Source: Clostridia bacterium (GTDB lineage: Bacteria; Bacillota; Clostridia; Oscillospirales; CAG-272). Taken from it: a stretch of DNA of 59,294 nucleotides. This document shows, piece by piece, positions 1 through 59,294 of this stretch (positions are counted from its first letter, which is position 1; each line of letters begins with the position of its first letter). The translations under genes were made by a program, and so were the position numbers. The stretch spans positions 1-59,294 of the forward strand of contig JAFTNJ010000032.1 of NCBI GenBank assembly GCA_017451915.1, in the 5' to 3' direction. The notes below the pieces were generated by a model. That model was not told where the DNA came from and searched no databases. It was given only the letters and a program-made list of their open reading frames with translations.

Positions 1-7
1 AACATAA

Positions 8-123
8 GCCTTCTCCTGTGGGAGAAGGGGGACCACCGTAGGTGGTGGATGAGGAGTTACTTTAGAATTAGAACACCTCATCCGGCAGCCTTCGGCTGCC
101 ACCTTCCCCCACTGGGGAAGGCT
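8..123. repeat. MITE-like inverted repeat
   Basis: The two ends are near-complementary: a left arm with CCTTCTCC and GGAGAAGG followed by GGTGGATGAGG, and a right arm with CCTCATCC followed by CCACCTTCCCC and GGGGAAGGCTT. The centre carries a small AGCCTTCGGCT hairpin. The layout parallels the element at 20355-20478, which suggests a non-coding palindromic element family. No transposase is present. Confidence 0.55.
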
Positions 124-186
124 TACTGTTGTTTGCGCTCTTGATTATGGAGGGGGAGTTTGCTCAAAACTTTTGCAAAGCAAAAG

Positions 187-259
187 CCAGCGGCTTGAGC
201 CGCTGGCCGGTCCTATTGGGCTTTTAGCCCTCGTGCATACCACCCGTTTGACGGGTGGT
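187..259. repeat. cluster of three hairpins
   Basis: Three perfect short hairpins lie in the gene-free stretch before 265: CCAGCGGC/GCCGCTGG (187-206), GGGC/GCCC (218-230) and ACCACCCG/CGGGTGGT (239-259). None has a good T-run for the leftward gene ending at 265. Closely spaced hairpins of this kind resemble ends of IS200/IS605-type or REP-like elements; that link is inference. Confidence 0.4.
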
Positions 260-264
260 TATGA

Positions 265-879
265 TTATTCCATTCCCTTGATCAGATCAGCCAACGCCTC
301 GGCAAAGCCCTTGACGGGGAGGGCGGAGGTGTTGATGCAAAGATCGTAGTTGGCGTGACGTCCCCATTTTTGTCCCGTGTAGTAGGTGTAGTAATGGGAG
401 CGGTTTTTGTCCACCTTGCGGATCATCTTTTCCATTTCCTTGTCGGAAAGATGCTCCTCCACCTCTGCCTTCTCACGGCAACGCTTGATCTTGCTTTCCA
501 TGTCCGCGTAAACAAAGATCCGCAGGGGATTGTGATCCTTCAGGATATAGTCGGCGCAACGGCCAACGATGACGCAATCGGATTTCTCGGCCATTTCCCG
601 CAGTACGTTTGCCTGCTCGGCGTAAACCGAGGTCTGTTGCTTTACCATATAATCCGAGTTGGAGGTATGCAACGTGCGGCCCACGGTGATGGGGAAGTAG
701 ATGCCGGGCTTTTGCTCCACGATTTGACGGACGTAGCCCTCGGCCAGCTGGGTGCGGCGGGAGATCTCCTCAATGATCTCCTTGTCATAGTAGGCAATAT
801 TCAAATGCTCGGCCAGGCGTTTTCCCAATTCACGCCCTCCGCTGCCAAATTCACGTCCAATGGTGATCACTTTGTTCAT
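265..879 (-). CDS. cytidylate kinase-like family protein
   Basis: 204 aa. It opens with MNKVITIGREFGSGGRELG, whose GREFGSGG segment is the P-loop-like nucleotide-binding start typical of the cytidylate kinase-like family (Cytidylate_kin2). Further family marks are the IVGRCADYIL segment near residue 105 and a basic region rich in R and K around 130-165. Such proteins are predicted cytosolic nucleotide-binding kinases; the substrate is not proven and the length is close to that family rather than to classical Cmk (about 220-230 aa). The ATG at 879 is preceded by GGAAGGGAG. It is monocistronic with its own promoter at 919-947. Confidence 0.8.
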   Translation of the reverse strand: MNKVITIGREFGSGGRELGKRLAEHLNIAYYDKEIIEEISRRTQLAEGYVRQIVEQKPGIYFPITVGRTLHTSNSDYMVKQQTSVYAEQANVLREMAEKSDCVIVGRCADYILKDHNPLRIFVYADMESKIKRCREKAEVEEHLSDKEMEKMIRKVDKNRSHYYTYYTGQKWGRHANYDLCINTSALPVKGFAEALADLIKGME

Positions 880-918
880 GCGCTTGCTCCCTTCCGTTTG
901 CGGTTTGGTTCTGTCTTT

Positions 919-947
919 ATTATATCCTTTTTCAAGAATTTTGTCAA
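919..947 (-). promoter_or_regulatory. promoter of the cytidylate kinase-like gene
   Basis: On the minus strand TTGACA (942-947) and TATAAT (919-924) are separated by 17 nt, a perfect housekeeping sigma promoter upstream of the ATG at 879. Confidence 0.8.
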
Positions 948-960
948 GAGGGAAATGAGA

Positions 961-1845
961 TCAGTGCCAAGTCAGGATCCGCTCGCCGTCAAACAGCAGG
1001 ATTCCCAGGCCGTTGCCCAGCTTGTTGCCCTCCAGCAAAAATTGCTTGATGTTCCGCCGGAGCGACGAGTCCTCGGGGGCATGGCGCAGGTTTTCCTCGG
1101 AGAAGGGAAGGGAGAAGATCCGCCAGAAGTCGGCGTTGTCCTCTTGCTCCTTGGTATGGATCACTTCAAACATCCGGTAAAAGGTCTCCATATTGGAGCC
1201 CTTCTTAAAGAGGGCGGAGGTGGGGGGATAGAACAGCCAGGAGTTGCAGATCACGGGCAGGATGCCGTCCTTGCGGAAGTCCTTAAAAAAGTCGTAAGCC
1301 TGCTTGAGAGAGTCCACCACGTCCTCCGCCAACAGAGGGCCGCTGGAGGGAATGTGACATTTGCACACCAATTCGTCCTTGACCAACAGATCCTTGTAGG
1401 AATCCAAGGGGAAGGGCTTGCACTCGTACTGTAAACGCCCCAGGGCAAAGAGCTCCATGCGGAAGAAGCGGGGATACCAATGCCCCACAAAGGTTCCCCA
1501 AATGCCGTGAAGATCCTTACATTCCACCAGCTTGTATTTCAGATCGGCAAAGGTATTCCAGTAGATCTCCTCGGAAATGCCTTGCTCGGCGTAGCGATAG
1601 CGCAGGGGCAGGGTGCAGAGAAGCAGGAAGATCAGCTCCATCGTATAGAAGGAAATGCCGCTCTCATCTGCGATCGCCTGTAAATGCGTGCGGTATTCCA
1701 GGTCCTGCCGCTCCAGCATTTGCTCCATGGCCAAAAAGAGCCGCGGACGGTAGACGGGAGAGGTGAGCAGGGCGGCCGTGGGGGCTTCCAGGGCTTGAAT
1801 GGCCTCCTTGGGGAACTGTAATTTTTCTTCAACGTAGCGTAGCAT
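961..1845 (-). CDS. acyltransferase with GNAT-like C-terminal domain (DUF5596-like)
   Basis: 294 aa, starting at the ATG at 1845 because GGAGGA sits 7 nt upstream; an in-frame ATG at 1863 has no comparable site. The N-terminal half is helical. The C-terminal half carries CHIPSSGPL (about 195-203), a long helix with SLKQAYDFF, then CNSWLFYPP, LFKKGSNM and a closing GNGLGILLFDG. That order resembles the NAT_N plus GNAT_C acyltransferase family common in Clostridia. Substrate unknown; a cytosolic acyl transfer role is inferred from the fold. It stands alone, divergent from the BNR-repeat gene. Confidence 0.6.
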   Translation of the reverse strand: MLRYVEEKLQFPKEAIQALEAPTAALLTSPVYRPRLFLAMEQMLERQDLEYRTHLQAIADESGISFYTMELIFLLLCTLPLRYRYAEQGISEEIYWNTFADLKYKLVECKDLHGIWGTFVGHWYPRFFRMELFALGRLQYECKPFPLDSYKDLLVKDELVCKCHIPSSGPLLAEDVVDSLKQAYDFFKDFRKDGILPVICNSWLFYPPTSALFKKGSNMETFYRMFEVIHTKEQEDNADFWRIFSLPFSEENLRHAPEDSSLRRNIKQFLLEGNKLGNGLGILLFDGERILTWH

Positions 1846-1879
1846 AAATGTGTCCTCCGTCATGGGATTCGATACTGCT

Positions 1880-1908
1880 ATTATAGACCCTTTTGCGGCG
1901 TTTGTCAA
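1880..1908 (-). promoter_or_regulatory. promoter of the acyltransferase gene
   Basis: Minus strand TTGACA (1903-1908), 17-nt spacer, TATAAT (1880-1885). It is back to back with the rightward promoter at 1952-1980. Confidence 0.8.
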
Positions 1909-1951
1909 TACGGAATTGCAAGGACGAGGGGATTTTCCTTTGGGGGACATA

Positions 1952-1980
1952 TTGACTTTCCCTTTTTGCCGTGCTATAAT
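1952..1980 (+). promoter_or_regulatory. promoter of the BNR-repeat/TIM-barrel pair
   Basis: TTGACT (1952-1957), 17 nt, TATAAT (1975-1980), 36 nt before the ATG at 2017. Confidence 0.8.
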
Positions 1981-2016
1981 GAAAGCGCTGAATTTTGCCT
2001 TCAAAGGAGCATGGAT

Positions 2017-3318
2017 ATGAAGCTGCGGTTAGGAAAAGAGCGTGTGATCGTTCAAGGGATCCGTCCCGAGGAAAAGCTGTGGGGCCCCTATCAGTTCCCC
2101 CAGTCCTTTGACTTGGGAGATCGCTTGGTGGTATCGGTGCACGTGGAAAACGACAACATTAAGACCTTTGGTCTGCCTCAACGCTGGTTTGAGAGCCGGG
2201 ACAAGGGCTTGACGTGGCATGAGGTTGATCCCTCGATTTGCGCCGAATGCGGCTTGAAATTGCCTAACGGAGACCGTATCTATTTTCCTCCCGAGTCGGG
2301 AGTGGATCTCTCGGACTACAAATTTACGCCTTTCCATAAGCTGACCCCGGGGTATGATTTTTCAAAGCAAGCGGAGGAGGGGACGCTCCCCGTGCAGGAC
2401 GGCGTGACCGCGTGGTTTGGCGGCACGGTGATTCGCGGCTACAACGCCGACCGTCTGCCTCCAAGCCTTGCCAAAAAGGAATGGAAGGTTTGCCGCCTGA
2501 AGGCCGGGGAGAGCGAGCCTATCATCGAATACGCCAAGCTGGATTGGCCCATGCTCACCCGCGTGGTGCATCAGGACAAGGGCAAGGCCCCCATCCTCAA
2601 GCCCATCTTCCCCAAGGGAACGCCCCGCATCGGCCCCGACGGTGCCGTTTGGATCACCTGTTATTCGGGGGAGGGGCATCTCGATCCCGCCACGGGACGC
2701 TATTCGCCTTATTATTCGACCCAGATCTTCCGTTCCGAGGATATGGGAAAGAGCTTTGTTCTTCACGCCAACATGGAGTATCCCGCCGACGGTAGCGAGC
2801 TTTACCCCTACCAGAGCGGTGGCTTTAGCGACAGTGACATTGCCTTTATGGAGGACGGCTCCATCGTTTGGTTCATGCGCTCGGCGTGGATGGCATCCAC
2901 GGGCTACGAGTGGGCGCCCATGTATATGGCGCGCTCCGAGGACATGGGCAAAACCTGGTCAAAGCCAAAGCCCTTTGCCCCCGTAGGCGTCTTTCCCCGC
3001 ACCTGCCGTTTGGGCTGCGGCGCGACCCTGGTCTGCTACGCCCGTCCCGGGATTTACGTGAGCGGCTGCATTGATGGCAAGGGTCTGGATTGGGGAGAGC
3101 CGCTGGAGGTCATGACCAACGGGGATCGCAGTCACCTTGCCAATATCAGGATCGAGGACCCCGTCTTCCACGAATGGGACGGGGCAGGGAACAACCCCAC
3201 CATTCTTGCCACGGGCTACGATACGGCTTTGCTCTTTTACAGTGATTTTTACTATCCCGATGCCGAAGGGATCAAGCGCAAGAGCATTCTTTGCGTTCCC
3301 ATTACGGTGGAGCCATAG
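2017..3318 (+). CDS. BNR/Asp-box repeat protein, sialidase-like fold
   Basis: 433 aa. The ATG at 2017 is chosen over that at 2011 because AAAGGAG (2003-2009) then has a 7-nt spacing. At least three Asp-box motifs (S-x-D-x-G-x-[TS]-[WF]) are visible: SRDKGLTW near residue 60, SEDMGKSF near 244 and SEDMGKTW near 307. These mark six-bladed beta-propellers of sialidases and related glycosidases. No signal peptide is visible, so it is predicted cytosolic, unlike secreted sialidases. The Arg triad and Tyr/Glu of true sialidases cannot be confirmed by eye, so 'sialidase' is only a fold label. The next gene follows after 9 nt, so the two are co-transcribed; together they suggest catabolism of a sugar-derived compound. 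Confidence 0.7.
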   Translation: MKLRLGKERVIVQGIRPEEKLWGPYQFPQSFDLGDRLVVSVHVENDNIKTFGLPQRWFESRDKGLTWHEVDPSICAECGLKLPNGDRIYFPPESGVDLSDYKFTPFHKLTPGYDFSKQAEEGTLPVQDGVTAWFGGTVIRGYNADRLPPSLAKKEWKVCRLKAGESEPIIEYAKLDWPMLTRVVHQDKGKAPILKPIFPKGTPRIGPDGAVWITCYSGEGHLDPATGRYSPYYSTQIFRSEDMGKSFVLHANMEYPADGSELYPYQSGGFSDSDIAFMEDGSIVWFMRSAWMASTGYEWAPMYMARSEDMGKTWSKPKPFAPVGVFPRTCRLGCGATLVCYARPGIYVSGCIDGKGLDWGEPLEVMTNGDRSHLANIRIEDPVFHEWDGAGNNPTILATGYDTALLFYSDFYYPDAEGIKRKSILCVPITVEP

Positions 3319-3327
3319 GAGGTGGAT

Positions 3328-4164
3328 ATGAAAAAGCAATTTGGTATCAACGTAGGAGCAGGTTATGAGGAGCCCTATGACCGTTTGATCTCTTATATCC
3401 GACAAGCGGGATTTGACGCTTGCTTTACCCCTTGGAACGAGGATTCTCCCGTGGAAGAATGGGCGGAATGTATTGCCAAGGAGGGGCTGATCTATCAGTC
3501 GATCCACGCGCCCTTCCATAGGATCTACGATCTGTGGGAGGACGCCGGAGAAGCCGGGGAGCGTCGGCTGGCTCTCCTTTTTGCCTGCCTGCGGGATTGC
3601 AAGCGGGCCGGAGTTCCCATTATGGTGACGCATCCCATCATTGGCATGGAACGGCACACTCCCACCGAGTTGGGTGTCCGTCGCTTTGCGGCGTTGGTGG
3701 AGGAGGCCGAGCGGCTGGGTGTTTGCGTTGCTCTGGAGAATCTGGAGGGCGAGGAATACCTGGCACTCCTCATGGAGCGGCTGGGAAAGTCCTCTATGGT
3801 GGGCTTTTGTTGGGATACGGGACACGAGCTTTGCTACAACAATGGCAAGGATATGTTGGCTCTCTACGGCAAAAAGCTGGTGGCAACCCACCTCAACGAT
3901 AATATGGGCCGCACCGATCCCACGGTGAATATCACATGGCACGATGATGCCCACATGCTTCCCCTGGACGGGATTGCCGATTGGGCAGGGATCATGCATC
4001 GCCTCCGCCGGGAGCGCTACGATGGGATCCTAACCTTTGAGCTCAAGCGTTGTAACAATCCCGGACGGCACACCAACGATGCCTACGAGCAAATGAGTGC
4101 CCCGGAATTCTATTGCAACGCCTACGAGCGAGCCTGTCGCGTAGCGGCCCTGGCAAACGAATAA
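3328..4164 (+). CDS. sugar phosphate isomerase/epimerase family protein (TIM barrel)
   Basis: 278 aa. Start at the ATG at 3328, with AGGAGG at 3317-3322 overlapping the end of the upstream gene. Features of the xylose-isomerase-like TIM barrel family (AP_endonuc_2) are visible: SIHAPF near 59-64, THPIIG near 97-102, ALENLEGEE near 135 with a metal-ligand Glu, FCWDTGHELC near 158, THLNDN near 190 with metal-binding His/Asp, and LTFELK near 235. The likely role is isomerisation or epimerisation of a keto-sugar, or a related metal-dependent reaction in the cytosol. It shares an operon with the BNR-repeat protein and is followed by a hairpin terminator at 4177. Confidence 0.8.
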   Translation: MKKQFGINVGAGYEEPYDRLISYIRQAGFDACFTPWNEDSPVEEWAECIAKEGLIYQSIHAPFHRIYDLWEDAGEAGERRLALLFACLRDCKRAGVPIMVTHPIIGMERHTPTELGVRRFAALVEEAERLGVCVALENLEGEEYLALLMERLGKSSMVGFCWDTGHELCYNNGKDMLALYGKKLVATHLNDNMGRTDPTVNITWHDDAHMLPLDGIADWAGIMHRLRRERYDGILTFELKRCNNPGRHTNDAYEQMSAPEFYCNAYERACRVAALANE

Positions 4165-4176
4165 CAAAATCTTATC

Positions 4177-4215
4177 ACCGCCATCTCCCAAGGCTCTGGG
4201 GATGGCGGTCTTTTT
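4177..4215 (+). terminator. rho-independent terminator
   Basis: ACCGCCATC pairs with GATGGCGGT (4177-4209), followed by CTTTTT. It closes the two-gene unit 2017-4164. Confidence 0.8.
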
Positions 4216-4258
4216 GTATGCTTTTTTATTTGGTTCCATGAAAAATCTGTCAAAGGTA

Positions 4259-4287
4259 TTGCTTTTTGGCCTTTTTTTTGCTATAAT
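4259..4287 (+). promoter_or_regulatory. promoter of the SCP2-like/aminotransferase pair
   Basis: TTGCTT (4259-4264), 17 nt, TATAAT (4282-4287). Confidence 0.65.
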
Positions 4288-4345
4288 GAGACTGAAGAAT
4301 TGTTTGTAAAAGCAAGGATGATTCTGCTATGAAAAGAGGTTGGAT

Positions 4346-5101
4346 ATGAAAGACGAACGCGTATTGGCGCAATGCAATCTGTTTGGAATTTTGGGAGCCA
4401 TCCCCATGCTGTTGGAGTTGGATCCCGCCGCACGGCGTCTGGTAAAAAAGAAGAAGATCTCCATCGGTTTTGCGGTCAAGGACGGTCCCCGTGCCACCCT
4501 GGCCTTTGAAAACGGCAACGCCGAGCTGACCGAGGGAGTAGAGAAGTGCAGCATCAAGCTGCCCTTTGCCTCCTGCCAAAAGTTCAACGGAATGATCGAC
4601 GGCACGGTTACGCCGATCCCTACCGTGGGGATCTGGCACGCGGGCTTTTTGCTCGGTCCCTTCAAAAAGCTGACCGATCTGCTTACCAAATATCTGCGTC
4701 CCTCCCCGGAGGATCTGGCCGATCCTGTTTTCTTTGAGCGTTCCACCACGCTCATGCTCCACGTGATTGCCGGGGCCATTGCCGAGATTGGCAACCATGA
4801 CAAGATTGGACGCTTCTCGGCCTCCAACATTGTCAATGGCACGGTGAAGATCGGTATTGGAGAGGAGCTGGCCGTGGGCATTCGCGTCAAGGAGCACCAA
4901 CTCACCGCCCTGCATTACGCCCCCGAGGAAAGCCTTTCCGAAATGATCTTTGATTCCTTTGAAACCGCCAGAGATCTGTTTGACGGCAAGATCAACGCCA
5001 TTGCCGCCGTGGGCTTGGGGAACGTGCGAATTGCGGGAATGATCTCCCAGGTGGATAATATCAACCGCATTTTGGATCGGGTTGCCCTGTACCTTCAATG
5101 A
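4346..5101 (+). CDS. SCP2-like (sterol carrier protein 2 fold) protein, function unknown
   Basis: 251 aa. ATG at 4346 with AGAGG 6 nt upstream. The sequence looks like two SCP2-type halves: an N-terminal half with ISIGFAVKDG...ATLAFENG and FNGMIDGTVTPIP (about 40-90), and a C-terminal half with VKIGIGEELAVGIRVKEHQL, then FDSFETARDLFDGKINAIAAVGLGN and ISQVDNINRILDRVALYL (about 205-250). The D-G-K-x-N-x-x-x-x-x-G-x-G pattern recalls SCP2 lipid-binding domains. No signal peptide. The stop overlaps the region just before the aminotransferase start, so the two are coupled; a hydrophobic-ligand or substrate-carrier role is inference only. Confidence 0.5.
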   Translation: MKDERVLAQCNLFGILGAIPMLLELDPAARRLVKKKKISIGFAVKDGPRATLAFENGNAELTEGVEKCSIKLPFASCQKFNGMIDGTVTPIPTVGIWHAGFLLGPFKKLTDLLTKYLRPSPEDLADPVFFERSTTLMLHVIAGAIAEIGNHDKIGRFSASNIVNGTVKIGIGEELAVGIRVKEHQLTALHYAPEESLSEMIFDSFETARDLFDGKINAIAAVGLGNVRIAGMISQVDNINRILDRVALYLQ

Positions 5102-5115
5102 GAGGAGAAGAAATT

Positions 5116-6369
5116 ATGCATAAAATCAACGATTATACCAAGAGCCGCGAGGCCTTTGCCCGCGCCGTAAAGGTGATCCCCTCGGGCATTTACGGACACC
5201 AGGGCCCCGCCGAGGGCTGCTACGTTCCCGTAGAGGCCTTCCCCCTGTTCTCCTCCCGTGCCCAAGGCTCCTATCTTTGGGATCTGGATGGCAATCGCTT
5301 TATTGACTATATGTGCGCCTACGGTCCCAACATTCTGGGCTATCACGATCCCGACGTAGACGAGGCGGCGGCACAGCAACGGGCAATTTCGGATTGCACC
5401 ACACTTCCCAACACCAAGATGATCGATTTTGCCGATCTGTTGGTGGATACCGTTGCCAGCGCCGATTGGGCCTTCTTTGCCAAGAACGGAAACGACGTAA
5501 CCACCCTGGCCGTAATGACCGCCCGCGCCTATACCCATCGCAAAAAGATCGTCTTTTTCAAGGGCTATTATCACGGCGTGGCTCCCTGGACCCAAAAGAT
5601 TGACTACGCCGGTGTGATCGAAGAGGACGTGGCGCACAACATCTACGTGGAATGGAACAATTTTGAGCAGCTGCAGGAGGTTTTTGAAACCTACAAGGGT
5701 GAGATTGCCGCGGTGATCAGCCAGCCCTATATGCACGGCAATTTTGCCGACAACGTGCTTCCCGCCTACGGCTTCTGGCAACGGGTACGCAATCTTTGCA
5801 CCGAGCAGGGAGCCGTGCTGATCGTGGACGACGTCCGCGCGGGCTTCCGTCTGGATCTGGCGGGCTCGGATCATTACTTTGGCTTTGAGGCCGACCTCAT
5901 CTGCTTCTGTAAGGCTCTGGCCAACGGCTATAACGTCAGCGCCCTGTGTGGAAAGGACTTCCTCAAAAACACGGTTTCCTCCATGTCCTACACCGGCTCC
6001 TACTGGCTCTCCGCCGTGCCCTTTGCCGCGGGGATTGCCTGCATTGAAAAGATGAAGCGGCTGAATTTGCCCAAGCTCCTGATCGAGAAGGGAACTCTGC
6101 TCAAGCGCGGCCTGGAGGAGGTGGCGCAAAAGCACGGCTATGACCTGCGCGTTACCGGTGTGCCTTCTCTCTTCTACCTGCGCCTTGCCGACGATCCTTC
6201 CCTGCGTTTGCACCAGGCCTGGATTGCCGAGTGTGTCAAGCGGGGCGTCTTCTTTACCAATCACCACAACCACTTTATCAACGCCGCGCTGACCGAGGAG
6301 GATATTCGCGAGACGGTAGAGATTGCCGACGAGGCCTTTGCCGCCCTTGGAGACCGGATGGAGGACTGA
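5116..6369 (+). CDS. class III PLP-dependent aminotransferase, GSA-aminomutase-like
   Basis: 417 aa. The ATG at 5116 is preferred over that at 5098 because the GAGGAGA site lies between them. Family marks: LWDLDGNRFIDY (54-65), FFAKNGNDVTTLA (about 120-132), GYYHG (150-154), IVDDVRAGFR (236-245, with the PLP-pyridine Asp), and FCKALANGY, where K266 is the predicted Schiff-base lysine. FFAKNGNDV resembles the S-G-x-E/N-A region of glutamate-1-semialdehyde aminomutases and spore-coat polysaccharide transaminases. No heme-biosynthesis genes are nearby, so a role in amino-sugar or beta-amino-acid metabolism is more likely than tetrapyrrole synthesis. Coupled to the SCP2-like gene. Confidence 0.8.
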   Translation: MHKINDYTKSREAFARAVKVIPSGIYGHQGPAEGCYVPVEAFPLFSSRAQGSYLWDLDGNRFIDYMCAYGPNILGYHDPDVDEAAAQQRAISDCTTLPNTKMIDFADLLVDTVASADWAFFAKNGNDVTTLAVMTARAYTHRKKIVFFKGYYHGVAPWTQKIDYAGVIEEDVAHNIYVEWNNFEQLQEVFETYKGEIAAVISQPYMHGNFADNVLPAYGFWQRVRNLCTEQGAVLIVDDVRAGFRLDLAGSDHYFGFEADLICFCKALANGYNVSALCGKDFLKNTVSSMSYTGSYWLSAVPFAAGIACIEKMKRLNLPKLLIEKGTLLKRGLEEVAQKHGYDLRVTGVPSLFYLRLADDPSLRLHQAWIAECVKRGVFFTNHHNHFINAALTEEDIRETVEIADEAFAALGDRMED

Positions 6370-6439
6370 TCCTCAACGGTTATCGATCCTAAAAAATGCG
6401 GCAGATTCAATTTGTGCAAAAAAAAGCATCTTTTGTGCA

Positions 6440-6468
6440 TTGACAGCTTTTTTGGAATGTTTTATAAT
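6440..6468 (+). promoter_or_regulatory. promoter of the glycyl-radical enzyme operon
   Basis: TTGACA (6440-6445), 17 nt, TATAAT (6463-6468): a perfect consensus promoter. It shows that the glycyl-radical genes have their own transcription start. Confidence 0.85.
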
Positions 6469-6500
6469 GGAGCCGTAAAAAACGGTTCGGAGGTATTGCC

Positions 6501-8474
6501 ATGAATCAGGAATTATATCAATATTATATCGTTGACAGAGCGCACCGCGCTCTGCGCAAGCCCTTGGGGCGGGATCTTGGGGCCGAGTTTGCCTCTGCGG
6601 GTCTTTGTCCCGAGGAGCGGATGTGCCGCCGCTTTGAGATTGCCTGCGCGGCCGAAACGCCCGCGATTATGCCCTTTGAAAAGATCGTGATGCGTCGGAG
6701 CATTTCGGCGCTTCCCGACGTGTTTACCGAGGAGGAATGGGAGACCATCAAAAAGGATCCCTATATTCATGAACTGGGCTACGTTTCCAATTTGTCGCCC
6801 AACTATGAAAAGATCATTTGCAAAGGGCTTCTTGCGGTTTATGAGGAATCTTCCAAATATCAAAAGCGCGTGATCGATGCTTTGCTGGGTCTTTGTGACC
6901 GCTACCGCGCCGAAGCGGAAAAGCAGGGCAGAGAGGATCTGGCGGAGATATTCGGTCGGGTTCCGCGGCAGGGCGCTCGCAATTTCCGCGAGGCGTTGCA
7001 GTTCTTCCGTATTTTACATTTTTTCCTTTGGTTGGAGGGCAACTACCACAACACCGTGGGGCGCTTTGACCAGTATATGTACCCCTATTTCAAGCAGGAT
7101 ATGGACGCGGGGATCTACACAAGAGAGACCGCGTTGGAGCTTTTGGAGGATTTCTTCGTTTCTTTCAATAAGGATAGCGATCTTTACGTTGGCGTTCAGC
7201 AGGGCGACAACGGACAGAGCATGGTGTTGGGCGGCCTGACGCCCGACGGCACGGATGGCTTCAATCTGTTGTCCGAGCTTTGCCTGGAGGCCAGCTGTGA
7301 GCTGAAGGTTATTGACCCCAAGATCAATCTGCGGGTTTCCAAGAATACCCCTTTGTGGGTTTACGAAAAGGGAACCGAGCTGACAAAAGCCGGCTTGGGC
7401 TTTCCCCAGTATTCCAACGACGACGTGGTCATCAAGGGCTTGGAGCGTTTGGGATATGATCACGAGGATGCCGTCAACTACGTGGTGGCGGCTTGCTGGG
7501 AATTTATTATCCCCGGCTGCGGAAACGACATTCCCAATATTTCAGGGGTCAACTTCCCGCTTCTGGTGGATCGCGCGATCCGCGCCTACCTTCCCACGGG
7601 AGGCGATTTTGAGGGACTGATCGAAGAGACCCGTAAGAATATCCACGCCGAATGTGAGAGAAAGATACCGCTGTTTAAGAACGTGTGGTTTGTTCCTTCA
7701 CACCTCATGGATCTGTTGCGCGACGGCAAAAAGTACAACAACTTTGGCTTCCACGGTTGCGGAATCGCCTCTGCCGCCGACGCCTTGGCCGCCGTTAAGA
7801 CCTACGTATATGACGAAAAGAGCGTTTCGGCCGAGCGTTTGATTTCGGCTCTGGACGCGAATTTTGAGAACGATCCCGAGCTGTTGCACTTGCTCCGCTA
7901 TGAGGCTCCCAAAATGGGATGCGGCAAAGCCGTAGCCGATGACCTGGGCTTTTGGATCCTGGATACCTTTGCCGATGCTTTGGACGGCAAGACCAACGAT
8001 ATGGGCGGTATTTTCCGAGCCGGTACGGGCACGGCCATGAACTACCTTCTGCACGCTCGCAAGGTGGGGGCCACCGCCGACGGCAGACGGGCAGGGGAGG
8101 CCTACGGCACCAACTTCTCGCCCAGTCTGTTTGCTCCGGTGCCCGGTCCCTTGACCGACATTGAGTCCTTTACCGCCCACGATCTGACACGAACCATGAA
8201 CGGCGGTCCTCTGACGCTGGAATTTGACGGAAGCGTTTTTCAAAATCCCGATACGATCCGCAAGGTTGCCATGTTGGTCAAGCATTTTATTGACCGCGGC
8301 GGACATCAGCTGCAGCTCAACACGGTGGATCTTGACGCCTTGAAGGAAGCGCAAAAGGATCCCGAGGGCTACCGTCAGCTGGTGGTGCGCATCTGGGGCT
8401 GGTCGGCTTACTTTGTGGAATTGGATAAGGAATATCAGGATCACGTCATGGCGCGTCAGATGTACTCGGTGTAA
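6501..8474 (+). CDS. glycyl-radical enzyme, pyruvate-formate-lyase family
   Basis: 657 aa, ATG at 6501 with GGAGG 7 nt upstream. The C-terminal radical loop reads VVRIWGWSAYFVELD, placing the radical glycine at G633; most family members have R-V-x-G-[YF], so I-W-G-W is atypical. The thiyl cysteine is predicted as C332 in VVAACWEF, followed by E334: a Cys-x-Glu pair as in glycyl-radical eliminases (glycerol dehydratase, choline lyase, hydroxyproline dehydratase) rather than the Cys-Cys of PFL. The protein is over 100 residues shorter than most such enzymes (about 780-850 aa), mainly at the N-terminus. It acts in the anaerobic cytosol after activation by the next gene. A dehydratase or C-X lyase activity is inferred; the substrate is unknown. 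Confidence 0.85.
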   Translation: MNQELYQYYIVDRAHRALRKPLGRDLGAEFASAGLCPEERMCRRFEIACAAETPAIMPFEKIVMRRSISALPDVFTEEEWETIKKDPYIHELGYVSNLSPNYEKIICKGLLAVYEESSKYQKRVIDALLGLCDRYRAEAEKQGREDLAEIFGRVPRQGARNFREALQFFRILHFFLWLEGNYHNTVGRFDQYMYPYFKQDMDAGIYTRETALELLEDFFVSFNKDSDLYVGVQQGDNGQSMVLGGLTPDGTDGFNLLSELCLEASCELKVIDPKINLRVSKNTPLWVYEKGTELTKAGLGFPQYSNDDVVIKGLERLGYDHEDAVNYVVAACWEFIIPGCGNDIPNISGVNFPLLVDRAIRAYLPTGGDFEGLIEETRKNIHAECERKIPLFKNVWFVPSHLMDLLRDGKKYNNFGFHGCGIASAADALAAVKTYVYDEKSVSAERLISALDANFENDPELLHLLRYEAPKMGCGKAVADDLGFWILDTFADALDGKTNDMGGIFRAGTGTAMNYLLHARKVGATADGRRAGEAYGTNFSPSLFAPVPGPLTDIESFTAHDLTRTMNGGPLTLEFDGSVFQNPDTIRKVAMLVKHFIDRGGHQLQLNTVDLDALKEAQKDPEGYRQLVVRIWGWSAYFVELDKEYQDHVMARQMYSV

Positions 8475-8476
8475 CC

Positions 8477-9301
8477 ATGAAGGGCTTGATCTTTGACATC
8501 AAGGAGTTTGCTCTCCACGATGGGGGCGGCATCCGAGACACCGTCTTTTTCAAGGGCTGTCCCTTGCGATGCGTGTGGTGTCACAATCCCGAGGGATTGT
8601 CACGTGAGCGGGAGCTGTATATTCGCAAGGCCCGGTGCACAAACTGCGGCCTTTGCCGCACCCCCTGTAACCACCCCGATTGTGCCCCCTTTGGACGCTG
8701 CCTGCACATCTGTCCCCAAAACCTGATCAGCGTGGCGGGGCAGGAATGGGAGTGCGACGCCCTTGCCGAGCACCTGTTGCGTCACAAGGCGATCTTCGAC
8801 GAGACGGGAGGCGGTGTGACGCTTTCCGGAGGAGAACCCCTTTTGCAGGCCGATTTTTGCGAGGCGTTGCTGTTGCGCTTGTCGGGAAAGGTTCACGTTG
8901 CCATCGAAACCAGCGGTTACGCCTCGGAGGAGCATTTTTGGAAGGTGATCTCCAAATGCGACCTGGTGATGATGGATCTGAAGCTGGCTTCTCCCACGGC
9001 CCACAAGGAATTTACGGGAGTGAACAATGACCCGATTCTTCAGAACGCAAAACGGTTGCAAAAGAGCGGAAAGGAGCATTTGTTCCGTATCCCCCGGATT
9101 CCGTCGATTACCGATACCGAGGAGAATTTGCGCGCCCTGGCAGAGATCGCGGGAGAAAGTCCTGTGGAGCTGCTTTCCTATAACACCATGGCGGCGGCAA
9201 AATACCCCAATGTGGGACGGGAGTTTTCCCGTCGCATTGGCAAGACCGGATTTGAGGGGGATCCTACGAAATTTTTCCAAAATGCCGTTTGTCGCAAATG
9301 A
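8477..9301 (+). CDS. glycyl-radical enzyme activating enzyme (radical SAM)
   Basis: 274 aa. C28-x3-C32-x2-C35 (CPLRCVWC) is the radical SAM 4Fe-4S motif, preceded by HDGGGIRDTVFFKGC as in PFL activases. A ferredoxin-like insert follows with C54, C57, C60, C64 and further cysteines at 69, 75 and 79, so at least one auxiliary cluster is likely, as in activases of glycyl-radical eliminases. GGGVTLSGGEPLLQ (about 111-124) is the SAM-contact motif. It starts 2 nt after the enzyme's stop and has no strong ribosome site of its own, so translation is coupled; it would install the G633 radical on that enzyme. Confidence 0.9.
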   Translation: MKGLIFDIKEFALHDGGGIRDTVFFKGCPLRCVWCHNPEGLSRERELYIRKARCTNCGLCRTPCNHPDCAPFGRCLHICPQNLISVAGQEWECDALAEHLLRHKAIFDETGGGVTLSGGEPLLQADFCEALLLRLSGKVHVAIETSGYASEEHFWKVISKCDLVMMDLKLASPTAHKEFTGVNNDPILQNAKRLQKSGKEHLFRIPRIPSITDTEENLRALAEIAGESPVELLSYNTMAAAKYPNVGREFSRRIGKTGFEGDPTKFFQNAVCRK

Positions 9302-9340
9302 TTTGTTTCATAAAATTTTTCATAGGGAAAGGCCGTAAAA

Positions 9341-10003
9341 ATGGAAGAAAAAGCTTTTGAAGGACTAACTTATCTCATCTCTTATCCGGAAGGATTTTGT
9401 GAAACCGAAAAATATCCTTTGGTAATTTATCTGCACGGTCGCGGTTGTCGTACTGAATCAACCGAAAAGCTGCACAAAACCTCATCCTTATTGCATCTTC
9501 AAGAGCGTCAGAATGAAAGAGGCTTTCTCCTGATTGCCCCCCATTGCCCAAGAGGTAGCTGGAACGAATGGATGATGCTTCTGATTCATTTGGTGGAACA
9601 CGCTCGTGAGCTCCCCTACGTTGACGCAACGAGACTTTACGTTACCGGCAACAGCATGGGAGGCTACGGCACATGGGAACTGTCCCTTTTGAGACCCGAT
9701 TGGTTTGCCGCGTCCATGCCCGTTTGCGGCGGTAGTATCCCCGGAATGGCAAAGCAGTTGATCGGTCTTCCCATTCGCACCTTCCACGGACTTTGTGACA
9801 AGACGGTAGACCCCATCGAGAGTTTGCAGATGGCAAAGGCGGTCAATCGGGCAGGCGGTCGCGCCGAGCTGATCCTCTACCCGGAGCTGGGTCACAACTG
9901 CTGGGACGCTGCCTATACCGATGAAAAAAACTACGATTGGCTGTTTTCGTTTACCAATGAGCGTAACACGACGCCGGAATTTAGCTCACAGGATGATAAT
10001 TGA
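9341..10003 (+). CDS. alpha/beta-hydrolase, esterase/phospholipase-like
   Basis: 220 aa. YLHGRGCRTES forms the oxyanion region (residues 30-40), TGNSMGGYG gives the nucleophile elbow with S105, D157 in CDKTVDP is the likely acid and H185 in ELGHNCWD the catalytic histidine. This matches the dienelactone-hydrolase/PHB-depolymerase-like group. No signal peptide, hence cytosolic. It starts 39 nt after the activase with GGGAAAGG upstream, and probably belongs to the same transcript, since no promoter is visible in the gap. Substrate unknown; it could remove an ester group from the compound used by the glycyl-radical enzyme. Confidence 0.8.
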   Translation: MEEKAFEGLTYLISYPEGFCETEKYPLVIYLHGRGCRTESTEKLHKTSSLLHLQERQNERGFLLIAPHCPRGSWNEWMMLLIHLVEHARELPYVDATRLYVTGNSMGGYGTWELSLLRPDWFAASMPVCGGSIPGMAKQLIGLPIRTFHGLCDKTVDPIESLQMAKAVNRAGGRAELILYPELGHNCWDAAYTDEKNYDWLFSFTNERNTTPEFSSQDDN

Positions 10004-10080
10004 CCGGAAAAAGCAAATTTTCTTTGAAAATTCTTGATACGGAATCTGTCAAAAAAAAGGAAATACGAATCGGAATTTTC

Positions 10081-10109
10081 TTGACATTACATCGGCTTTG
10101 TGCTATAAT
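10081..10109 (+). promoter_or_regulatory. promoter of kdgK-ddh
   Basis: TTGACA (10081-10086), 17 nt, TATAAT (10104-10109). Confidence 0.85.
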
Positions 10110-10153
10110 GATTACGTTAAAAATGACTTCAATTTTAAAGGAGAATAAACATC

Positions 10154-11176
10154 ATGAGTAGAGTAGTGACTTTTGGCGAGCTGATGCTTCGCCTGGCTCC
10201 CAACGGCTATTACCGTTTCTTCCAGAACGATCAGATGCAGGCCACCTTTGGCGGCGGCGAGGCAAACGTTTCGGTATCCCTTGCCAACTATGGCATGGAC
10301 AGCGTTTACGTGACCAAGCTTCCCAAGCACGCCATTGGACAGGCGGCAGTGGATTCCCTCCGCTATTTTGGCGTGGACACCTCCAAGATCGTTCGCGGCG
10401 GTGATCGCGTAGGCATCTACTTCCTGGAAAAGGGCGCATCCCAGCGTGGCTCGGTTTGCATTTACGACCGTGCCCATTCCGCCATTCAGGAGGCTGCTCC
10501 CACGGATTTTGATTGGGATTCCATCTTTGAGGGAGCCGATTGGTTCCACTTCACCGGGATTACTCCCGCTCTGGGCGCAAACCTGGTAGAGATCTGCAAG
10601 CAGGCTTGCGTTGCCGCCAAGAAGCGCGGCGTAAAGATCTCCTGTGACCTCAACTACCGTGGCAAGCTCTGGACCCGCGACCAGGCTCGCGCCGCCATGA
10701 CCGAGCTCTGCCAGTACGTGGACGTTTGCATCTCCAATGAGGAGGACGCCAAGGACGTGTTTGGCATTGAGGCCGAGGGTACCGATATCTACGGCGGCAA
10801 GCTGAACCACGAGGGCTACAAGTCGGTGGCAAAGCAGCTGGCCGATAAGTTTGGCTTTGAAAAGGTTGCCATCACCCTGCGTACTTCCATTTCTGCCAAC
10901 GATAACGATTGGGCAGGTATGCTGTACGACGGAAAGGACTACTGCTTCTCCAAGACCTACCACCTGCACATCGTTGACCGTGTGGGCGGCGGCGACTCCT
11001 TTGGCGGCGGTCTGATCTACGCATTGCTCAACGGCAAGACCACCCAGCAGGCGATTGAGTTCGCCGTTGCTGCTTCGGCGCTCAAGCATACCGTGGAGGG
11101 CGACTACAACCGCGTGACGGTTTCCGAGGTGGAAAAGCTGGCCGGCGGTGACGGAAGCGGACGCGTTCAGAGATAA
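10154..11176 (+). CDS. kdgK: PfkB-family sugar kinase, probable 2-keto-3-deoxygluconate kinase
   Basis: 340 aa. GGGEANVSVSLANYG (33-47) is the N-terminal PfkB signature. The C-terminal signature VDRVGGGDSFGGG carries the catalytic base D281. FGELMLRLAP at the start and the 340-aa length fit KDG kinases, which phosphorylate 2-keto-3-deoxygluconate to KDPG in the cytosol. Ribokinase or fructokinase specificity cannot be excluded. It has a strong promoter and is followed by ddh after 50 nt. No KDPG aldolase is present in the window. Confidence 0.8.
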   Translation: MSRVVTFGELMLRLAPNGYYRFFQNDQMQATFGGGEANVSVSLANYGMDSVYVTKLPKHAIGQAAVDSLRYFGVDTSKIVRGGDRVGIYFLEKGASQRGSVCIYDRAHSAIQEAAPTDFDWDSIFEGADWFHFTGITPALGANLVEICKQACVAAKKRGVKISCDLNYRGKLWTRDQARAAMTELCQYVDVCISNEEDAKDVFGIEAEGTDIYGGKLNHEGYKSVAKQLADKFGFEKVAITLRTSISANDNDWAGMLYDGKDYCFSKTYHLHIVDRVGGGDSFGGGLIYALLNGKTTQQAIEFAVAASALKHTVEGDYNRVTVSEVEKLAGGDGSGRVQR

Positions 11177-11226
11177 TTTTTATTGATCGTTGATTTTTGA
11201 TTCCCAAATAAAAGAGGCTTAGATTT

Positions 11227-12213
11227 ATGAGCATTCGCATTGGTATTTTTGGTTACGGAAACCTTGGCAGAGGTGTGGAGAACGCCATCCGTCAAAATCC
11301 CGATATGACCCTTCGCGCGGTATTTACCAGACGCGATCCGTCAACGCTTCGCATTCAGACTCCTACCGCAGAGGTCTGTCACGTGGATCAGGCTCCTGCA
11401 ATGACCGACGAGATCGACGTCATGATCCTGTGTGGCGGCAGTGCCACCGATCTTCCCATGCAGACCCCTGCCATGGCAAGTCTTTTTAACGTGGTAGATA
11501 GCTTTGACACCCACGCCAAGATTCCCCAGCATTTTGCCAACGTGGATGCGGCGGCAAAAGCGGCGGGGAAGATTGCCATGATCTCCGTGGGCTGGGATCC
11601 CGGAATGTTCTCCCTCAACCGGATGTATGCCGGGGCTATTTTGCCCGACGGCAAGGACTATACCTTTTGGGGACGCGGCGTGAGTCAGGGACATTCGGAT
11701 GCCATTCGTCGCATCGATGGGGTTCTGGACGCAAAGCAGTACACGGTTCCCGTGCCCGAGGCTCTGGAGGCGGTACGGAATGGGGAGAATCCCACTCTGA
11801 CCACCCGTGAGAAGCATACCCGCGAGTGCTACGTGGTGGCAAAAGAGGGCGCGGATCTTGCCCGCATTGAGAACGAGATCAAGACCATGCCCAACTACTT
11901 TGCCGATTACGATACCACGGTGCATTTTGTGACCAAGGAGGAGCTGGATCGCGACCACGCGGGGATCCCCCACGGCGGAACCGTGATCCGTTGCGGAAAG
12001 ACCGGCGTTGGTCTGCAAAACAGCCATATTGTTGAGTATCGCCTGAAGCTGGATTCCAACCCCGAGTTTACCTCGTCGGTGCTGGTTGCCTATGCCCGCG
12101 CGGCCTACCGTATGCATACGGAGGGGCAGAGCGGATGCAAGACCGTGCTCGACGTGCCTCCCGCATTCCTCAGCCCAAAATCGGGAGAGGAGCTTCGGAA
12201 GGAATTGTTATAA
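11227..12213 (+). CDS. ddh: meso-diaminopimelate D-dehydrogenase
   Basis: 328 aa. RIGIFGYGNLGRGVE (4-18) is the NADP-binding Rossmann motif. Diagnostic Ddh segments follow: DVMILCGGSATDLP (65-78), VDSFDTHAKI (89-98), SVGWDPGMFSLNR (119-131) and GRGVSQGHSDAIRRIDGV (about 148-165), which bind NADP and diaminopimelate. The enzyme makes meso-diaminopimelate directly from tetrahydrodipicolinate for lysine and peptidoglycan. It shares a promoter with the sugar kinase and ends at a strong bidirectional terminator. Confidence 0.95.
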   Translation: MSIRIGIFGYGNLGRGVENAIRQNPDMTLRAVFTRRDPSTLRIQTPTAEVCHVDQAPAMTDEIDVMILCGGSATDLPMQTPAMASLFNVVDSFDTHAKIPQHFANVDAAAKAAGKIAMISVGWDPGMFSLNRMYAGAILPDGKDYTFWGRGVSQGHSDAIRRIDGVLDAKQYTVPVPEALEAVRNGENPTLTTREKHTRECYVVAKEGADLARIENEIKTMPNYFADYDTTVHFVTKEELDRDHAGIPHGGTVIRCGKTGVGLQNSHIVEYRLKLDSNPEFTSSVLVAYARAAYRMHTEGQSGCKTVLDVPPAFLSPKSGEELRKELL

Positions 12214-12217
12214 AAAG

Positions 12218-12252
12218 AAAGATCCGACGGATATATCCGTCGGATCTTTTTT
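12218..12252. terminator. bidirectional terminator between ddh and the DUF1508 gene
   Basis: AAAGATCCGACGGAT pairs perfectly with ATCCGTCGGATCTTT around a two-base loop, with A-runs and T-runs on both sides. It serves the convergent genes on either side. Confidence 0.9.
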
Positions 12253-12258
12253 ATCTGC

Positions 12259-13473
12259 TTATGCGTTTTCGGCAACCTCTACCTCAATGGAGGCGGTAAC
12301 GATGAAGTTCTTTACCGAGTCAATGATCTTTTCGCACTGGGCTTTGTTGTCGTAGGATTCCCCAATAAAGCTGGGGGCCGAGCCGATGTTCTTGAGCACG
12401 TAGCGGTAGTTTCCAAACTTGTCGCGGTCTACAAAGAAGTTTCCAACGTAGGCGGCGCGCTTGAAGGAATCCACACCCTTGCGTGCGGCGGCCTCGGTGG
12501 TGTAATAGCGGCTGGAGTAAAGGATCTGGCCGTTGTTGGCGGTGAGGTAGAAGCAGTAGTGATCGGCATCCTCGCAGCAGATCTCAAACTTGCCCATCTT
12601 TTGTGCCTTTTCCTCGGCTTGCGCAACGGCCTTCCAGTCAATGTCGTCGGGGGTGCGCTTGCTGTTCTTGGCGGCCTCGTACAAACGGAGGGCTTCCTTT
12701 TCGGGGGTGTAGCGAAGGATCTTGGAGCTGTTGGCAAATTTCTTTACCGATTCCACACACTTGGAGCACTGCTCCTTGGTGGCGTAGTTTTCGCCATAGT
12801 ATTTGCGCTCCAGAATAAAGCGGTAGCGGTTGTACTTGTCTACCTTGATCTCAAATTTGCCTCCGGCTACTGCCTTTTTAAAGGTGGCAATGCCGTTGAG
12901 TGCACCCAGGAGAGTGGTAAAGCTGGGGCTGTCAAACAAAATTTGGCCGTTGTTGGCCACCAGGTAGAAGTGATATCCATCCACCTCCAGCTCAAATTCG
13001 TATTTGCCCACGGCCTTGGAATTGCTCTTGAGGATCTCATAATCGGCATCGGCAATGGCCTTATCAAAGGCGGCGTTCAGCTCCTCCTCGTTGTTGCCCA
13101 GGAAGAAGGGACGCGCGGCACTCTTGGTGGCGGGCTGGGTAGCGATTTTTACCGCGGTAGGGGCCTTGGTTGCAGGAGCTGCTTTGGCCGCGGGAGCCTT
13201 GGCGGGAGCGGTCTTGGGAGTCGCTGCTTTTGCGGTGCTTGCGGGCTTGGTGGCAGTTGCCTTAGGTGCCGCGGGAGCTTTGGCTGCAGGCGTTTTAGGC
13301 GCGGCTTTGGTAGGTTCCTTTGCTACGGGAGCAGCAGGAGCCGGCTGGGCGGCAGGGGCTTGCGCGGGTTCCTGGGGCGTAGCGGTTTTTACAGCTTCCT
13401 GTCCTTTTTCAGGCGCGGAGTCCTTTGCTTTCTTTTTGTCATCCTTGGAAAATAACTTTTTGAACAGTGCCAT
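12259..13473 (-). CDS. DUF1508 (YegP-like) repeat protein with Ala/Pro-rich linker
   Basis: 404 aa. A basic start (MALFKKLFSKDDKKK) is followed by an Ala/Pro/Lys/Thr low-complexity stretch of about residues 20-120. Four YegP-type modules in two pairs follow: each has a G-K-[FY]-E pattern then HFYLVANNGQIL or HYCFYLTANNGQIL, and partner modules read KYNRYRFILERKYYGENY and KFGNYRYVLKNIG. Single or paired DUF1508 domains are small beta proteins of unknown function; four copies with a long disordered tether is unusual. No signal peptide or membrane span. The ATG at 13473 follows a good promoter. A scaffold or stress role would be speculation. Confidence 0.75.
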   Translation of the reverse strand: MALFKKLFSKDDKKKAKDSAPEKGQEAVKTATPQEPAQAPAAQPAPAAPVAKEPTKAAPKTPAAKAPAAPKATATKPASTAKAATPKTAPAKAPAAKAAPATKAPTAVKIATQPATKSAARPFFLGNNEEELNAAFDKAIADADYEILKSNSKAVGKYEFELEVDGYHFYLVANNGQILFDSPSFTTLLGALNGIATFKKAVAGGKFEIKVDKYNRYRFILERKYYGENYATKEQCSKCVESVKKFANSSKILRYTPEKEALRLYEAAKNSKRTPDDIDWKAVAQAEEKAQKMGKFEICCEDADHYCFYLTANNGQILYSSRYYTTEAAARKGVDSFKRAAYVGNFFVDRDKFGNYRYVLKNIGSAPSFIGESYDNKAQCEKIIDSVKNFIVTASIEVEVAENA

Positions 13474-13509
13474 TGTATAACCTCCAAATTTGTGATCTTT
13501 TACATCTTT

Positions 13510-13538
13510 ATTTTAGCACACTTTTTTTGCGTTGTCAA
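13510..13538 (-). promoter_or_regulatory. promoter of the DUF1508 gene
   Basis: Minus strand TTGACA (13533-13538), 17 nt, TAAAAT (13510-13515). Confidence 0.75.
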
Positions 13539-13666
13539 CCAATTCTATTATAAATTTGTGAATGTTTTCTTTCTTTTTTATGAAAAGTCGGGGGCGGGTG
13601 GGGAAGTGCGACCCAAAACGACGGCAACTGTCAAAAGGCGTTCAAGGGAAGGGGCGCGATTGCTTA

Positions 13667-13695
13667 TTGACAAAGAAATGATTTTTTGATATAAT
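13667..13695 (+). promoter_or_regulatory. consensus promoter before a decayed gene
   Basis: TTGACA (13667-13672), 17 nt, TATAAT (13690-13695): perfect. Downstream a GAAGGGAG site precedes an ATG at 13729 that opens only a 49-codon frame, so an intact promoter now drives a gene remnant. Confidence 0.75.
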
Positions 13696-13728
13696 CAACG
13701 AAGGAACGTTAGCGAAGGGAGCAGCGCA

Positions 13729-13924
13729 ATGTCATTACGAAGGGATTTGGAAGGGTTGCCGGAGGACTGTTGGCAGAATTCATATGTAAAAATCAGCCAA
13801 TCCCAGCAAACAAATAAAGCTGGCAACCGAGGTATGCAATACAAGGGCACAACGGCTATACGTTTCCTTGGGATTTGAGAAATTATCCGAAATGGATGGC
13901 GAGGATTTGGTGTTCGGCTTGTAA
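13729..13924 (+). pseudogene. decayed GNAT acetyltransferase remnant
   Basis: The ATG at 13729 has a good ribosome site but stops after 49 codons. In another frame, 13796-13924 encodes a typical GNAT C-terminal tail: ANPSK, then NTRAQRLYVSLGFEKL and MDGEDLVFGL before TAA, matching the A-x-x-L-Y-x-x-L-G-F helix-strand that closes GNAT domains. The acetyl-CoA-binding core is absent, so this is a deletion/frameshift remnant. Confidence 0.55.
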
Positions 13925-13995
13925 ATCTCCTTGAAAAAACGCGGATCTGTAATATAATGTTTTCAATCCATCTCATTCATAAAGGACAAAATACC

Positions 13996-14608
13996 ATGAT
14001 CGACAAAAGTTTAGATCTTTACAGTGTGATTCTATACCGAAACGATATTCAAAATTATCCTCGGTACGATCTTCCAGAGGGGGTACACCTTTGCCTTTTA
14101 TCAAAAGGGGGATGAGGTTCCGTGGGCAGCGCTGGAATGCTCGCTGGGGCAATTTTCAAGCATTGAGGAGGGCGTGGAGTGCTTCCAAAAGGAATTCCCG
14201 GAGGGCGGCGCGCTTTCTCCCGAGGATCGTATGGTCTTTGTTAAAAACCGCGAGGGCAGGATCGTAGCAACCTGTGCCCTGTGGGAGGGCGATCATTTGG
14301 GAGAGACCCGAGGACGCTTTCATTGGCTTGCCGTTAGCGACGAGTGCGCGGGGAAGGGAATTGCCAAGGCCCTCTTTTCCCGCCTGTTTGCCCTTGCCTG
14401 CGAGCTGGGATATAAGGATATGCTCTACCTGTTGACGGGAACCTGGTACTATCCCGCCATCGGAATGTATTTAAAGATGGGATTTGAATTTTATCGCGGC
14501 GAGCGCTCGCCCTTTAAGAAACAGAGCAACGAACAATTCAAGGAGCGAAACGAAAAGGCCATTGCCATGATTGAGGAGAAATTGAGGGAACGAAAAAAGA
14601 AAAACTGA
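13996..14608 (+). pseudogene. GNAT acetyltransferase disrupted by a frameshift
   Basis: The ATG at 13996 (AAAGGA upstream) reads MIDKSLDLYSVILYRND...LPEG and then hits TGA at 14113 after 39 codons. Removing one G from the five-G run at 14079-14083 joins it to GYTFAFYQKGDEVPW and on through FHWLAVSDECAGKGIAKALF (the acetyl-CoA motif R/Q-x-x-G-x-A equivalent) and the end at 14608. The restored protein of about 203 aa is a complete GNAT N-acetyltransferase of unknown substrate. The break is a single homopolymer base, so it is either very recent or a sequencing error. A shorter start inside, at 14174, would remove part of the fold. Confidence 0.75.
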
Positions 14609-14621
14609 ATGAACGAAAAAA

Positions 14622-14645
14622 GAGGGCAGACATTTGTCTGCCCTC
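14622..14645. terminator. bidirectional terminator
   Basis: GAGGGCAGACA pairs with TGTCTGCCCTC (14622-14645), with an A-run before it. It lies between the GNAT gene and the convergent rubrerythrin gene. Confidence 0.75.
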
Positions 14646-14660
14646 GACTTATTAATTTGA

Positions 14661-15212
14661 TTATTTTCCGAAGTATCTCTCAAGCAGACCCTTGAACGCT
14701 CTGCCGTGGCGAGCCTCGTCCTTTGCCATTTCGTGAACGGTGTCATGGATGGCGTCCAGATTCAGTTCCTTTGCCATCTTGGCAAGCTCGAACTTGCCGG
14801 CGGTTGCGCCGTTCTCGGCTTCTACGCGAACGGTCAGGTTCTTCTCGGTGGAGGTGAATACGCACTCACCCAACAGCTCTGCAAACTTTGCGGCGTGCTC
14901 TGCTTCCTCCAGAGCCGCTTCCTTCCAGTACAGCGCGATCTCGGGGTACCCCTCGCGAGCTGCTACGCGGGACATGGCAAGATACATACCAACCTCGGTG
15001 CATTCGCCCTGGAAGTTGGCGCGCAGACCTTCCTTAATGGCCTCGGGAGCGTCCTTGGCAATGCCAACGATGTGCTCGGTAGCCCAGGTCATTTCGCCGG
15101 TCTCGATCACTTCCTCAAACTTTTCGCCGGGTGCCTTGCAAAGAGGGCACTTGTCGGGTCTTACGTCGGATTCTACAATTTCTCCGCAAATAGAGCATTT
15201 CCACTTTTTCAT
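14661..15212 (-). CDS. reverse rubrerythrin (NADH peroxidase-type)
   Basis: 183 aa; ATG at 15212 with GGAGG 8 nt upstream (the in-frame TTG at 15227 would include that site). The rubredoxin domain is N-terminal (C6, C9, C22, C25), followed by a ferritin-like diiron domain with [25 protein letters not shown] and [13 protein letters not shown] supplying the Glu/His ligands. This rubredoxin-first order defines reverse rubrerythrins, which reduce hydrogen peroxide and oxygen in the cytosol of anaerobes. It is downstream of, and co-directional with, a DUF134 regulator 33 nt away. Confidence 0.92.
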
Positions 15213-15245
15213 GATTTCTTCCTCCAAAATATGTGATATAAATTT

Positions 15246-15632
15246 TTAGTGACAGGGTTTGAATTTATCTTTGCAAGCGGCACAGCAACGGTGCTTTTGA
15301 GGGCAGGTCTCGCCTTTTTCCAGCTCACACTGCTGCCCCACGGGGCAGATACAGCAATGATCGTCCACAATACGGATCTGCTTACCGTTTACAATGGCGT
15401 CTGCGATTTTTTTGTGGGCCGAAGCCAGTAGCTGGGCGGCCGTGGGGCGGGATACCCGCATTTGATCGGCGGCCTGATTCTGATTCAGGTGCTCCAGGTC
15501 ATGCAAACGGATCAGCTCGTATTCGTCGGTGGTGAGAACCACGGTAGGAACCTCGCCATTTTGCTCCGCAGGGATAAAGCTGCGGTATTTGGGAAGCGCG
15601 CAAATGATGCGATTAATTTTGGGTCTTGCCAT
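15246..15632 (-). CDS. DUF134 (UPF0251) helix-turn-helix protein
   Basis: 128 aa; ATG at 15632 with AGGGAG upstream. MARPKINRIICALP opens the DUF134 domain; the helix-turn-helix is at about 48-72 (LNQNQAADQMRVSRPTAAQL). The C-terminus is Cys-rich (C93, C94, C96, C102, C110, C116, C117, C120, C127), suitable for a metal or Fe-S site. Probably a DNA-binding, redox- or metal-responsive regulator; linkage to reverse rubrerythrin supports an oxidative-stress role by inference. Confidence 0.8.
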   Translation of the reverse strand: MARPKINRIICALPKYRSFIPAEQNGEVPTVVLTTDEYELIRLHDLEHLNQNQAADQMRVSRPTAAQLLASAHKKIADAIVNGKQIRIVDDHCCICPVGQQCELEKGETCPQKHRCCAACKDKFKPCH

Positions 15633-15665
15633 GTTTCTGTCTCCCTTCCTCAATCTTGCAACATC

Positions 15666-15694
15666 ATTATACCACAATAAAGAGCATATGTCAA
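15666..15694 (-). promoter_or_regulatory. promoter of the DUF134-rubrerythrin pair
   Basis: Minus strand TTGACA (15689-15694), 17 nt, TATAAT (15666-15671). Confidence 0.85.
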
Positions 15695-15742
15695 TAACTT
15701 TTTGAAAAAAAAAGAAAAATTTTTTTTATTTTTTAAAACGTC

Positions 15743-15771
15743 TTGACAGTTCTCGCTTTTTCAAGTAAAAT
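15743..15771 (+). promoter_or_regulatory. promoter of the D-Ala-D-Ala carboxypeptidase gene
   Basis: TTGACA (15743-15748), 17 nt, TAAAAT (15766-15771). Confidence 0.75.
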
Positions 15772-15804
15772 GAAAGAAACAAATCCGGGGAAGGGAGGAC
15801 GCAT

Positions 15805-16944
15805 ATGCAGATCGAGAAACAGCCAACGGCAAAAAAGATGGACGGCGAGCAATGGTTCGTTTGCTTTTTTTTATGCTTTTTGATCTTTGAACTGATCCTG
15901 ATCGGTGTGGTTTTGTATCGGAGCCTTGCGCCCGTGGCAACCCCTCCCACCCAGGAGCAACCCTCTCATACAACGGATTCCAATGAGGAGCCCGATCCGC
16001 CCCAGCCGCCCCTTTTCTCCGGCGGGGTTGTACCGTCCCTGCCGGTCTCCAACGGTACCGTGACGGTGCTGGGAGGAGAGGTTACCTCCGCCGGTGCCAT
16101 TCTGGTGGATAGCAATACCGGCGCGGTGTTGGCCGAGAAGAATGCCGACGTTCAATTCTCTCCGGCCTCTCTGACCAAGATCATGACTCTGATCGTTGCC
16201 TGCGAGTCTTTGACCGAGGCCGATCTTGACCTGCGGCTGACCCTGACCCAGGAGCTGACCGACTACGTCAAAAACGGTGCCTACGAGGGCTCCAGCTGCT
16301 CTCTGATCGACGAGGACAAATATCTTGGGGATTCCTTCCGGATCCGTGACCTGCTCTACGGCATTGGTGTGGAGTCGGCGGCGGATTGTACCATGCTTGT
16401 TGTGTCCAAGGTTTGTCCCGCGACCACCCTTGCCGAGTCCGAGGCTCTGTTTGTGGAGAAGATGAACCAAAAGGCGCAGGCTCTGGGGCTTACGAACACC
16501 ACCTTTGATAATGTGATCGGATACGAGAGCGCGGGGAATTTCAGCACGGCTCGGGAGTTAGCGGTGATCACCATGTACGCCATGCAATGCGATCTCATCG
16601 AGCATATTCTGGGCGTACAGACCTATTCCTACCAAGGCCATTACCTTAAGGACGGCCTGCCTGCCAGCTATCCTCGGTTGTATCAGAGTACGCTGTTCCA
16701 TAGCCGTATGAAGACCTATGTCAACTATATGGGTAAGGAATTTTCCCTGAGCACCGCCAAGCTGTTGGCGGGAAAGACGGGATCCTTTGGAACCACCTCC
16801 TTCCTGGCCTGTACCCTGCGGGGAAAGGAAAGCAATCATGAGTTTGTGCTGATCCTGGGCGCCGCCGAAAAGGTTGGCAATCTTCCCGCCAGCGTGGGAA
16901 CCCTGAAGGACGTACAGACCATTGCCAATACATATGTAAAATAA
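15805..16944 (+). CDS. serine-type D-alanyl-D-alanine carboxypeptidase
   Basis: 379 aa; ATG at 15805 with GGGAGG upstream. A single membrane anchor (about 17-39) precedes a Pro/Glu-rich spacer (45-75) and a penicillin-binding transpeptidase-like domain. S122-L-T-K125 is the catalytic SxxK; K324-T-G326 is the third motif. The second motif, usually S-x-N, reads S191-A-A-D. It would trim the terminal D-Ala from peptidoglycan outside the cell membrane. The class resembles DacF-type enzymes; the S-x-A variant may alter turnover. The amidase gene follows 82 nt downstream. Confidence 0.88.
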   Translation: MQIEKQPTAKKMDGEQWFVCFFLCFLIFELILIGVVLYRSLAPVATPPTQEQPSHTTDSNEEPDPPQPPLFSGGVVPSLPVSNGTVTVLGGEVTSAGAILVDSNTGAVLAEKNADVQFSPASLTKIMTLIVACESLTEADLDLRLTLTQELTDYVKNGAYEGSSCSLIDEDKYLGDSFRIRDLLYGIGVESAADCTMLVVSKVCPATTLAESEALFVEKMNQKAQALGLTNTTFDNVIGYESAGNFSTARELAVITMYAMQCDLIEHILGVQTYSYQGHYLKDGLPASYPRLYQSTLFHSRMKTYVNYMGKEFSLSTAKLLAGKTGSFGTTSFLACTLRGKESNHEFVLILGAAEKVGNLPASVGTLKDVQTIANTYVK

Positions 16945-17026
16945 AGAATTCCCCTCCTTATTTGTGAAGTGCGGGATGGAGTTTTGGACTCCGCGCGCAT
17001 ATACTTCTAAAAAAGGAGGGATCTTT

Positions 17027-17644
17027 ATGCTTGTTACAAAGCCGTACGATCGGGAACGGGCGGTGCGATACGCCCTGCGCTGGGCGTTGGATCGCAACCC
17101 GCTCTTTGTGGATTTTACCGGGTTTGGAGGAAATTGCACCAGCTTTGTTTCCCAAGCCGTGTTGGCGGGGAGCTGTACCATGAACTACACACCCGATTTT
17201 GGATGGTATTACATCAACGTCAACGAGCGTGCTCCTGCCTGGAGCAGCGTGGAGTCGTTCTATGATTTTATGACCGGGGCACCGATCTTTATTGAGGCCA
17301 ACGGCGGCGTGGGGCCCTATGCTGTGGAGGTGCCGCGGGAGAGTGCCCTGGTTGGGGACGTGGTGCAGTATGCCAATCGGGAGGACGATTGGTACCATAC
17401 CGTAATGATTACCGGTATGGAGGGCGAGGAGCTTTTGGTCAGTGCCCATTCCGACGATGCCAGGAACCGTCCCATTTCCTCCTACAATTTTGCCAAGGCG
17501 CGGTTTTTGCATATTGTGGGGGTGCGGGTGGAGATTCAAGACGACAACTGCTTTGAGATGCTGTTCAACGGCGGTGCGCTGCCGCCGCCCCCCGTTGCCG
17601 AGCCGTCCGCAGAGGAACCGCCCCCCGAGGAGCCCATGGCGTAG
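17027..17644 (+). CDS. putative amidase (Amidase_6 family)
   Basis: 205 aa; ATG at 17027 with GGAGGG 6 nt upstream. Starts YDRERAVRYALRWALDRNP, then FGGNCTSFVSQAVLAG (about 34-49), the N/D-C-T-x-F-V-S-Q motif of Amidase_6 with the catalytic Cys at about 39, then WYHTVMITG and SAHSDDARNRP with candidate His residues. The tail (180-205) is Pro/Glu-rich. No signal peptide, so either cytosolic or exported by another route. Related proteins are often spore-associated, but a cell-wall role is inferred from the preceding carboxypeptidase. Confidence 0.8.
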   Translation: MLVTKPYDRERAVRYALRWALDRNPLFVDFTGFGGNCTSFVSQAVLAGSCTMNYTPDFGWYYINVNERAPAWSSVESFYDFMTGAPIFIEANGGVGPYAVEVPRESALVGDVVQYANREDDWYHTVMITGMEGEELLVSAHSDDARNRPISSYNFAKARFLHIVGVRVEIQDDNCFEMLFNGGALPPPPVAEPSAEEPPPEEPMA

Positions 17645-17691
17645 ATTTGGACGGAGGATGAAGCCAATTTGTTAGTTAAATGATAGCTCCA

Positions 17692-17727
17692 GCCCGCCGG
17701 GGAATGTTTCACCCGACGGGCTTTTCT
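17692..17727 (+). terminator. terminator after the amidase gene
   Basis: AGCCCGCCGGG pairs with CCCGACGGGCT (one mismatch) and is followed by TTTTCTC. Confidence 0.65.
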
Positions 17728-17838
17728 CAAGAAAATCCAAGGCTCCCTTGGATTTGAAACAACGAATTGATCATTGTTTTTTCCAAAATCCGTGGTATAA
17801 TAGAGTCACACCGGTGATAACGTTTAGGAGGTGCTTGT

Positions 17839-18999
17839 ATGCAACTTGAATTAGGACAGAAAATACGTGAGCTGCGTCGGCGTGACGGACGCACCCAGGA
17901 AGCACTGGCCGAGGCCATCGGCGTGACGTCTCAGGCGATTTCGCGGTGGGAGGCCAACGGCGGCTATCCCGATATGGAAATGATTCCCGCCATTGCCAAT
18001 TATTTTGGCATCACCATAGACGAGCTGTTTGGGTATCAAAACAACAGGGAAGATAAGATCGACGCGATCATTCAAAAAATCGAAGCGTTTGGAATTCCAA
18101 ATCGCGGTGATGATGCGTGGATTGAGGAATGTCTTGCCATTCTGCGGGAAGGGCTTGCCGAGTTCCCCCGGAACGAGCGGTTGCTCCTCGCCCTTGCCGA
18201 CACCCTGTCCGAGGCCGGATGGAGGCGTCATAACGAGTGGCTGTATTATGACGAGGAAGGATTTATTCAGCACAATTATGACGTTCATAAGACGAATGAG
18301 TATTGGGCCGAGTCCATCAAGATCTGTGAATCTCTCGTAAAAACCGCCAAGGACAATGCCACGGTCACAAAGGCGATCCATATTCTCGTTTTGCTCTACA
18401 GAAATATGGGAGAAAACGAAAAGGCGATTGCATACGCGCAAAAAATGCCCGGATTGAACGATTGCAGAGAGAACCTGCTGGTTGCCGCGGCGGACGGAAA
18501 AGAGGAAGTAAAATACATTGGGGAATATCTTTTAAAGCTTGCAAGCCAACTCACCCAAAAGATCGTTTACGGATTGTTCAGCAACCGGCGGCACTTTGAG
18601 AGTGATATGCCCATTGAAAAGATCCAGGGAGCGATTCGGATTTATGATCTGATTTGTGATGACGGAAATTTGGGCAGATATCACGGGGATTTGGTGGAGC
18701 TGTATTTATATCTTTCCAGAGTGCAATGGGAACGCGGGTATCATGACGATGCCTTTGTATCGCTCTACGAGGCCTTAAAGCACTCCAAGGCCTTGGAAAA
18801 GCTGTGGGACGGGAAGGAGCACACCCTCACAGCACCGTTGGTCTCCTTTGTAACCTACACTACGGGGGATCCCGACAGTTTTGTAAATGATTTGCCTGAT
18901 TTTTGGCCGACGTGGATGATGCCGGATTGTAGCCAAGTAGCCAAAGAGATCAAAGCCGATCCACGCTGGAAGGAATGGGTTGCCAAAACGAAGGAATGA
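17839..18999 (+). CDS. XRE-family HTH protein with TPR-like C-terminal domain
   Basis: 386 aa; ATG at 17839 with AGGAGGTG upstream. Residues 5-62 form the HTH_3 domain (KIRELRRRDGRTQEALAEA, VTSQAISRWEANGGYPDM, NYFGITIDELFGY). The remaining 300 residues are helical, with repeats such as ECLAILREGLAEFPRNERLLLALADTL and SIKICESLVKTA, like TPR-containing regulators. A paralogue lies 209 nt downstream. Probably a transcriptional regulator whose TPR part senses a peptide or protein; target genes unknown. Confidence 0.85.
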   Translation: MQLELGQKIRELRRRDGRTQEALAEAIGVTSQAISRWEANGGYPDMEMIPAIANYFGITIDELFGYQNNREDKIDAIIQKIEAFGIPNRGDDAWIEECLAILREGLAEFPRNERLLLALADTLSEAGWRRHNEWLYYDEEGFIQHNYDVHKTNEYWAESIKICESLVKTAKDNATVTKAIHILVLLYRNMGENEKAIAYAQKMPGLNDCRENLLVAAADGKEEVKYIGEYLLKLASQLTQKIVYGLFSNRRHFESDMPIEKIQGAIRIYDLICDDGNLGRYHGDLVELYLYLSRVQWERGYHDDAFVSLYEALKHSKALEKLWDGKEHTLTAPLVSFVTYTTGDPDSFVNDLPDFWPTWMMPDCSQVAKEIKADPRWKEWVAKTKE

Positions 19000-19004
19000 T
19001 CCTT

Positions 19005-19029
19005 GCCCCGCCATACGCGGGGCTTTTTA
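19005..19029 (+). terminator. terminator after the first XRE-TPR gene
   Basis: GCCCCGC/GCGGGGC hairpin (19005-19023) followed by TTTTTATT. Confidence 0.8.
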
Positions 19030-19050
19030 TTACGTAAAAAAGCCCCCTTC

Positions 19051-19082
19051 TTGGCGTACCTGCGACAGAGCAGGTGCGCCAA
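19051..19082. repeat. long stem-loop between the XRE genes
   Basis: TTGGCGTACCTGC pairs with GCAGGTGCGCCAA (13 bp, one wobble) around GACAGA. On the minus strand it is followed by a GGGGGCTTTTTT stretch, so it may act as a leftward terminator. Confidence 0.6.
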
Positions 19083-19133
19083 TTTTATGTCAAAACTCAA
19101 ACGGTAGTTGAATTATCATCAAAAAACAAGTTA

Positions 19134-19161
19134 TTGATTGCTTTTGATTTTGTGATATAAT
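19134..19161 (+). promoter_or_regulatory. promoter of the second XRE-TPR gene
   Basis: TTGATT (19134-19139), 16 nt, TATAAT (19156-19161). Confidence 0.65.
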
Positions 19162-19208
19162 ATTAGTGAAAGCAGAGCTCGCTTATCTTTTCACAAGGAG
19201 ACTAATTT

Positions 19209-20264
19209 ATGACTCACATTGGAATAAAAATAAAAGAACTTCGTAAAAAAAGAGATATGACGCAGGAAAAGCTTGCAGAATATTTGAACGTAACATTTCA
19301 AGCGGTTTCCAAATGGGAAACGGGCGCGGCTTCGCCTGACTTGTCTATGATCGTTCCTTTGGCTCGTCTATTGAATGTATCTACTGATGAACTGTTTGGG
19401 CTTGTGGAAAAAGATGTCGATACTCGACAAATGGAGCTTAAAAAGCTTTGGGATGAAACATGGCGCACAGGAGACACCGCCAAACGCTATGAGATTGCGA
19501 AAGCCGCGGTATCCGAATATCCCGGAAATTATGATTATATTTTATGGCTTGCCGGTGCAGAAGATTCTTACGCAATTCTCAACTGTGTACGAGATTCGGA
19601 CGAGCAAAAGCTGCATTTTGAAAATGCTATTCGCTTTTATGAGAGAATCATTGAGGATTGTAACGATACGGATACCAAGAACTCTGCGATTTACGGCATT
19701 GTTATGAATTTACCAAACATAGGTCGGCGTGACGAGGCCGTGCAATATGCCAAACAACATCCTGATGCGGACGAATTATTAAAATGGTGTCTGACAGGAG
19801 AGGAATGGGAAAAGCATAGACAAAAAATGATTTTCTACAAACTCAGTGATCTTGTAGGTGAACTTGAATGGGGGAAGCGCAGTCTTGCGTCTATTCAAGC
19901 GGCGGAAAAGATCATTAAACTTGTCATTGATGATGAAAATTATTTATGGCATCACGATACGTTGATGCACAACTATGTTTGGCAGGGAATCTGTCTTACA
20001 CGGCAGGGACGATACGAAGAAGCTGTTTCTGTGTTAAAAAAATCTCACAAACATGCAGTTTTGTTCGAGGAAATGAATGAAAAAGCAAAGAAAAAACCGC
20101 TTATGTACACTTCTTCCGTACTGAATAAGATATCCTATGATGCTGCCCAAGTGACCAAAAGCGGAACATCAACATTGACAGAGGATTTCAAAGAATATCT
20201 GACATGGGAAGAGTTTGACGTTCTCCGAGACCGCGAAGATTTCAAAGCTCTTTTTAACTTATAA
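19209..20264 (+). CDS. XRE-family HTH protein with TPR-like C-terminal domain (paralogue)
   Basis: 351 aa; ATG at 19209 with AAGGAG upstream. HTH domain at 4-64 (KIKELRKKRDMTQEKLAEY, VTFQAVSKWETGAASPDL, LLNVSTDELFGL). The C-terminal part again looks like TPR helices (ENAIRFYERIIEDC, QGICLTRQGRYEEAVSVLKKS). Its DNA is clearly richer in A+T than its neighbours, with many AAA, GAA and TTT codons, which suggests recent acquisition. Same architecture as the gene at 17839; targets unknown. Confidence 0.85.
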   Translation: MTHIGIKIKELRKKRDMTQEKLAEYLNVTFQAVSKWETGAASPDLSMIVPLARLLNVSTDELFGLVEKDVDTRQMELKKLWDETWRTGDTAKRYEIAKAAVSEYPGNYDYILWLAGAEDSYAILNCVRDSDEQKLHFENAIRFYERIIEDCNDTDTKNSAIYGIVMNLPNIGRRDEAVQYAKQHPDADELLKWCLTGEEWEKHRQKMIFYKLSDLVGELEWGKRSLASIQAAEKIIKLVIDDENYLWHHDTLMHNYVWQGICLTRQGRYEEAVSVLKKSHKHAVLFEEMNEKAKKKPLMYTSSVLNKISYDAAQVTKSGTSTLTEDFKEYLTWEEFDVLRDREDFKALFNL

Positions 20265-20354
20265 CTTTTGCCTCGCGCGGGGCTTCGCTTTTGTGCCCAC
20301 AAAAGCAGTGCTTGTCAGGAAAAGCAGACGGACTTTCGAGACGCACAAACCAAA

Positions 20355-20478
20355 GGCTCCCTTGTGTAAAGGGAGCTGACACCGAAGGCGGCTGAGGGAT
20401 TGTTTTACAAAGAAATTTTGCTTTTACAATCCCTCCGTCTCGCTTACGCGAGCCACCTCCCTTTACACAAGGGAGGCT
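20355..20478. repeat. MITE-like palindromic element
   Basis: Left GGCTCCCTTGTGTAAAGGGAG and right CTCCCTTTACACAAGGGAGGC are inverted copies about 100 nt apart. Inside, GAGGGATTG pairs with CAATCCCTC. No coding capacity. This is the commonest type of short palindromic repeat in gut Clostridia (recognised from memory). It dominates the gene-free stretch 20265-20706. Confidence 0.75.
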
Positions 20479-20548
20479 CATGACCATTACCGCCCGACAG
20501 TACACCTAAAAGGTGTAACACACTAACCTAAACGGGCAAGACGTGTGC

Positions 20549-20585
20549 AAAAAGGACAGAGAATTTCACTTTCTCTGTCCTTTTT
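20549..20585. terminator. strong hairpin with A/T flanks
   Basis: AAAAAGGACAGAGAA pairs with TTCTCTGTCCTTTTT; usable as a terminator in both directions. Confidence 0.7.
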
Positions 20586-20587
20586 AC

Positions 20588-20637
20588 CGTAGGGGCGAAC
20601 TGCGTTCGCCCGCGGGCGTTCACAGAACGCCCCTACG
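20588..20637. repeat. CGTAGGGGCG inverted repeat
   Basis: CGTAGGGGCG at 20588 and CGCCCCTACG at its end, with an inner GCGTTCGCCCGCGGGCG palindrome. A similar GGGGCG...CGCCCCCTAC motif recurs at 54972-54998. Confidence 0.55.
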
Positions 20638-20673
20638 AGATTTATTTTATCGGCAGGTAACCTGCTCTATGAA

Positions 20674-20699
20674 AGCCCCCCTCGGGGGCTCATTTTTTT
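20674..20699. terminator. hairpin at the 3-prime side of murA
   Basis: AGCCCCC/GGGGGCT hairpin followed on the plus strand by seven T. It sits just beyond the murA stop and may serve both strands. Confidence 0.55.
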
Positions 20700-20706
20700 G
20701 TATTTT

Positions 20707-22002
20707 TTAATGGCGACCGTCCACCGGGACGGCGTCGGGAACCGTGACCTCTTGGATGCAAGCTCCAAGACCTGCCAGCTTTTCTACGATGTTATCGTAG
20801 CCGCGGTAAATATAGTCCACACCGCTGATCTCGGTCTTTCCCTCGGCGGCAAGTCCTGCAATGATCAGCGCGGCACCGGCTCGCAGATCCATGGCGTCCA
20901 CCGGGGCTCCGTAAAGCTTTCCTCCGCCCACAAAGGTGGCGGTTCGGCTATCCAATACTACGGTGGCACCCATCTTCCGAAGCTCGTTGACGTAGCGGAA
21001 GCGATGCTCCCAAATGCCCTCCTGAATACAGCTTACGCCGTTGGCAAGACAAAGCAGAGGAGCAAACTGGGGATGCATATCGGTGGGGAATCCGGGGTAG
21101 GGAAGGGTTTGAATGTTCACGTTTCGATAGGAGGACTGTCCCTTGACCAACAGGGTATCTCCCTCCTCCTCTTTCACGGTCACGCCCATCTCACACAGCT
21201 TGGCGGTAATGCTCTCCACGTGCTTGGGGATCACGTTGCGAATCCGCACGGTTCCTCCCGTGGCTGCGGCGGCCACCATAAAGGTTCCTGCCTCGATCAT
21301 ATCGGGAATAATGGAGTAGGTACATCCGTGCAGACGCTCCACGCCGCGTACCTTGATCACCGAGGTGCCCGCGCCGGTAATGTTGGCACCGCAGGAGTTT
21401 AAAAAGTTTGCCAGGTCTACAATGTGGGGCTCTCTTGCCGCGTTGTCGATCACGGTAAGACCCTCCGCCAGCACCGAGGCCAGAATCACGTTGACCGTTG
21501 CGCCCACGGAAACCACGTCAAAGAAGATGGAGGATCCCTTAAGGCGGCTTTCGGATTTCAGGTGAATAAAGCCGCTGTCGGTGGTAACGGTGGCACCAAG
21601 AGCGTCAAAGCCCTTCATGTGCTGATCCAGGGGACGGTTGCCAAAGTCACAGCCGCCGGGCCAGCCCACGGTGGCCTTTCCAAAGCGCCCCAGCTGGGCT
21701 CCCATGAGGTAGGTGGAGCCGCGAAGCTTTTTGGCAAGCTCGTAGGGGGCCGAGACGTCGGTCATTCCACGGGTGTCAATGCGCAGGGTGGTGGGGGTCA
21801 GATAGGAGACCTCGGCGCCCATCTGCCGTAAAATATCCAGGGAAATAGCGATATCACTCACCGCGGGGATGTTCTCCAGGGTGCAGGTATCGTTTACCAG
21901 GATCGAAGCAAAAAGAATGGGGAGCGCGGCGTTCTTCATTCCGCTGACCGATACCTCTCCGTGAAGTGCCGGTCCCCCCTGAATGAGGATTTTCGTTGAC
22001 AT
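20707..22002 (-). CDS. murA: UDP-N-acetylglucosamine 1-carboxyvinyltransferase
   Basis: 431 aa, close to the standard 420-430. K23-N24 in SGMKNAALPI is the substrate-binding motif, and WPGGCDFGNRPLDQHMKGF (114-132) carries the catalytic C118, so the enzyme is predicted to be of the fosfomycin-sensitive Cys type. RGSTYLMGAQLGR and DMIEAGTFM are further MurA marks. It catalyses the first committed step of peptidoglycan synthesis in the cytosol by transferring enolpyruvate to UDP-GlcNAc. Firmicutes often carry two copies; the Q-H-M-K-G-F segment resembles the MurZ/MurA2 branch. Confidence 0.95.
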   Translation of the reverse strand: MSTKILIQGGPALHGEVSVSGMKNAALPILFASILVNDTCTLENIPAVSDIAISLDILRQMGAEVSYLTPTTLRIDTRGMTDVSAPYELAKKLRGSTYLMGAQLGRFGKATVGWPGGCDFGNRPLDQHMKGFDALGATVTTDSGFIHLKSESRLKGSSIFFDVVSVGATVNVILASVLAEGLTVIDNAAREPHIVDLANFLNSCGANITGAGTSVIKVRGVERLHGCTYSIIPDMIEAGTFMVAAAATGGTVRIRNVIPKHVESITAKLCEMGVTVKEEEGDTLLVKGQSSYRNVNIQTLPYPGFPTDMHPQFAPLLCLANGVSCIQEGIWEHRFRYVNELRKMGATVVLDSRTATFVGGGKLYGAPVDAMDLRAGAALIIAGLAAEGKTEISGVDYIYRGYDNIVEKLAGLGACIQEVTVPDAVPVDGRH

Positions 22003-22162
22003 GCTGTTATACCTTTCAAGATATGTGCGAATTCCGGTTACCTTTTATTATAGCATAGGAATTCCGAAAAGAAAAGTCCAATTTAATTATTTTCTGTTTT
22101 TTTTGAAGAAAAATTTTCGGGTGCCGGGGGCCTTTTTGGGATCTGCTATCAGTTTATGCGTT

Positions 22163-23293
22163 TTATGGGGCGGATGTGCCCGCGCCCTCAAAGAGGGGGC
22201 GGTAATAAGCCACGGCCAGATCCACCACCAGGTTGTAGCTTCGGCTTCCCGCAGGGGCACCCTGGGACTGGAGATAGGAATTGTTTACGCTCTCGCTCAC
22301 GTCGGCGGCCACGTTCTCCTTGTATTTTTCAAAGAAGATGCTGTACGCCACCTCTTCGGCGCGGATCTCGGCGGGGAGATCCGCGTAGGAGGCGCGGTAG
22401 AGCTCCTTGTTGGCCGAGTAGAGGGCCGAGATCACGTATTCGTAAAGATTGAGCGTGGCACTGTATCGGATATAGGGATCATCACTCTCCATACACACCA
22501 AGTAGGCAACAAAATTCGCCTCGTCCTCCCGAGCGATTCCCCGCTGGTGCGCCAATTCGTGGGCGGCGGTAAAGGGGACGGTATAATCAGGAAAATTCAC
22601 GTTGATGTTGGCCTCTCCGGTAAAGAAGGTGTAAATGCCGGTGATGTGGGTATAGGACATGGGCTCGCTGAGCATTATGGGCTTGACGCGGCTGTAAAAA
22701 TGCCCCAAAAAATCCTGCTTTTCCGTGTAGGTCTCGTAGGCCTCCAGGAGCTTGTCGTTCATTTCCTCGTAGGAATAGGGCATCAGAGAGCTTCCGTCCG
22801 CCAAAAAGGTGATCTGCGGGATCAGGACCTTCAGCTCGGCCGAGAGCAGCTCGGCGGTTTGGTAAAGCTCCTCACCGCTTACCTTTTCCCGCTTCAGCTC
22901 CAGCTTTTGATCCAGGGTGCTTCCGTAGTAGCCGGGGGCGAAATTCCAAACGAACAGGATCAGGATCACGCAGGGGATGGCAAAAAGTCCCCCTGCAAAG
23001 ACAGCGGCGTCCCGACGGGTGGCGCAAAAGTAGCGACAGGCAATGACGATGAGCAGAACGATGGCTACAGGGATCAGTAACAGCAACAGCTCGGCCACCG
23101 AGAAGGGGAGCCAGCAGGTGGTAAGTGCCAGGAGATGTCGCCCCACGTGGCTGATGCCTTGATTGAACCAATCGGAAAACGCCGGGCTTTGGGTAAAGGT
23201 AAGGTAAAGTCCCGCGCTGATGCCTGCCAGAATGTAAATGGCGATGCAAAGGCGAGGAAAGGGTCTTTTGGGGGTGGGGGAGGAAGACGTCAT
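22163..23293 (-). CDS. DUF3810 membrane protein with zincin-like HExxH
   Basis: 376 aa. Membrane segments at about 14-32, 63-84 and 96-116; the rest is extracytoplasmic or cytoplasmic soluble domain. It contains AAHELAHQRGIAREDEANF (about 243-261), an H-E-x-x-H zinc motif with a downstream Glu, as in DUF3810. It overlaps the upstream pseudouridine synthase by 4 nt (ATGA), so the two are translationally coupled. The role is unknown; a membrane metalloprotease is plausible from the motif alone. Confidence 0.8.
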   Translation of the reverse strand: MTSSSPTPKRPFPRLCIAIYILAGISAGLYLTFTQSPAFSDWFNQGISHVGRHLLALTTCWLPFSVAELLLLLIPVAIVLLIVIACRYFCATRRDAAVFAGGLFAIPCVILILFVWNFAPGYYGSTLDQKLELKREKVSGEELYQTAELLSAELKVLIPQITFLADGSSLMPYSYEEMNDKLLEAYETYTEKQDFLGHFYSRVKPIMLSEPMSYTHITGIYTFFTGEANINVNFPDYTVPFTAAHELAHQRGIAREDEANFVAYLVCMESDDPYIRYSATLNLYEYVISALYSANKELYRASYADLPAEIRAEEVAYSIFFEKYKENVAADVSESVNNSYLQSQGAPAGSRSYNLVVDLAVAYYRPLFEGAGTSAP

Positions 23294-24225
23294 AGGGAAG
23301 CGGTCCTTTCATTGTTCAGGGGATGCTCCGGAAAGCAGAGCTTCAGCAGTGCGGCAAAATCGGAGGTCAAGGGCGCGGTCAGCGTCAAAGGCCGGCCGGT
23401 GGAGGGCAGGGGAAAGGTCAGGGTGCGAGCGTGGAGGGCGTGTCTGCCGATCCGCGGGTCGGGGGTGCCGTAGAGGTCGTCCCCGGTAATGGGATGGCCC
23501 AGATGGGCAAAATGCACGCGGAGCTGATGGGTCCGTCCCGTGAGGGGAATGGCCTCCACCAGGGTGTGTCCGTGTCCCACGGCCAGCACCCGGTACTGGG
23601 TCTTGGAGGGCGCGGCATCGGGGGCGTCCGGCGGGCAGACCTCCCGCACGATGATGCTGGCGGCGGTGCGATGCAGACAGGCGTCGATGATTCCTTGGGC
23701 GGTGGTCATCTCCCCGTCCAGAATGGCCAGATAGCTTTTTTGGATCTCGCCGTTTTTCATAGCGTCCGAGAGAACGCCCGCGGCCATTTTATGGCGGGCA
23801 ATGAGCAAAAGACCGCTGGTGTTTCGGTCCAGGCGGTTGATGGGACGAAAAACAAAGGGGATCCCCCGTTGGGTATAACGATAGGTCAGGGCGTTGGCTA
23901 CGGTGTCCCCGTAGTGATCGTGGGAGGGGTGCGTTGGCATATTGGCGGGCTTCAAGGGCACCACCAGATCGTCGTCCTCGTAAAGGATCTCCAATGGCAG
24001 ATCCACCGCCGCGGGGGCGTGGGGGTTGTCCCGATCCTCGGTGGCCAGGGTCAAAAGGTCCCCGGTGCGGAGCACGTAGCGCACGGTTTTTCGCTCACCG
24101 TTGACGCAGATCCCGTCGGGGCGGTATTTCAGATGCTTCAGCATTTTGACCGAGAGGTGAAGCCGTTCCTTGATAAACTGTCGGATGCAAAGTCCGTTGG
24201 CATCCTCTTGGATCTCAAACCGCAT
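23290..24225 (-). CDS. RluA-family pseudouridine synthase
   Basis: 311 aa. An S4-like N-terminal domain (about 12-62, with RPDGICVNGERKTVRYVL) precedes the catalytic domain. INRLDRNTSGLLL (129-141) has the catalytic D133, and LTGRTHQLRVHFAHLGHPI (about 228-246) is the second RluA motif. It modifies uridines of ribosomal or transfer RNA in the cytosol; the exact site cannot be read from sequence. First gene of a two-gene unit with the DUF3810 gene. Confidence 0.92.
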   Translation of the reverse strand: MRFEIQEDANGLCIRQFIKERLHLSVKMLKHLKYRPDGICVNGERKTVRYVLRTGDLLTLATEDRDNPHAPAAVDLPLEILYEDDDLVVPLKPANMPTHPSHDHYGDTVANALTYRYTQRGIPFVFRPINRLDRNTSGLLLIARHKMAAGVLSDAMKNGEIQKSYLAILDGEMTTAQGIIDACLHRTAASIIVREVCPPDAPDAAPSKTQYRVLAVGHGHTLVEAIPLTGRTHQLRVHFAHLGHPITGDDLYGTPDPRIGRHALHARTLTFPLPSTGRPLTLTAPLTSDFAALLKLCFPEHPLNNERTASL

Positions 24226-24337
24226 GGCGCGCTCCTTTCTTTATATAACTCTAATTATATTATAACATTCTTTCGGGGGCAATACAAGAAATTTTTGTTA
24301 CGAAATTGAAATAATTATGAATTGTTTTGGCAAACCC

Positions 24338-24366
24338 TTGCGAAAGCGCGGAATTTGTGATACAAT
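24338..24366 (+). promoter_or_regulatory. promoter of the LRR lipoprotein gene
   Basis: TTGCGA (24338-24343), 17 nt, TACAAT (24361-24366). Confidence 0.55.
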
Positions 24367-24422
24367 AGAGAAGATCAGGAATCTCCGCGCGCAAAACGCG
24401 CGCTTTTGGAAAGGATAACGCT

Positions 24423-25823
24423 ATGAAAATGCTTCGAGGTCTATCTTTGACCCTTTGTTTTGTGTTCATTCTGGCAAGCCTTGCGGCCTGCGGAGGAGCA
24501 GCTCCCTCCGGGGAACCCTCCCGCACCCTGGCTCCCCTGGCAGAGCGGGAGCCGATATCGGACGGCGTGAGTTACGCTCTCCTGCGGGATACCGTCTTTG
24601 CCGATGCGGTAACGCCCGAGGCGAAGGATTGGAGCTGGGAGGCAAACGAGAGCGGCGTAACGGTTTTGAAATATCTGGGAAGTGCCCAGCGGATCGCCAT
24701 TCCTGCCACCCTGGACGGCAAGCCGGTGACCGCCGTGGCCGACCGCGCCTTTGCCGATCGGGAGACCCTGACGGCAGTGCTTCTGCCCGATAGTGTGACC
24801 TCCATTGGGGAAGGGATCCTTGCCGGCTGTACCTCCCTGGAGGCCCTTCGTACCCCCTTGTTGGGAGCCAATGCCAAGGCCGATGCCTTTTTGGGCTATC
24901 TGTTTGGCGGTGATTCCTATACCGACAACGCCATGAAGGTCCCCGCTACGTTGGAGTTTTTGGAGGTCGGTGGCGATATGACCAAACTGCCCTCCTACGC
25001 CCTCTTTGATTGCAATGATCTGCGGTGCCTCTGGTTTTCCAATGCGCTGACTGCCATCGAAGATTACGCCCTGTTTGGGTGTGCCTCGCTCAAGTACCTT
25101 CCCACCGAGGATCTGGAGACTTTGGGAAGCTACGCCCTCTTTTCCTGTAGCTCGCTTTTGCAGCTGGAATTGCCCCAAACGCTCACGTCCATCGGCTTTG
25201 GTGCTCTGGAGGGCTGTCGTTCTCTGCGGCGGCTGGTGCTCCCCTTTGTTGGAGGCTCTGCCACGGAGAATACTTATCTCGGCTTTGTGTTTGGCGCGTC
25301 GGTGCCGGATTTTTCCCGGGGCTACTATCCTGCGAGTTTGCAGGAGGTGGTGGTTCTGGAGGGCTGTACCGCTTTGGGAAATTACGCTTTTTATGAGTGC
25401 CAATCCCTGCAATGCGTGACCCTGCCCGAGGGACTGACCTCGGTTGGCGTGCGTGCTTTTGCCGAGTGCGTTTCCTTGGTGGAGCTGCGCCTGCCCACCA
25501 CCCTGACCACTCTGCGGGAGAATTCCTTTTTTGGTTGTGTCCGCCTGGAAACGCTGGAGCTTGGGGCTACGGCTCTGAACAGCGTTGGTGTCAACGCCTT
25601 TTATGATTGCATTTCTCTGACCCGGGTGACCCTACCCGACACGCTGAAGGAGCTGCCTGCCTCCTGCTTTGCGGGGTGTGTGGCTCTGCAGACGCTGGAT
25701 CTTGGCGGCGTGACCCGCGTGGGGAAGAACGCCCTTCACCGTTGCGACGCGCTTAGTAGTGTTTCCTCCAAGGAAAAGGTCCTGTACGAGGACGGAAACG
25801 ACGCGGCGGAGCGCTTAAAATAA
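24423..25823 (+). CDS. BspA-type leucine-rich-repeat lipoprotein
   Basis: 466 aa. A signal peptide ends in the lipobox LAAC (C22), so it is a membrane-anchored lipoprotein. A spacer leads to about ten LRR_5 (BspA/Treponema-type) repeats, each with the pattern I-x-x-x-A-F-x-x-C-x-S-L-x-x-[LV]-x-L-P, for example SYALFDCNDLRCLWFS, NYAFYECQSLQCVTLPEG and ENSFFGCVRLETLELG. Such proteins mediate adhesion or surface recognition in gut bacteria, but no ligand can be read here. Monocistronic with a strong terminator. Confidence 0.88.
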   Translation: MKMLRGLSLTLCFVFILASLAACGGAAPSGEPSRTLAPLAEREPISDGVSYALLRDTVFADAVTPEAKDWSWEANESGVTVLKYLGSAQRIAIPATLDGKPVTAVADRAFADRETLTAVLLPDSVTSIGEGILAGCTSLEALRTPLLGANAKADAFLGYLFGGDSYTDNAMKVPATLEFLEVGGDMTKLPSYALFDCNDLRCLWFSNALTAIEDYALFGCASLKYLPTEDLETLGSYALFSCSSLLQLELPQTLTSIGFGALEGCRSLRRLVLPFVGGSATENTYLGFVFGASVPDFSRGYYPASLQEVVVLEGCTALGNYAFYECQSLQCVTLPEGLTSVGVRAFAECVSLVELRLPTTLTTLRENSFFGCVRLETLELGATALNSVGVNAFYDCISLTRVTLPDTLKELPASCFAGCVALQTLDLGGVTRVGKNALHRCDALSSVSSKEKVLYEDGNDAAERLK

Positions 25824-25838
25824 TACCAAACCAAAAGA

Positions 25839-25877
25839 AAACGATCTCAAATCACCGATTTGAGATCGTTTTTTTTC
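25839..25877. terminator. bidirectional terminator
   Basis: AACGATCTCAAATC pairs perfectly with GATTTGAGATCGTT around ACC, then eight T. It separates the LRR gene from spoIIIAH (convergent). Confidence 0.9.
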
Positions 25878-25878
25878 G

Positions 25879-26472
25879 TTATTTGTTGATGATGGTCACG
25901 CCGGTGGGAGCAATGCCGGTCTGCTCGTAGACGATGGCGTTGATCTGGGCGATCTGGGCGGGCTGGAGCGTGTCGGCACTCACCACGATGCTGGCGGTGT
26001 CTCCGTTGAGCACGGCCACGCATTGGGCAAAGCCCTTGGCGGTGATGAGGGACTCGATGTTGGCCTCCTTCTGGATCTCGTCGGCAATGGCCGAGATGCC
26101 TGCCAGCGCTTCGGATTTCATGGCCTCGTCGGAGTCGGGATTGTCAACCACGGCCTGCAGTACCTCGATCGCCTCGTCCCGTGCCCGTTGGCGACTGACC
26201 TGGGTGGCGGAGAAGTAGCTTCCCGCGCTGTTGCTGCCGGTATCCTGGTTGTTGCCGAGATTGTCGGAAATATTTCCGCTGGGCTGATCGTAGCCGTCGT
26301 AGCCTCCGTTTTTGGCGGGATCCGCAAAGAGGATCCAGTTGAGGAGAACGGCGGCCCCGATGAGAAAGACGGCGCAGGCGATGAGGATGTTTCGTTTTCC
26401 AATCTTCATAATGACGGCGCGGAATTTTCCGGGCTGACGGACTTCGGTCAATTCGGTAGCTTGCTTTTTCAT
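25879..26472 (-). CDS. spoIIIAH: stage III sporulation protein AH
   Basis: 197 aa; ATG at 26472 with AGGAGG upstream. One membrane span at about 28-49 (NILIACAVFLIGAAVLLNW), a Gly/Asn/Ser spacer, then a C-terminal EscJ/PrgK-like ring domain (about 95-197; SRQRARDEAIEVLQ, ...GVTIINK). It would face the intermembrane space on the mother-cell side and meet forespore SpoIIQ to form the feeding channel. Last gene of the operon. Confidence 0.9.
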   Translation of the reverse strand: MKKQATELTEVRQPGKFRAVIMKIGKRNILIACAVFLIGAAVLLNWILFADPAKNGGYDGYDQPSGNISDNLGNNQDTGSNSAGSYFSATQVSRQRARDEAIEVLQAVVDNPDSDEAMKSEALAGISAIADEIQKEANIESLITAKGFAQCVAVLNGDTASIVVSADTLQPAQIAQINAIVYEQTGIAPTGVTIINK

Positions 26473-26557
26473 AAGTAGAACCTCCTGTGTTTTGTTACGC
26501 TATAACATATGATACCGACCAACAGAATATGTCTGTTCTTAAAAAAAGGTGAAAAAA

Positions 26558-27067
26558 TCAGGAGCCTGCCAGAGTGACGTAGATGTGATTGCTGGGAACG
26601 TCAAAGGCGGCGGAGAGCAGGGCGATCAGCTCCCCGCGCACCTCCGGGGAGGCGCCACCGTGGCAGACGATACCGATCCCCGCGATGCCGGGGGCGGTGC
26701 GGGATAAAAAGAGCGCGGTTGCCCCCGTGCCGCTCCCCAGGATCACGTATTCCTGGCCGTTGCTTTTTTGCTCGGTGGCGTAGTGGGAGGTAAATCCCCC
26801 CTCCAGGGTCACCACCGCCGTTACCTCCCCCACCCCTGCCACCGAGCTGCAAAGCGCGCGGATCCGTCCCTCCAAATAGGTCTGGTAGAGGATCAACTCG
26901 TCCTCCTCCACCACGTAAGGGGTCGTGGTGGCTTCCGCAACGGAATTGGAAGATCCGTTCCCCCACACCAGCAAAAGCACCCCCAACCCCAGGAGCGGGA
27001 GCAGGAGCCATAGCCGCAGGGGCTTGCCGTCGGTTTGATTTTTTTCGGAGCGTAAAAATGAAAACAT
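26558..27067 (-). CDS. spoIIIAG: stage III sporulation protein AG
   Basis: 169 aa. Membrane span at about 19-35, then a soluble domain with EGRIRALCSSVAGVGEVTAVVTLEGG and PEVRGELIALLSAAFDVPSNHIYV, the ring-forming part of SpoIIIAG. It forms a large channel ring in the outer forespore membrane. Separated from AH by 85 nt without an obvious promoter. Confidence 0.9.
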   Translation of the reverse strand: MFSFLRSEKNQTDGKPLRLWLLLPLLGLGVLLLVWGNGSSNSVAEATTTPYVVEEDELILYQTYLEGRIRALCSSVAGVGEVTAVVTLEGGFTSHYATEQKSNGQEYVILGSGTGATALFLSRTAPGIAGIGIVCHGGASPEVRGELIALLSAAFDVPSNHIYVTLAGS

Positions 27068-27090
27068 CCAACCCTTCCTTTCATTTTATT

Positions 27091-27585
27091 TCATTCAATC
27101 GCGCTTTGACATTCGCAGTTCAATAGCATGGAAACAAAATCCTCCATGGCGTGGGGATCCTTCCACACCGCGCTCCCCGAGAGGATCACCGTAACGCGGG
27201 AGGGCCGCAGAGAACCGTCGGTCTCAGTCCATTCCACGGTACAGCGTACCTGCCCCGTGGGAATGGAAAATTCATTCTCCAGAGTTTGGGTCAGTAATTG
27301 GGTGAAGTAGGCCTTGGAGGTCTGCTCCAGGGCTTGCTCCAGTGCTTGGGCGGGCGGCTGGGACGTGGTGACGTCGGGAAGGAGGGATTGTACGCCCTGC
27401 TCCTTCCATTGCACCAGACGGGAGAGCAGGGAAGTGAGGGGAGACGCCAGGGCGCAGAGCAGGAGCAGAGAGCAAAGGATCTTTACGGGATTTCCCGGCG
27501 TTGTCTTTTCCTTTCCCGGGCGCAACAGCTCTGCCAGTCCCAGGGATAGGGCGAGAAGAACGAGGGAATAGAGAAAGGAGCTCAT
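27091..27585 (-). CDS. spoIIIAF: stage III sporulation protein AF
   Basis: 164 aa; ATG at 27585 with GGGAGG upstream. Two N-terminal membrane spans (about 3-20 and 36-56) and a soluble RBM3-like domain to the end (EFSIPTGQVRCTVEW). Mother-cell membrane component of the SpoIIIA channel. Starts 13 nt after the AE stop. Confidence 0.85.
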   Translation of the reverse strand: MSSFLYSLVLLALSLGLAELLRPGKEKTTPGNPVKILCSLLLLCALASPLTSLLSRLVQWKEQGVQSLLPDVTTSQPPAQALEQALEQTSKAYFTQLLTQTLENEFSIPTGQVRCTVEWTETDGSLRPSRVTVILSGSAVWKDPHAMEDFVSMLLNCECQSAIE

Positions 27586-27598
27586 ACCGTCCCTCCCT

Positions 27599-28762
27599 TC
27601 AGCCAATGGCCGCCGCGCTGTGAATCAGCAGACAGACCGAAAGCACCAGCACCGAGGAGCAGATGCAAACCGCCGCCAGAAGATACCCGTTGAGGGAGGC
27701 AAACTCCTCCAACAGCTTCTTTTCCCCGTCGCAGCCCAACAGGTCGGCAACGGCGGCAGAGATCTGCCAGGTCAGGCGGATCAAAAAAAGCTCGATCAGG
27801 GTGGGGAGCAGGGTGAACAGCAATAGCAGGACGGCACAAATTCCCACCGTTCCCCGCAGGTATCCCACCCCCGCGCTTACGCTTCGCAGCAGCTCGGCAA
27901 CAGAGCCTCCCACCACCGGGATCAGATTCCCCGCGGCAAATTTGGCACTCCGCATCAGCAGGGTGTCGTTGCGTGCCCCCAGCACGGTTTGCGCCGAGAG
28001 CATTGCCAAAAGGAGCATCATTAAGAAGGCCAACAAAGTGGTATAATTCTTTTTCACGGAGATCAGGAGCGTTCCCATACGGAGGGCGGGATGAAGGGCC
28101 TGGAGCATAGAAAAGACCAAGCAGCACGCGCAAAAGGGAAGGATCGTTTGTCCCACCCACTCCTCCAATAGGGTCATGTAAACCGAGAGCCCCGCGGTGG
28201 AGGCGGTGGCTACGGTAAGATTCCCTCCCAGGGCGTAGAGGACCGATAGGAGCGGCAGGATTCCTGCTGTGATCTGCGTGAGCGTGGAAAAGTAGGTAAC
28301 GGTACGGCGCAGACCCTCCAGTCCACGGGTCATCAGTCCACTCAGTAGAAGCAGGGAGGCGCAAAAGGAAAAGGCCTCTCCACCCCGTCCGCCCTGGCAG
28401 AGATGACGGCAGAGGGCGCAAAGCAATAAAAGTCCCACCGTGGTGGCCAGGAGCCCCAGGCAATCCCCCAGCCTCGTCTCCAAGGCGGAGAGAACGGCGG
28501 TAAGAAGATAGGAAAAGCCGCTCATCTCTTGCGTTGCGTCGGAAATACCGTCCCGGGTGATGGAAAAAAGCTCCGGGGGAAGATGCTCCAAAATCTCCTC
28601 GGGGATGCTTTCCAAAAAGACGCGGAACTCGTCCTCGGGAAAGGGGAGCGTTTCCGCGGGTTCGCTTTCCTCGGCCCGCGTTGGAATCCCCAACGCGACC
28701 GTTCCCAGCAGGCAAAGAAGGAGCAGGATCACTCCCTTTTGGATGTAGACACGAAGGGTCAT
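27599..28762 (-). CDS. spoIIIAE: stage III sporulation protein AE
   Basis: 387 aa; ATG at 28762 overlaps the AD stop by 4 nt. It has a signal peptide-like start (cleavage near GIPTRA-EES, about 26-30), an extracytoplasmic stretch, then seven or more membrane spans between about 85 and 385. SVKKNYTTLLAFLMMLL and GGNLTVATASTAGLSVYM fit SpoIIIAE. Polytopic membrane part of the channel. Confidence 0.9.
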   Translation of the reverse strand: MTLRVYIQKGVILLLLCLLGTVALGIPTRAEESEPAETLPFPEDEFRVFLESIPEEILEHLPPELFSITRDGISDATQEMSGFSYLLTAVLSALETRLGDCLGLLATTVGLLLLCALCRHLCQGGRGGEAFSFCASLLLLSGLMTRGLEGLRRTVTYFSTLTQITAGILPLLSVLYALGGNLTVATASTAGLSVYMTLLEEWVGQTILPFCACCLVFSMLQALHPALRMGTLLISVKKNYTTLLAFLMMLLLAMLSAQTVLGARNDTLLMRSAKFAAGNLIPVVGGSVAELLRSVSAGVGYLRGTVGICAVLLLLFTLLPTLIELFLIRLTWQISAAVADLLGCDGEKKLLEEFASLNGYLLAAVCICSSVLVLSVCLLIHSAAAIG

Positions 28763-29160
28763 AGGGCACCTCCAAAGCGCAATAGCTCCCGGGCGATGGT
28801 CAGGATCTCGTCGATCAGAGGCAACGAGAGCAGCAGAATCTCCAGCCTGCCCGTCCATTCCACGCCGTTTGCCGCCCCCGTTTCGCCACATTCTCTGCAA
28901 ATGTCCGCACAGCTCTGGGTAAGCCAGGCAATGCCAAGTGCCTTGAGGAGCAGAGTGGCATGGGAGGATTGGATTCCGCTCCCGGAGAGAAGAGTTTGCA
29001 GATAACGCACCAGGGGAGCGGCCAGGGAGAGGGCGGTCATGCCGAAGACAAGGAGAAGACCGATGCGAAGCAGGGGAAGGAGGTCGGCCTTCCATTCCTT
29101 GAGGATCAACGCCGCGCAGAGACCCAGAATGGCCAGCATACAAAGCTTTAACAGCGTCAT
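28759..29160 (-). CDS. spoIIIAD: stage III sporulation protein AD
   Basis: 133 aa. Three or four hydrophobic segments (about 3-20, 28-52, 66-82, 105-125), typical of SpoIIIAD. Includes ALGIAWLTQSCADICRECGE, a family-typical segment. Start is 7 nt after the AC stop and its end overlaps AE. Confidence 0.88.
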   Translation of the reverse strand: MTLLKLCMLAILGLCAALILKEWKADLLPLLRIGLLLVFGMTALSLAAPLVRYLQTLLSGSGIQSSHATLLLKALGIAWLTQSCADICRECGETGAANGVEWTGRLEILLLSLPLIDEILTIARELLRFGGAL

Positions 29161-29167
29161 GGCGGCA

Positions 29168-29362
29168 TCAGATCCCGAACACAGTCTGGATTAGGGCAAA
29201 GAGCTCTCCAATGCGGCTGATCAAAAGCATTAAGGCCACCAGGATCCCCGCCAGGGTCACGAACATGGCTTGCTCGTCCCGTCCGGTTTTGCTCAGGATC
29301 TGGGATGATACCGCCACCAGGATCCCAATGCCGGCAATTTTGATGATCAATGAGATATCCAA
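29168..29362 (-). CDS. spoIIIAC: stage III sporulation protein AC
   Basis: 64 aa, exactly the size of SpoIIIAC, with two membrane spans (about 3-20 and 34-58) and the turn SKTGRDEQA between them. The only suitable start is TTG at 29362, with AGGAG about 10 nt upstream. Confidence 0.9.
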   Translation of the reverse strand: MDISLIIKIAGIGILVAVSSQILSKTGRDEQAMFVTLAGILVALMLLISRIGELFALIQTVFGI

Positions 29363-29395
29363 AGGGCGTTTTCTCCTTTCGCGGGAAGCTCCGCG

Positions 29396-29866
29396 TTACC
29401 AAAGCAGTACCGCAACTCCCAACGCCGAGCAGATGCAAAGGGCGGTGGTGGCGCGGGCGCGGGCAGAAAGCCCCTCGGCTTGCTTGGCGCGCAGACCTTG
29501 GAGCGCAGAAAGATAATAGTCACACCGTCGCAGCTGCTCGGTGCGGTAGGAGCCCCCCAGCTCCTCGGCCAACGCCTTCAGCAAACGCTGCGCTTCGGGC
29601 TCCAGATCGGGGAGAGAGGCGTCGATCCAGGCCGCCAGAGTGGGTGCGGCGGGACGGCTCCCGTAGGGAAGGGAGGGGGCGTGGGGATGGGAGAGAATCT
29701 CCTCCAGGGGACGAAGATAGCAGTCGATCTGGTTACGAATAAAGAGCAGAAGGGCGATCCACGCGTCCAAGACGGCCAGCCTGTGCTTGCCTCGCAGGCG
29801 CTCCATATGCGCCAGCCCCAGGCCTGCCACCAGGAGCAACAGACTTCCCAAAAGCTTTCCAACCAA
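29396..29866 (-). CDS. spoIIIAB: stage III sporulation protein AB
   Basis: 156 aa; TTG start at 29866, preceded by GGGGAG, 3 nt after the AA stop. Hydrophobic ends (about 4-20 and 137-155) flank a helical GspF-like cytosolic domain (CYLRPLEEILSH, QLRRCDYYLSALQGLRAK). Small membrane component of the channel. Confidence 0.85.
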   Translation of the reverse strand: MVGKLLGSLLLLVAGLGLAHMERLRGKHRLAVLDAWIALLLFIRNQIDCYLRPLEEILSHPHAPSLPYGSRPAAPTLAAWIDASLPDLEPEAQRLLKALAEELGGSYRTEQLRRCDYYLSALQGLRAKQAEGLSARARATTALCICSALGVAVLLW

Positions 29867-29869
29867 GGT

Positions 29870-30793
29870 TCAGTCTCCCCCCACCGGGGATTCGTCGGCC
29901 TTGTCCCGGTGGGTAATGCGATAGGAAAGCCCCTCTCCCGCCGGGCGAGTCAGGCGCACGTAATAGGTAAATACCCCGGCGCGATGTAGGCGGAGGATCT
30001 GGGGACGGCGAAGCAGATCCTCTACCGCTCCCCCGTGGGTTGAGCAGAGCAGACCGATTCCGCTGTTGGCCGATTGCAGGATGGCTTCGGCATCCTCGGG
30101 GCTCCCGATCTCGTCGCAAATGATCAGTTGGGCCCCCAGGGAGCGGGTGGCAATGCGGATTCCCAGGTCACGCGGGTAAGCAGAGAGGATGTCCAGGTTC
30201 AATCCCGGTTCCTCGAATGCCTGTCCCAGCTCCTCCCGTGTGTCTACCAGTACGGTGCAACGGGAATAGGGCGGGCTTGCGGCCTCCTTGGCGGCTTGGC
30301 GCAACAGGGTCGTCTTTCCTACGCCGGGGGGCGAGAACAGCAGAACCCCACCGGAAAAATCGGTTGTTTTCAAAAGCTCCAGGATCGGCTCGGCCGAAAG
30401 GATGGGATGCTGTGGAACACGCAGGATCAGGGATCGAACCTCCCGCACGCCAACCACCCGCTCCTTTTCCACGGAGGCTCTTCCGCAAATACCAACACGG
30501 ATCCCGCCTTCCAGGGTAAGAAAGCCTTGGTTCAGATTGGATTCGTAGGCGTAGAGAGAGCCTTGGCACATCCGTTGAAGCAACTGCTCCAGGGCTGCGT
30601 GGGAAAAGCGAAAGCCCAGGGCATAGCTGTATCCCTTGCAGGTTACGGTGGAGTCGTGGTCGCATCGCAGGCGGAGCTCCTCAAGCCGCGGGGCGGGACA
30701 GCGACGCAGAGCCTCCAGTAAGGGCGGGGGGAGCAACGACTCCAGGGAGGCGGGCAATTTGGATGTGGCGCGTGTGATGCGGATGCTCTGCAT
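29870..30793 (-). CDS. spoIIIAA: stage III sporulation protein AA (ATPase)
   Basis: 307 aa. Walker A SPPGVGKTTLL (G157, K160, T161), Walker B IICDEIGSPEDAEA (about 218-231) and a LCSTHGG sensor (about 249-255) mark a secretion-type AAA ATPase. It powers the mother-cell-to-forespore channel. First gene of the eight-gene operon; sigma-E control is expected from the family, and a weak CATATAGT box occurs at about 30822-30829 on the minus strand, but the -35 is not convincing. Confidence 0.93.
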   Translation of the reverse strand: MQSIRITRATSKLPASLESLLPPPLLEALRRCPAPRLEELRLRCDHDSTVTCKGYSYALGFRFSHAALEQLLQRMCQGSLYAYESNLNQGFLTLEGGIRVGICGRASVEKERVVGVREVRSLILRVPQHPILSAEPILELLKTTDFSGGVLLFSPPGVGKTTLLRQAAKEAASPPYSRCTVLVDTREELGQAFEEPGLNLDILSAYPRDLGIRIATRSLGAQLIICDEIGSPEDAEAILQSANSGIGLLCSTHGGAVEDLLRRPQILRLHRAGVFTYYVRLTRPAGEGLSYRITHRDKADESPVGGD

Positions 30794-30911
30794 GGCAAGT
30801 CCTCCCGTGGGGTTTTACTGTACTATATGCGTGTCCCGCAAAAAGTAGAACTTTTTTCTTTCACGGCATAAGATAATAGCAAAAACCAATGATAGAAAGG
30901 AAGACGATTCT

Positions 30912-31988
30912 ATGCAAGCAAAGGGAGAGGACGCTTATTTTGCGGCGTCCAACAGTGAACGCGGATTTTTCAGTTATTATAAGGAATGCTTCGACCATTC
31001 CCGGGTGGAAAGGGTCTATGCTGTCAAAGGGGGCCCCGGCACCGGAAAAAGCCGTTTTTTGCGGGAGGTGGCCGAGGCGGCAATGGCACGGGGGTGGCAG
31101 ACGGAGTATATTTATTGCTCCTCGGATCCCCATTCCCTGGACGGTGTGATCCTGACCGGATCTTCACGGTGCGTTGCCCTCCTGGATGCCACCGCTCCCC
31201 ACGTTTATGAGCCGTCCCACCCCGGGGTGCGGGAGGAAATCGTCAATCTGGGGGCCTTTTGGGATGTGGAGGCGCTGACGCCCCACGCCGGGGAGCTGGA
31301 GCGACTGGCCCAACACAAGGGAGCGGCCTATCGCCGTGCTTATCGCTATCTGAGCGCGGCGGGGGAGATGCATCAAGCGCGCAACGCCCTGGTGGAGCCC
31401 TATCTTCGGCGGGAGGCGTTGGCCAGAAACGCCCAAAGACAGCTGCAGGGACTTCCCCGCGGGAGCGGCTTTTCGGTTCGTCCTGCCCTGATCGGCTCTT
31501 TGGGAATGGAGGGACGGGTGCGCCTGGATACCTACTGTGCCATGGCGCGGGAGCTCTACCTGGTGGAGGACTGTCACGGTGCGGCAGAATATTGGATGGC
31601 CGAGCTTTTGCGCCTTTGTGCCGAGGGGCAGATGCCCATTCGCCTCTCCCACCACCCCATTCATCCCGACGTGGTGGACGGAATTTTTCTGTGTGAGCAC
31701 GGAATTGCCTTTGTTGTGGGACGGAGCGAGGAGTGTCACTACCCCCACCGCCGTCTGAATATGCGAAAATTCGTGGACACGGCGGGAATGCGGCGGGTGC
31801 GTTCCCGGGTCACCTTTGCCGATCGTATGGGGCGCGCCATGCTGGACGGTGCCGTGGAGGCCATGGAGGAGGCGCGGGATTGGCATTTTCAAATGGAGGC
31901 CATCTATACGGGAGCCATGGATTTTACGGCCAAGGAGCAATTTACAAAAGACTTCTGTCAAAAACTGTTGGACTTGCAAAGCGAGTAA
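30912..31988 (+). CDS. P-loop ATPase, PRK06851-like
   Basis: 358 aa; ATG at 30912 with GAAAGGAAG upstream. VKGGPGTGKSRFLREV (38-53) is Walker A. A second half (about 180-358) has YLVEDCHGAAEYWM and FVDTAGMRRVRSRVTF without a second clear P-loop. The length and the family pattern (AASNSERGFFSYYKE start) match a conserved sporulation-associated ATPase of Clostridia. Divergent from spoIIIAA. Function not known. Confidence 0.75.
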   Translation: MQAKGEDAYFAASNSERGFFSYYKECFDHSRVERVYAVKGGPGTGKSRFLREVAEAAMARGWQTEYIYCSSDPHSLDGVILTGSSRCVALLDATAPHVYEPSHPGVREEIVNLGAFWDVEALTPHAGELERLAQHKGAAYRRAYRYLSAAGEMHQARNALVEPYLRREALARNAQRQLQGLPRGSGFSVRPALIGSLGMEGRVRLDTYCAMARELYLVEDCHGAAEYWMAELLRLCAEGQMPIRLSHHPIHPDVVDGIFLCEHGIAFVVGRSEECHYPHRRLNMRKFVDTAGMRRVRSRVTFADRMGRAMLDGAVEAMEEARDWHFQMEAIYTGAMDFTAKEQFTKDFCQKLLDLQSE

Positions 31989-32002
31989 TTTTGTGGTACA
32001 AT
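31974..32002 (+). promoter_or_regulatory. promoter inside the end of the ATPase gene
   Basis: TTGCAA (31974-31979), 17 nt, TACAAT (31997-32002), ahead of the ATG at 32046. Confidence 0.55.
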
Positions 32003-32045
32003 AAGGGAAGAAAGGTTATTTGACCGATGTAAAGGAGCCAAGACG

Positions 32046-33497
32046 ATGAAAGTGGTACTGTTTACCCTCAACGGATCCTGGTCCCATTCCTCCCTGGCAC
32101 TTCGCTGCTTGCGACGGCCTCTGGAGGAGGCGGGATTTGAGGTGCGATTGCTGGAATATACGTTGCGGGATCGGGATGCCCATATCCTGGAGGCATTGTA
32201 TGCCGAGCAGGCCGAGATCTATAGCTTTTCCTGCTATATCTGGAATCTGCGCCCCATGCTTTCCCTGGCACAGAGCCTGCACGCTCTGCTCCCTAAGGCA
32301 AAAATTGTTTTGGGTGGCCCGGAGGTCTCCTACGGCGTTGCCCGTTTTTCGGATCTCCCCTGGATCGATGCCATCGTTTGCGGTGAGGGGGAAGCGGCGT
32401 TCCCCGCCCTCTGTCAAAAGATCCGCGCGGGGGAGTCCTTCGAGCCGATCTGGCAGGGAGGTACCCCTGACGTAATGGGAAACGAGGGGATCCTGTACCG
32501 TGACGGCGAGACGACGGGAAGCATTCTTTATTACGAATCCTCCCGGGGCTGTCCTTTTTCCTGCGCTTACTGTTTATCCTCGGCTACCCACGGCGTGCGG
32601 ATGAAGAGCGTGGAGCAGACCCTGGCCGATATGGAGGCATTTGAAACATTGCGGATTCCTTGCAAGGTGATCAAGTTTGTGGATCGCACCTTCAACGCGA
32701 ACGCCGAGCGTGCCAATCGGATCTGGCAGGGACTTTTGGAGGATCGGTTTACCGGGCAGTATCATTTTGAGGTCTGTGCCTCCTTGCTGAATGAGGAAAG
32801 CTTTGCCATTCTTTCCCAATTCCCCAAGGGAAAGATTCAGCTGGAATTTGGATTGCAAAGCACCAATCCCAAGACCCTGGAGGCCACCTCCCGCCACATT
32901 CGCGCCGAGCAGGTCATCGCGGCGGTGGGACGGATCCATGCCATGGGGAATATCCACGTGCATCTGGATCTGATTGCGGGACTCCCGTACGAGGATTATG
33001 CAAGCTTTGCCCGTTCCTTTGACGATGCCTACGGCTGTTGCGATCTGCTGCAGCTCGGCTTTTTAAAGCTGTTGTACGGCACTCCCTTACGGGAGAATAT
33101 GGCCGACTACGGATACGTCTGTCTGCCCGATCCCCCCTATACGGTATTGCAAAGCAAGTGGATCACCTACCCGCAAATGCAACGGCTCTCCCGCATTGCG
33201 GAGGTGCTGGAGCGGTACCTGGAAAGTGGACGCTTTTCCCACACGTTGTTTTATCTGACGCCCAGGATGCCGTCGCCCTTTGCCTTTTGGGAGGGCTTGA
33301 GTCTCTTTTTGGAGCAGAATGACCCCAGGCCGTTGCAAAAGATCTCCCAGCCCGATGTCTTTTGGTATCTGTTGCAATACGCCCGGACCTCGGTTCCCGG
33401 AGTGGATGAAAGAACCTTGAAAGAGATGCTTTGCGCCGATTTTCGGCAGAGTGAAAACAAACATCCTCCCAAGCGACTGACCCGGGAGGAAGCATAA
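32046..33497 (+). CDS. B12-binding-domain radical SAM protein (DUF4080-like)
   Basis: 483 aa. Residues 1-130 form a cobalamin-binding-like Rossmann domain (KIVLGGPEVSYG, AIVCGEGEAAFPAL). C169-x3-C173-x2-C176 (CPFSCAYC) is the radical SAM cluster motif. A C-terminal DUF4080-like domain follows (about 370-480). Such proteins may modify RNA or make C-C or C-S bonds; the substrate is not known. Confidence 0.8.
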   Translation: MKVVLFTLNGSWSHSSLALRCLRRPLEEAGFEVRLLEYTLRDRDAHILEALYAEQAEIYSFSCYIWNLRPMLSLAQSLHALLPKAKIVLGGPEVSYGVARFSDLPWIDAIVCGEGEAAFPALCQKIRAGESFEPIWQGGTPDVMGNEGILYRDGETTGSILYYESSRGCPFSCAYCLSSATHGVRMKSVEQTLADMEAFETLRIPCKVIKFVDRTFNANAERANRIWQGLLEDRFTGQYHFEVCASLLNEESFAILSQFPKGKIQLEFGLQSTNPKTLEATSRHIRAEQVIAAVGRIHAMGNIHVHLDLIAGLPYEDYASFARSFDDAYGCCDLLQLGFLKLLYGTPLRENMADYGYVCLPDPPYTVLQSKWITYPQMQRLSRIAEVLERYLESGRFSHTLFYLTPRMPSPFAFWEGLSLFLEQNDPRPLQKISQPDVFWYLLQYARTSVPGVDERTLKEMLCADFRQSENKHPPKRLTREEA

Positions 33498-33502
33498 AGA
33501 AA

Positions 33503-33543
33503 AACAGCACCGCCCCAAATCAAGAATTTGGGGCGGTGCTGTT
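33503..33543. terminator. bidirectional terminator
   Basis: AACAGCACCGCCCCAAAT pairs perfectly with ATTTGGGGCGGTGCTGTT between convergent genes. Confidence 0.9.
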
Positions 33544-33552
33544 TATTTGATG

Positions 33553-35031
33553 TTAATTTGCAAAATAAGCATTGATGATGGTTTGGAATTGGCTTTCTAC
33601 GGCGTTCTGGTTGGTTTCCCAAGTGGAGCTCCAGGATTTGGACTCGTTGGTCAGACATGCGCTGATCAGGGCGTTGGGACGGGTAGCGGTGGTAAAGGCT
33701 ACCGAGTAGAGATAGCAGAAGTCAAAGCCAATGCTCTCACGCACCAGGTCGTACATATCGGCAATACGCTCGTCCTGGGCATAGCGGAGCTTGAGCATGG
33801 ATTCAAAGTAAACGGGGTTGACCTGACGGTAAGCCTCGGATGCCATGCACTCCAGCAGAGCAGTGGAGCAATCCATGCTCTTTACGTTCTTGGGAACGCT
33901 CCACGCCTCGTGGGTGTTACCCAGGTGCGTGTAGTAGCCTTCCTGCTCGGAGGAGCTCTTGGAAACCGGAACCACGCCGTATTCCACCTCGGTCTCCTTC
34001 AGGATTGCGGTCATACCAACGATGGTGGTGTAGAAGATGGCGCGTTCCTCGGTAAACATCTTGGTGTGGGAAGCGTCAAAGAGGCAAACGTCCTGGGTGT
34101 AGAAGGCAGCCTTTACACGGTCCAGATACTCGCCCACAGCGGGCTGACCCAGCAACAGAACCAGATCGCCGTCACCGTTGATTTCGGAGTAACGGTTGCC
34201 CAGAGAGAAGTACCAGCTATCCAGCATGGGGGAGGTGCCGCCGGCACAAAGACCGAAGAAGTCACCCTTATCTACCTTACTGTCGGCGTTCAGATCCTCG
34301 TAGGTATCCTTTACCATGGACATGAGCTTGTCAAAGGTCCACTCGTTTGCGGCTACCAGGTTGTAGGGATTTTCCAGGCCCTTATTTTCCAGATGCTTGT
34401 GGTTGAAGAAGGTAGCGATCATACGCTCCAGCGTACCGTAGCTGCAGCTTTCCACCAAACCAAAGATCTGGTTTTCAAATACGCCGGTTTCAATGTAAGC
34501 GGCAGGCCACCAGGGAGCGGTCAGATCAATGTAGCCCTGCTCGTACAGGTTCTCGCAAAGGCCCTTCATAGCCATGGCGTAGGGGAGCAGGTTGTAGCTG
34601 ATCACGGCGTCGTAGGGATCGCCGGCCTTGTTGGTGGATTCCACCTTGGCAATAAAGGTGTTGCGCTCGTTAAAGGTGCCGGGCTCAAAGATCCATTCGA
34701 TCTCAATGCCCAAACGGTCCTCCACGGTGGCGTTGCGGTCGTAAAGAACGTTGTTGATCATGTCTTCGTTCTTATCCAACGCGTAGTAGTGGTAGTTTTG
34801 CTGCTCGCAGCCCAATACCTTCACCAAACGGTCAAAGTTCAGGTTGTCGGGAATGGCGTCCTCCTGCAGGCCCGTGGTACCGGTTTCCTGAGGTAGGGTT
34901 GCCTGGGCACCGTTGCCCTCGGTGGTGGATGCGGTTCCGCCTCCGGTCTGACATGCGGCAAATACTGCCAGGGTCATGGCAAGGCAAAGCAGACAAAGAA
35001 TCAGTCGGGTACCGATTTGAAGTCGTTTCAT
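33553..35031 (-). CDS. extracellular solute-binding lipoprotein
   Basis: 492 aa; ATG at 35031 with AAGGAGG upstream. The signal peptide ends in the lipobox AVFAAC (C27). The mature part has an SBP type-1 fold, e.g. DPYDAVISYNLLPYAMA (about 140-156), NEWTFDKLMSMVKDTYEDLNADSKV (about 235-260) and an EF-hand-like DxNxDxxxD loop followed by GDFFG. No permease or ATPase gene is nearby, so it is an orphan sugar- or peptide-binding lipoprotein. It has its own promoter. Ligand unknown. Confidence 0.85.
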   Translation of the reverse strand: MKRLQIGTRLILCLLCLAMTLAVFAACQTGGGTASTTEGNGAQATLPQETGTTGLQEDAIPDNLNFDRLVKVLGCEQQNYHYYALDKNEDMINNVLYDRNATVEDRLGIEIEWIFEPGTFNERNTFIAKVESTNKAGDPYDAVISYNLLPYAMAMKGLCENLYEQGYIDLTAPWWPAAYIETGVFENQIFGLVESCSYGTLERMIATFFNHKHLENKGLENPYNLVAANEWTFDKLMSMVKDTYEDLNADSKVDKGDFFGLCAGGTSPMLDSWYFSLGNRYSEINGDGDLVLLLGQPAVGEYLDRVKAAFYTQDVCLFDASHTKMFTEERAIFYTTIVGMTAILKETEVEYGVVPVSKSSSEQEGYYTHLGNTHEAWSVPKNVKSMDCSTALLECMASEAYRQVNPVYFESMLKLRYAQDERIADMYDLVRESIGFDFCYLYSVAFTTATRPNALISACLTNESKSWSSTWETNQNAVESQFQTIINAYFAN

Positions 35032-35068
35032 ACGTATTCCTCCTTTTGGAATCAAGATTCACAGCTCC

Positions 35069-35097
35069 ATTATAATGGGAATAGAAAGAAAAGTCAA
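35069..35097 (-). promoter_or_regulatory. promoter of the solute-binding lipoprotein gene
   Basis: Minus strand TTGACT (35092-35097), 17 nt, TATAAT (35069-35074). Confidence 0.8.
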
Positions 35098-35201
35098 GGG
35101 ACTTTTTCATTTTTTGTCGACGCGGGAAAAAGTTTGGAGGTTTTCACAATTCCCGTTTTTCCAAAATTAACGGAAAAAGTACACTTTTTTTCGCATTTCC
35201 C

Positions 35202-37829
35202 TTAACGGAAGGGGGTCTCCCCGTCCGCAAGATAAACGTGGGTACGGAGAATGGCGTAGGTTTGAGAGGGATCGTTTTCGTCCAGGATTCCCAGGTGGGT
35301 CCTTGCCAGCTTGATCAGCATTTCGGGATTGAGGTGCTCTCCCGTTCCCGCGGCAAGAATGGCGCTGATATGGATTCCTTCGGGACGTTGCGGATCGTAG
35401 GTGGCGCGGATCTTGCGGATCAGAGGCGCGATGTTGATCTCCTTTTCCCCCGACTTGGTCTTCTTGATCATAGGAAGCTCGGGGTTTGCATAGAGGGTAT
35501 TGAGAGCGTCGGCCAGGGTTGCATCGGCCTTGGGAAGAGAAAGCTCTATCTCATACTTGGCCCAGCCAATGTCCTGGAATTTACTCGTGGGCTCGTAGGC
35601 ATCGATGACCCGCATTTCATGGGTCAGCTCCCGATTCAGACGCTCCTTGACCTCTGCGCAGGAGATGGCACGGTCGATGCGAAGATCAATGAACTCACAT
35701 TCGCTTTCGGTGCCCACCGAAAGGGGCAGACCAAAGACCACCTTGGCGTGGGGGTTAAATCCCTGCGTGTACCACATGGGAATTCCGGCACGAACCAATA
35801 CGCGGGCAATGGTGCGTTGCAGATCCAGGTGAGAAATGTATTGCAGGTTGCCCACCTTGCGGAAGGCAATGCGAACCGTTTTGGGGGTCTCCAGCTTGGG
35901 CCAGGTCGGGCTTTGCAGAATCGGCGCGGGAGGATTCTCCGCCACAGGCTCCTTGGCCGAGGGACAACCGGGACAAACGGCGCGTTCTCCGCCCAGCTTG
36001 TTGGCGCCGCAGGCCGAGCATTGCTCGCGGCAGTTGGGGGTGGTGGAGGCGGCGTAGGCCTTTTTGCGCTCCCGCAGGAAGAATTCCTTGCTGACGCCGC
36101 AGTCAATGATATCCCAGGGCAGGATCTCGTCCTCCCCAAAGGCGCGGTTGGCGTAAAAGGCGGGATCAATGCCGCAACGAGCAAGGACGTCCAGCCACTT
36201 GTCGTAGTCAAAATATTCGTCCCAGGCGTCAAAGCGGAAGCCCTCGCGGCAGGCAAGCTCCAGGGCGTCAGCCAGGCGTCGGTCACCGCGAGCCAATACC
36301 GCCTCAATGCGGGAAACCTTGGCGTCGTGGTGCTGATAGCGTACGTGACGGCTCTTGATCTTGGTCTTGAGATATTCCTGCTTTTCCGCCAGCATCTCCA
36401 TGGTATCCTGCGCCTCCCATTGGAAGGGAGTAAAGGGCTTGGGAATAAAGCAGGAGACGCTGACCGTGACCTGCACGGGGCGGGATTTGTTGCGATTGGG
36501 ATTTTGATAGTAGGCGTCCACCACCTTCTCGGCCAAAAGGGCAATGCCCTCAATGTCCTCGGGGGTTTCGGTGGGCAGACCGTTCATAAAGTAAAGCTTG
36601 ACCGCGTTCTTACGGGCGTCGAAGGCCACGTTCACGGCGCGGAGCACATCCTCCTCGCGCACGTTCTTATTGATCACGTCCCGCAACCGCTGGGTACCGG
36701 CCTCGGGGGCAAAGGTCAGGGAGGAGGAGCGCACCGATTCAATGCGCTTCATCAAATCCTTGTTAAAGTTGTCTACACGCAGGGAGGGGAGGGAAAGGCT
36801 GACCATGTGCTCGTCGGTCCAGGAGAGGAGCTTGTCGCACAGGGGCTCAAGCTCGGTGTAGTCGCTGATGGAGAGGGAGGAGAGGGAGATCTCCTCGTAG
36901 CCCGTGGCGTTGAAGAGTTGCTGTGCCTGGCGGTTGAGGACGTCGGCGGATTTTTCCCGCACGGGACGGTAGATCATACCGGCCTGGCAGAAGCGACAGC
37001 CACGGATGCATCCGCGGTAGACCTCCAGCATGATGCGGTCATGGACGGTCTCAATGTAGGGCATGACCAACTGGTCGGGGAAGGACACTTGATCCAGATC
37101 CTTGATGATCTGCTTGGTGACCTGCCGGGGGATGTCGTCGTACAGGGGCGCGATGGCGGCGATGGTGCCGTCCTCCTTGTAGGTTACCTCATACAGCGAG
37201 GGAACGTAGACCCCGGGAATGTTTTTGGCGGCCTCGTGGAGGAAGCCCTGGCGGGTGTAGGTGCCCATTTCCTTCATTTGGATGTAGAGGCGAACGATGG
37301 CGGGGAGCATATCCTCTCCTTCGCCGATGTTAAAGAGATCAAAGAAGGGAGCCACGGGCTCGGGATTGTAGGCGCAGGGGCCGCCGCCAATGATCAGAGG
37401 GGCGTCCTCCCCACGGTCGGCGCTGCGCAGAGGAATGTTGGCCAGATCCAGCATATTGAGCACGTTGGTATAGCTCATTTCGTACTGGAGGGTAAAGGCG
37501 ACGAAATCGAACTCCCCGAGGGGATCGCCGCTTTCCAGCGCGGTCAGGGGTAGGTGGTGCTCCTTCATCTTCTCCTGCATATCCACCCAGGGATCGTAGG
37601 CACGCTCACACCAGATGTCATCGTGCCGGTTCAGGGAGTGGTAGAGGAGACGCACGCCGAGATTGGACATACCGATCTCGTAGGTGTCGGGGAAGCAGAA
37701 GGCAAAGCGGGCCTTGATTTTGGACTTGTCCTTTAAGATCTGTCCGTATTCTCCGCCGGCGTAGCGTCCGGGCTTGGAGATCGATTTCAGCAGAGTGCTG
37801 TTGGGGCAGGTTGTAGTTTTGGAATTCAT
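35202..37829 (-). CDS. radical SAM protein, TIGR03960 fused to TIGR03936/DUF2344
   Basis: 875 aa; ATG at 37829 chosen because GGAAAGG lies just upstream. The N-terminal part has a B12-like fold and the radical SAM motif C274-x3-C278-x2-C281 (YRGCIRGCRFCQAG). A Cys-rich linker (about 604-625: CREQCSACGANKLGG) is followed by the DUF2344 domain (from about 645: VRIAFRKVGNLQYISHLDL, GFNPHAKVVFGLPLSVG). This two-part fusion is typical of Clostridia. It is probably an RNA- or protein-modifying enzyme; function unproven. Third gene after rlmB and the P-type-like gene. Confidence 0.88.
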   Translation of the reverse strand: MNSKTTTCPNSTLLKSISKPGRYAGGEYGQILKDKSKIKARFAFCFPDTYEIGMSNLGVRLLYHSLNRHDDIWCERAYDPWVDMQEKMKEHHLPLTALESGDPLGEFDFVAFTLQYEMSYTNVLNMLDLANIPLRSADRGEDAPLIIGGGPCAYNPEPVAPFFDLFNIGEGEDMLPAIVRLYIQMKEMGTYTRQGFLHEAAKNIPGVYVPSLYEVTYKEDGTIAAIAPLYDDIPRQVTKQIIKDLDQVSFPDQLVMPYIETVHDRIMLEVYRGCIRGCRFCQAGMIYRPVREKSADVLNRQAQQLFNATGYEEISLSSLSISDYTELEPLCDKLLSWTDEHMVSLSLPSLRVDNFNKDLMKRIESVRSSSLTFAPEAGTQRLRDVINKNVREEDVLRAVNVAFDARKNAVKLYFMNGLPTETPEDIEGIALLAEKVVDAYYQNPNRNKSRPVQVTVSVSCFIPKPFTPFQWEAQDTMEMLAEKQEYLKTKIKSRHVRYQHHDAKVSRIEAVLARGDRRLADALELACREGFRFDAWDEYFDYDKWLDVLARCGIDPAFYANRAFGEDEILPWDIIDCGVSKEFFLRERKKAYAASTTPNCREQCSACGANKLGGERAVCPGCPSAKEPVAENPPAPILQSPTWPKLETPKTVRIAFRKVGNLQYISHLDLQRTIARVLVRAGIPMWYTQGFNPHAKVVFGLPLSVGTESECEFIDLRIDRAISCAEVKERLNRELTHEMRVIDAYEPTSKFQDIGWAKYEIELSLPKADATLADALNTLYANPELPMIKKTKSGEKEINIAPLIRKIRATYDPQRPEGIHISAILAAGTGEHLNPEMLIKLARTHLGILDENDPSQTYAILRTHVYLADGETPFR

Positions 37830-37895
37830 AGGATCTACCTTTCCGGTGACATACACATACCGCGAGCGCAGAGGCTTCGCGGCAGAGGTGCAGAT

Positions 37896-40800
37896 TTATT
37901 TTTTGAGATGAAGCTTTTTGTCGGTCAGCTCCGCGTGGCAGGCGATCAGGGTGACCAGGGTCCAGAAGAACTGATACAACAGGATCTGCCAAGGCCCCAC
38001 GGCCGCTGTTTTGCCCAGCCAGGTCAGCAGCAGAAGGGACGCCAGACCGAGGATCGAGGCGATCAGCTGCATCCGCCAGGAGAAGCGACGTAGCTTTGCA
38101 ACGCCGTTGGCAGCCAGGAGCACTCCCACCAGCTGGGCGGGATCCTCGGTGCTCACGGCACCGGTGTCGCACAGAGGCTGGGTGGTGTTTTCCTCGTAGC
38201 GGCCGGGCTTGATGACCCGAATGGGAATGGCCTTGGGACTGCGGGAGGACTGCAAAAAGCCGTCGTTGAGGTTGGGATCGTAGGAGCGAATGGCCAGCGT
38301 GGTGCTGCACTCGGCAAGATGCTGTGCCATTTGCTCAAAGGAGGTCTTGCAGGTGTATTCGATCTCATAGCTCAGCTTCAGAGTGCCGTCAATGGCTACG
38401 TGCATCAGGCTGACGTTGGGGGTGCGGCGGGTAACGCGATCGGTGCTTTCCTTGGGAATCCGTACGCCACCCTTTTTCAGGAAGGCGGCACTTCCGGCCA
38501 GCACGTGGCACTTTCCAACCGTGGCCTCCACACCCGCGTCGGTGATGCGGACCAGGGTTACGGGAATATCCGCAGTCTGCTTGGAGCAGGCCTGTCCAAT
38601 GGGATCCAGGGTACTGCCGATCTTGCGGAAGAGGGCAGACGCCAGCTTGATGTCATTTTGGAAGTCGTCGTTTTCCCGAATCACGATCTCGGTGCATTTT
38701 TCGGTCAGGAACATATCCTTATCCTCAAAGATCACGGTTTTGGGACGGTTGTATTCCTCCACCGATTCCTCCCCTACCAGGGTACATCCGTAAAAGGCCA
38801 GCAGACGTCCGGCGCGGAAGAGGGGGTACACGTAGCCCACCACCGCCGCCAAGGGGGTGCAGGCCAGGAGCGCGATTATGCAAAGGGAGATTACGGAGGA
38901 GGCCTCCTGCAGGAGCAGGGCTCCGGCAAAGGCCAGGAGGAAGGGAACGGCGAGCATGGCCGCAATCAGAACGGTAAAGGGACGCGCGGCATCGTCCATA
39001 AAGTTGCAACGGCGGAAGAAGCCGGTGGTATCCTTGGCCGCACTCACACGGTACTGGGGATTTCCGTCTCCGGTGTGGATCAGCTTTACGATCTTGGTGC
39101 CCTGACGCATTTTTTGCTTTCGGGGGGCACTTTCCTCCAGCACGTATTTTTCGCCCTCCCGGGACAGGATCCGGAAGGAGCGCATCTGCGCGGAAATGCG
39201 GAACACGTCACACAGACAAAGGGAGAGAAGGGAGAGGGAGGACAGGAAGTTGACCAAAAGGGAAGGCAAGGGGAGGCCGAGGGCGATCCCATCGTAAACC
39301 AGGGTGAGCAGGAGCAGGACGCCACACACCGAATAGGGCGTGGGAGCCATGCGAAGCCAGGCGCGAAATCCCGCAAGGCATTGCTTATAGGAGAGCGCGG
39401 CGGCTCCCAGAAGCAACAGAATGGAAAGAATGGGAAGGATCAGCGGGGAGATGGCGCGGATCTGATCTCCGTAAGCTCCCAGGGCGTTGGTAGGCTCCAC
39501 AAAGAGCAGGAGCAGGGAACAGAGGGCGGTGAGGGCAACTCGCAGGATCAGGCGCTTGCGGTCGCGGGAGAAGGCGGCCAGTACGCCGGCACGGTCGGTG
39601 CTTCCCACGTATTCCTTGCCCCGATAGCCAAAGGCCGTGGGGTAGGAGCCCTTTTCCTTTTCCCGAAGCTTTTGCAGATGCTGACTTTTCAGAATTTTCA
39701 GATTTTCATTGCCCACCAGAGTGCGGAGCTCGGTATCGTAGCCCAGATCAAAGAGCAGATCCAGGTCTTCCTCGCTCAGTCCTGCCTTTTGGCAGATCTC
39801 CTCGGCGGGGGTCATCACAGGCCTTGCGGTGGGGGGCGTCTTTCCTTTGGCGGGAGAAGTCGCCTCTTTTTTTACCGCAGGAGAAACGTAGACCTCCTCG
39901 GAGAGGTTTTCTTCCATTGCCTCATCCAACAGCTCGGTGTCCTCCGTAGGAGGCAGAGGCTGGGGGGCGGGACGGGAAAAACGATCCTCTTTCTTGGGGG
40001 GGAGGGTTACGTTGGGACGCTTGGACGAGGGCTTGCCGCTTGCCGCGGGGGCGGTAGCCGCTGCGGCGCGGGGCGCGGTGGATTCTTTTTTGGTGGGCGG
40101 GGTCGATTCCCGCGTTGGGGTGGGGGTGCTCACGCGCGCGGTCGCCTCCTTTCCAATACGAATGGGTGATTGTTTTTCTTTGGTTTCGGTTACTTTTTGG
40201 GGCACGGGGACGGTTTTTTCTACCGTGCGGGGACGGATTACGATGCTTTCCTGCTTTGGCAGGTTGGTTTTGGGGGGACGGATCACAATGGGCTCCGCAC
40301 CCTTTTTACCCACAGGAGACGCAGTCTTTTGCGGTGTGGGGGACGGCTCCTGTACCGGCGAGATCGACGGAACAGGTTCCTTGTGTATCCTCGGCGGCTC
40401 GATTGGCTCTGCGGGGAGAGGAGCCTCCTCGGCTTGCGGTAGGGGAACTTCCTCCACGGTGGGAGGGGGCGTTTGCGGTACTTCTTGCACGGGGGACACA
40501 GGAGGCTCCTCCGAGGGCACGGACATAGCCATGGGAGGTTCCTCGGCAGGCTCCTCTGGGATAGGAGCGGGAGGCGTTGGAGGGAGTTCCGGTGTTGCTT
40601 CGCCGGGGGAAGGCTCCAAAGCTTCTTTGGTCGGGCGAGGCGTTGCCTCGGCTTTTTTCTTGGCTTTGGAGGATTTTGGACGGGGCTTTGGAGGTGTTTC
40701 CTCCCTTTGGGGCGTCGGTGCCTCCGGGGGAGCGATCTCCTCGGCCATCTTCTCCGCGGGTTCGTCGATCGGTTCCTCTACGGGGTCCTCAACAGGAGCT

Positions 40801-41015
40801 TCCGCCGGCTTGGAGGCTTGCTTCTTCTTGGCTTTTTTGGGAGCCGAGGCTTGTCCCAGCATACTGGCAAGCTTCTGTTGAAATTCGACGTCGCCGGTGT
40901 CGGCTTCTTCGACCTTCTTCTTTTCGGCTCCTTTTTTGTCCAACTCGGGAAAGGTCGCCTTGAGCTTGCTCAGCAGCTCGGAGATCTTATTTTGCTCTTG
41001 GTTCTTTTTGCTCAT
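37896..41015 (-). CDS. degenerate P-type-ATPase-like membrane protein with long Pro-rich N-terminus
   Basis: 1039 aa. Residues 1-400 are Lys/Glu then Pro-rich and disordered. A small helical domain follows (402-455, AGLSEEDLDLLFDLGYDTEL). Membrane spans lie at about 488-507, 522-542, 562-580, 582-604, 680-702, 706-733, 982-1000 and 1009-1027. The core after C719-T-P721 follows the P1B-ATPase order: AGRLLAFYGCTLVGEESVEE, then VIFEDKDMFLTE (761-772) aligns with V-V-F-D-K-T-G-T-L-T-E, keeping D765-K766 but not T-G-T. STLDP replaces S-E-H-P; TVGKCHVLAGSAAFL and VAIDG match the nucleotide/actuator region; no T-G-D or G-D-G-x-N-D motif is present. A catalytically dead or altered transport-like sensor is inferred. 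Confidence 0.7.
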   Translation of the reverse strand: MSKKNQEQNKISELLSKLKATFPELDKKGAEKKKVEEADTGDVEFQQKLASMLGQASAPKKAKKKQASKPAEAPVEDPVEEPIDEPAEKMAEEIAPPEAPTPQREETPPKPRPKSSKAKKKAEATPRPTKEALEPSPGEATPELPPTPPAPIPEEPAEEPPMAMSVPSEEPPVSPVQEVPQTPPPTVEEVPLPQAEEAPLPAEPIEPPRIHKEPVPSISPVQEPSPTPQKTASPVGKKGAEPIVIRPPKTNLPKQESIVIRPRTVEKTVPVPQKVTETKEKQSPIRIGKEATARVSTPTPTRESTPPTKKESTAPRAAAATAPAASGKPSSKRPNVTLPPKKEDRFSRPAPQPLPPTEDTELLDEAMEENLSEEVYVSPAVKKEATSPAKGKTPPTARPVMTPAEEICQKAGLSEEDLDLLFDLGYDTELRTLVGNENLKILKSQHLQKLREKEKGSYPTAFGYRGKEYVGSTDRAGVLAAFSRDRKRLILRVALTALCSLLLLFVEPTNALGAYGDQIRAISPLILPILSILLLLGAAALSYKQCLAGFRAWLRMAPTPYSVCGVLLLLTLVYDGIALGLPLPSLLVNFLSSLSLLSLCLCDVFRISAQMRSFRILSREGEKYVLEESAPRKQKMRQGTKIVKLIHTGDGNPQYRVSAAKDTTGFFRRCNFMDDAARPFTVLIAAMLAVPFLLAFAGALLLQEASSVISLCIIALLACTPLAAVVGYVYPLFRAGRLLAFYGCTLVGEESVEEYNRPKTVIFEDKDMFLTEKCTEIVIRENDDFQNDIKLASALFRKIGSTLDPIGQACSKQTADIPVTLVRITDAGVEATVGKCHVLAGSAAFLKKGGVRIPKESTDRVTRRTPNVSLMHVAIDGTLKLSYEIEYTCKTSFEQMAQHLAECSTTLAIRSYDPNLNDGFLQSSRSPKAIPIRVIKPGRYEENTTQPLCDTGAVSTEDPAQLVGVLLAANGVAKLRRFSWRMQLIASILGLASLLLLTWLGKTAAVGPWQILLYQFFWTLVTLIACHAELTDKKLHLKK

Positions 41016-41047
41016 AGGGCGGGGGTCCTTTCCGTAAAATTTTGTGC

Positions 41048-41941
41048 TCAGGGCTCGGGATGATGCTGACGTGCCGCCTCGGCCAGAAGGATGGCGGCGG
41101 CGGTGGACACGTTAAAGGAATTGACCTGCCCGTACATGGGGATCGAAACAATGGCGTCGCAGGTCTTTTGCACCAGTTGAGAGACGCCGTTGCCCTCGCT
41201 GCCAAGGACGATGGCGCAGGGACCCTTAAAGTCGGTCTTATAAACACTGGTTCCACCGGCTTCGGCCGCAAAGGTCCAAACTCCGGCTTTCTTCAGCTGC
41301 TCCACCGTGGAGGCAATGTTTGCCACCTTGGCAATGGCAAGGTGCTCCACCGCACCGGCAGAGGCCTTGGTGACCAACGGGGTGAGGCCAACGGCGCGGC
41401 GCTTGGGGATGATCAGTCCGTGGGCACCGCAACACTCGGCGCAGCGAATGATGGCACCCAGATTGTAGGGGTCGGTAATGCCGTCACAGATCACGATCAA
41501 AGGCGCTTCGCCCCGATCGGCGGCGATTTGCAAAATGTCCTCTACCGCGCAGTATTCCTTTTCGGCGGCAAAGGCGATGATGCCCTGGTGGGGGGCGTAG
41601 CCCGCCAAGGAATCCAGCTTGCTTTTTTCGGTTTCGATTACCGGGATCCCGCGCTCAATGGCCTGGGCGACCAGAACCACAATGGAGCCGGTCCGCTCTC
41701 CCTTTTGCACCAGGATCTTGTCAATGGTGCGCTCGGCCTTGAGGAGCTCGCGCACGGCGTTGCGGCCAATGACCGCGCCGTTTTCGTATTCGCCGTGAAT
41801 TGTGCTCGATTCCTCGGCGGGAGCGGGATCGCGCGGGGCGTCAGGACGACGCTTTTCCCGGGCGGGCTTGTCGTAATATGTATTGCGATGGTTTTGCTTG
41901 GAGGCGTCCCGGCGTTCGGGGCGTTTTCTTTTTTCATTCAT
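41048..41941 (-). CDS. rlmB: 23S rRNA (guanosine(2251)-2'-O)-methyltransferase, TrmH family
   Basis: 297 aa. A basic, disordered N-terminus (1-48), a substrate-binding domain (VIGRNAVRELLKAERTIDKILVQKG, 57-81) and the SPOUT catalytic domain with ICDGITDPYNLGAIIRCAE (about 149-167), AIVLGSEGNGVSQLVQK (about 242-258) and IPMYGQVNSFNVSTAAAILL (about 266-285). It methylates a ribosomal guanosine in the cytosol. It leads a unit with the P-type-like and radical SAM genes (gaps 32 and 66 nt). Confidence 0.92.
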   Translation of the reverse strand: MNEKRKRPERRDASKQNHRNTYYDKPAREKRRPDAPRDPAPAEESSTIHGEYENGAVIGRNAVRELLKAERTIDKILVQKGERTGSIVVLVAQAIERGIPVIETEKSKLDSLAGYAPHQGIIAFAAEKEYCAVEDILQIAADRGEAPLIVICDGITDPYNLGAIIRCAECCGAHGLIIPKRRAVGLTPLVTKASAGAVEHLAIAKVANIASTVEQLKKAGVWTFAAEAGGTSVYKTDFKGPCAIVLGSEGNGVSQLVQKTCDAIVSIPMYGQVNSFNVSTAAAILLAEAARQHHPEP

Positions 41942-42237
41942 AGTTTTTCATCCTCTTGTTTCGGGGAAATGATGGGATACGTCCATTCCTATCCATTATA
42001 CCATGAAAAATCTTTTTTGTACATATTCTTTTGAAAAAAACTTGTGGGGAAAGGAGGTTTTTCTTTCGACGAAATGCGACCAAGCGGTTTGAAAAGTGGC
42101 GAGAAGGGGAGAAAAAAGGCAAAAAATAGCAGAGAGGGAAAGAAAAGGGGAGCGAAGAAGGGCGCAGAAAAGCGGCCTTTGTCTGAACGTTTTTGAAAAA
42201 AGCTTGAAAAAAACAAGAAAAAGTTTGAAAAAAAGGC

Positions 42238-42266
42238 TTGACAAAATCGAGAAGTTGTGGTATCAT
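42238..42266 (+). promoter_or_regulatory. tRNA promoter
   Basis: TTGACA (42238-42243), 17 nt, TATCAT (42261-42266), 14 nt before the tRNA. Confidence 0.8.
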
Positions 42267-42280
42267 ATACAAGTCGGCAT

Positions 42281-42372
42281 GGAGAGATGGCTGAGCTGGT
42301 CTAAGGCGCACGACTGGAAATCGTGTGTGCGGTAATCCCGTACCGAGAGTTCGAATCTCTCTCTCTCCGCCA
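42281..42372 (+). tRNA. tRNA-Ser (anticodon GGA)
   Basis: 92 nt including an encoded CCA. Acceptor GGAGAGA pairs with TCTCTCC, the anticodon loop is ACTGGAAAT giving GGA (reads UCC/UCU), there is a long class II variable arm, and the T arm is GAGAG-TTCGAAT-CTCTC. The length and variable arm fit serine. Confidence 0.95.
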
Positions 42373-42373
42373 C

Positions 42374-42407
42374 AAAAAGAACGAAGCAATCGCTTCGTTC
42401 TTTTTTT
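42374..42407 (+). terminator. tRNA terminator
   Basis: AAAAAGAACGAAGC pairs with GCTTCGTTCTTTTT around AATC, followed by T-run. Confidence 0.92.
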
Positions 42408-42677
42408 ATCCAAGTCGCTGTAGGGAGGCACGTAGGCTTGGCATATCATCACGCCTTGGGCGTGATGGGGAATGCGAAAAGCTCTTAGCCCGATTTAGGA
42501 ATATGATATCGTCGGTTAACCTCAAAGAAACATGGTGCCTGAACATTATCTCTACAAGATCTACCCGAAAAAACTTGACTTCTTCCGGAAAATGTGATAC
42601 ACCACTATATGAAAATAGTGGAAGGAATCAAAAAGAGCACCGGGCGATCTGCGTCGGTTGCGGAAAGGATGAACGCC
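42408..42677 (+). other. gene-poor stretch with hairpins
   Basis: Contains CACGCC/GGCGTG near 42452-42466 and CCACTAT/ATAGTGG at 42603-42623. A 21-codon frame from ATG 42533 (MVPEHYLYKIYPKKLDFFRKM) looks protein-like but has no ribosome site; it may be a fragment. Nothing else supported. Confidence 0.3.
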
Positions 42678-43028
42678 ATGATCACAAAACCCACCATCGA
42701 AACTACCAAAATGAAATGATTGGTCATCACGATTCAGTACGTGTTCCGCGCCAGCTTTAACGATACGATGTATCTGGAGGAGAAGTCGTTGCCGTTGGAG
42801 GAGCTGGATCGGGAACAGCTGACCTGGTTTGACCCTTTTTACGGCAGAAGTAACCGCAACGAGATTCAGGTGGCGGTTGCCTACTGCTCGGACGACAAGC
42901 TGGTGCTCCTGCAAAAGGAAGGGGACAAGATTCAAGAGCAGGAGGCTTCCTTTGGCAGAGAATGCATCCTGTGCGAGGATTATAACGAATCCATGCTGTT
43001 GGCCGCACATATTCGTGTGAGAGCATAA
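42678..43028 (+). pseudogene. small hypothetical gene broken by an in-frame TGA
   Basis: The only start with a ribosome site is ATG 42678 (GGAAAGGAT upstream): MITKPTIETTKMK, then TGA at 42717-42719, then in the same frame VITIQYVFRASFNDTMYLEEKSLPL... to TAA at 43028. The downstream part (about 102 codons) is well-formed and acidic: LTWFDPFYGRSNRNEIQVAVAYC, ECILCEDYNESMLL. TTG 42720 or ATG 42768 lack ribosome sites. Family not recognised. Nonsense mutation is the simplest reading; use of a late start is possible. Confidence 0.45.
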
Positions 43029-43053
43029 CGGAAGACGGTATGGGAGAAGGCAA

Positions 43054-43092
43054 AAGAGGCTGTCTCAAATTTGAGACAGCCTCTTCTGCTTT
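43054..43092 (+). terminator. terminator with GGCTGTCTCAAATTTGAGACAGCC core
   Basis: AAGAGGCTGTCTCAAA pairs perfectly with TTTGAGACAGCCTCTT, followed by CTGCTTTTTT. Same core as at 44409-44440. Confidence 0.85.
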
Positions 43093-43142
43093 TTTGTACA
43101 AAAAATGCGATTTTCTAAGGGGGAGATTTTGATTTTTGTATA

Positions 43143-43171
43143 TTGACTTTGGATTTTTCCTGTGCTATAAT
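43143..43171 (+). promoter_or_regulatory. promoter of the permease gene
   Basis: TTGACT (43143-43148), 17 nt, TATAAT (43166-43171). Confidence 0.8.
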
Positions 43172-43223
43172 ATTGCCTTGGTGAAAAATGCAGTATAATT
43201 ACAATTAGGAGAGGAAAAAGACC

Positions 43224-44396
43224 ATGCAAGCAGTAAAACGCCCCGGATCGTTGGGGCATGGGCAAAGAGTTGGCCTTGGCGGTTTGCGCGAGCGCACTCT
43301 TTCGTTTTTCAAAAAGAACACGGTACTGTGTATTGCCCTGGTGGCCGCCGCAGCAACCTCAGTGATCGTTCCCCCTGACCGTGCCTATCTGGACTATTTC
43401 GACTTTAAGACCCTGACCTGTCTCTTTTGTGTGCTTGCGGTGGTCTGTGCCTTCCGCAACATCTCCTTCTTCTCGATCCTGGCCTCCAAGATCGTAAGAC
43501 TCTTTAAAAACACGCGGGCCTGCATCCTGGCACTGGTTTACATTACCTTCCTGGGGTCCATGCTCATTGCCAACGACATGGCGCTCCTTACCTTCCTGCC
43601 GCTGGGCTATTTTGTACTTTCCTCCACGGGCAAGAAAAAGTATATGGCCTTTGTGTTTATTATGCAAAACATTGCGGCCAATCTTGGCGGTATGCTCACC
43701 CCCTTTGGCAACCCTCAAAATCTTTACCTTTATACCAAGTTCAATATTCCCACGGGAGAGTTTATGAGCGTTATGCTCACGCCCTTCTGCCTGTCCGTGG
43801 CACTCATCACTCTTTGCTGTTTGGTGTTTGTCAAGCGGGAGCCTTTGGAGATCTTGGAGGAAAAGACCTCCTTCTCTAAAAAGCGGGCGGCGGTCTACGC
43901 GGTGCTCTTTGCCGTTTCCATCATCATTGTCTTCCGCGTCATTCCCTTTTGGGTGGGACTGGCGGTGATCCTTCCGGCACTCTTGTTCCTGGATCGCAAG
44001 GCTCTCAAGGACGTGGACTACGGATTGCTTTTGACCTTTGTGGCATTCTTCATTTTTGCCGGCAACATGGCGCGCATCCCTGCGGTGCAGGAGCTGTTTT
44101 CCTCCCTCATGGCCAAGAATCCCTTGATCGTTTCGGCGCTTTCCTGCCAGATCATCAGTAACGTGCCGTCGTCGATTCTCCTTTCCCAGTTCACCGAGAA
44201 CTGGCAGGCCCTTCTGGTGGGGGTCAACGTGGGTGGCGCGGGAACGCTGATCGCATCCCTTGCCAGCCTGATCACCTTCCGGGAATACACCAAGCACAAC
44301 TACGGCAAGGCAGGGAACTACCTCTTGCTGTTCTCGGCCTTCAACTTTGGATTTTTGATCCTTTTAACCACAGTAGAATATTTTATTTTGTTTTAA
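43224..44396 (+). CDS. SLC13/citrate-transporter-like permease
   Basis: 390 aa; ATG at 43224 with AGGAGAGG upstream. About ten membrane spans from residue 34 to 389. Family marks: IANDMALLTFLPLGYF (about 112-127), NIAANLGGMLTPFGNPQNLYLY (about 147-168) with the N-x-x-x-x-x-x-x-T-P-x-G-N-P-Q motif of the ion transporter superfamily, and SCQIISNVPSSILLSQF (about 308-324). The twofold repeated pattern fits the anion:Na+/H+ symporters of SLC13, CitMHS and ArsB/NhaD. The substrate may be a di- or tricarboxylate, an anion or Na+. Monocistronic. Confidence 0.75.
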   Translation: MQAVKRPGSLGHGQRVGLGGLRERTLSFFKKNTVLCIALVAAAATSVIVPPDRAYLDYFDFKTLTCLFCVLAVVCAFRNISFFSILASKIVRLFKNTRACILALVYITFLGSMLIANDMALLTFLPLGYFVLSSTGKKKYMAFVFIMQNIAANLGGMLTPFGNPQNLYLYTKFNIPTGEFMSVMLTPFCLSVALITLCCLVFVKREPLEILEEKTSFSKKRAAVYAVLFAVSIIIVFRVIPFWVGLAVILPALLFLDRKALKDVDYGLLLTFVAFFIFAGNMARIPAVQELFSSLMAKNPLIVSALSCQIISNVPSSILLSQFTENWQALLVGVNVGGAGTLIASLASLITFREYTKHNYGKAGNYLLLFSAFNFGFLILLTTVEYFILF

Positions 44397-44404
44397 CGGA
44401 ATAA

Positions 44405-44446
44405 AAAAAAGGGGCTGTCTCAAATTTGAGACAGCCCCTTTTTTGA
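44405..44446 (+). terminator. terminator of the permease gene
   Basis: AAGGGGCTGTCTCAAA pairs with TTTGAGACAGCCCCTT, followed by TTTT. It shares the GGCTGTCTCAAATTTGAGACAGCC core with the one at 43054 while the outer pair differs (A-T versus G-C). Confidence 0.85.
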
Positions 44447-44456
44447 CGCTGAAAAA

Positions 44457-44611
44457 TGAAAGTTTTGGTCAAGCTTTTTCAAAAGCTTGCGGGGGCAAGG
44501 GCGCGGCGCCCTTGTCGCGCTCCGCAGAGCGCGAAATTCTTCTCTCGGCGTTCTCTTTTGCAAGCTTTTCTCTTGCGCCCTTTTCTTGCAAGAGAAAAGC
44601 GACTGAGGAGG
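44457..44611. repeat. structured dispersed repeat, copy 1
   Basis: Begins with a 35-nt segment identical to 54760-54794, followed by hairpins AAGGGC/GCCCTT (44497-44513) and CGCGCTC-CGCA-GAGCGCG (44516-44533). It ends near GAGAAAAGCGACTGAGGAGG. See the paired copy at 54760. Confidence 0.75.
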
Positions 44612-44635
44612 TTTCCCCTTGGTATCATTTGATCA

Positions 44636-45007
44636 TTACTTCTCAAAAAAAATGTATTCGCTGTTTTCCTTGGCGGTCTCGCTGTTTTCCACAATGAGAA
44701 CCTTGGCGTCGCGGCTGACGCGAATGTTGTGCCAAACGGCCTTTTTGACGTTGTAGATCTTGTGGGGAACCATAGGTACCCGCACGCAATCCCGGCCGAT
44801 CCAAAGCTCGGCCCGTCCCTCCAGCAGAACAAATACTTCATCGGTGAGCATATGTCGCTCCAGATAGGTGATGGTGTCAAAACGGTCGGCGTAATTCAGG
44901 AATGCTACCCGCCAGCCCTCAAAGAGGTGGGTGCAGTTGTAGCCCGCGCCGGTGTGGTCCTTACATTCCAATCCCTCGGGAAGGTTGCGATGGTCGATGC
45001 TACTCAT
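44636..45007 (-). CDS. cupin-fold protein
   Basis: 123 aa. EVFVLLEGRAELWIGRD (about 57-73) and VPHKIYNVKKAVWHNIRVS (about 80-98) form the cupin beta-barrel motifs; His residues are fewer than in classical metal cupins (H81, H93). Start overlaps the stop of the upstream hydrolase (ATGA). Related small cupins act as isomerases, mutarotases or sugar binders; here a role with the hydrolase is inferred from coupling. Confidence 0.7.
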   Translation of the reverse strand: MSSIDHRNLPEGLECKDHTGAGYNCTHLFEGWRVAFLNYADRFDTITYLERHMLTDEVFVLLEGRAELWIGRDCVRVPMVPHKIYNVKKAVWHNIRVSRDAKVLIVENSETAKENSEYIFFEK

Positions 45008-46983
45008 TTTACCTCCACGCAGTCAACGCTGTTGGCATCCAGGGTAACGGTCTGTCCCAGGATCTCCAGAGTTATGGGAGCCTCGGAGCGGTTCCACAGG
45101 GCGAACATTCTGTCGCCATCCTCGGCCTCATACTCGTTGCAGGTGATGTAGGCAGGCAGATCGAGATCGGTGTTGCAAACGAATTTGCCGTGGTAGAAAT
45201 ACTTGTGATATTTCTCCTTGAGGGCCAGAAGCTCGCCAAGGTAGCTTGCATACTTGGGCATCTGTTTCACGCCGATCTTGCGACTGCGGTAGATGGCAAC
45301 GTCATAGCGCAGACCGCTGACAAAGGCATGGTTCAATGCCTCGCGGAACAGAGGGCCGTCGTCGTGCATATGGCGGTTGCTCATAACGATCTCGGGGAAG
45401 GTGCGGCGGAACATGGCTACGAAATGACGCTCGGGGCGATAGCCGCGTTTCTTGAAGTAGTAGCTGGTGCCAAAGTCGGAGCCGTGGAGGTAGTCTACCT
45501 CGCCGCCGATCGAATCGTTGGTTACCTCGGTGCCCAGGGCCTGATCGGGCCCCAGAAGGGAGTGGATCTCACGGAGATTCTCCCGTCGGTAAACCATTTC
45601 GTCATCGGGTCTGTAGCCATGACGGTGGTTGGGATTGAAGCAGAGGTAGCAACGTCCGCCTACCTGATCGTAGAAGATCGAGCTGGGATCAAAGGAGAGC
45701 TTCTGCTTTCCGTTCTTTACCATCACGTCGCGCCACGCGGTGCTTGCCTGGCAGGCGTCTACAAAGGTCTTGTAGCCGTAGTTGGTCAAAACCGTTCCGT
45801 TGTTGGAAAACTTATAGTGATCCGTGTACTCGTTGCCGTCAATGTCGATACGGGCGGCTTCGGCGGCGTGCTCCTTGTAGAAATCAGATTTCTTGTCGAT
45901 GAGAATGCCGTTGTTGTAAAGGATGACGTTGCCGCCCAGCTCCTTGACCTTGGCAATGGCCTTTTTTAAGCCTTCCTCACCGCCCAGCTCCTCGTCCACC
46001 TCGTAGTGGGGATAGCCGTTGTCAAAGCGCCCCTTCCACCAGCCAAAGACCATGAGGGTGTCCAGGCCCGATTCCTTACCGTCCAGATAAAGCTGAGGCA
46101 GATCCTCGAACTTCCAGTAGATCTCACCGAACTGGTGACGGAGGATGATGCGTTGCCAACCCGTCATGTTCTGAACCCATTCCCGGGGCTTGATGGGGTG
46201 ATAGAAGGTGGAGCGTGCGAACTCGCCGTAGATATCCGAGCCGATCCTCCAGTCTCCCTCTTGCATGGACATCACCACCCGGGGCAGGATCAGGGTTTCG
46301 GCGGGACGGACGAAGGGGTATTGGCAAATGGAGGAGGCAAGATAGGGAACCTTGGCTCCGCGGGGAGCAATGGCGTTGAGCAGGCAGCACAGGCGGGTGC
46401 GCTCGTCGTGACGGCCCAGGTAAATGAAATGCTTTCCGGATTGCAGGCCCATCCAGCTCATGGTTGCGGGACGGGGGTAGGACAGAGTGGATTTAATGTC
46501 GTAATAATCTGCCGCCATGTACTCGGTGTGGGAGTCCTTGATGGCCTCCCAAGGATTTTCAATGCGCTCGCCCAGGCCATTGGGGCGCAGTAGGATATCG
46601 TCCTCCTGCTTTCCGCAAATTTGGGTGACCTCAAAATAGGGATACTGAAGCTCATCGGCGCGCGCCTTTTCGTCGTGGTTGTCGATGCGGCTGTCAAAGA
46701 GCAGTCTGTCCTCCAGCGCGGTCACCGTGAGGGTCAGCTCAATGTTCAGGACCCTGCCGGAATCGGTGGCAAGACGGTCATAGTGAATGGTGGTCACGTT
46801 GCCATCGCGGGTAACGGTGCCCTCCTGCTGAGAGGATTTGATCTGCATGTCCAAATAGTAGCCGTCGTCGGCCATCAGGCGCCAAAAATCGGCGTCGGGA
46901 CGGTTGGCAAGAGGGGTGCCCGCGCAGCTCCAGGTAACGCGGTTGGCTTGCTCATTTACCAAAAAGCGAAGTTGATTTTTCAT
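45004..46983 (-). CDS. putative glycoside hydrolase (DUF6259-like)
   Basis: 659 aa. An N-terminal beta-sandwich (about 1-260) precedes a TIM-barrel-like region with LDTLMVFGWWKGRFDNGYPHYE (about 308-329), GGNVILYNNGILID (about 350-363) and FDPSSIFYDQVGGRCYLC (about 424-441), and a short beta domain at the end. Acidic residues in these strands are candidate catalytic residues. No signal peptide, so it acts on imported oligosaccharides in the cytosol. Divergent from an AraC regulator and coupled to the cupin gene. Recognised by architecture; substrate unknown. Confidence 0.6.
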   Translation of the reverse strand: MKNQLRFLVNEQANRVTWSCAGTPLANRPDADFWRLMADDGYYLDMQIKSSQQEGTVTRDGNVTTIHYDRLATDSGRVLNIELTLTVTALEDRLLFDSRIDNHDEKARADELQYPYFEVTQICGKQEDDILLRPNGLGERIENPWEAIKDSHTEYMAADYYDIKSTLSYPRPATMSWMGLQSGKHFIYLGRHDERTRLCCLLNAIAPRGAKVPYLASSICQYPFVRPAETLILPRVVMSMQEGDWRIGSDIYGEFARSTFYHPIKPREWVQNMTGWQRIILRHQFGEIYWKFEDLPQLYLDGKESGLDTLMVFGWWKGRFDNGYPHYEVDEELGGEEGLKKAIAKVKELGGNVILYNNGILIDKKSDFYKEHAAEAARIDIDGNEYTDHYKFSNNGTVLTNYGYKTFVDACQASTAWRDVMVKNGKQKLSFDPSSIFYDQVGGRCYLCFNPNHRHGYRPDDEMVYRRENLREIHSLLGPDQALGTEVTNDSIGGEVDYLHGSDFGTSYYFKKRGYRPERHFVAMFRRTFPEIVMSNRHMHDDGPLFREALNHAFVSGLRYDVAIYRSRKIGVKQMPKYASYLGELLALKEKYHKYFYHGKFVCNTDLDLPAYITCNEYEAEDGDRMFALWNRSEAPITLEILGQTVTLDANSVDCVEVK

Positions 46984-47062
46984 AAAAGCGCTCCTTACAC
47001 AGTAATTGATTGGATTGCATTTGCCGTCCGCGGGGGGAGCGGCGTGGGTCTATCTTATTTTT

Positions 47063-47091
47063 ATTATACCTTTTTTCGGACGCTCTGTCAA
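47063..47091 (-). promoter_or_regulatory. promoter of the DUF6259-like hydrolase gene
   Basis: Minus strand TTGACA (47086-47091), 17 nt, TATAAT (47063-47068). Confidence 0.85.
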
Positions 47092-47144
47092 TGTACCAGG
47101 GAGACCTTCTTTTGCACAAAATGAAACTCTTGTTAAAAAAAGAA

Positions 47145-47173
47145 TTGACAAATTCCTTTCCCTGCGGTATAAT
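47145..47173 (+). promoter_or_regulatory. promoter of the AraC regulator gene
   Basis: TTGACA (47145-47150), 17 nt, TATAAT (47168-47173), close to and divergent from the hydrolase promoter, so regulation is probably shared. Confidence 0.85.
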
Positions 47174-47214
47174 AAATGCGATATAAACAGGAAGGATCAC
47201 GCAAGGAGGTTTGT

Positions 47215-48150
47215 ATGATTTACCGTATTCCGATCTCGCCCTTGCCGGAGGTGGAGAAAGTGGGGCATATCCGCTATCGCAGTGGATGGTCCGAATCCTA
47301 TTGCCATCGGCGAAACGTGCTGATCTACGTGGTATCGGGGGAATTTACCTATGCGTTCAGCACCGGAGAGAGCATTCGTCTGGAGGGGGGAAACCACCTG
47401 CTGATCCCCGCGGGGCTTTCCTATAAGGCCACCGCCGGTGCCGACTGCGACTACTACTACGTTCACTTTACCTGTACCGAGCCGCTGGAATCCGTGGAGG
47501 AGTCCTTGGTTGTTGCCAACCTGACGGAGGACGGCGATGCGCAGCGGCAGGCAAGAATGAGCGTTTATTCGGGGGACTCCCGAAAGGAGATCTACGTTGC
47601 CAAGACCGGGGGACATACCGAGCGTAATAAGAGCCTGCAATACCGACTGTCCCGTTGCGCGGAATTCCGCCAGGGGGTATCGCCGCTGGATCGGATGCGT
47701 CTGCTCAATCAGTTCTTTACCGTGCTGATCTCTCTGGCGGCGGCCACGGGGGAGCAGCTGTTGGAGACCAAGCATCTTTCCCCTTCCTTGGTCAAGCTGA
47801 CGCGGTACGTGGAGGAGAATTACCCTGCCACCCTCTCCCTGGACACCCTTTCGGCGCACTCCGGGCTCTCCAAGCAGTACATCATGCGTCTGTTCCGCGA
47901 GCAGTTGGGCATGACGGTGACCCAGTACATCAACGAGGTTCGCCTGCGAAAATCCCTGGATCTGCTTTCCTTCCACTCTCTGTCGGTCAGCGAGGTGGCC
48001 TACGCCGTGGGCTTTTCGGGCATCTACTATTTTGATCGGGTATTCAAAAAGGCGTATGCCATTACTCCCACCGAGTTTCAAAAAACGCACCGCCTGGTGC
48101 AAAAAAATCATCCACTTAAGAATCAAGCCTCCACGGAGGAGATGCAGTAA
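47215..48150 (+). CDS. AraC-family transcriptional regulator
   Basis: 311 aa; ATG at 47215 with AAGGAGG upstream. A cupin-type sensor domain at about 20-120 (NHLLIPAGLSYKATAGADCDYYYVHF) and two C-terminal helix-turn-helix units at about 205-300 (LSLDTLSAHSGLSKQYIMRLFREQLG, SVSEVAYAVGFSGIYYFDRVFKK). Presumably senses a sugar and controls the divergent hydrolase and the downstream esterase pair; both inferences come from position. Confidence 0.9.
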   Translation: MIYRIPISPLPEVEKVGHIRYRSGWSESYCHRRNVLIYVVSGEFTYAFSTGESIRLEGGNHLLIPAGLSYKATAGADCDYYYVHFTCTEPLESVEESLVVANLTEDGDAQRQARMSVYSGDSRKEIYVAKTGGHTERNKSLQYRLSRCAEFRQGVSPLDRMRLLNQFFTVLISLAAATGEQLLETKHLSPSLVKLTRYVEENYPATLSLDTLSAHSGLSKQYIMRLFREQLGMTVTQYINEVRLRKSLDLLSFHSLSVSEVAYAVGFSGIYYFDRVFKKAYAITPTEFQKTHRLVQKNHPLKNQASTEEMQ

Positions 48151-48172
48151 CGTCTGCGGAAAGGATAGAATC

Positions 48173-49186
48173 ATGATCTTAACAGAACAGCAAATCAAAG
48201 CAATGACCAAGGGCGCCGCCCGCATTGAAGTGGAGAACGGAAGCTACCGCTTTTTGCGCTTTACCGAGGCCGAGCAGGCGACTTATGCCAATCATCCCAG
48301 AAAGCCCAATTTTTACGTTCCCACCTTTCATACCGCAGGCGTGAGATGGGCTTTCCGTACCGATTCCAACGTCCTGGAATTTGATATTTCCAACGACATT
48401 GCCACCAATCAGGACAAAGCGACCTTTGACGTTTACGAGGACGGCGCGTTGCGAAGAACCGTGACGGTGGAATTCAAATACATCACCGCAGGACACGTAC
48501 GCATCCCTCTGACCGAGGGGGAAAAGCTGGTGGAGATTTATTTCCCCTACCATGCCCGTATGACGGTTGCCAACGTGGCTCTGGCGGACGGTGCCGCATT
48601 TGCCCCGGTCAGCCGCAAATACAAAATGCTTGCCTACGGCGATTCCATCACCCACGGCTCCACCACGTCGCACCCCTCGCTTTCTTATGCCACCCGTGTT
48701 GCCGCGATGCTGAATGCCGACGTGGTCAATAAGGGCATTGGCGGGGAGCACTTTTACCCCGCGCTAATCTGTGACAAAACCCCTGAGGATCCCGATTGGA
48801 TCACCGTTGCCTACGGCTCCAACGATTGGAAGCATTGCACTCCCGAGGAGTTTGACGAAAATTGCACGGGTGTGCTGCAGGGCTTGACCAAGCTCTATCC
48901 CACCGTGCCGATCTTCGTCATTTCTCCCACCTGGCGCTCCGATGCCAACATTGAAACGCCCTTTGGTGCTCCTGCCAACGAGATCCACGCGCAGATCTGC
49001 AAGAACGCCGAGGCTTTCCCCAACGTGACCGTGATCCGCGGCTGGAATCTGGTGCCTCACAACGGGGAATTCTTTGCCGATAACCGCCTGCATCCCAACG
49101 ATTTGGGCTTTGGCATTTACGCCGCAAATCTCTATCGGGAGCTGATCCCTCATCTGATCGAGAAGATCGGATACTCTTTTCAATAA
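48173..49186 (+). CDS. SGNH/GDSL hydrolase with N-terminal beta-sandwich
   Basis: 337 aa; ATG at 48173 with GGAAAGGAT upstream, 22 nt after the AraC gene. Residues 1-145 form a jelly-roll-like domain; the catalytic part has YGDSITHG (S158), YGSNDWKH (N217) and DNRLHPNDLG (D303, H307). This is the layout of carbohydrate esterases such as CE2/CE3-like acetyl esterases. Cytosolic (no signal peptide). It probably deacylates an imported oligosaccharide. Tandem paralogue downstream. Confidence 0.85.
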   Translation: MILTEQQIKAMTKGAARIEVENGSYRFLRFTEAEQATYANHPRKPNFYVPTFHTAGVRWAFRTDSNVLEFDISNDIATNQDKATFDVYEDGALRRTVTVEFKYITAGHVRIPLTEGEKLVEIYFPYHARMTVANVALADGAAFAPVSRKYKMLAYGDSITHGSTTSHPSLSYATRVAAMLNADVVNKGIGGEHFYPALICDKTPEDPDWITVAYGSNDWKHCTPEEFDENCTGVLQGLTKLYPTVPIFVISPTWRSDANIETPFGAPANEIHAQICKNAEAFPNVTVIRGWNLVPHNGEFFADNRLHPNDLGFGIYAANLYRELIPHLIEKIGYSFQ

Positions 49187-49219
49187 ACCATTCTATCAGG
49201 AGCAAGAAAGGATACCGTT

Positions 49220-50224
49220 ATGCTGCTAAACGAACAACAGATCCGTGCTATGACCCGAGGTGCCGCCCGTATGGAGCTCGAGAACGGCTACTACCGTTTT
49301 TACCGCTTTACCAAAGCCGAGCAGGCCACTTACGTCAACCATCCCCGAAAGCCCAGCTTTTACAGCGCCACCCTGCAAACGGCGGCCATTCGTTGGGCCT
49401 TTACCACCGACGCAGAGCTCCTGTCCTTTGATTTCTTCAACGATCGGCAGCTTATTCGCACCTCCTTGGACGTATACGAGAACGGCGCCCTGCAGAGAAC
49501 CGCGACCGTGGATTGCCAATACGTTCAAGCGGGGAAGCTGCAGATTCCGCTTTCCAAGGGGGAGAAGCTGGTGGAGATCTATTTCCCCTATTGTTCCTAT
49601 CTGGGCGTGGCCAACGTGTCGCTGAATGACGGTGCCAGCTTTGCACCGCATCACCGCAGATTCAAGATGCTGACCTATGGAGATTCCATTACCCACGGCG
49701 GTGGAGCCACCCATCCCTCCTTCTCCTACGCCCCTCGCCTGGCCGCTCTTTTGGATGCGGACATCATCAGCAAGGCCGTGGCAGGGGAGCATTTCTACCC
49801 GCCGGTGGTGTGCGAAAAGACCCCCGAGGATCCCGATTGGATCACCGTGGCCTACGGAACCAACGATTGGAAGCATTGTACCAAGGAGGAATTTGATCAA
49901 AATTGCACCTCTGTTTTGCAAAAGCTGACGGATTTTTATCCCAACGTGCCGATCTTCCTGATTTCTCCCACTTGGCGCTCCGACCTGAATCTGAATACCC
50001 CCTTTGGCGCGCCTGCCACCGAGATCTATCCTCAGCTTTGCAAGAATGCCGAGGCCTTTTCCAACGTGATCGTGCTTGACGGCTGGAATATGATCCCTCA
50101 CCGAACCGATTTCTTTGCCGATAGCCGACTCCACCCCAACGATCTGGGCTTTGGAATCTACACGGCCAATCTGTATCGGGCGATGGTTCCTCATCTTGCC
50201 AAGCGAATCAAGGATTTCATTTAA
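49220..50224 (+). CDS. SGNH/GDSL hydrolase, tandem paralogue
   Basis: 334 aa; ATG at 49220 with GAAAGGAT upstream. The sequence parallels the upstream gene through its whole length (NEQQIRAMTRGAARMELENG, YGDSITHGGG, YGTNDWKH, DSRLHPNDLG) with catalytic Ser, Asn, Asp and His retained. A tandem duplication followed by divergence; both copies appear functional, so different acyl positions may be served. Followed by a bidirectional terminator. Confidence 0.85.
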   Translation: MLLNEQQIRAMTRGAARMELENGYYRFYRFTKAEQATYVNHPRKPSFYSATLQTAAIRWAFTTDAELLSFDFFNDRQLIRTSLDVYENGALQRTATVDCQYVQAGKLQIPLSKGEKLVEIYFPYCSYLGVANVSLNDGASFAPHHRRFKMLTYGDSITHGGGATHPSFSYAPRLAALLDADIISKAVAGEHFYPPVVCEKTPEDPDWITVAYGTNDWKHCTKEEFDQNCTSVLQKLTDFYPNVPIFLISPTWRSDLNLNTPFGAPATEIYPQLCKNAEAFSNVIVLDGWNMIPHRTDFFADSRLHPNDLGFGIYTANLYRAMVPHLAKRIKDFI

Positions 50225-50236
50225 CCATATGCAAAG

Positions 50237-50280
50237 CCCCCCGCCATCACCGTGCCTGCGGTGTTGGCGGGGGATTTTTT
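50237..50280. terminator. bidirectional terminator
   Basis: CCCCCCGCCA pairs with TGGCGGGGG, with an inner ACCG/CGGT stem, then TTTTTT. Lies between convergent SGNH and GH42 genes. Confidence 0.85.
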
Positions 50281-50287
50281 CGGGATG

Positions 50288-52345
50288 TCAGGCTTGGAAC
50301 ACGGCCACGCCCAAGGGGGGAAGGGAGGTTTTTGCGGTGACCTTCGCGCCGGTCAGAAGATCGGTCATGGGCTCCTCCAGAATCACCGACTGCGTTTCGG
50401 TTTCGGAGGTGTTGAAAACGAAGTAGTAGCGCTCGCCGTCGCCCTCGCGGCAGCTGACGCGGATGTGACCGTCGCCTCTCACGGCACGGATTCCTTGGAT
50501 GCCGGCCGCCTGCAGGACGTCTGTAAAGAAGGCATCCAGGAAGCTCTGCTCGGGCTGGAAGGCCACGTAGTAGGCCTGTCCCTTGCCATAGGCGGCTTGG
50601 GTCAGGGCGGCGGTACCGGCAAAGAAATCCTTTTGGTAGCTGCCCAAAGCCTTGGCTCCCTCCAGTACGGGGATCTCGGCGTGCTTCCGCGCGGGATAGG
50701 TAATACCGCCATAGGTAACGGCGTTTTCATAGCCGCATTTTCCAATAGAAATATCATAGCAGGTCATTTCGTCGATGCGCAGACCGAACAGCTCCCGCAG
50801 ACCGCATCCCGGAGCACCGCCAAGATGGGTCAGATCGTTCTCGTCCACCATGCCTGCCATGTAGAAGCTGACCACCCGTCCGCCGTTTTGAACGTAGGTC
50901 TTGATTTTTTTCGCCAGAGCAGGGGTCATCATGTAGGGCGGCGGGAGGATCAGAAACTTGTATTTGGAGAAGTCCGCGCCGTAGCCAATGACGTCGGCGG
51001 CCACGTTTTGCTTAAAGAGCGCGGCAAAGGAACCCTCGGTCATAGCTTGATAGCCGTTGCGATCCTTGTTGTATTCCAGCTCGCCGTTGATGGCCCAGCG
51101 GGTCTCGTAATCGCTCACAATGGCCACGTCGGCGCAAATGGTAGTTCCCACCACGCCGTCCATGTTCTTCATCATGCCGCCAATGGTCTTGACGGCTTGG
51201 AAGACCCGATTGTCGGTCTTTCCGTAATGATCCACCACGGCACCGTGATATTTTTCACAGCCGCCACGGCCCTTGCGCCATTGGAAATAGAGAACCGAAT
51301 CCGATCCGTGGGCGAGAAAGAGCATGGCCTCAAAGATCTGGAGCTGAGTACTTTTGAGCATACGGAAATTGTTGTGGGCCATATTGATGCCGGGGGCACT
51401 TTCCATTTGAATAAAGGGCTTGCCGTCCATCATTCCACGGCAGAGGGCCGAGAAGCAGGCGTAGCGCGCCACCACGTCGTCGGAGAGCCCCTCCCACCAG
51501 GTGGGGTAGGTGTCATTGGAGTAGAAATCCAGCAAAGTGGCTACCTTGCGGTGGTCGTAGCGTTCAAAAAAGTTCATGCAGTTGGTGGTGACCGGCTTAT
51601 CGGAATACTTTTTGACCGCGTCCCGCTCCAGCTTTACAAAATCGTAAACCGTGTCCGAGCAAAAGCGCTTCCAATCCAGGTTCATGCCCGGGATCATCAC
51701 CTCGCCGTAGCCGTTTTCGGGGGGCTCGATCTGGTCAAAGCTCTGCACCTGACGGGACCAGTTGGGGGTCCACCAGGCGTGATTGAGTTTTTTCAGGTCG
51801 TTGTCGTAGCGGCGGCGGAGCCATTCACGGAACTGCAGACGGCAGGTCTGGCAACGGCAATCCCGTCCGTAGTACTCGTTGGAGAGGTGCCAGGCGATGA
51901 GGGCGGGATGGTTTGCATAGCGTTTTGCCAGCATCTCGTCGATGATGCGTACCTTTTCCTGGTAGACGGGGGAACGCAGACATTGGTTTTGCCGCTTGGC
52001 AAACAGATGGCGGCGGTCGGGACGGGGAGCGTACATGACCTCGGGATATTTTTCGGCCAGCCAGCGGGGACGGGCGGCACTGGGAGTGGCCAGGATCACG
52101 CGGCCACCGTTCTTGTAGATGCTGTCCATGCGCTCGTCCAGCCAGTCAAATTGAAACACACCTTCCTCGGGCTCTAAGGAGTCCCAGGAGAAGATGCCCA
52201 TGCTCATCTCATTGCAATCGGCCTCCTTCATCAGCTCCATGTCGGCGGCAAGGATCTCGGGAGAGTCCAGCCATTGCTCGGGGTTGTAGTCCCCGCCCAG
52301 GAGAAGATGGGGAAAATCTTTGGAAAGAGGAGAAAATTTTTTCAT
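50288..52345 (-). CDS. family 42 glycoside hydrolase (beta-galactosidase)
   Basis: 685 aa; ATG at 52345 preceded by AAAAGGAGC. GGDYNPEQW (17-25) is the GH42 opening. WHLSNEYYG holds the acid/base E157 with N156, and FIQMESAPG the nucleophile E315. Cys residues C163, C165, C168 fit the zinc site. The middle (about 400-600) is the trimerisation domain, with a C-terminal beta domain. It hydrolyses terminal beta-galactosides (or arabinosides) in the cytosol. Divergent from an AraC regulator. Confidence 0.93.
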   Translation of the reverse strand: MKKFSPLSKDFPHLLLGGDYNPEQWLDSPEILAADMELMKEADCNEMSMGIFSWDSLEPEEGVFQFDWLDERMDSIYKNGGRVILATPSAARPRWLAEKYPEVMYAPRPDRRHLFAKRQNQCLRSPVYQEKVRIIDEMLAKRYANHPALIAWHLSNEYYGRDCRCQTCRLQFREWLRRRYDNDLKKLNHAWWTPNWSRQVQSFDQIEPPENGYGEVMIPGMNLDWKRFCSDTVYDFVKLERDAVKKYSDKPVTTNCMNFFERYDHRKVATLLDFYSNDTYPTWWEGLSDDVVARYACFSALCRGMMDGKPFIQMESAPGINMAHNNFRMLKSTQLQIFEAMLFLAHGSDSVLYFQWRKGRGGCEKYHGAVVDHYGKTDNRVFQAVKTIGGMMKNMDGVVGTTICADVAIVSDYETRWAINGELEYNKDRNGYQAMTEGSFAALFKQNVAADVIGYGADFSKYKFLILPPPYMMTPALAKKIKTYVQNGGRVVSFYMAGMVDENDLTHLGGAPGCGLRELFGLRIDEMTCYDISIGKCGYENAVTYGGITYPARKHAEIPVLEGAKALGSYQKDFFAGTAALTQAAYGKGQAYYVAFQPEQSFLDAFFTDVLQAAGIQGIRAVRGDGHIRVSCREGDGERYYFVFNTSETETQSVILEEPMTDLLTGAKVTAKTSLPPLGVAVFQA

Positions 52346-52371
52346 TTTTGAGCTCCTTTTTTTGGAATTTT

Positions 52372-52397
52372 GTGTTATACTGTATCTACTATAACAC
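52372..52397. promoter_or_regulatory. palindromic operator candidate between GH42 and AraC genes
   Basis: GTGTTATA and TATAACAC are perfect 8-bp inverted arms around a 10-nt centre, 26 nt in all, in the divergent promoter gap. Spacing and symmetry suit a dimeric regulator overlapping both -10 regions. Confidence 0.55.
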
Positions 52398-52461
52398 ATC
52401 TTTTTGGAAAAAGATATGGAAAATCATTTCTTTTTATTGGAAAATCGTGCAGGAGGTGGCC

Positions 52462-53241
52462 ATGGCGGTTCATTTGTTTTCTCCGGGCTTTCGGGCGTTG
52501 CCCTTTTATTTCGTTACTCTGGACGTGCACTACACCCAGGAGCGGGTGTTGCGGCAGCGGGGCTTTTACGATCTGGCGCAACTCTTTTTTGTGGAGGCAG
52601 GGAAGGGATATTTGCGCGTTGGCAACGAGAGCTATGCTCTGGAGAAGGGAAGTGCCTTCTTCCTGGATCGGGGCGTCCCCCACGAGTACGGCTATACCGA
52701 CGGCCTGGTGGCGTCGTGGGTCACCTTTCGGGGCTCGGGGCTGGAGGAATTCCGGCAATATATTGGCGGGCGTTCCTTCCTCTTTTTGCAGAAGCGGAAC
52801 GTGAGTCGATACGTTTCGGCGTTGGAGGGAATGCTGGAGGAATACCGCGGCCGCAAGCGGGAGGGGATCCTCTCGGCCATGCTGTACTCCCTGGCGGTGG
52901 ACTTTTTTGAAGAGGAAACCGAGAGGGTGGAGGATCCCATGGCGCGCGTCCTGGCCTACATTGAGGAGCATTACGCCCAAAGGATCACGCTGGACGATTT
53001 GGCGCGGTTGAGCTGCTCCTCACGCTCCTCCTTTTGCAAGACCTTTCGAGGGGCGTTTGGATGCACGGCGGTGGAAAAGATCACCGAGGTGCGCCTGACG
53101 GCGGCGAGGCAACGGTTGCTCAGCTTTCCCGAGGAGAAGATCAGCACCGTGGCCGCCAAATGCGGCTTTGAGGACGCCGGATATTTTTGCAAGGTATACA
53201 AAAAAAGATACGGAATTCCCCCGCATCAGACACAAAAATGA
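52462..53241 (+). CDS. AraC-family transcriptional regulator
   Basis: 259 aa; ATG at 52462 with AGGAGG 5 nt upstream. A cupin-type sensor (about 25-90: YDLAQLFFVEAGKGYLRVGNE, AFFLDRGVPHEYGY) and two helix-turn-helix units (about 170-255: ITLDDLARLSCSSRSSFCKTFRGAFG, ISTVAAKCGFEDAGYFCKVYKKRYG). Probably regulates the divergent GH42 gene. Its last bases include the first ArgR-like box of the argG region. Confidence 0.9.
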   Translation: MAVHLFSPGFRALPFYFVTLDVHYTQERVLRQRGFYDLAQLFFVEAGKGYLRVGNESYALEKGSAFFLDRGVPHEYGYTDGLVASWVTFRGSGLEEFRQYIGGRSFLFLQKRNVSRYVSALEGMLEEYRGRKREGILSAMLYSLAVDFFEEETERVEDPMARVLAYIEEHYAQRITLDDLARLSCSSRSSFCKTFRGAFGCTAVEKITEVRLTAARQRLLSFPEEKISTVAAKCGFEDAGYFCKVYKKRYGIPPHQTQK

Positions 53242-53417
53242 ATATTTTTGGTTTCGATGTGAATAAATATTCGATTTTGATGTGTAAAAATGAACAATCG
53301 GGAAGGCCTTCTCTTGCGCGGGTTGTGCAAAAAGTAGAAAAGGGAAAGAATCCAAAAAAACTATTGACAGAAGGAGAAAAAGATTGTATAATTATTCACA
53401 TCGAATAACATTATTCG
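53239..53417 (+). promoter_or_regulatory. ArgR-like operator array and argG promoter
   Basis: TGAATATTTTTG (53239-53250), TGAATAAATATTCGA (53260-53274), ATAATTATTCAC (53388-53399) and the perfect palindrome CGAATAA-CA-TTATTCG (53402-53417) resemble ARG boxes (TGAAT-A/T4-ATTCA). The third overlaps the -10 of TTGACA (53364-53369), 17 nt, TATAAT (53387-53392). Arginine-dependent repression is expected. Confidence 0.7.
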
Positions 53418-53457
53418 GGGCGACCGCAGTCGACCCCCACAAAGGAGCGATATAAAC

Positions 53458-54687
53458 ATGGAAAAGAAATCTGTAAAAAAAGTTGTTTTGGCGTATTCGG
53501 GCGGTTTGGATACCTCCATTATCATCCCGTGGCTGAAGGAAAACTATAACAATCCCGAGATCATTGCCGTATCCGGCAACGTGGGACAGGCCGACGAGCT
53601 GGAGGGCCTGGAGGAAAAGGCTATCAAGACCGGTGCCTCCAAGTGCTACATTGAGGATCTGACCGACGAATTCGTTGAGGAAATGATCATTCCCACGGTG
53701 CAGGCCGGCGGAAAGTACGAGGAGTACCTCATGGGTACCGCGCTGGCACGTCCCATCATTGGTAAGCGTCTTGCCGAGATCGCCATTGCCGAGGGTGCCG
53801 ACGCCATTTGCCACGGCTGTACCGGTAAGGGCAACGACCAGGTTCGTTTTGAGCTTGCCATCAAGGCATTTGCTCCCGGTATGAAGATCATCGCTCCCTG
53901 GCGCGAGTGGGATATCAAGTCCCGTGAGGAAGAGATCGAGTACGCCGAGGCGCACAACGTACCTCTCAAGATCAACCGTGAGACCAACTACTCCAAGGAT
54001 AAAAATATGTGGCACCTTTCCCACGAGGGCTTGGATCTGGAGGACGCCGGCAACGAGCCTCTGTACGATAAGCCCGGATTCCTGGAAATGAGCGTTTCTC
54101 CCATGCAGGCCCCCGACACCCCCACTTACGTCACCCTTGATTTTGAGCAGGGTAAGCCCGTGGCTCTGGACGGTGTGAAGATGTCGGCCAAGGATATCAT
54201 CCTTAAGCTCAACGAGGTTGGCGGTGCCAACGGCATTGGACTTCTCGATATCGTGGAGAACCGTCTGGTTGGTATGAAGTGCCGCGGCGTGTACGAAACT
54301 CCCGGCGGAGCTATCCTGTACTTCGCTCACAACTATCTGGAGACCCTGTGCCTGGATAAGATGACCATGCACAAGAAGCAGGAGCTCTCCGTAACCTTTG
54401 GCGAGCTGCTTTACAACGGTCAGTGGTACACCCCTCTGCGCGAGGCACTCTCCGCATTCGTGACCAAGACCCAGGAGCACGTAACCGGTAAGGTTCGCGT
54501 CAAGCTTTACAAGGGCAACATGATCAAGGCCGGCGCATGGAGCGATTGGTCCCTCTACTCCGAGGAGATCGCAACCTTTGGCGAGGATCACGTTTACAAC
54601 CAGGCAGACAGCGCGGGATTCATCAACCTGTGGGGACTTCCCATTTCGGTGCAGGCCCAGGTTGCCGCAAAGAATAAGAAGAACTGA
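53458..54687 (+). CDS. argG: argininosuccinate synthase
   Basis: 409 aa, standard length. [20 protein letters not shown] (about 9-28) is the ATP-pyrophosphatase loop; [25 protein letters not shown]-like [13 protein letters not shown] (about 119-131) and PSPMQAPD-like region (about 217) follow. It condenses citrulline and aspartate in arginine synthesis. ArgR boxes lie upstream and argH follows after 392 nt. Confidence 0.96.
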
Positions 54688-54698
54688 TAGCTTTGATA

Positions 54699-54726
54699 AC
54701 GAGCGGCGGGATTTCCCGCCGCTCGT
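54699..54726 (+). terminator. hairpin after argG
   Basis: ACGAGCGGCGGG pairs perfectly with CCCGCCGCTCGT around ATTT; weak T-run, so it may be an attenuating stop. Confidence 0.55.
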
Positions 54727-54759
54727 TGTAAGCAAAACGAACGACTTTCGTCAGTATTG

Positions 54760-54953
54760 TGAAAGTTTTGGTCAAGCTTTTTCAAAAGCTTGCGCGGTGG
54801 AGGGCGCGGAGCCCTCCTCGCCCGTCGCAACGGGCGAAATCCCTAATTGGCGTTTTTCTTTTTGCAAGCTGGCAATCCTTGCGATTGTGGCGGAGCTTGC
54901 GAAGCCTGTTTTCATTTCGCGCCTATACGGTCAAAAGAAAAAGCGGCTAAGGC
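54760..54953. repeat. structured dispersed repeat, copy 2
   Basis: Starts with the same 35 nt as 44457-44491. Hairpin 1 is GAGGGC/GCCCTC (54800-54816) and hairpin 2 is CGCCCGT-CGCA-ACGGGCG (54819-54836). Bases differ from copy 1 but pairing and the CGCA loop are kept. Ends near AAAAGAAAAAGCGGCTAAGGC. It fills much of the argG-argH gap (54688-55079), which has no gene. Confidence 0.75.
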
Positions 54954-55079
54954 TTTTGATCAATCTAAGGGCGGGGCGTCGAGGACGTCGCCCCCTACAA
55001 TGGATGTTTTTGTTTGTGCTGTAAAAAGAAAAGTGGCTAACGAGTTTGAAGATCTGAGGATCAGGAAGGAATTTGAAAG

Positions 55080-56459
55080 ATGGAAAAAATGTGGGCAGGA
55101 CGCACCGACGGCGTGGTCTCCAAGATTGCGGACGATTTTAACTCCTCCATTCACTTTGACGCGCGGATGTACCGCCAGGATATTACCGGCTCTATGGCCC
55201 ACGCTACCATGCTGGCGGCGTGCGGGATTTTGACCGAGGGAGAAAGAGACACGATCCTTGCGGGGCTGGAGGAAATTCTTGCCGACCTGGAGTGCGGCAA
55301 GCTGGAGATCGATCCCAACGCCGAGGATATTCATATGTTTATTGAGGCCACCCTCACCTCTCGCATTGGCGACGCGGGCAAGCGTCTGCACACGGCAAGA
55401 AGCCGCAACGATCAGGTGGCTCTCGATATCCGTATGTATCTGCGGGACGAGATCGCCGCGATCAAGACGCAGATCCTGGAGCTCATTGAAGCCATCTGCG
55501 AGCAGGCCGAGAAGAATCAGGACGCCATTATGCCGGGATATACCCATTTGCAGCGTGCCCAACCCATCACCATGGCCCAGCAGCTCCTGGCTTATGCCAT
55601 GATGCTGAAGCGGGATATTGGTCGACTCACCGATTGCACCGCCCGTATGAACTATTCCCCCCTGGGCTCCTGCGCTCTGGCGGGTACCACCTATCCTACC
55701 AACCGTCGTATGGTGGCCGAGGCGTTGGGCTTTTCGGGCGTGACCGAGAATAGCTTGGACGGCGTTTCCGACCGCGATTTCTGCGTGGAGCTGCTGTCGG
55801 CCCTGTCCCTGGTCATGATGCACCTTTCCCGCTTTTCCGAGGAGATCATTTTGTGGTCGAGCTGGGAGTTCCGCTTTGTGGAGCTGGACGACGCTTACAC
55901 CACGGGATCCTCTATCATGCCCCAAAAGAAGAATTCCGATATGGCCGAGCTGGTGCGCGGAAAGACGGGCCGCGTGTACGGAGACCTTGTGGGAACCCTC
56001 ACCATGCTCAAGGGCCTTCCTCTGGCGTATAACAAGGATATGCAGGAGGATAAGGAGAGCGTGTTCGACGCCATCGATACCGTAAAGATGTGCTTGCAGG
56101 TGTTTGCGCCCATGATCCGCACCATGCGGGTGAAGAAGGAGAACCTTTATGCCGCGGCGCAAAAGGGCTTCCTCAACGCCACCGACCTGGCCGATTACAT
56201 GGTAAAGAAGGGGATGCCCTTCCGCACAGCCTACAAGGCGGTGGGTCAGCTGGTGGGCAAATGCGTTGCCGAGGGCAAGACCCTGGAGACCCTGACCCTG
56301 GAGGAATACCATGCCGTGTCCCCCCTCTTTGAGGCCGATCTCTACGAGGAGATCTCCCTGGAGACCTGCGTAAAGAAGCGTATTTCCGAGGGCGGTACCG
56401 GATACGCCTCGGTGGAGGCACAGATCGCGTCGGTCAAGGCCTTCCTGGCACAGGCGTAA
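55080..56459 (+). CDS. argH: argininosuccinate lyase
   Basis: 459 aa, standard length. ATG at 55080 with AGGAAGGAA upstream. Fumarase/aspartase signature GSSIMPQKKNSD (about 276-287); TARSRNDQVALDIRMYLRDE (about 103-122) and YTHLQRAQPITMAQQLL (about 154-170) are further marks. It cleaves argininosuccinate to arginine and fumarate in the cytosol. Probably transcribed with argG despite the repeat between them. Confidence 0.96.
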   Translation: MEKMWAGRTDGVVSKIADDFNSSIHFDARMYRQDITGSMAHATMLAACGILTEGERDTILAGLEEILADLECGKLEIDPNAEDIHMFIEATLTSRIGDAGKRLHTARSRNDQVALDIRMYLRDEIAAIKTQILELIEAICEQAEKNQDAIMPGYTHLQRAQPITMAQQLLAYAMMLKRDIGRLTDCTARMNYSPLGSCALAGTTYPTNRRMVAEALGFSGVTENSLDGVSDRDFCVELLSALSLVMMHLSRFSEEIILWSSWEFRFVELDDAYTTGSSIMPQKKNSDMAELVRGKTGRVYGDLVGTLTMLKGLPLAYNKDMQEDKESVFDAIDTVKMCLQVFAPMIRTMRVKKENLYAAAQKGFLNATDLADYMVKKGMPFRTAYKAVGQLVGKCVAEGKTLETLTLEEYHAVSPLFEADLYEEISLETCVKKRISEGGTGYASVEAQIASVKAFLAQA

Positions 56460-56546
56460 AATCATGAAGAAAAGCATCCCCGAGGTGTAAGGCCGCGGGG
56501 GTGCTTTCCTTTGTTGGTTTACATTAATTCTGAATTTTTATTTTTT

Positions 56547-56945
56547 GTGTCATCTCTGAGCAGGCTCGCAAGCTCGCCCGAACCCGCCCCGAGGGAGGGG
56601 GGGCACGTGTAGCATAATGGGATTTTGTAACGATAAATGTGTCATCCTGAGCGGAGAAAATAGCCGGGGGGCTGTTTTCGAAGTCGAACCCGCCCCAAGG
56701 GAGGGCAACGCCGTAGGCGTTGGGATCTTCTAATGATAAACGTGTCATCCTGAGCGGAGAAAATAGCCCGGGGGGCTGTTTTCGAAGTCGAACCCGACCC
56801 AAGGGAGGGCAACGCCGTAGGCGTTGGGATCTTCTAATGATAAACGTGTCATCCTGAGCGGAGAAAAATATCCGAGGGATGTTTTTCGCAGTCGAACCCG
56901 ACCTTAAGGAGGGCGGCACGCGCAGCGTGACGGGATCTTGTAACG
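56547..56945. repeat. tandem repeat, about 103-bp units
   Basis: GTCATCC/TCTGAGC motifs recur at 56547, 56641, 56744 and 56848, so units of 94, 103 and 104 nt. Each has GAGAAAATA, CGAAGTCGAACCCG and GGGAGGGCAACGCCG-type parts. An inverted partial unit (GTTCGACTTCGCTCAGGATGACAC) follows at 57090-57113. No gene in 56460-57409. Confidence 0.8.
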
Positions 56946-57315
56946 TGTTTTGCTATCCCCATGTGCTAACCAAAGTTACTTTCCTACAAAAAGATAGCAG
57001 TAATCCCTCGTAGATCCCGCTTCGGCCGGCGTTACACGCCTTTCCTCGCGCTTTTGCTCCATTGGTGCTGCGCCCTGCATTGCGCAAAAGTTCGACTTCG
57101 CTCAGGATGACACGTAGAATTAGAATTTTGGTTGTTTTTCTCCGGCAATGAAAAAAACATAGCACAAGCCAAAGCTTCGTCATTTCAACAAATGATGTTG
57201 TTTTTACCTGCAATCTCCAAGCATCTCCAAGGCGCAACGCCGCGGAGATGCTTTTTTGCATAGAAACTCATATATAATTTAGGAAAGATTTCGTCATTTT
57301 TTTGAGATGAACCAA
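56946..57315. other. gene-free region
   Basis: Besides the inverted partial repeat at 57089-57113, it holds a terminator-like hairpin at 57220-57257 (GCATCTCC/GGAGATGC with inner GGCG/CGCC, then TTTTTTG). Nothing else supported. Confidence 0.5.
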
Positions 57316-57344
57316 TTGACAAATCATCAAAAAAGTGCTACAAT
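57316..57344 (+). promoter_or_regulatory. promoter of the surface protein gene
   Basis: TTGACA (57316-57321), 17 nt, TACAAT (57339-57344), then AAGGAG 7 nt before the ATG at 57410. Confidence 0.8.
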
Positions 57345-57409
57345 AATAGTGTGTTTTTATTTGTCCCCTCGAAGGGGGAAAGAATCTAAATGAAAGAAGG
57401 AGAAAAACA

Positions 57410-59294
57410 ATGAAAAACACAACGATGCGTGTACTCAGCGTACTGCTGTCTCTGCTTCTGGTGATGACCCTGGCACCCCTGAGCGTGCTGGCGGAAGGAA
57501 CCGGTGTGGCAAAGATCGGTGATACCGAGTACGAATCTCTGAGTGCGGCAATTACTGCCGCGGTAGATGGTGATACCATCGTGATCACCACCGAGGGGCC
57601 TCACAAGCTGAATGGCTTCAATAAAGAAGTAACCATTGCTTCTGCTCAAGGCGTTGAGGCGAAGATCGATATGTCGAGTCCCGTAGCGATGAATAACGGC
57701 ACAAAGACGATCACCTTCGAGGGCATTACCTTCGTGTACGGCAATGCAAACTATGTTGGTCTGCAGCACGCCGGCAAGTTGGTGTATAATGGCTGTACCA
57801 TCAATGGCCAGGTGTTCCTGTACGGTACGTCTGAAATTTTTAACAACTGTACCTTCAATCAGGATAGCGCGGGTGCATACAATGTTTGGACCTACGGTGC
57901 AAAATACGTAGAGTTCAACGATTGTACCTTCAACTGCGTGGGTAAGTCGGTTCTCGTTTACAACGAGGGTGCCGGCGGAACCGATCTGAGCGTTGAAAAT
58001 ACTACGTTCAACGCCTCTGCTCCCGTAGAAGGCAAGGCTGCCATCGAGATCGACGGTACCCTGTTGCCTGCCGGTCAGATCTTCAACATCGGCGTTGACG
58101 AGACCTCTACCGCTACCGGCTTCGACGCTGGTAACGTCAGCGGAAACACCCTTTGGAACAACAAGAAGGGCGACGATGCTGCTATGGTTGAGGTTGCGGA
58201 CGAGATCGTGCTTGTTCCTGCGTCTGCTAAGACCGCTACTTACGTAGCTTACATCGGCGGTCAGGGTTATGAGACCGTTCCTGCGGCTCTGGCAGCAGCT
58301 GTTGCCGGACAGACCGTTCAGGTTATGGCAGGCACCTATAACGATGCTTCTTGGAGTGTAAAAGCTGGCGTATCTTTGGTTGGTGCTGGTGATGTCGCTC
58401 TTAATGGTAAGATTTCTGCCTCTGGCAGCAACATTTACGTAGCCAACATTAAGGTTTCCAATCCTTACGGAACAGCTCTGTACATTGGCGGCAACGGTAT
58501 GTTTGAAAATTGTAGCTTTATTGGTTCCAATGGTACTCGTTGGTGCTATGCAAATGGTGGAAATGTCACCTTTAAGGATTGTGTAGTTAAAGGCGATGTA
58601 TACGGTATTCACTTTGACGGTGGTGATGGCAAGGTCATCATCGACGGTTGTACCATTACCGGTTGGACCAGCTTTGGCGGAACTCTTAGCGAAATTAAGA
58701 TGAAGGATACCTCCTTCGAAAAGGGTAACTACAACTACATCCGCTTCTATCAGGATGCCGTAATTGAGGGTTGTACCTTCAACAAGGATATGGGCATCGA
58801 CATTGCAGGCGACGTAACAGAAAACAGCGTTACCATTACCGAGTCCGTTGTAGAGGGCGGCGCTCCCATCGAATCTTTGTTCAGTGAGAACGATTTGGCA
58901 TCCAGCGTTACCGCAGGCGTAGCGAAGGTAAACGGCATCAACTACAAGACCTTTGCTGATGCTCTCGCAGCAGCCAAGGCCGGTGATACCATTATCCTGA
59001 TTGCTGATATCGAAGATGCAGGCTTCGCCATTGACAAGTCCATCACCATCGACTTTAACGGCTACACCTACACCGTAACCGCTCCCGTAGCCGGAACCGA
59101 CGGCATCGTGATCAAGTCCGGTGTAAACGTAACTCTGAAGAACGGAACCATCACAAACGGTGCTTCCGATATCTACGCTCTGATCCAGAACTTCGCAAAC
59201 CTCACCGTAGAGGATATGACCATCCGCGGTGGCAACGCTAAGTTCGCTCTGAGTAACAACATCTGTAAGGTGCAGATCCTGGGCGACACCAGCA
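57410..59294 (+). CDS. secreted right-handed beta-helix surface protein (partial)
   Basis: Runs off the window after 628 codons without a stop. A signal peptide (MKNTTMRVLSVLLSLLLVM..., cleavage near VLA-EG, about 28) leads to repeat units opened by the same module: AKIGDTEYESLSAAITAA (about 34-51), AYIGGQGYETVPAALAAA (about 279-296) and AKVNGINYKTFADALAAAK (about 504-522), each followed by a run of short beta strands with G-x-x-x-x-I/V-x-N/D-G/C patterns, as in pectate-lyase-like parallel beta-helices (NCTFNQDS, DCTFNC, NTTFNAS). Exported, probably cell-surface; adhesion or glycan binding is inferred. Sorting signals would lie beyond the edge. Confidence 0.8.
   Translation, partial: MKNTTMRVLSVLLSLLLVMTLAPLSVLAEGTGVAKIGDTEYESLSAAITAAVDGDTIVITTEGPHKLNGFNKEVTIASAQGVEAKIDMSSPVAMNNGTKTITFEGITFVYGNANYVGLQHAGKLVYNGCTINGQVFLYGTSEIFNNCTFNQDSAGAYNVWTYGAKYVEFNDCTFNCVGKSVLVYNEGAGGTDLSVENTTFNASAPVEGKAAIEIDGTLLPAGQIFNIGVDETSTATGFDAGNVSGNTLWNNKKGDDAAMVEVADEIVLVPASAKTATYVAYIGGQGYETVPAALAAAVAGQTVQVMAGTYNDASWSVKAGVSLVGAGDVALNGKISASGSNIYVANIKVSNPYGTALYIGGNGMFENCSFIGSNGTRWCYANGGNVTFKDCVVKGDVYGIHFDGGDGKVIIDGCTITGWTSFGGTLSEIKMKDTSFEKGNYNYIRFYQDAVIEGCTFNKDMGIDIAGDVTENSVTITESVVEGGAPIESLFSENDLASSVTAGVAKVNGINYKTFADALAAAKAGDTIILIADIEDAGFAIDKSITIDFNGYTYTVTAPVAGTDGIVIKSGVNVTLKNGTITNGASDIYALIQNFANLTVEDMTIRGGNAKFALSNNICKVQILGDTS

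Follow-up and report, generated by a model that had tools for sequence, protein, structure and literature searches.

What does a P-type ATPase-like protein do once its catalytic motifs are gone, and why would it sit behind a gene for rRNA methylation? This question is raised by the window, a 59,294-nucleotide stretch of DNA from a Clostridia bacterium. It contains a 1039-aa open reading frame (37896..41015, minus strand), here termed X, which homology and predicted fold identify as a pseudo-P1B-type ATPase. Upstream of X, on the same strand and separated from it by 32 bp, lies rlmB (41048..41941), encoding the 23S rRNA (guanosine 2251-2'-O) methyltransferase (TIGR00186, 2.3e-65). A radical SAM fusion (TIGR03960/TIGR03936; 35202..37856) follows 39 bp downstream of X, also on the minus strand. 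A consensus scan, whose matches alone say nothing on function, detected a promoter-like TGTACA-17-TATAAT with a TG before the second hexamer upstream of rlmB (41995..42023, minus strand) and no such site between rlmB and X on the strand of X. Two further features were noted in this region: a tRNA-Ser(GGA) gene (42281-42372, plus strand) divergent from rlmB, and, downstream of the radical SAM gene, a 500-aa open reading frame with a lipoprotein-like start (33553-35055, minus strand), which matched nothing in Pfam or NCBIfam at E values up to 1 and has relatives in four other fetched loci.

P1B descent and predicted fold

Residues 671-901 of X matched TIGR01525 (heavy-metal P-type ATPase) at 5.8e-5, far below the cut-off of that model. 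A Pfam search of the window protein gave no match, heavy-metal domain included, and the P-type Pfam models fail to detect the X family. Taken together with 30 relatives, X matched LpCopA at 1.2e-13, a P1B relation beyond chance. The predicted structure consists of an eight-helix membrane body, P and N domains, and a small remnant of the A domain between about residues 605 and 680. Chance resemblance to P1B ATPases was thus ruled out by the homology searches and the predicted fold, and X is by descent and fold a member of the P-type ATPase superfamily, homologous in sequence and fold across the M, P, and N domains.

P1B ATPases have helices named MA, MB, and M1 to M6, and all eight are found in the predicted structure of X. 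Helices MA, MB, and M1-M4 span residues 489-740 (38796..39551, minus strand; hydropathy and predicted structure). The C-terminal pair M5-M6 occupies residues 975-1035 (37911..38093, minus strand; predicted structure), and hydropathy at a strict threshold gives the first helix of this pair alone. Hydropathy counted eight helices in 79 of 136 loci (range, 5 to 10) and seven in the window at the stricter threshold. Over the 136 loci, duplicates included, the A-domain loop, which is aligned with less certainty, had a median length of 74 residues in X versus 134 in ATPases. An earlier note, made from the letters of this DNA, had proposed a P1B architecture; homology, hhalign, and the predicted fold with its P and N domains and shortened A-domain region bear this out, and the stretches it had named (GEESVEE, VIFEDKDMFLTE, GSTLDP, and VAIDG) are found in X.

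X thus resembles P1B ATPases (CopA, LpCopA 3rfu; TIGR01525) in the order of its membrane helices and in its P and N domains, and shares with CopA and LpCopA the CPx proline, the TGD aspartate, and the N-domain glycine G841. Unlike them, it lacks DKTGT, an aligned TGES, GDGxND, the SEHP histidine, and conserved CPx cysteines. Its A domain is shortened, its tail is long and variable, and Pfam finds no heavy-metal domain in the window protein.

Catalytic motifs and selection

Motifs were read from one MAFFT alignment of 110 distinct X sequences and 21 intact ATPases, in light of the roles of the HAD motifs and of the ATP-site residues. None of the three hallmarks of a working P-type ATPase, namely the phospho-Asp within DKTGT, the GDGxND hinge, and the A-domain TGES, is present in X. 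DKTGTLT is replaced by VIFEDKDMFLTE (residues 761-772; 38700..38735, minus strand), and DKTGT was retained in none of the 110 sequences. The Asp column of this motif holds D in 50/110 and E in 19/110 sequences (E764 in the window), the Lys column D in 90/110 and K in none (D765 in the window), and the Gly column G in a single sequence. HMMER, MAFFT, and hhalign (on the consensus) all align the phospho-Asp with E764 and the Lys with D765. These alignments exclude D765 as the phospho-Asp, and the statement that D765-K766 survive was off by one.

At the place of TGDN, X carries SYDPNL (residues 911-916; 38268..38285, minus strand), in which the Asp is kept in 109/110 sequences and the TGD Thr column holds Thr or Ser in 97/110. 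Both Asp columns of GDGxND are gapped in all 110 sequences, with a single Gly left in one of them. The segment, which would precede DTGAVS (residues 950-955; 38151..38168, minus strand), was deleted in the MAFFT alignment, and hhalign confirmed the deletion for the X family. No TGES was aligned in the A domain of any of the 110 sequences, a loop aligned with less certainty; the string occurs solely in the tail of L017 (residue 70) and of its copy L073. The loss of TGT, of the TGD context, and of GDGxND noticed in the window therefore extends to every relative compared. Neither outcome that the earlier note had named as contradicting it, a predicted fold devoid of P, N, and A domains or homologues with complete motifs, was observed. 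The ATP-binding elements of the N domain, SEHP and the glycine loop, are likewise lacking in X: all 110 sequences are without the SEHP His, and 13 have the first Gly of that loop. Other residues are nearly invariant: G841 is kept in 110/110 sequences, Y887 in 106/110, and W1018, in the last helix, in 104/110. New strings, F-x-D-x-x-x-F-P, TxDPNI, and DSGIVS, stand where the old motifs were and are best conserved in the window's family. We infer that X neither forms a phosphoenzyme nor pumps.

An Asp at 764 or 765 is present in 104/110 sequences and D765-x-D/E767 in 82/110, and acid chemistry of another kind may for this reason take place in X. The P domain could then have become a different HAD-type enzyme, with D765-x-D/E767 resembling the DxD of HAD phosphatases, and the Thr or Ser of the TGD column would fit such a role. 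We consider this distinctly improbable, since 28/110 sequences lack the pair, the Lys of HAD motif III is found in 2/110 X sequences versus 21/21 ATPases, and motif IV has been lost with the deletion of GDGxND.

The metal site is equally degenerate. The C-T-P reported in a membrane span corresponds to C719-T720-P721, of which the proline at the CPx position in M4 (P721; 38853..38855, minus strand) stood up to comparison, being Pro in 100/110 sequences, and the cysteine did not, the two CPx Cys columns holding Cys in 2/110 and 4/110. These columns bear on the possibility that X moves something without a phosphoenzyme, with the body of the pump serving as a passive metal channel or as a chaperone for lipids or helices. 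The retained eight-helix plan, the M4 proline, and the Trp at 1018 would suit such a function; the loss of the cysteines speaks against it, as do the separate P1B pumps, scoring over the family cut-off, in 41/41 tested genomes of the window's family. We regard this explanation as unlikely.

The X gene is not decaying. Among 44 pairs of relatives with more than 68% core identity, the 42 with finite dS gave core dN/dS values of 0.025 to 0.18 (for example, 0.007/0.276, 0.017/0.478, and 0.246/1.368), many pairs having dS above 1 and two pairs being saturated. Substitutions accumulate faster in the tail than in the core. The core is thus under purifying selection and its residues are conserved across the order, indicating that the X protein itself matters, and dN/dS together with conservation ruled out a pseudogene. 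By its sequence X is a pseudoenzyme, its catalytic residues gone and the protein under selection.

Spread, rlmB linkage, and other degenerate pumps

X was found in 97 of the 98 genomes of the window's family, covering 69/69 genera. It was not found in the remaining genome, G095, which is 82% complete: the protein matched there is an ATPase in which DKTGT, TGES, and GDGxND are all intact, and it was therefore not counted. Across the order, which we take to be Oscillospirales, 143/147 genomes gave profile matches, the weak ones of which may be ordinary ATPases, as these reach about 71 bits.

Linkage was counted on fetched loci alone, picked among genomes with a profile match. Forty such loci of the order, representing 22 families outside that of the window, had rlmB directly upstream of X in 39 cases. 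In the fortieth (L142:4164-6557, plus strand; an f22 genome), X is split into two open reading frames, with rlmB before the first part; the split reflects a sequencing error or decay. Another 48 loci, given by name without family codes and including Clostridia, Oscillospiraceae, Ruminococcus, and others, had rlmB upstream in 45 cases and were cut by a contig end in 3. Altogether the rlmB-X pair was seen in 84 distinct loci, L115 and L122 being one contig. A radical SAM gene lay downstream of X in 29/48 named loci (17 without, 2 at a contig end) and in 0/40 order loci (2 at a contig end). The fixed placement between rlmB and a radical SAM gene put forward in the earlier note thus holds on the rlmB side and fails on the other, and the 0/40 count rules out the radical SAM gene as a fixed partner. 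The 40 order loci showed no further constant neighbor, an EF-G-like gene lying shortly downstream of X in 11 of them.

Wherever a fetched locus extended far enough, X followed rlmB immediately, and one could suppose that it has no function beyond RlmB expression, acting through translation coupling or being carried along as a passenger of the operon. The purifying selection acting on its core and the residues conserved throughout the order make this most improbable. The linkage may still reflect shared regulation only.

In the class outside the order, 21/21 fetched P-type matches carry DKTGT. Of 28 rlmB loci from there, whose fetched downstream sequence ran to 1.5 kb at most (shorter in L212 and a few others), a single one, from an f40 genome, had a P-type gene behind rlmB. 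A phylum scan at E 1e-19 matched 4/299 genomes, of which one had a DKTGT-bearing ATPase and the other three, among them that of the window, belong to the order; at this threshold the diverged G115 was missed, and more diverged relatives outside the order could escape.

In family f40, an intact CopA begins 1 to 9 bp after the rlmB stop on the same strand in 3/3 genomes (L227:4592-7567, L228:6287-9263, and L229:7179-10173, plus strand). Like X, it is a P1B ATPase directly behind rlmB; unlike X, it has intact catalytic motifs and, by eye, a heavy-metal-type N terminus. In a tree with 27 X rows, X formed one clade (support 100/100). Its neighbors in the free tree were three other ATPases, a weakly supported placement (89/45), and constraining X to group with the f40 CopA gave a log-likelihood 4.46 higher (p-AU 0.628), so that the tree neither shows nor rejects such an origin. 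In the rlmB tree f40 did not group with the order, and constraining them to group lowered the log-likelihood by 15.29 (p-AU 0.173), which weakly argues against descent from the f40 rlmB-linked CopA. Derivation from an rlmB-CopA pair like that of f40 is an attractive possibility.

Family f19 has a second pseudo-P-type ATPase, Y, directly upstream of rlmB (L156:10554-12761, minus strand; L157:10571-12778, minus strand; L139:4191-6638, plus strand). Like X, Y is a P-type ATPase homologue without DKTGT, TGES, and GDGxND (5/5 f19 genomes, with P2-type ATPases from the window genome that are intact as controls) that adjoins rlmB (loci of 5/5 genomes); it differs in its kinship to Mg/Ca-type ATPases (TIGR01524, 8.7e-18) and in lying upstream rather than downstream of rlmB. 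Matches above 500 bits were obtained in 5/5 f19 genomes and 0/112 other genomes searched. In three f19 genomes fetched further, X was found behind rlmB, and coordinates agree in the other two; with Y upstream and X downstream, the f19 rlmB lies between two dead pumps of different kinds. The search for Y fetched 30 loci, 25 of them not from Y; apart from L165 and L185, these hold ordinary P2-type ATPases that carry DKTGT. L165, from family f23, reads DKTGV for DKTGT, TGEI for TGES, and GNGLDD for GDGxND and is possibly another pump losing its motifs. L185 (G035:C9, in the window's family), a P2-type ATPase homologue lacking all three, had no rlmB match beside it and is perhaps a third, independent dead pump. 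X, Y, and L185 lead us to conclude that degenerate P-type ATPases arose more than once here.

The N-terminal tail and a possible role

Residues 1-400 of X form a tail rich in Pro, Glu, and Lys by composition (39816..41015, minus strand). Its description as Pro-rich fits the window protein (19% Pro), the window's genus (11 to 19%), and some other families; elsewhere the tails are mostly acidic and variable in length, and three f10 sequences (L128, L129, and L155) lack both the tail and the N-terminal motif. This motif, a short helix near the N terminus, reads SELLSKL in the window (residues 12-18; 40962..40982, minus strand) and DDILAEF, DELLRQL, and the like elsewhere. It was present in 67/105 X sequences versus a mean of 11.8 (maximum, 21) after shuffling, a descriptive comparison given that the pattern was derived from the same sequences. 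As a shared address tag the motif was rejected: a strict DNA pattern, which most X genes do not match either, hit 5 places in 59 genomes, all of them, by coordinates, 0.5 to 1.1 kb upstream of the X core match.

Four features of X are seen directly in the sequences: its homology to P1B pumps, the absence of the catalytic motifs from every relative compared, purifying selection, and linkage to rlmB. The eight-helix membrane body, the P and N domains, and the A-domain remnant are predicted. Given this architecture, the motif loss, and the conserved placement behind rlmB, X is unlikely to pump by ATP and would have a conserved role of another kind. The conserved, non-transporting role suggested earlier is upheld in these two respects; X may act as a sensor, scaffold, or regulator, and analogy to other pseudoenzymes points to a scaffold or sensor. 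We therefore favor, with some confidence, the reading that X is a dead P1B-type ATPase, derived from a CopA-like pump, that probably serves as a scaffold or sensor and as a core membrane protein of the order in an apparent operon with RlmB. As such, X would be anchored in the membrane, forming no phosphoenzyme and pumping nothing. The short helix motif on its flexible tail would dock a cytosolic partner, and the P/N head would bind a protein or ligand and relay its state to the membrane helices.

The apparent rlmB-X operon suggests, without demonstrating it, a connection with ribosome maturation. It is quite unlikely, if conceivable, that rlmB and X are a clade-defining unit in which dead pumps form a membrane signaling or scaffold complex tying ribosome maturation to membrane state; this reading includes, in one family, the second dead pump of another subclass.

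P-type ATPases are characterized by DKTGT, and a large survey reports that 99.77% keep the motif, 22/9,634 having a changed DKTGT through single point changes (PMC3896382). Those proteins, as described there, resemble X in being P-type ATPases without an intact DKTGT, but they carry point changes, whereas the X family has lost the whole catalytic set order-wide. A search of the PMC open subset found nothing on such a dead P1B family. These findings suggest that X has an unrecognized, non-pumping job behind rlmB, and its partner can be sought directly through the linkage to rlmB and the motif at the N terminus. Since an order-wide family has dropped the whole catalytic set while selection on it remains strong, X shows that the body of a P-type pump can be kept for another purpose.
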